Assembly (NCBI GenBank): GCA_030698575.1 | Contig: JAUYMQ010000054.1 | Location: 1 to 17,329 of the forward strand | Source of the DNA: Deltaproteobacteria bacterium | Lineage (GTDB): Bacteria > JAUYMQ01 | Length of the DNA stretch: 17,329 bases | Direction: 5' to 3' | In this document: positions 1-17,329 of the stretch, in pieces | How the letters are laid out: each line of letters begins with the position of its first letter | Numbering within the stretch: the first letter of the stretch is position 1 | Translations under genes and position numbers: made by a program | The notes under the pieces: model-generated | The model's database searches: none | Told to the model about the DNA's origin: nothing | What the model saw: the letters and a program-made list of their open reading frames with translations, nothing else

Positions 1-2
1 CG

Positions 3-668
3 GGCCGGCTTAGCCACAGCCTCGACGCCTGGCTCTCCAGAGGCGGATCGGTATTCAAAGGAGTGCCCCCCCACCCGCCCCGGAGCGGCGATCCCGGAGT
101 GAAGAAGATTAACGGTCCCTTCACGCAATCCACTATTCTCATGGGCGAGCGGGGAATCACGCGGAACGATCCCGCCTACTATGCGCTCCAGGTCTTCAAC
201 TACACGCTGGGCGGGGGCGGATTCTCCTCCCGGCTTCTCGACGAGATCCGGGACAACCGCGGCCTCGCCTACTCGGTCAGCAGCAGCTTTGATACTCGCC
301 TGCTGCCCGGCCCTTTCGAGATCAGTCTCCAGACGCGCAATGCAACTGCGAAGGAATCCCTCGCCCTGGTCCGGGCCGAAGTCGCGAAGGCTCTCGATAA
401 GGGGATCACCGAGAAGGAGCTGGAGGACGCCAAGGCCTATCTAGTGGGCACCTACCCGCGGCGCTACGACACGAACTCGAAGATGGCCGGCTTTCTCGCC
501 GCCGCCGTCTTCTACGGCCTGGGAACCGACTACGACCGCGTCTACCCGGAGCGCATCCGCGCGGTCACCCGCGAGGCCGCGGGCGAGGCCGCCCGGGCGC
601 ACATTCATTCCGGGGAGCTCGATACCGTCGTCGTTGGCAACCTGAAAGAGGCAGGGTTCGAAAAGTAG
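3..668 (+). CDS. M16 family (pitrilysin/processing-peptidase-like) metallopeptidase, C-terminal part; 5' end outside window
   Basis: The frame is open from the first bases of the window to a TAG at 666-668, so this is the last ~221 residues of a gene that starts upstream. Visible motifs are typical of the second (M16_C) half of this family: a QSTI..G..GI.R.DP.YYAL segment, a glycine-rich GGGGFSSRL loop, then DEIRDNRGLAYSV. In the family, the GGGG..SRL..E.R...GLAY region helps bind substrate in the closed chamber. The zinc-binding HxxEH motif belongs to the N-terminal half and is not visible, so active peptidase and the zinc-less partner subunit cannot be told apart. Many bacterial members occur as adjacent pairs and are exported. 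A GTG at 63 could look like a start, but family homology continues upstream of it in the same frame (LSHSLDAWLSRGGS...F.GV), so it is internal. The family is secure; the substrate is unknown. Confidence 0.88.
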   Translation, partial: GRLSHSLDAWLSRGGSVFKGVPPHPPRSGDPGVKKINGPFTQSTILMGERGITRNDPAYYALQVFNYTLGGGGFSSRLLDEIRDNRGLAYSVSSSFDTRLLPGPFEISLQTRNATAKESLALVRAEVAKALDKGITEKELEDAKAYLVGTYPRRYDTNSKMAGFLAAAVFYGLGTDYDRVYPERIRAVTREAAGEAARAHIHSGELDTVVVGNLKEAGFEK

Positions 669-693
669 CCCTCGCCAGGTTGGCGGACCCGGT

Positions 694-722
694 TTTACAG
701 CGACCGCCCACGGGTCTACAAT
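694..722 (+). promoter_or_regulatory. Sigma-70-type promoter for the histidine kinase gene
   Basis: TTTACA (694-699) and TACAAT (717-722) are separated by exactly 17 bp. Each hexamer matches consensus at 5 of 6 positions. The predicted start is near 729, giving a leader of about 32 nt before the ATG at 761. The position between the M16 stop (668) and that ATG supports 761 as the kinase start over an upstream in-frame TTG at 680. Predicted from sequence only. Confidence 0.6.
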
Positions 723-760
723 TTCCCCCAGGCCGAGTTTCGACGCCTGGCGGGGAACAG

Positions 761-2731
761 ATGAGACGACGGGACGCCAAAGATCCGGGCCGGCGACCTC
801 CGCCGGAGCTCCTCAAGGGAAACTACGAGCAGTTTCTCGAGAAGATCGTCGAATCGTCGGTCGACGCCATTGTGGCGGCGGACCGGCGGGGAACGATCAT
901 CCTGTTCAACGCCGGCGCGGAGCGCATCTCGGGATACAGCGCCGAAGAGGTGACGGGCCGCCTCAACGTGGAAGCGCTCTACGCCCCGAACGTGGCGCGG
1001 GAGATCATGCGGCGGCTACGGAGCCCGGGATTCGGCGGCCGCGGCAAGCTGCTCGATTCAGTTGAAGCACTCCGCACGAAGGACGGAAGAGAGATCCCCA
1101 TCCACATCTCCGCCGCCACGCTCTACGAAGGGGGCAAGGAGCTGGCGACGGTCGGCATCTTCACCGATCTCCGCGACCTGCTCAGGCTCGAAAAGGGCAT
1201 CCGGGAGTCGGAGGAGCTGTATCGGATGATGGTGGAGCAGGCCGAGGAAGGGATCGGGATCGTTCAGCGCGGGCGCCTGCGCTTCGCCAACCGCCGTCTC
1301 CGTGAAATCCTTCAGATACCACCGGGAGAGTCCCGCAACCTCCAGCTCTCGAAGTTCCTCGACCCGGTGCTCATGCGCACCCTGGGCTTGCTCTCTTCCG
1401 GGAAGCCGGGCGTCGTCGGAGGCGGGCCCCGCGTACTCGAGGCAGCGGCGGAAATACTTGGGCGTCAGGGAGCGAGACGAAGCGTGGAGATCCTCGCCGG
1501 GCCCGTTCCCTACCGCGGCGCCGCCGCCCACCAGATCCACCTGCGCGACGTCTCGGCCAAACGTGAGCTGGAGAACACCTATCGCGTGCTCGTCGATACC
1601 GCGGCCCGGACGCGCCAGGGCATCATTCTGGTGCGAGAAGCCTTCGACGAGCCGGGTGCGGTTCTTTTCGCGAACGAGGAGTTCTGCCGCTTCACCGGAT
1701 GGGAACTCGAGGAGCTGCGCAAGCTTCCGCTGACGCAGCTGTTCACCCCGGAAGGCCTTCGCGTCGCCACAAAGGTCTACCAGCGCCTCATTCGCGGCGA
1801 AGATCTCGGCGCACCTGCGCGGCTAGTTCTTCGCACGCGGGGCGGCGAAACGATCATCGTCGAGGCGAGCACCGCCAGGACGACCTATCAGGGGCGCCCT
1901 GCGCTCATCGGCTACTGTCGCGACGTGACCGCGCACGCTCACCTCGAGCAGTTGATCGACGAGCAATCGCGGGACCTCGCGGACAAGAACAAGGCGCTGG
2001 AAGACATCCTGCATCGCCTCCGTTCCACGCAGGAACGGCTCATCGAGCAGGAGAAGCTCGCGGAACTCGGCACCTTCTCGGCCGGCATCGCCCACGAAAT
2101 CCGGAACCCGCTCGGCCTCATCCGATCTCACCTCAGATCCCTCGAAGTGAGCAGCGATGAGCGCACCAGGGCGCGGGCGCTGCGCGGAATCGAACGGCAG
2201 GTCAGCCGGTCGAGCGACTTCATCGACAAGATCCTCTCCTACGCCAGCCCGACGGCTCCCGTCCGCCGACGCCTCGATCTGAACCGCACGCTCTCGATGG
2301 CGGCGCGCTTCGCGGAAAAGGCCCTGTCGCCTCCGGCGGCGGTGCGCATCCACCGTGAGTTCGAAGAGGGCTTGCCCGCCGTCGCCGGCGATCACACGCA
2401 GCTTCAGGAAGTCTTCATCAACCTGATCACCAACGCCTTTCAGGCGGTCGGCAGGTGGGGCACGATCCGCCTCGTGACCGGCCGTGAGGGGACGGATTGC
2501 TTGCGCGTCGATATCTGCGATACGGGGCCGGGAATCGACGAAGCGTCTCTGGAGGATGTATTCCGTCCCTTCTACACCTTCGGGAAGGGGCGTGAGGGGA
2601 CGGGGATGGGACTGGCGATCGCGCGGCGCATCGTGGAGGGGCACCAGGGAAAGATCAGCGCCATCCGGAACCCGGCTGGCGGAACGACCTTCCGGGTTCT
2701 GCTGCCTCTCGAGGTGCGGGAATCCCGCTGA
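761..2731 (+). CDS. Soluble multi-PAS sensor histidine kinase (NtrB-like)
   Basis: A 656-residue sensor kinase. In order: PAS domain ~22-145 (VDAIVAADRRGTIILFNAGAE), a divergent PAS ~150-265, PAS ~272-392 (LFANEEFCRFTGW), a helical linker 395-432, HisKA with the phospho-acceptor in AGIAHEIRNP (His445), and HATPase ~545-650 with the N-box (INLITNAF), G1 (DTGPG, ~587-591) and G2 (GTGMGLAI, 613-620). No transmembrane segment is visible, so it should be cytoplasmic; its ligand is unknown. The frame extends up to a TTG at 680, but that lies upstream of a good promoter. The ATG at 761 has GGGGA four bases before it and is preferred. The next gene is an NtrC-type regulator 90 bp downstream with its own sigma-54 promoter. 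The pair probably forms a two-component system, with the kinase transcribed from the sigma-70-type promoter. Confidence 0.93.
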   Translation: MRRRDAKDPGRRPPPELLKGNYEQFLEKIVESSVDAIVAADRRGTIILFNAGAERISGYSAEEVTGRLNVEALYAPNVAREIMRRLRSPGFGGRGKLLDSVEALRTKDGREIPIHISAATLYEGGKELATVGIFTDLRDLLRLEKGIRESEELYRMMVEQAEEGIGIVQRGRLRFANRRLREILQIPPGESRNLQLSKFLDPVLMRTLGLLSSGKPGVVGGGPRVLEAAAEILGRQGARRSVEILAGPVPYRGAAAHQIHLRDVSAKRELENTYRVLVDTAARTRQGIILVREAFDEPGAVLFANEEFCRFTGWELEELRKLPLTQLFTPEGLRVATKVYQRLIRGEDLGAPARLVLRTRGGETIIVEASTARTTYQGRPALIGYCRDVTAHAHLEQLIDEQSRDLADKNKALEDILHRLRSTQERLIEQEKLAELGTFSAGIAHEIRNPLGLIRSHLRSLEVSSDERTRARALRGIERQVSRSSDFIDKILSYASPTAPVRRRLDLNRTLSMAARFAEKALSPPAAVRIHREFEEGLPAVAGDHTQLQEVFINLITNAFQAVGRWGTIRLVTGREGTDCLRVDICDTGPGIDEASLEDVFRPFYTFGKGREGTGMGLAIARRIVEGHQGKISAIRNPAGGTTFRVLLPLEVRESR

Positions 2732-2741
2732 CCCGACGGAC

Positions 2742-2757
2742 TGGCACGGGGTTTGCA
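2742..2757 (+). promoter_or_regulatory. Sigma-54 (-24/-12) promoter of the NtrC-type regulator gene
   Basis: CTGGCACGGGGTTTGCA (2741-2757) fits the published consensus YTGGCACGrNNNTTGCW at every fixed position. The GG (2743-2744) and GC (2755-2756) are 12 bp apart, as RpoN requires. It begins 10 bp after the kinase stop codon. The predicted start is near 2768, leaving a ~54-nt leader before the ATG at 2822. A 13-bp palindrome GCGGGAATCCCGC (2716-2728) lies just upstream, inside the kinase 3' end. An activator gene behind a sigma-54 promoter suggests autoregulation. Confidence 0.8.
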
Positions 2758-2821
2758 GACTCAGGGGGGATTCGGGATTCTCGATCGCGGGGCGCGACGA
2801 GCTGACGTGGAGCAGGCGGAT

Positions 2822-4204
2822 ATGGACAAGAGCAGGAGCAAGGTGCTCATCATCGAAGACGACGAGGAGTACCGGCAGACCTACCAGGAATGGCTCCAGC
2901 CCGAGGGCTATCAGGTGAGCTGGGCGGACAACGCCGACGATGCGGTGCGGCAGATCCGCGCAATCCGGCCCGATCTCATCCTTCTCGATCTTCGTGTGCC
3001 GCCCAAGCAGAGCGTCGAAGGAGGGCTCGAACTTCTCCGGAAGGCACGCGAGGAGCATCCGCCCGCGCGTGTCGTCATCACGACGGGAGACGGCACCAAA
3101 TCGACCGCGCTGGCGGCGGTCCGGGAGGGGGCAACGGACTATCTCATCAAGCCCATCGATCCGGACGTGCTGCTGGTCGTGATCGCGCGATCGCTTGAAC
3201 GCAAGCTCCTCGAGGATCAGGTTCGCCGGCTGCAGCAGCAGCTGGAGACACGAAACAGCTTCGAAGGGATGATCGGGAACAGCGCGAAGATGCGGGAGGT
3301 GTTCGGACTGGTCGAGAAGGCCGCGCTCACGTCGGCCAACGTTCTTCTTCGAGGTGAGAGCGGCACGGGGAAGGAGCTGGTATCGCGCGCGATTCACGCG
3401 CGGGGGCCGCGGAAGGCCGGGCCGTTCGTTACGCTCAATTGCGCTGCGCTACCGGAATCACTGCTCGAGAGCGAGCTTTTCGGCCATGAGCGAGGGGCGT
3501 ATACCGACGCAAAGCAATCGCGCGTGGGCCTCATCGAGTCGGCCGACGGCGGTAGCCTCTTCCTCGACGAGATTGGCGATCTCCCACTCTCGACCCAGGT
3601 GAAGCTCCTGCGGGTCCTCCAGGAGAGGGAGATCACACGCGTCGGAGGCAACCGCCCCAAGCGGGTGGACGTGCGGATCATTTCGGCGACGAACAAGGAT
3701 CTGGAGAAGCTGCGTGAGGAAGGAATCTTTCGTGAAGATCTCTACTACCGCCTCACTGCCTTCTCAATCTACCTTCCCCGTCTTCGATCCCGGGGCGACG
3801 ACGTGCACCTGCTCGCCCAGAGTCTTCTTGCGAAATTTACAGAGGCGGATCACAAGAACATCCTGGGCTTCTCCCCTGAAGCCGCGGACGTCCTCATGGC
3901 TTACAGCTGGCCCGGCAACGTGCGAGAGCTCGAGAACGAGATCCACGGCGCCATCGCGCGCGCCGAGCCAGACAGCTGGATCGAGTCCCGCCACTTCTCC
4001 GCGAACCTCCGTGACGCGGGGGAGATGATGCACCTCGCGGACGGCAAGCAGGGCTCTCTCAGCGATCTGCTCGCCCGGGTCGAGCGCCACCTGATTAAAG
4101 AGAAGCTCCAGCAGCATGGGGGCAACCGGACCGCGACGGCCAAGAGCCTCGGCATCTCCCGCGTGACGCTCCACCAGAAGCTGACCAAGTACAGCATCGA
4201 GTAG
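2822..4204 (+). CDS. NtrC-family sigma-54-dependent response regulator
   Basis: A 460-residue enhancer-binding response regulator. Receiver domain 6-125: acidic pair D13/D14, phospho-acceptor D56 (LILLDLRVP), K110 (YLIKPID). A linker helix 125-145 follows. The AAA+ sigma-54 activation domain (~147-375) shows Walker A GESGTGKE (178-185), sigma-54-contacting loop GAYTDA (225-230; the usual form is GAFTGA), Walker B GGSLFLDEIG (243-252) and WPGNVREL (363-370). A Fis-type helix-turn-helix (GGNRTATAKSLGISRVTLHQKL) ends the protein. The frame extends to a TTG at 2753, but that codon lies inside the -12 element of the sigma-54 promoter. The ATG at 2822, with GGAG nine bases upstream, is the better start. 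The preceding kinase gene is the likely partner. A sigma-54-like element downstream (4430) is a candidate target. The input signal and regulon are unknown. Confidence 0.94.
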   Translation: MDKSRSKVLIIEDDEEYRQTYQEWLQPEGYQVSWADNADDAVRQIRAIRPDLILLDLRVPPKQSVEGGLELLRKAREEHPPARVVITTGDGTKSTALAAVREGATDYLIKPIDPDVLLVVIARSLERKLLEDQVRRLQQQLETRNSFEGMIGNSAKMREVFGLVEKAALTSANVLLRGESGTGKELVSRAIHARGPRKAGPFVTLNCAALPESLLESELFGHERGAYTDAKQSRVGLIESADGGSLFLDEIGDLPLSTQVKLLRVLQEREITRVGGNRPKRVDVRIISATNKDLEKLREEGIFREDLYYRLTAFSIYLPRLRSRGDDVHLLAQSLLAKFTEADHKNILGFSPEAADVLMAYSWPGNVRELENEIHGAIARAEPDSWIESRHFSANLRDAGEMMHLADGKQGSLSDLLARVERHLIKEKLQQHGGNRTATAKSLGISRVTLHQKLTKYSIE

Positions 4205-4223
4205 CCGCGGGCCTCACCTGCCT

Positions 4224-4239
4224 GTTAGGAATTCCTTAC
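4224..4239. promoter_or_regulatory. Near-perfect 16-bp palindrome, candidate regulator-binding site
   Basis: GTTAGGAATTCCTTAC is symmetric at seven of eight base pairs, with an uninterrupted AGGAATTCCT core. It lies about 190 bp upstream of the sigma-54-like element at 4430, within the usual distance for enhancer sites of NtrC-type activators. No binding protein can be assigned from the sequence. Confidence 0.3.
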
Positions 4240-4256
4240 ACCTCGCCTGTTACGTT

Positions 4257-4277
4257 CCTGACCGCTCAACGGTCAGG
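4257..4277. repeat. Inverted repeat 8+5+8 after the regulator gene (operator, enhancer or weak terminator)
   Basis: Arms CCTGACCG and CGGTCAGG are perfect complements around CTCAA. The repeat starts about 50 bp after the regulator stop codon, so it could form a transcript-end hairpin, but no T-tract follows (next bases CGATAATC). A GATAAT (4279-4284) abuts its right arm, so it might instead be an operator overlapping a promoter, though no matching -35 is clear. It also lies about 160 bp upstream of the sigma-54-like element. Confidence 0.4.
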
Positions 4278-4394
4278 CGATAATCTCCTGAAATTACAGC
4301 CTTTTTATCATTACGCAATCCAGCAGCGCTTTATGGCTGTATCGATCCCTTTACGATTACACGGGTCCGCACGGGGTCGCATCCCCCAAGATCG

Positions 4395-4427
4395 GGAGGA
4401 ATCAGGGCGCTTGCAAGCCTTTCCTCC
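4395..4427. repeat. Inverted repeat adjoining the second sigma-54-like element
   Basis: GGAGGAA (4395-4401) and TTCCTCC (4421-4427) are perfect complements. Between them lies a nested 10-bp palindrome GCTTGCAAGC (4409-4418). The repeat ends two bases before the TGGCACG of the -24 element. It may be a protein-binding dyad; as RNA it would be a stem-loop in a read-through transcript. Confidence 0.4.
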
Positions 4428-4429
4428 GT

Positions 4430-4445
4430 TGGCACGTTCCTTGAA
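4430..4445 (+). promoter_or_regulatory. Second sigma-54-like promoter element
   Basis: TTGGCACGTTCCTTGAA (4429-4445) keeps the full TGGCACG -24 block and the correct 4-bp spacing to TTG. The -12 dinucleotide is GA instead of GC, so it is one base from consensus in that block. The predicted start is near 4456. The nearest downstream protein gene begins 349 nt later, so the product would be a non-coding RNA or a long leader. Proximity to a sigma-54 activator gene makes it more plausible than a chance match, but activity is untested. Confidence 0.45.
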
Positions 4446-4455
4446 GTAACAGGGG

Positions 4456-4752
4456 TTGGGGATGGCACCCCGACACCGAAACGGGTCGGAAGCGGTGACA
4501 TGGCCCGGGGTGAAAACAAGGGAGCCGGGGCGGTAGCAGGATGAGGACGGAACCCTCCTGAGCGCCAACGGCGGACAAAGGCGCAAAGGGCGCGCCCACC
4601 CGGCACGGAAGCCACAACTCCAGGGCTTCCCCTCCCGGCTCCCTGTCTCACACTCCGTCAGCGCTTTCTCCCGCGAAAGGGGGGGTGAATTTCGGATGGC
4701 CCCCATCCTCAACCCGACAGCGGGCCGGCGGTGAAGAAATTCACCGCCGGCC
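4456..4752 (+). ncRNA. Candidate structured small RNA or long 5' leader
   Basis: If the sigma-54-like element is active, transcription would cross about 300 nt with no credible reading frame. It could fold into several stems: CCGAC/GTCGG with an inner CCG/CGG (4470-4489), GCGCC/GGCGC (4562-4584), GGAAGCC/GGCTTCC (4607-4630), CTTTC/GAAAG (4664-4679), and a 13-bp hairpin with a GAAA loop (4723-4752) at the 3' end. I do not recognise RNase P, tmRNA, SRP RNA or a known riboswitch. Existence as a separate RNA is inference. The alternative is a leader of the RHH-like gene at 4805. Confidence 0.28.
4723..4752. terminator. Perfect 13-bp hairpin with GAAA tetraloop
   Basis: Arms GGCCGGCGGTGAA (4723-4735) and TTCACCGCCGGCC (4740-4752) pair without mismatch around GAAA, a stable GNRA-type loop on the + strand. 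No T-run follows on either strand, so it is not a textbook intrinsic terminator. It could still end or protect a transcript, or act as a leader structure, since it ends 52 bases before the GTG at 4805. On the - strand the loop reads TTTC, so the + strand is the better-structured RNA. Confidence 0.5.
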
Positions 4753-4804
4753 TTGCGGCATCTGGCCTGCAAGCCCCACGTAATCCCGGGGGTGGAGGGC
4801 GACG

Positions 4805-5008
4805 GTGGCACGACGGCGGAAGATCCGGTTCACCATCGCAGAAGAGGATTTCCAGCTCTTGCTGATGCTGGCGCGAACGGAGCGCAAGTCCATCGAGGAA
4901 CTCTTCCGTGAATCCGTGCCTGAAGTTTTGAGCAAGTACAGCTACCTTTGCAGATTTGTCGAGAAGAATGAGTCGTCGCACTTTTTGCATCGAAGAAAGC
5001 AACGGTGA
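4805..5008 (+). CDS. Small ribbon-helix-helix-like protein, copy A (67 aa)
   Basis: The GTG start at 4805 has a strong GGAGGG site five bases upstream, which is the main reason to accept this short gene. The protein has a basic start (MARRRKIRFTI, likely beta strand), then two predicted helices (AEEDFQLLLMLARTER and KSIEELFRESVPEVLSKY), then a basic tail (HRRKQR). A strand followed by two helices joined at Lys/Thr-Ser-Ile is the pattern of CopG/Arc/MetJ-type DNA-binding proteins, where strands of a dimer enter the major groove. It aligns without gaps to the next small gene (14 of 40 identical positions). No toxin gene is adjacent, so an antitoxin role is not supported. A DNA-binding role is inference; no specific family name is claimed. 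Confidence 0.7.
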   Translation: MARRRKIRFTIAEEDFQLLLMLARTERKSIEELFRESVPEVLSKYSYLCRFVEKNESSHFLHRRKQR

Positions 5009-5085
5009 CCGGCGTCCATGCATGCACCGCCCGCCATGCCGCCGCGAATACTCTTTCAACAGGCCGCCGTCCGGAGAAACCAGAG

Positions 5086-5343
5086 ATGCCAAGAATGAAG
5101 GACCGGGACAGGAACTGGCCGGTATCACCGGAAGAGCCGAAAGAGAAGGAAACACACGTCGTCGAGTTTCGCATCCAGGACTCCGACTTCAGGACGCTCG
5201 AGGGACTCGCCAGGGCGCGCCAGACCTCGATCGCCAGCCTGGTCAGCCAGGCGCTGCCGCTCATCATCGAGAAATTCAGGGTGCTGCGCGCGCTTGAAAT
5301 CCAGCCCGACGAGCGCGCCGGCTGGCGGCGGAAGAATGCTTAG
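5086..5343 (+). CDS. Small ribbon-helix-helix-like protein, copy B (85 aa)
   Basis: The start is taken at the ATG at 5086, with GGAGA eight bases upstream; a second in-frame ATG is at 5095. After a charged N-terminal segment (residues 1-23) comes VVEFRIQDSDFRTLEGLARARQ, then TSIASLVSQALPLIIEKF, matching the strand-helix-helix order of copy A. Shared positions are F.I...DF..L..LAR....SI..L.....P....K...L. The C-terminal tail is again basic (GWRRKNA). It lies 77 bp after copy A on the same strand; the gap holds nothing recognisable. The stop is only 2 bp from the end of the convergent glycosyltransferase gene, with no hairpin between them. It is probably a DNA-binding regulator that may homodimerise or pair with copy A. 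This is inferred from shape, not from a recognised family. Confidence 0.72.
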   Translation: MPRMKDRDRNWPVSPEEPKEKETHVVEFRIQDSDFRTLEGLARARQTSIASLVSQALPLIIEKFRVLRALEIQPDERAGWRRKNA

Positions 5344-5345
5344 GC

Positions 5346-6875
5346 TCAGTGCCCGACGAAACCGACGAAGAAGAAATAAAGAACGAGGAGCGCCGCGAGG
5401 ATCGGAAGGACACCGACAATGTAGAAGGGCACGCGCGTCCAGGTCTGATCCCCAGGCGGAAGCGGGCGCGGCCACGCCTCGTCCTTCTCCGGCTCTTCGG
5501 CGGGCGGCACGCCGGTCGAACCTCCCGCGCTCCGCGCGAGCAGAGCAAGCGTCGGAAAGTACTCCATGAGCAGAACCCAGGCCGGCACGAGCCCCGACGG
5601 CGCCGCAAACTTCAGGTAGCTGAACCCCGCGGCGCCCGAGAACCAGATCCACGCAGGCGAGAGCGTGACCGCAGAGAGCGCCACCAGCCCCCAGGCGTAC
5701 CAGGGCTCCACGGCCGGCATCACGAACAGCAACCACCCGCCCAGCAGGGCCATCGCGCGGCGGCTCACGCTCCCCGCCGTCTCACCCTTGAAGAGAACCC
5801 GCACCGTGAAGATCAGGTAGCCCGCGAGCAGAATGCGTCCCGCCGATTTGGCGAATCGCCATGGATCGTCGAACCCGGCGACCCAGGCGAGCAGGTAGCG
5901 CAGGGCGGTTCTGACGCCGGCGTTGAACTCCTCGTAGTCCGCTCCCAGCCGGATGGGCAGGTGGCCCCAGAGCCCCCCGTCCATGACTACGAAGGGCGCG
6001 TATCCGACCACGAGCGTCGCCAGAAACGCCAGCGGCAGCCGGGGATCGAAGCCGGCGATTCCGCGCCGCCCCGGCCCGGCCCGCTGCATGAGAGCCGGCA
6101 AAATGACCATTGGATAGATTCGCGCCAGCGTCGCGAGCCCGAGCGCGATCCCCGCGGCACCCCGGCGCCCTTCGAGTCGGAACACAAGCGCCAGCAAGAA
6201 GAACGGAAGCATTAGGGGATCGCTGTGTCCGCCCCGGGTGATCTCGATCACGATGAGCGGATTCCAGAGGTACACCGCCGACTGAGCAAGAGGGCGCCCC
6301 TCGCGGCGAAGCAGCGCGAGGAGGGCGAATACGCCCAGCGCCTCGAAGACAAGGAACGTAAGCTTCAGGCCCAGCGCGTCCGGGCGAAGGGATGCGAGAA
6401 CGGCGAAGACCCATTGTGACAGGGGCGGATAGACTCCAATCACATCAGGGCGGTTCAACTGCATGTGGAGGGCATCGTAACGAAAGGGCGCGAGGGCGGG
6501 CGCGTTCGGCGCAAGGGCGTAGGGATTCACGCCGCCGCTGAAAACGCGGCCGTCCCACAGATACCGGTGATAATCGCTTGAAAGATCCGGATCGCCCGGA
6601 AGCAGCACCAGGCGGAAGAGCACCGCCAGCAGGAGCACGAAGAGAAGGGCCCGCCGGTCACCGGCCGCATTCGTCGGCGGCGTGCGCGCCACCCACAGGA
6701 CCGCCGGCAGGTAGGTGCACCAGAGCAGCCACCAGAGGACGGAGGTGCTGCTGAAGACGGACGGATGCCTGCCCGTGAGAGTGGCGATCAACTCGGGCCA
6801 CTGGTTGTAGCCGGCGTAGATGACCAGGGAGACCAGGCCCGACAGCAGGAGGGATCTCGGCAGACGCTCGTTCAT
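5346..6875 (-). CDS. GT-C fold polytopic membrane glycosyltransferase (polyprenyl-phosphate-sugar type, GT87/MptB-like)
   Basis: A 509-residue protein with about a dozen hydrophobic segments. The first large extracytoplasmic loop carries SDYHRYLWDGRVFSGGVNPY (residues ~100-119), the signature of the GT-C mannosyl/glycosyltransferase group, with Asp101 a likely catalytic acidic residue. Further family-like motifs are VYPPLSQWVFA (~148-158) and WNPLIVIEITRGGHSD (~204-219). Such enzymes take a sugar from a polyprenyl-phosphate donor on the outer face of the inner membrane and add it to a lipid, glycan or protein. A hydrophilic, Pro/Glu-rich segment (~455-485) precedes a last membrane helix. The start ATG is close to AGGA and GAGG. 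The gene is divergent from a surface glycoside hydrolase, which suggests a glycan-related locus. Donor and acceptor sugars cannot be named. Confidence 0.85.
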   Translation of the reverse strand: MNERLPRSLLLSGLVSLVIYAGYNQWPELIATLTGRHPSVFSSTSVLWWLLWCTYLPAVLWVARTPPTNAAGDRRALLFVLLLAVLFRLVLLPGDPDLSSDYHRYLWDGRVFSGGVNPYALAPNAPALAPFRYDALHMQLNRPDVIGVYPPLSQWVFAVLASLRPDALGLKLTFLVFEALGVFALLALLRREGRPLAQSAVYLWNPLIVIEITRGGHSDPLMLPFFLLALVFRLEGRRGAAGIALGLATLARIYPMVILPALMQRAGPGRRGIAGFDPRLPLAFLATLVVGYAPFVVMDGGLWGHLPIRLGADYEEFNAGVRTALRYLLAWVAGFDDPWRFAKSAGRILLAGYLIFTVRVLFKGETAGSVSRRAMALLGGWLLFVMPAVEPWYAWGLVALSAVTLSPAWIWFSGAAGFSYLKFAAPSGLVPAWVLLMEYFPTLALLARSAGGSTGVPPAEEPEKDEAWPRPLPPGDQTWTRVPFYIVGVLPILAALLVLYFFFVGFVGH

Positions 6876-6931
6876 TCCTCGCCGCGCCTCACAGGAAGCA
6901 CGATTTCCCCTCCGGGGCTCCGCCCGCGCCT

Positions 6932-6960
6932 TTGACGGGGTATGCGCGGCGCTGTAAAGT
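6932..6960 (+). promoter_or_regulatory. Sigma-70-type promoter for the glycoside hydrolase gene
   Basis: TTGACG (6932-6937) and TAAAGT (6955-6960) are 17 bp apart, matching consensus at 5 of 6 and 4 of 6 positions. The predicted start is near 6967. It lies in the divergent gap after the glycosyltransferase start (6875). Because an in-frame ATG at 6942 falls between the two hexamers, the promoter favours the later ATG at 7032 as the protein start. Confidence 0.45.
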
Positions 6961-7031
6961 CGGGCCGCGTCATCTTAAACGCGCCCTCCAATCCTGTCCA
7001 ACTTCCCTGGAGGAAGGCCCTCCCGCAATCC

Positions 7032-9320
7032 ATGCCGATCACGCCGGATCGCCCGAAACGAAAGGTCGTCACGGAAAGCGGGGGGAGCGCCCGAACCATC
7101 GCCCTCCTGGCCGCGCTTTCCTTCGCCCTCGCGGGCGCCTTTCTGCTCGCCCGTTTCCGGGCCTGGCACGCGCCCGATCCGCCACCCGGGCAAGAGATAG
7201 TCCTGATCGACGATTTCGAGGGATATGCCGACGAGCCCGCTCTTCGCGCCCGATGGGGGGGAGGAAGCGCTCCCGGCGCCCCGGCGCTTCCCCGGCTCGA
7301 GCATGCCATGGCCCTCGGTGGACGGAGCGCGCTCGGCGCCCGGATCGACGCGGGAGATCGGGGCGCCTGGCGGCCGCTGCGACTTGAAACAGGAGGCGGG
7401 ACGGTTCCAGCCAACTGGTCAGGCCACGAGACCCTGGCCTGCATGACCCGCTCGCTGGGCGCCGGCGAGGACGGACACCCGGCGGCGGCCCCGGGGCACG
7501 TTCACGATCTAGGCGATTACCTCTTCGTCGAGGTGGAAGCGCCTGACGCCCACAGCGGCCTCTGGCGCCGCGCCGCGCTACGGGCCGAGCGCAACCGCCG
7601 CTACCTCTCCTGGAGCAGCTGGAGCCGCTGGCAGGTCGATCTGCGGGGCGATCCGGACGCGCGTGGCCTCGATTGGCGCCGCGTACGCGCCCTGCGCGTT
7701 GCCGCAGCGGGAAGTTCCCCCATGCCCGTCTTCATCTATCTGGACCACTGCCGCCTCGAATCCCGCTACCGCCCCGTGCAGGACGCCGAATACACCTTTC
7801 TCGGCGTGAACATGTGGGACCTCTGGGGTCGGGGGGACGGGCCCTTCAAGGGGATGGATCTCCGTCGTCCCTTTGATGACGCCCTCCGTCGGGACATCCG
7901 GGAAAAACTCTCCTACCTCGCCGGGAAACGGATCCCCATCCTTCGGATCTTTCTCGACTACCACCTCGAGATCGATCCGGGCCGTGGAGTTTTCGAGGAC
8001 GATGTCCTCCGGCGAATCGATTTCGTCATCGACACGATCAGGGGGGAAGGCTGGCCGATGCGGCTCCTGATCAGCCTCTCCACCGGCTACGATCTGCAGA
8101 CCGGAATCAGCTGGTACACGCGGCAGGTCGAGGGCGACACCTACGCGAAGGTGCGGGCCTTTTACGTGGATCCCGCGCTCCGGGAGATCTACACGAAACA
8201 GATACTCCACGTCCTCGATCACGTGAACCCCTCCAGCGGGCTCCCGTGGAAGGAGGAGCCCGTGATCTGGGGCTGGGACGTCTCGAACGAGCCCCGCATC
8301 CTCTACGGGACCCCCGGCACGAGCTACGCCTCGCGCACGCGCGAGATGGTGGCCTGGTACGCCCAGATGTCGGGCGTCATCCGGAGCTTCGACACACGGC
8401 ACCGCATTGTCTCGGGCACCTTCTACAGCGGCAACGGGATCGAACCTCACGACAGCGATTACGACGACTGGAACATCTGGGAGCTGTTCACGCTGGACAC
8501 GATAGACGCCCTCTCCGTTCAGTCCTACGTCGGCCCCCACCTCCTGCGCACCGGACCGAAGCCGCTGATCCTGGAAGAGTTCGGCTATGGCGGCGCGTAC
8601 TTCGAGGACCCCACGGATGAGAAGCGCGCGGAGAACTACCGCTGGATGTTGCTCGACGGCGACAAGGTCTACCCTTCCGGCGTCGGGGCGCTGCTCTGGC
8701 AGATGAACTGGAATCACGGCTATGCCGACGGCAAGGAAATCCACTCGAGCCCGCCCTCGATGGAGTTCCAGTTCTCCCCCAAGCTTCGAAACAGCTCCCT
8801 GGATCTGTTCGAGTTCTACCTCGCGAAGTACAACCGGCTCACCGTCGAGCCCGAAGTCGAGGAGGGGTGGGGCCATTTCGGGGATCTTCGATGGCGCCAC
8901 CGCTCGATCCAGGGGCCCGTGGTGGTCGTCGAAAGCGAGCGTTTCGGAGACGGGTACGTGACGACGGTGGATGCCGGGAAGGGGCGCGGCCTGCGCGCCC
9001 TCTACGACCGCCTGCGATTGATGCTGGGGGCGCAGGGCCGGCTGGAGAACCGTATTTTCATCCCGAGGACGGGCCGCTACCGGCTGGAGGCCCGGGCCCG
9101 CGGGCCGGCGGATCGCTCGGGACTGCTCGAGGTTCGCATCGATGGTGATCCGCCGCGGCGCATCACCGTTCCCGCCGCTGGGGCGGCGGCTCAATGGCAC
9201 CGCGTCACGCTGGAGGAGCCGATCACGCTCCGTCACGGCGCACACGTCATTCGCATCGACCTCTGCACCGAGGGCATCGCGCTCGACCGCTATCGCCTCA
9301 TTCCCCTCGAACCCGCTTAA
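7032..9320 (+). CDS. Membrane-anchored glycoside hydrolase, clan GH-A (GH5-like), with flanking beta-sandwich domains
   Basis: A 762-residue protein from the ATG at 7032. A basic start and one hydrophobic helix (~27-45, TIALLAALSFALAGAFLLA) suggest an uncleaved anchor with the rest outside the cytoplasm. Residues ~60-245 look like a beta-rich carbohydrate-binding domain starting IVLIDDFEGY. The catalytic barrel starts at FLGVNMWDLW (~256). WDVSNEP holds the putative acid/base Glu420, and LILEEFGYGG holds the putative nucleophile Glu516, both on typical GH-A strand ends and closest in style to GH5 mannanase-like enzymes. The last ~130 residues (RIFIPRTGRYRLEARARG...) resemble a CBM6/35-type sandwich. 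An earlier in-frame ATG (6942) sits within the promoter. GGAGG at 7009-7013 is 18 bases from the start and could pair with CCTCC (7019-7023). The substrate is unknown; a beta-linked polysaccharide is likely. Confidence 0.85.
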   Translation: MPITPDRPKRKVVTESGGSARTIALLAALSFALAGAFLLARFRAWHAPDPPPGQEIVLIDDFEGYADEPALRARWGGGSAPGAPALPRLEHAMALGGRSALGARIDAGDRGAWRPLRLETGGGTVPANWSGHETLACMTRSLGAGEDGHPAAAPGHVHDLGDYLFVEVEAPDAHSGLWRRAALRAERNRRYLSWSSWSRWQVDLRGDPDARGLDWRRVRALRVAAAGSSPMPVFIYLDHCRLESRYRPVQDAEYTFLGVNMWDLWGRGDGPFKGMDLRRPFDDALRRDIREKLSYLAGKRIPILRIFLDYHLEIDPGRGVFEDDVLRRIDFVIDTIRGEGWPMRLLISLSTGYDLQTGISWYTRQVEGDTYAKVRAFYVDPALREIYTKQILHVLDHVNPSSGLPWKEEPVIWGWDVSNEPRILYGTPGTSYASRTREMVAWYAQMSGVIRSFDTRHRIVSGTFYSGNGIEPHDSDYDDWNIWELFTLDTIDALSVQSYVGPHLLRTGPKPLILEEFGYGGAYFEDPTDEKRAENYRWMLLDGDKVYPSGVGALLWQMNWNHGYADGKEIHSSPPSMEFQFSPKLRNSSLDLFEFYLAKYNRLTVEPEVEEGWGHFGDLRWRHRSIQGPVVVVESERFGDGYVTTVDAGKGRGLRALYDRLRLMLGAQGRLENRIFIPRTGRYRLEARARGPADRSGLLEVRIDGDPPRRITVPAAGAAAQWHRVTLEEPITLRHGAHVIRIDLCTEGIALDRYRLIPLEPA

Positions 9321-9400
9321 AGTTCCCCCCCGACCCTGCCGATGCGCCAACGAGACGGGAGGGCGATTCCGCGCCCTGCCCCCTCCGCGGACACGCTTTC

Positions 9401-10945
9401 ATGGCCGGCAACTCCCAGACAATGGCATTCTGCAACGAGCTCAAGCGGCTCATTGCGGCCAAGTGCACCCTCATCCAGCTTGAAACCTACGAGGAAGAAC
9501 GGGCCGAGCGCCTCATCAGCGCGGTCGCGGCGGGGCTGTTCGCCCGCCCGGTCCCGATTTCCCGCTGGACCTGCACGGACGGCCTCTCCGGCCCCGAGGG
9601 GCCAATGCCTGAAACCCGGGAGCCGCGGGCTGTGCTCGACTACATCTACTCGAACCGGGAAGCCGGCATCTTCATCCTCGAGGATTTCAATCCCTTCCTG
9701 AAGGACAACCCGCCGCTCAAGCGGAGGCTGCGGGATCTCGCGCGGGAGTGCGCCTCGAACTACGTGACCGTTATCCTGCTCGGCCCCCGGGCGGACCTCC
9801 CGGAGGATCTCCACCGCGACGTCGCGGTGCTCGACGTGCCGCTCCCCGACGAAAGGGAAATCCAGGAAACGCTCGATCGGATTCTCCGTGAATCGTCGCG
9901 TACGGCCGTCCTGGCGGACGGCCTGGGCGAAAGCCTCAGGACGCAGATCAGTCGCGCGGCTCTCGGCCTGACCGAGCGTCAGGCCTCCGAGGCCTTCAGG
10001 AAGGCCCTCGCGGGAAAGGCATCGATCGAGGACGGGGTTGTGAAGCTGGTGATTCAGGAAAAGAGCCAGCTTGTCAGAAAGGCGGCTGCGCTCGAATTCA
10101 TCGAGGAACTCCCCACGCTGGATGAGGTCGGCGGCCTCGACAATTTCAAGGCCTGGCTGCGCAAGCGCAGCGGCGTGCTCGGCGAAGCCGCACGCCTGGC
10201 GAAGATCGCGCCGCCAAAGGGCGTTCTTCTCACCGGCGTCTCCGGGTGCGGCAAGAGCTTCTGCGCGAAGGCCATCGCGAGCTTCTGGCAGATCCCGCTC
10301 CTTCGCTTCAACATGAGTAATCTCTACACCGGCAGCTCGGGGCTCTCCCCCGAAGAGGCCATGCGCCAGACCATCCGTATTGCCGAAACGGTGGCTCCCT
10401 GCGTGTTCTGGATCGACGAGATCGAGGCGGGCGTCTCGATCAACACGCAGAAAGCCGGGCAGGGATCGGCCTCGCGCGTGTTCGCGACCTTCCTGAACTG
10501 GATGCAGGAGAAGCGGGCTTTCGTTTTCGTGGCCGCCACCGCCAACGTAATCGATCTCTTGCCGCCCGAGATCCTGCGCAAGGGGCGGTTCGACGAAATC
10601 TTCTTCGTGGGGCTTCCGAGCATGGAGGAGCGCCTGGAGATCTTCAAGATTCACCTGGCGCGGACGGGGCAGGATCCGAACGGTTTCGATGTCCGGGCGC
10701 TGGCCAAGAACACCAACGGTTTCAATGGCGCGGAGGTCGAGCAGGTGGTGACCTGCGCGCTCGTCGAGGCATTCAACGCCGAACGAGCCCTCACGCAGAA
10801 CGATCTGGTCGTGAACGCCGGATCGATCGTTCCTCTTTCGGTCACGATGCGCGAGGAAATCGGGCGGATGGAACGCTGGGCCCACTCGCGCGCCGTTCTG
10901 GCGTCGGCCCCCAAGGGCGTCAAGGCGGGCTCTCCCGCAGCCTAG
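9401..10945 (+). CDS. Ycf46-like AAA ATPase
   Basis: A 514-residue protein matching the Ycf46 group of AAA ATPases, known from plastid genomes, cyanobacteria and scattered other bacteria. The N-terminal ~230 residues (ELKRLIAAKCTLIQLETYEEERAERL..., IFILEDFNPFL) are the conserved non-ATPase region with a degenerate P-loop-like fold. The AAA module begins at LPTLDEVGGLDNFKAWLRKR. It shows Walker A GVSGCGKS (Lys285), Walker B VFWIDEIE (Asp339/Glu340), sensor-1 region FVAATAN and ILRKGRFDEIFFVGLP with the arginine typical of this clade. A short helical tail follows. In Synechocystis Ycf46 has been linked to inorganic-carbon use; its role in non-phototrophs is not established. The start is 9401 or the ATG at 9422; neither has a clear ribosome-binding site. 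The 80-bp gap after the hydrolase has a weak 6-bp hairpin (9360-9377), so co-transcription is possible. Confidence 0.88.
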   Translation: MAGNSQTMAFCNELKRLIAAKCTLIQLETYEEERAERLISAVAAGLFARPVPISRWTCTDGLSGPEGPMPETREPRAVLDYIYSNREAGIFILEDFNPFLKDNPPLKRRLRDLARECASNYVTVILLGPRADLPEDLHRDVAVLDVPLPDEREIQETLDRILRESSRTAVLADGLGESLRTQISRAALGLTERQASEAFRKALAGKASIEDGVVKLVIQEKSQLVRKAAALEFIEELPTLDEVGGLDNFKAWLRKRSGVLGEAARLAKIAPPKGVLLTGVSGCGKSFCAKAIASFWQIPLLRFNMSNLYTGSSGLSPEEAMRQTIRIAETVAPCVFWIDEIEAGVSINTQKAGQGSASRVFATFLNWMQEKRAFVFVAATANVIDLLPPEILRKGRFDEIFFVGLPSMEERLEIFKIHLARTGQDPNGFDVRALAKNTNGFNGAEVEQVVTCALVEAFNAERALTQNDLVVNAGSIVPLSVTMREEIGRMERWAHSRAVLASAPKGVKAGSPAA

Positions 10946-10960
10946 AGCACCCCTCACAGC

Positions 10961-10977
10961 ATCGCGCTTCGCGCGAT
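10961..10977. terminator. Hairpin between convergent genes
   Basis: ATCGCGC (10961-10967) and GCGCGAT (10971-10977) are perfect complements around TTC. The hairpin lies in the 38-bp gap between the AAA ATPase stop and the phoU stop, where it could end transcripts from both sides. There is no T-tract on either strand, so its strength is uncertain. Confidence 0.5.
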
Positions 10978-10983
10978 TCCCGC

Positions 10984-11640
10984 CTACTTCGCCGAGTGGC
11001 GAACGTCCCTTCCTTCAACGTAGTAGATGACATCTTCGGCGATATTGGTGGCGTGATCGGCGACCCGCTCGAGGTTGCGCGAGATCAGGAGCAGGTGCAA
11101 GGCGCGCGTAACGACCTTCGGATCCTCGATCATGTAGGTCAGCAGCTCGCGGAAGATCTGCTTGTAGAGCCCGTCCACCTGGTCATCCCGATCGCACACG
11201 TCGAGAGCCTGGGATGGCTTCTGGCGGACGAGGCTGTCCAGACTGTCGCGCACCATCCCCCGTACGATCTCGAAGAGCCTCGGGAGATCGATGTAAGGCT
11301 TCAGCGGCGGCTCCTCGCTGAGGGCCAGGACCGCCTGGGCGATGTTGACGGCGGAATCACCCACGCGCTCGAGGTCGTTGTTAATCTTTATGACGGCCGC
11401 GACGAAGCGCAGATCGACAGCCGCCGGCTGGTAGCGCGCCAGCACGCTGTAGCACATTTCGTCGAGGTCCATCTCGATGCGGTCCACCTCGGGATCACTC
11501 TTGATAACGTGTTTAGCGAGATCGGCATCCCGCTCCATGAGAGACTTCTCGGCCTGATCAAGCATCGCCTCGACCAGCCCTCCCATCCGCAGAAGGCTCT
11601 GGCGAATTTCGTCGAGATCGCGATCCAGCGTCCGTTCCAT
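10984..11640 (-). CDS. phoU: PhoU, phosphate signalling and transport accessory protein
   Basis: A 218-residue all-helical protein of normal PhoU length with two tandem three-helix repeats. Each repeat carries the metal-binding E(D)xxxD-type motif: NNDLERVGDSAVNIA (~88-101) and SRNLERVADHATNIAED (~187-203). PhoU links the Pst transporter to the PhoR sensor in bacteria that have it and represses phosphate-starvation genes when phosphate is plentiful; it also limits Pst uptake. The start ATG at 11640 has GGCGGGG about six bases upstream. It is the last gene of the pst operon, 60 bp after pstB. No phoB/phoR pair is in the window; the kinase/regulator pair at the left is NtrC-type and is not evidently linked to phosphate. 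Confidence 0.95.
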   Translation of the reverse strand: MERTLDRDLDEIRQSLLRMGGLVEAMLDQAEKSLMERDADLAKHVIKSDPEVDRIEMDLDEMCYSVLARYQPAAVDLRFVAAVIKINNDLERVGDSAVNIAQAVLALSEEPPLKPYIDLPRLFEIVRGMVRDSLDSLVRQKPSQALDVCDRDDQVDGLYKQIFRELLTYMIEDPKVVTRALHLLLISRNLERVADHATNIAEDVIYYVEGRDVRHSAK

Positions 11641-11700
11641 GCATACCCCGCCAATTGAGCCCGGCTTTCATCCGCGCCGGGCGGCGTCTTCGTCGCGGTT

Positions 11701-12549
11701 TCAGCCAAAGCGCCCGGTGATGTAGTCCTCTGTCTGCTTCTTCCTCGGCCTGATGAACAAAGTCTTCGTTTCAGCATACTCGATGAGCCGGCCATGGTAC
11801 AGAAAGGCCGTGAAGTCGGAGACGCGGGAAGCCTGCTGCATGTTGTGGGTAACGATGATCAGCGTGTAGCGCTTCTTGAGCTCCTGCATCAGCTCCTCGA
11901 TCTTCGCCGTCGCCACGGGATCGAGCGCCGAGCAGGGCTCATCGAGCAGAATGACGTCGGGCTCGACGCTCAGAGCCCGGGCGATACAGAGGCGCTGTTG
12001 CTGCCCGCCGGAGAGGCCGAGGGCGCTCTCGTCCAGCCGGTCCTTCACCTCGTCCCAGAGCGCCGCGCCCCGGAGACCCCGCTCGACGATCTCGTCCAGG
12101 TCGCGCTTGCGTCTGATCCCGTGAATCCGACAGCCGTAAGCGACGTTCTCGTAGATCGACTTCGGAAAGGGGTTTGATTTCTGGAACACCATGCCGATCC
12201 GCTTCCGCAGGCTGTTCACCTCCACGCTCGGGTCGAGGATGCTTGCGCCTTCGAAACGGATGTCCCCCTCGATCCTCACCTCATCGATCAGATCGTTCAG
12301 GCGATTGAAGCAGCGAAGCAGGGTCGATTTCCCGCATCCCGAGGGGCCGATGTACGCGGTGATCTGCCGGCTGGGAATGTCCATGCTGATGTCGTGTAGC
12401 GCCTGGCTCTCGCGGTACCAGAACGACAGGGAATCGATCTGGAAGAGGGCATCCTTGATTTCGGGGCGAACCGCATCATCGGTCCCCATCGCGGAGACAT
12501 CGGACTCCATCCATTCTCCCTCGTTCACGGGCGAAATCTTGATTTCCAC
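11701..12549 (-). CDS. pstB: PstB, phosphate ABC transporter ATP-binding protein
   Basis: A 282-residue ATPase with a ~30-residue N-terminal extension compared with the usual ~255. Walker [10 protein letters not shown] (Lys74), the Q-loop in [20 protein letters not shown] (Gln123), signature [15 protein letters not shown] (179-193), Walker [14 protein letters not shown] and the H-loop VTHNM (His235) are all intact. The NPFPKSIY segment is characteristic of PstB. It powers phosphate import through the PstC-PstA pore. The GTG start at 12549 has GGAGG ten bases upstream; that GGAG can pair with CTCC just before the start (loop GTAAA), which might tune translation. In-frame ATGs at residues 14 and 21 are alternative starts. 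The gene begins 20 bp after pstA. Confidence 0.96.
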
Positions 12550-12569
12550 CTGGAGTTTACCTCCGATCC

Positions 12570-14222
12570 TCAGATCGCACTAGAGGCGTATTTGCGCCGC
12601 AAGCGGTTCCTCACCACGATGGCGGCCACATTCATCAGTGTCACCACGAGCACCAGCAGAAGCGCGGTGGCGAATACCAGCGGGGTGGTGGCCTCGACGT
12701 TGGGGCTCTGGAATCCGACGTCGTAGATGTGAAATCCGAGGTGCATGAACTTCCGCTCGAGATGAACGAAGGGAAAGTGGTGATCGAGGGGGAGCGTGGG
12801 CGCCAGCTTGACCATCCCGACGATCATGAGCGGCGCCACCTCCCCGGCCGCCCGGGCCATCGCAAGGATCATGCCGGTAAGGATTCCCGGGGCGGCGGCC
12901 GGGAGCACCACCCTCCGGATCGTCTCGAACTTGGTCGCGCCGAGCGCCAGCGACCCCTCCCTCGTGCCGCGCGGCACGGCGGCGAGCCCCTCCTCCGTGG
13001 CAACGATCACCACGGGAACTGTCAGGAGCGCGAGAGTAAGGCTGGCCCAGAGAATTCCGCCGGTTCCGTAGGTTGGCGTGGGGAGAGCGTCGGGGTAGAA
13101 GAGCCGGTCGATGGAACCGCCGACAAGATAGACAAAGAATCCAAGTCCGAAGACGCCGAACACGATGGAGGGGACGCCCGCCAGATTGTTCACCGCGATA
13201 CGAACCGTCCGCACCAGCACTCCCTGCTTCGCGTACTCGCGGAGATAGAGGGCGGCGAGCACCCCCAACGGGACCACCGCGATCGACATGATGAAGACCA
13301 TGAGGACCGTGCCAAAGATGGCCGGAAAGATGCCGCCCTCGGTATTGGACTCACGGGGGTCGTCCCACACGAACTCCCGGACGCGGCCGAGGTAGAGCCC
13401 GGCGCGATCGAGCAAGCTCATGGCGTTAGGCCTGACGGCCCGCACGATCTCGCCCACCGCGATCGCATTCCGCTCGCCGTCGGCGGTCTCCATCACCAGC
13501 TGCTCCTCCGCGAGGGACTCGCGCTCCTCGAAGAGCCGGTCGGCGAGGACCTGGTACTGGGCCTCCCGCTCCTTCGTCTCGTGCGCGATGGCCGCTTCCT
13601 GCAGCGCGCGCTCATCCGGGGAGAGATCTCGCCGCGCCAGCCGCTTCCCCGCGAGGCGGAGCCGCTCGATCTCGAAGTTGATATCGCCAATTTCGCCCCT
13701 CTCGAGCCGTTCGATTGCCTCTCGCCGGGCCACCTTCTCCTCGTGGAGCGGCCCGAAGGCGCGCCACACTTCGTCCGGGCCGCGGGCCAGGACCTCGTCG
13801 CCCCGGCGGAGCTCCACCGCCCTGCCGTAAAAGTGTCCCCACTCCAGGCGCTCGAGCAGAAGCGCATCCTCCGGGTAGGAAATCTCCGCAATCTGATCAT
13901 CGTCAATCCAGACGAAGCCCGCTCCGGTCACGTCCCGGTTACCGACCCTGAGCTGGAGCCGCCCCGTCATCTCGAGCGTCTTGCCCGGCGTGGGGGGCCG
14001 CTCCTCCCGGCCGCTGATCTCCCCGAGCAGGCGCCGGCCGTCCTCGAGGCGGCAGAGGGCAACCCGGCCCTGCCAGAAGTAATCGAGACCCCGGTAACCG
14101 ATGAACCCGATGACCGCAACAATCATGAGGAGATTGAACGCAAGCGCGCCCCCGCACAGCCAGGTGAGGGATTCACCCACCCGCTCGCTCCGCCGCGTCC
14201 GATCATCCCGGCCGAGATTCAT
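12570..14222 (-). CDS. pstA: PstA, phosphate ABC transporter permease, long form with periplasmic coiled-coil insert
   Basis: A 550-residue permease, nearly twice the ~290 residues of E. coli PstA. After a first membrane helix (~22-43) comes a soluble insert of ~250 residues: a beta-rich part (~50-155), then a highly charged, probable coiled coil (~158-245, rich in E, R, L and A). The conserved permease core begins at [15 protein letters not shown] (~296). The EAA loop that contacts PstB is [29 protein letters not shown] (~419-447, shown here as an interrupted family motif). Long PstA/PstC pairs are known in several bacteria, including many gammaproteobacteria; the insert's job is not defined. 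GAGAGGA lies eight bases upstream of the start and overlaps the pstC stop region, 13 bp apart, which points to translational coupling. Confidence 0.94.
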
Positions 14223-14235
14223 GAAAAGCGTCCTC

Positions 14236-16542
14236 TCACAACTGCGCGTAGCGGCGGCGCAGTCGCTGGCGCACCAACTCCGCGGCGGTGTTCACCACGA
14301 AGGTCAGAATGAAGAGCAGGAGCGCCGCCAGAAAGAGGGTCCGGTAGAGGGTGTCACCCCGGGGCGCTTCGGGAATTTCGACCGCGATGTTGGCCGACAG
14401 CGTCCGGAACCCGTTGAAGGGGTTCCAGTCCATGATGGGCGTATTCCCTGTGGCCATGAGCACGATCATCGTCTCTCCGACCGCGCGGCCAAAGCCGATC
14501 ATCACAGCGGAGAAGATGCCCGGGCTGGCGGTGGGAAATACGACACGCGTCACCGTCTGCCAGCGACTGGCCCCCAGCGCCAGGGAGCCGCTCACGAGGT
14601 TCTGGGGAACATTCGAAAAGGCGTCCTCGGAAATCGAGAAGATGATGGGAATGACGGCGAACCCCATGGCCATTCCCACGACGACCGCGTTGCGCTGGTC
14701 GTAGGCGAGACCGGTCGTCGCCGTGAGCCACTCCGGGAAGTTCCCGCCGAAGGCGAGGGACTCCAGGAACGGCGACAGCTCGATGCAGAACCAGATACCG
14801 ACGGCCAGCGACACCGTGAAGGGAAGGACCTCCATCCCGACGGGGAGCCGCGCAGCAATGCGGGACCGAAGGCTTCGAACCGCCCACCCTGTGAGGAGCA
14901 CGAGGGCGGGCAGGATGAGGAGCATGAGGAGCAGTGACGGGAGCACCTGCTCGAGGCGCGGCGCCAGCCAGAGCCCCGCGAGAAAGCCCAGCACGACGCT
15001 GGGCAGCGCCGCCATGATCTCGATCGTGGGCTTCACGTAGTTCTTCAGCGCCGGGTGCATGAACTGCGACGCGTACATCGCCCCGAACACCGCCAGGGGA
15101 ATGGCGAGAATCAGGGAGTAGAGCGTGCCCTTGAGGGTGCCCACCAGCAGCGGTGTGAGGCTCAGCTTGGGTTCGAAGGCATCCGAGGCGCTCGACGACT
15201 GCCAGACGAACTCCGGGCTGCCGTAGCCCTCGTACCAGACGCGGCCGAACAACGCGCGAAGCGAGACCTGGGGGTGGGGATTGCGGATCGACAGCTCGGC
15301 CAGGCCGCCCTCCCCCGTGACAAAGGCTGCGTCGGCCTTCGGCGAGAACGCGAGTGCCCCGGGAGCGCGCACGGGCGCTTCACCCGTCCAGAGCGTCCGC
15401 CCCGAAGTCGAATAGTAAAGACCCATCCCGCCCCTCGCATCCATCGCGAGGAAACCCTTGTCGCGCTGCGAGGAGGAGATCCAGCGAATCGCGGCCGCGT
15501 GCGGGGGAAAATCGCGTATGCGCTGGAGGGCGTAGCTCCCGTCCTCCCGCGGAACGCGGAACCAGACGCTCAGCGCGCCGTCGGCCTCACCGACCACCAG
15601 CGCCTGTCCACCGATGAGGAGCGCCAGCGCGGTGATACCGCCTCCCGCGGTTCTCGCTTCCTCCGGCGGCCCGAGGGTGGCCCCCGAGAGAGGCCAGGCG
15701 AACAGCCTGCCGTCCGCCGTGCCGCCGTACAGCCGCCGGCCGTCGGGCGCCATGGTGAGGCAGCTCAGGCGGAAGGCCAGCGGAATTTCACCCCTCACGA
15801 TACTTTCGGTGATCTCGCCCGTGAGCAGGTTCTCCCGCGAACTGCGGCGCAGGACGGCCAGCGCGCCGCTCTCGAGCTGGCCAGCGACCGTCGCTCCTTC
15901 CTCCCCGAGATGGACGGCATGCACCGCGACCGGGCCGCCGGAGGGGTCGAGGGGCACCACGACCGGCGGGTCGATGCCCGGGGTAGTCACCCGATCCTGC
16001 GCGTCGAACGTAACGGGCCAGCGGACGCGGCCGATGGCAACCCGGCCGTCGGAAGTCGACGCCGAGACGATCCCGCGCGTGGGCTGGGAAGAGAGGTCGA
16101 GCAAGGTGAGAGGTGTAGCGCCCGCTTCCGCAGAACCGGCGGAGGGATGCTCCGATCGGGCTGCTGGATCAGCTGGCGGTATGAGGGGCTGCCGGAGGAC
16201 GATCTCGCCGTCCTCCACCCGCAGGACGGTGAGGGACCCCGCGGTGTCCAGGCCGGCCACGAAGGTGCGGTGCTCGTCCGCCAGGAGGGTTAGCAGCGAC
16301 GCGGATGGGAGCGAAACGATCCGCGCCACGCGAACCGTCGCCCCCGATAGCAGCGGCCATACCTCCATCAGGATGAAGACCAGGATGCCGAGAATGCTGG
16401 CGATGATGAGCAGCCCGCCGGCCGAAACCGTCCAGCGGGCGATTCGATCGGCCCGGAGCCGGCGCGCGGTCGCGCCGTTCAGCGACCAGCGGCGAGCGTC
16501 GACAAGGCGCGAGGGCGAAGCATCCTCCGGAACGACGCTCAT
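14236..16542 (-). CDS. pstC: PstC, phosphate ABC transporter permease, long form with WD40-like periplasmic domain
   Basis: A 768-residue permease against ~320 for E. coli PstC. A cytoplasmic start of ~38 residues and one membrane helix (~40-62) precede a periplasmic insert of ~390 residues. The insert shows recurring short beta-strand units such as LTMAPDGRRLYGGTADGRLFAW, ITALALLIGGQALVVGEADGALSVW and ALAFSPKADAAFVTGEGGLAEL, the look of a WD40-type propeller. The transporter core starts at LTPLLVGTLKGTLYSLILAI (~462). The EAA loop is GSLALGASRWQTVTRVVFP (~653-671). The ATG at 16542 has GAGGA four bases upstream. The frame runs on to 17046, but that stretch overlaps pstS and is arginine-rich out-of-frame translation, so the longer version is rejected. 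It partners PstA, and PstS delivers phosphate. Confidence 0.94.
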   Translation of the reverse strand: MSVVPEDASPSRLVDARRWSLNGATARRLRADRIARWTVSAGGLLIIASILGILVFILMEVWPLLSGATVRVARIVSLPSASLLTLLADEHRTFVAGLDTAGSLTVLRVEDGEIVLRQPLIPPADPAARSEHPSAGSAEAGATPLTLLDLSSQPTRGIVSASTSDGRVAIGRVRWPVTFDAQDRVTTPGIDPPVVVPLDPSGGPVAVHAVHLGEEGATVAGQLESGALAVLRRSSRENLLTGEITESIVRGEIPLAFRLSCLTMAPDGRRLYGGTADGRLFAWPLSGATLGPPEEARTAGGGITALALLIGGQALVVGEADGALSVWFRVPREDGSYALQRIRDFPPHAAAIRWISSSQRDKGFLAMDARGGMGLYYSTSGRTLWTGEAPVRAPGALAFSPKADAAFVTGEGGLAELSIRNPHPQVSLRALFGRVWYEGYGSPEFVWQSSSASDAFEPKLSLTPLLVGTLKGTLYSLILAIPLAVFGAMYASQFMHPALKNYVKPTIEIMAALPSVVLGFLAGLWLAPRLEQVLPSLLLMLLILPALVLLTGWAVRSLRSRIAARLPVGMEVLPFTVSLAVGIWFCIELSPFLESLAFGGNFPEWLTATTGLAYDQRNAVVVGMAMGFAVIPIIFSISEDAFSNVPQNLVSGSLALGASRWQTVTRVVFPTASPGIFSAVMIGFGRAVGETMIVLMATGNTPIMDWNPFNGFRTLSANIAVEIPEAPRGDTLYRTLFLAALLLFILTFVVNTAAELVRQRLRRRYAQL

Positions 16543-16586
16543 CGGATCCTCGTCAGGCCCCGTTCCCGCCGCCCCCCGCCGGGCTG

Positions 16587-17329
16587 CTACTGCAGCTTGG
16601 CAAGCTCCTGCGCAACGAGACGCTCGGGTAGCGGGAGATAGCCGTCCTTGACGACGACCTGCTGGCCGTCCCGGCTGAGCACGTACTTGATGAACGCGCC
16701 CACCAGCGGATCCAGCGGCTTGTTGGGGGTCCTGTTGACATACAGATAGAGGAAGCGGGCCAGAGGGTATTCGCCGGAGATGACTTCCTCGTAGGAGACC
16801 CCGTAGGCGGTTCCGCCTGCCTCCTTGGAAACCTTGAGCGCCTTTACGCCGGAGGTCCGGTAGCCGATCCCGCTGTAACCGATGCCGTTCACGTCCTCGG
16901 TCACGCCCTGGACAACCGAGGCGGAACCCGGCTGCTCCTTCACAGTGTCCTTGTAGTCGCCGCCAAAGAGCGCATGTTCCTTGAAATAGCCGTACGTGCC
17001 GGACGCCGAGTTTCTTCCGTAGATACTGAGCGGCCGCGTGGCCCACGGGCCGGTGAGGCCGAGATTGCCCCAGGTCGCGATGTCCTTCGGGGCCCCGCCG
17101 AGCCGGGTCTTCGAGAAGACGGCGTCAAGCTGCGGGAGGGTGACGCTCTCGAGGGGATTGTCCTTGTTCACGTAGACCGCCAGGCCGTCGAGTGCCACGC
17201 TGATCTGCGTGGGCTTGTAGCCGAATTTCGATTCGAAGGCGTCGATCTCGGTCGATTTCATCGCCCGGCTCATCGGACCAATCTGCGCCGTGCCCGATAT
17301 GAGCGCGGGCGGGGCCGTCGACGAGCCCT
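16587..17329 (-). CDS. pstS: PstS, periplasmic phosphate-binding protein; N-terminus outside window
   Basis: The frame is open through the right edge of the window, so ~247 C-terminal residues are visible and the signal peptide is not. The first visible residues, GSSTAPPALISGTAQIGPMSR, match the PstS phosphate-loop region and the following G.A.I..MSR motif. Further on, IYGRNSASGTYGYFKEHAL holds the R...SGT phosphate-contacting motif, and VTEDVNGIGYSGIGY is another family hallmark. The C-terminus (FIKYVLSRDGQQVVVKDGYLPLP) is standard. It captures phosphate in the periplasm and delivers it to PstC-PstA. The stop TAG lies 44 bp before pstC on the same strand. A Pho-box or operon promoter would be upstream of the window and cannot be judged. 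Confidence 0.95.
   Translation of the reverse strand, partial: GSSTAPPALISGTAQIGPMSRAMKSTEIDAFESKFGYKPTQISVALDGLAVYVNKDNPLESVTLPQLDAVFSKTRLGGAPKDIATWGNLGLTGPWATRPLSIYGRNSASGTYGYFKEHALFGGDYKDTVKEQPGSASVVQGVTEDVNGIGYSGIGYRTSGVKALKVSKEAGGTAYGVSYEEVISGEYPLARFLYLYVNRTPNKPLDPLVGAFIKYVLSRDGQQVVVKDGYLPLPERLVAQELAKLQ

Follow-up and report, generated by a model that had tools for sequence, protein, structure and literature searches.

We found that the intergenic region 4205-4804 (hereafter the gap) of the 17,329-nt stretch of DNA analysed here (hereafter the window) probably holds a unit controlled by sigma-54 and an activator, whose first 300 nt are a structured RNA, be it the leader of the genes that follow or a free molecule. 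A draft genome of 4.13 Mb in 653 contigs, the sole member of its phylum among the genomes that we searched, includes the window as its contig C578. From the arrangement of the sequence features, we infer that the response regulator encoded next to the gap (or a relative) would bind a tandem box at 4223-4254 and, once bound, would activate the sigma-54 polymerase at a promoter-like element at 4430-4444. The first 300 nt of the transcript, from a start near 4456, would form a compact RNA with a multibranched fold that is closed end to end, and a 13-bp GAAA hairpin would be its last element. This RNA would serve as the leader of an operon of two genes for ribbon-helix-helix-like (RHH-like) proteins, or would be freed from the operon transcript by processing or partial termination.

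The gap is preceded on the + strand by the genes of a sensor histidine kinase (680..2731; PAS domains, HisKA, and HATPase_c in Pfam) and of an NtrC/AtoC-type response regulator (2822..4204). The Pfam domains of the latter (receiver, sigma-54 interaction domain, and Fis HTH) bear out the first-pass annotation, which had called it an NtrC-type sigma-54 activator. The open reading frame of the regulator opens at TTG 2753, but ATG 2822 is the likelier start because TTG 2753 would overlap an exact sigma-54 promoter consensus, TGGCACGGGGTTTGC, found by motif scan closely 5' of the gene (2742..2756, + strand). With this site before ATG 2822, the regulator may itself be under sigma-54 control. No orthologue of the regulator was found in 241 genomes, the best identity being 46-48%. 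Elsewhere in the window, a conserved AAA ATPase (9194-10945) had its nearest relatives in Syntrophaceae/Deltaproteobacteria MAGs (61-63% identity), and a search for relatives of the phylum with this protein as bait recovered only these and Cyanobacteria (45%).

In the gap itself, no reading frame showed a codon usage like that of the genes beside it, in agreement with the earlier description of about 300 nt devoid of a protein gene. A tRNA or tmRNA was excluded as the identity of the gap, as was a mobile repeat element, since the gap sequence is single copy in the genome.

The motif scan located the sigma-54-like element TGGCACG-N4-TTGA, TGGCACGTTCCTTGA, at 4430..4444 on the + strand, where it had been reported at first reading. 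It differs from TGGCACG-N4-TTGC by a single mismatch, at the C of the -12 block; judged by the sigma-54 rule (-24 GG, -12 GC, and spacing), its -24 block is perfect and its -12 reads GA. The TTGA variant occurs at least twice in the genome among the sites listed, the second time within an open reading frame, against about 1.8 expected by our own arithmetic from genome size and composition, so that the variant by itself does not exceed what chance predicts for the genome. Exact TGGCACG-N4-TTGC sites do exceed chance, with 17 in the genome against about three estimated. Outside the window, 15 of the 16 exact sites examined were intergenic, many of them ahead of genes of the sort that sigma-54 typically controls, and the genes behind exact sites included pilin-like, P-II/ammonium transporter-like, and response-regulator genes (names read from translations). 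These promoters, together with the activators, suggest that the host genome encodes rpoN and uses sigma-54. The 17-kb window contains only two such cores, the exact one at 2742 and the one at 4430 that is one base off, on either side of the regulator gene. In addition, the run TTGGCACGTTCCTTG within the 4430-4444 element is identical to the exact site of contig C70, which stands behind the best-matching paralogue of the window's kinase.

The body of the RNA, delimited by folding and by our covariance model R1, spans 4453..4719 on the + strand and is closed by GGGTTGGGGATGG / CCATCCTCAACCC. Its closing helix begins at 4453, within 3 nt of the start predicted from the sigma-54-like element (about 4456). 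Compared with shuffled sequence, the + strand had a fold z-score of -6.0 at 4452-4760 and of -5.8 at 4455-4757, consistent with the several stems noted previously; because the shuffles are random, z-scores shift by about half a unit from run to run. With the end hairpin removed (4455-4719), the z-score was still about -4 on the + strand versus -1.3 on the - strand. The remaining 250-nt windows of the record gave a mean z of -0.1 (sd 1.0). Thus, of the earlier proposal of a sigma-54-dependent structured RNA, the non-coding character, the folding of the + strand, the adjoining activator, and the fit between predicted start and 5' end of the fold all held, while the imperfect -12 block makes sigma-54 dependence less certain.

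These features could be a coincidence, the sigma-54 match being due to chance and the GC-rich, foldable stretch being an inert intergenic relic or an inverted-repeat element acting at the DNA level, with the 13-nt terminal inverted repeats GGGTTGGGGATGG / CCATCCTCAACCC as its proposed ends. The TTGA variant is indeed at chance frequency, two of the 64 other long intergenic regions surveyed in this genome have z-scores of -6 or below (about 3%; one of the two holds an obvious repeat family), and no conservation was demonstrable, homologues of the gap not having been found in the genomes searched. Against this explanation stand the single copy of the gap sequence, the asymmetry of folding between the strands, the agreement of the predicted start with the fold, and the rare tandem box that the gap also contains, and we consider it unlikely. 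We also observed one intergenic region (L094:377-714, in C228) that folds strongly on either strand (z about -6).

The perfect 13-bp hairpin GGCCGGCGGTGAA-GAAA-TTCACCGCCGGCC is present at 4723..4752, with its GAAA loop on the + strand, and the first-pass annotation had placed the end of the RNA there. The stem is perfect, but the sequence 3' of it is TTGCGGC, with no U-run, and a search for intrinsic terminators (GC-rich hairpin followed by a U-run) called none on the + strand. In this respect it departs from the genome's other sigma-54 non-coding units. Three of those lie behind exact sigma-54 sites (C80:3504+, L049; C304:6615+, L054; C403:581+, L056) and one behind a site with one mismatch (C61:155+, L074; a partial 98% copy is present in C128, L085). 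In each of the four, 200-400 nt of DNA that appears to be non-coding lead from the site to a U-run terminator, and there was no Rfam match; we regard them as candidate sigma-54 small RNAs. Without their terminator hairpins, most of the folding signal of these other sigma-54 units disappeared, their + strand z-scores ranging from +0.3 to -2.6, as against about -4 for the window RNA. The genome also has a c-di-GMP-I riboswitch (60.6 bits; L127:271-434, in C487) directly 3' of a one-mismatch sigma-54 site.

Downstream of the hairpin, a Shine-Dalgarno-like GGAGGG (4794..4799) lies 5 nt 5' of GTG 4805, the start of a small orphan RHH-like protein of 67 aa (4805..5008, + strand). A second RHH-like protein on the same strand (5086..5343) is a paralogue of the first and its only further match in the genome; its open reading frame opens at GTG 5005, ATG 5086 being the likelier start. 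We found no homologue of the pair in the collection of genome contigs and none of the first protein in 386 genomes (best E about 0.005 in these searches).

Because the hairpin has no U-run and is followed by two codirectional RHH-like genes with a good ribosome-binding site, the most likely single reading is a sigma-54 unit that has the gap as its regulatory front and whose RNA is the structured leader of the RHH operon, or arises from the operon transcript through processing or partial termination; taken by itself, we hold this reading to be a serious possibility, somewhat short of an even chance. A free sigma-54-dependent small RNA that ends near 4755 and, like GlmY or Qrr, acts in trans, the reading favoured in the first-pass annotation, is rather unlikely in our view. 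It would fit the fold closed end to end with its terminal GAAA hairpin, the gene layout, which is that of glmY beside its sensor-regulator operon (PMC8745638), and the precedent of the C80, C304, C403, and C61 units; the U-run that those units have is missing here, however, and about 50 nt further on comes the start of the RHH gene, with its good ribosome-binding site. A leader or processed RNA is thus somewhat likelier than a separately terminated one. In Proteus mirabilis, glmY and the qseEGF genes downstream of it are transcribed together (PMC8745638), so that the leader and free-RNA readings are not exclusive.

The leader could also be transcribed from a different promoter, independent of sigma-54. 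The ribosome-binding site at 4794-4799 and the two paralogous genes in line would fit such a leader. No sigma-70-like promoter was detected in 4150-5400 with the E. coli consensus, which may not fit the housekeeping promoter of this phylum. Considering that a tandem box and a sigma-54-like element are both there, we judge a promoter of this kind improbable, and keep to a unit under sigma-54.

The tandem box, found by motif search, comprises an enhancer-like 18-bp palindrome, TGTTAGGAATTCCTTACA (TGT-N12-ACA, 4223..4240), and a second half-site, TGTTACG (4248..4254, + strand), 25 bp past the first. With up to two mismatches allowed, the pattern TGTNNGGAWTTCCTNACA-N7-TGT occurs four times in the genome, all four with equal half-site spacing, against 0-1 at up to three mismatches in the control. 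Besides the window copy (4223-4250), these are C87:2191 (L181), 5' of a PEP-CTERM protein gene, and C567:4762-4789 (L182) and C312:4368-4395 (L055), each before a large RHS-like gene behind an exact sigma-54 promoter, at 151 and 148 bp from that promoter, respectively. The window box lies 190-207 bp 5' of the 4430-4444 element. The published site of QseF/GlrR at the sigma-54 promoter of the small RNA gene glmY is TGTC-N10-GACA (PMC8745638); the C567 and C312 boxes have exactly this form, and the window copy, TGTT-N10-TACA, is two bases off it. We hypothesize that the tandem box is an enhancer for the 4430-4444 element, a role that is uncertain because the C567 and C312 boxes sit downstream of their promoters.

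We found no homologue of the RNA in the collections searched. Rfam gave no credible match for the window or the gap, either at gathering thresholds or at E up to 10. A nucleotide search of the same genome, 98 genomes, plasmids, and phages matched the gap with itself and with chance sequences only. The covariance model of the gap RNA recovered only itself in its own genome and nothing convincing in 386 genomes; a weak match to its own minus strand and one partial match of 59 nt were treated as chance. The motif CGGGGTGAAA(A)CAAG, common to the gap and the C304 unit, was dropped as being compatible with chance.

We conclude that the control unit is probably new yet lineage-specific, and of a known type of control. 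As far as we know, most of the sigma-54-dependent RNAs that have been characterised are from Proteobacteria. If our interpretation is right, a structured sigma-54 RNA with an enhancer box of the glmY type would exist in an unrelated phylum, which would suggest that the coupling of a sensor-regulator pair with an adjacent RNA is more widespread. The rarity of the tandem box predicts a small regulon, which is testable. More tentatively, and with considerable doubt, the window could carry a new activator-controlled sigma-54 RNA of about 300 nt from a phylum with almost no sequenced members; this RNA would belong to a set of several non-coding units that sigma-54 drives in this genome, and would be co-regulated with the cell surface through the box common to it and surface-protein genes.

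Three known systems offer themselves for comparison. In the PEP-CTERM regulon of PrsK/PrsR (PMC1569441), the regulator PrsR is the second-best named match of the AtoC-like window regulator, and a tandem box is also found 5' of a PEP-CTERM gene in the window's genome. The window regulator scored 428 bits with the PrsR model TIGR02915, below its cut-off of 502.6, and no PEP-CTERM gene was recognised within the window. The published PEP-CTERM motif 1 terminates in TTTACA (PMC1569441); we rejected it as the identity of the tandem box, which lacks this end and differs in sequence.

The GlmY system of Enterobacteria, with QseE/QseF (GlrK/GlrR), likewise has kinase and sigma-54 activator genes adjoining a sigma-54-controlled structured RNA, and its enhancer boxes are of the TGTC-N10-GACA type. 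It differs in that the window RNA is about 300 nt long, matches it neither in sequence nor in Rfam, has an imperfect -12 element, and comes after the kinase-regulator genes, whereas glmY comes before them. The regulator reached 311 bits with the QseF/GlrR model NF011695 (cut-off 763). In Vibrio, the activator gene luxO similarly adjoins a sigma-54-driven non-coding unit, Qrr, but the window RNA is about three times as long as the Qrr small RNAs, and the regulator scored 347 bits with the LuxO model NF041946 (cut-off 800). The Rfam models of GlmY/GlmZ and of Qrr had no match in the window or the gap, whether at the gathering threshold or with E values as high as 10, and the absence of sequence likeness remarked on in the first-pass annotation thus stands. 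The window unit is like glmY and Qrr in layout and a member of neither.
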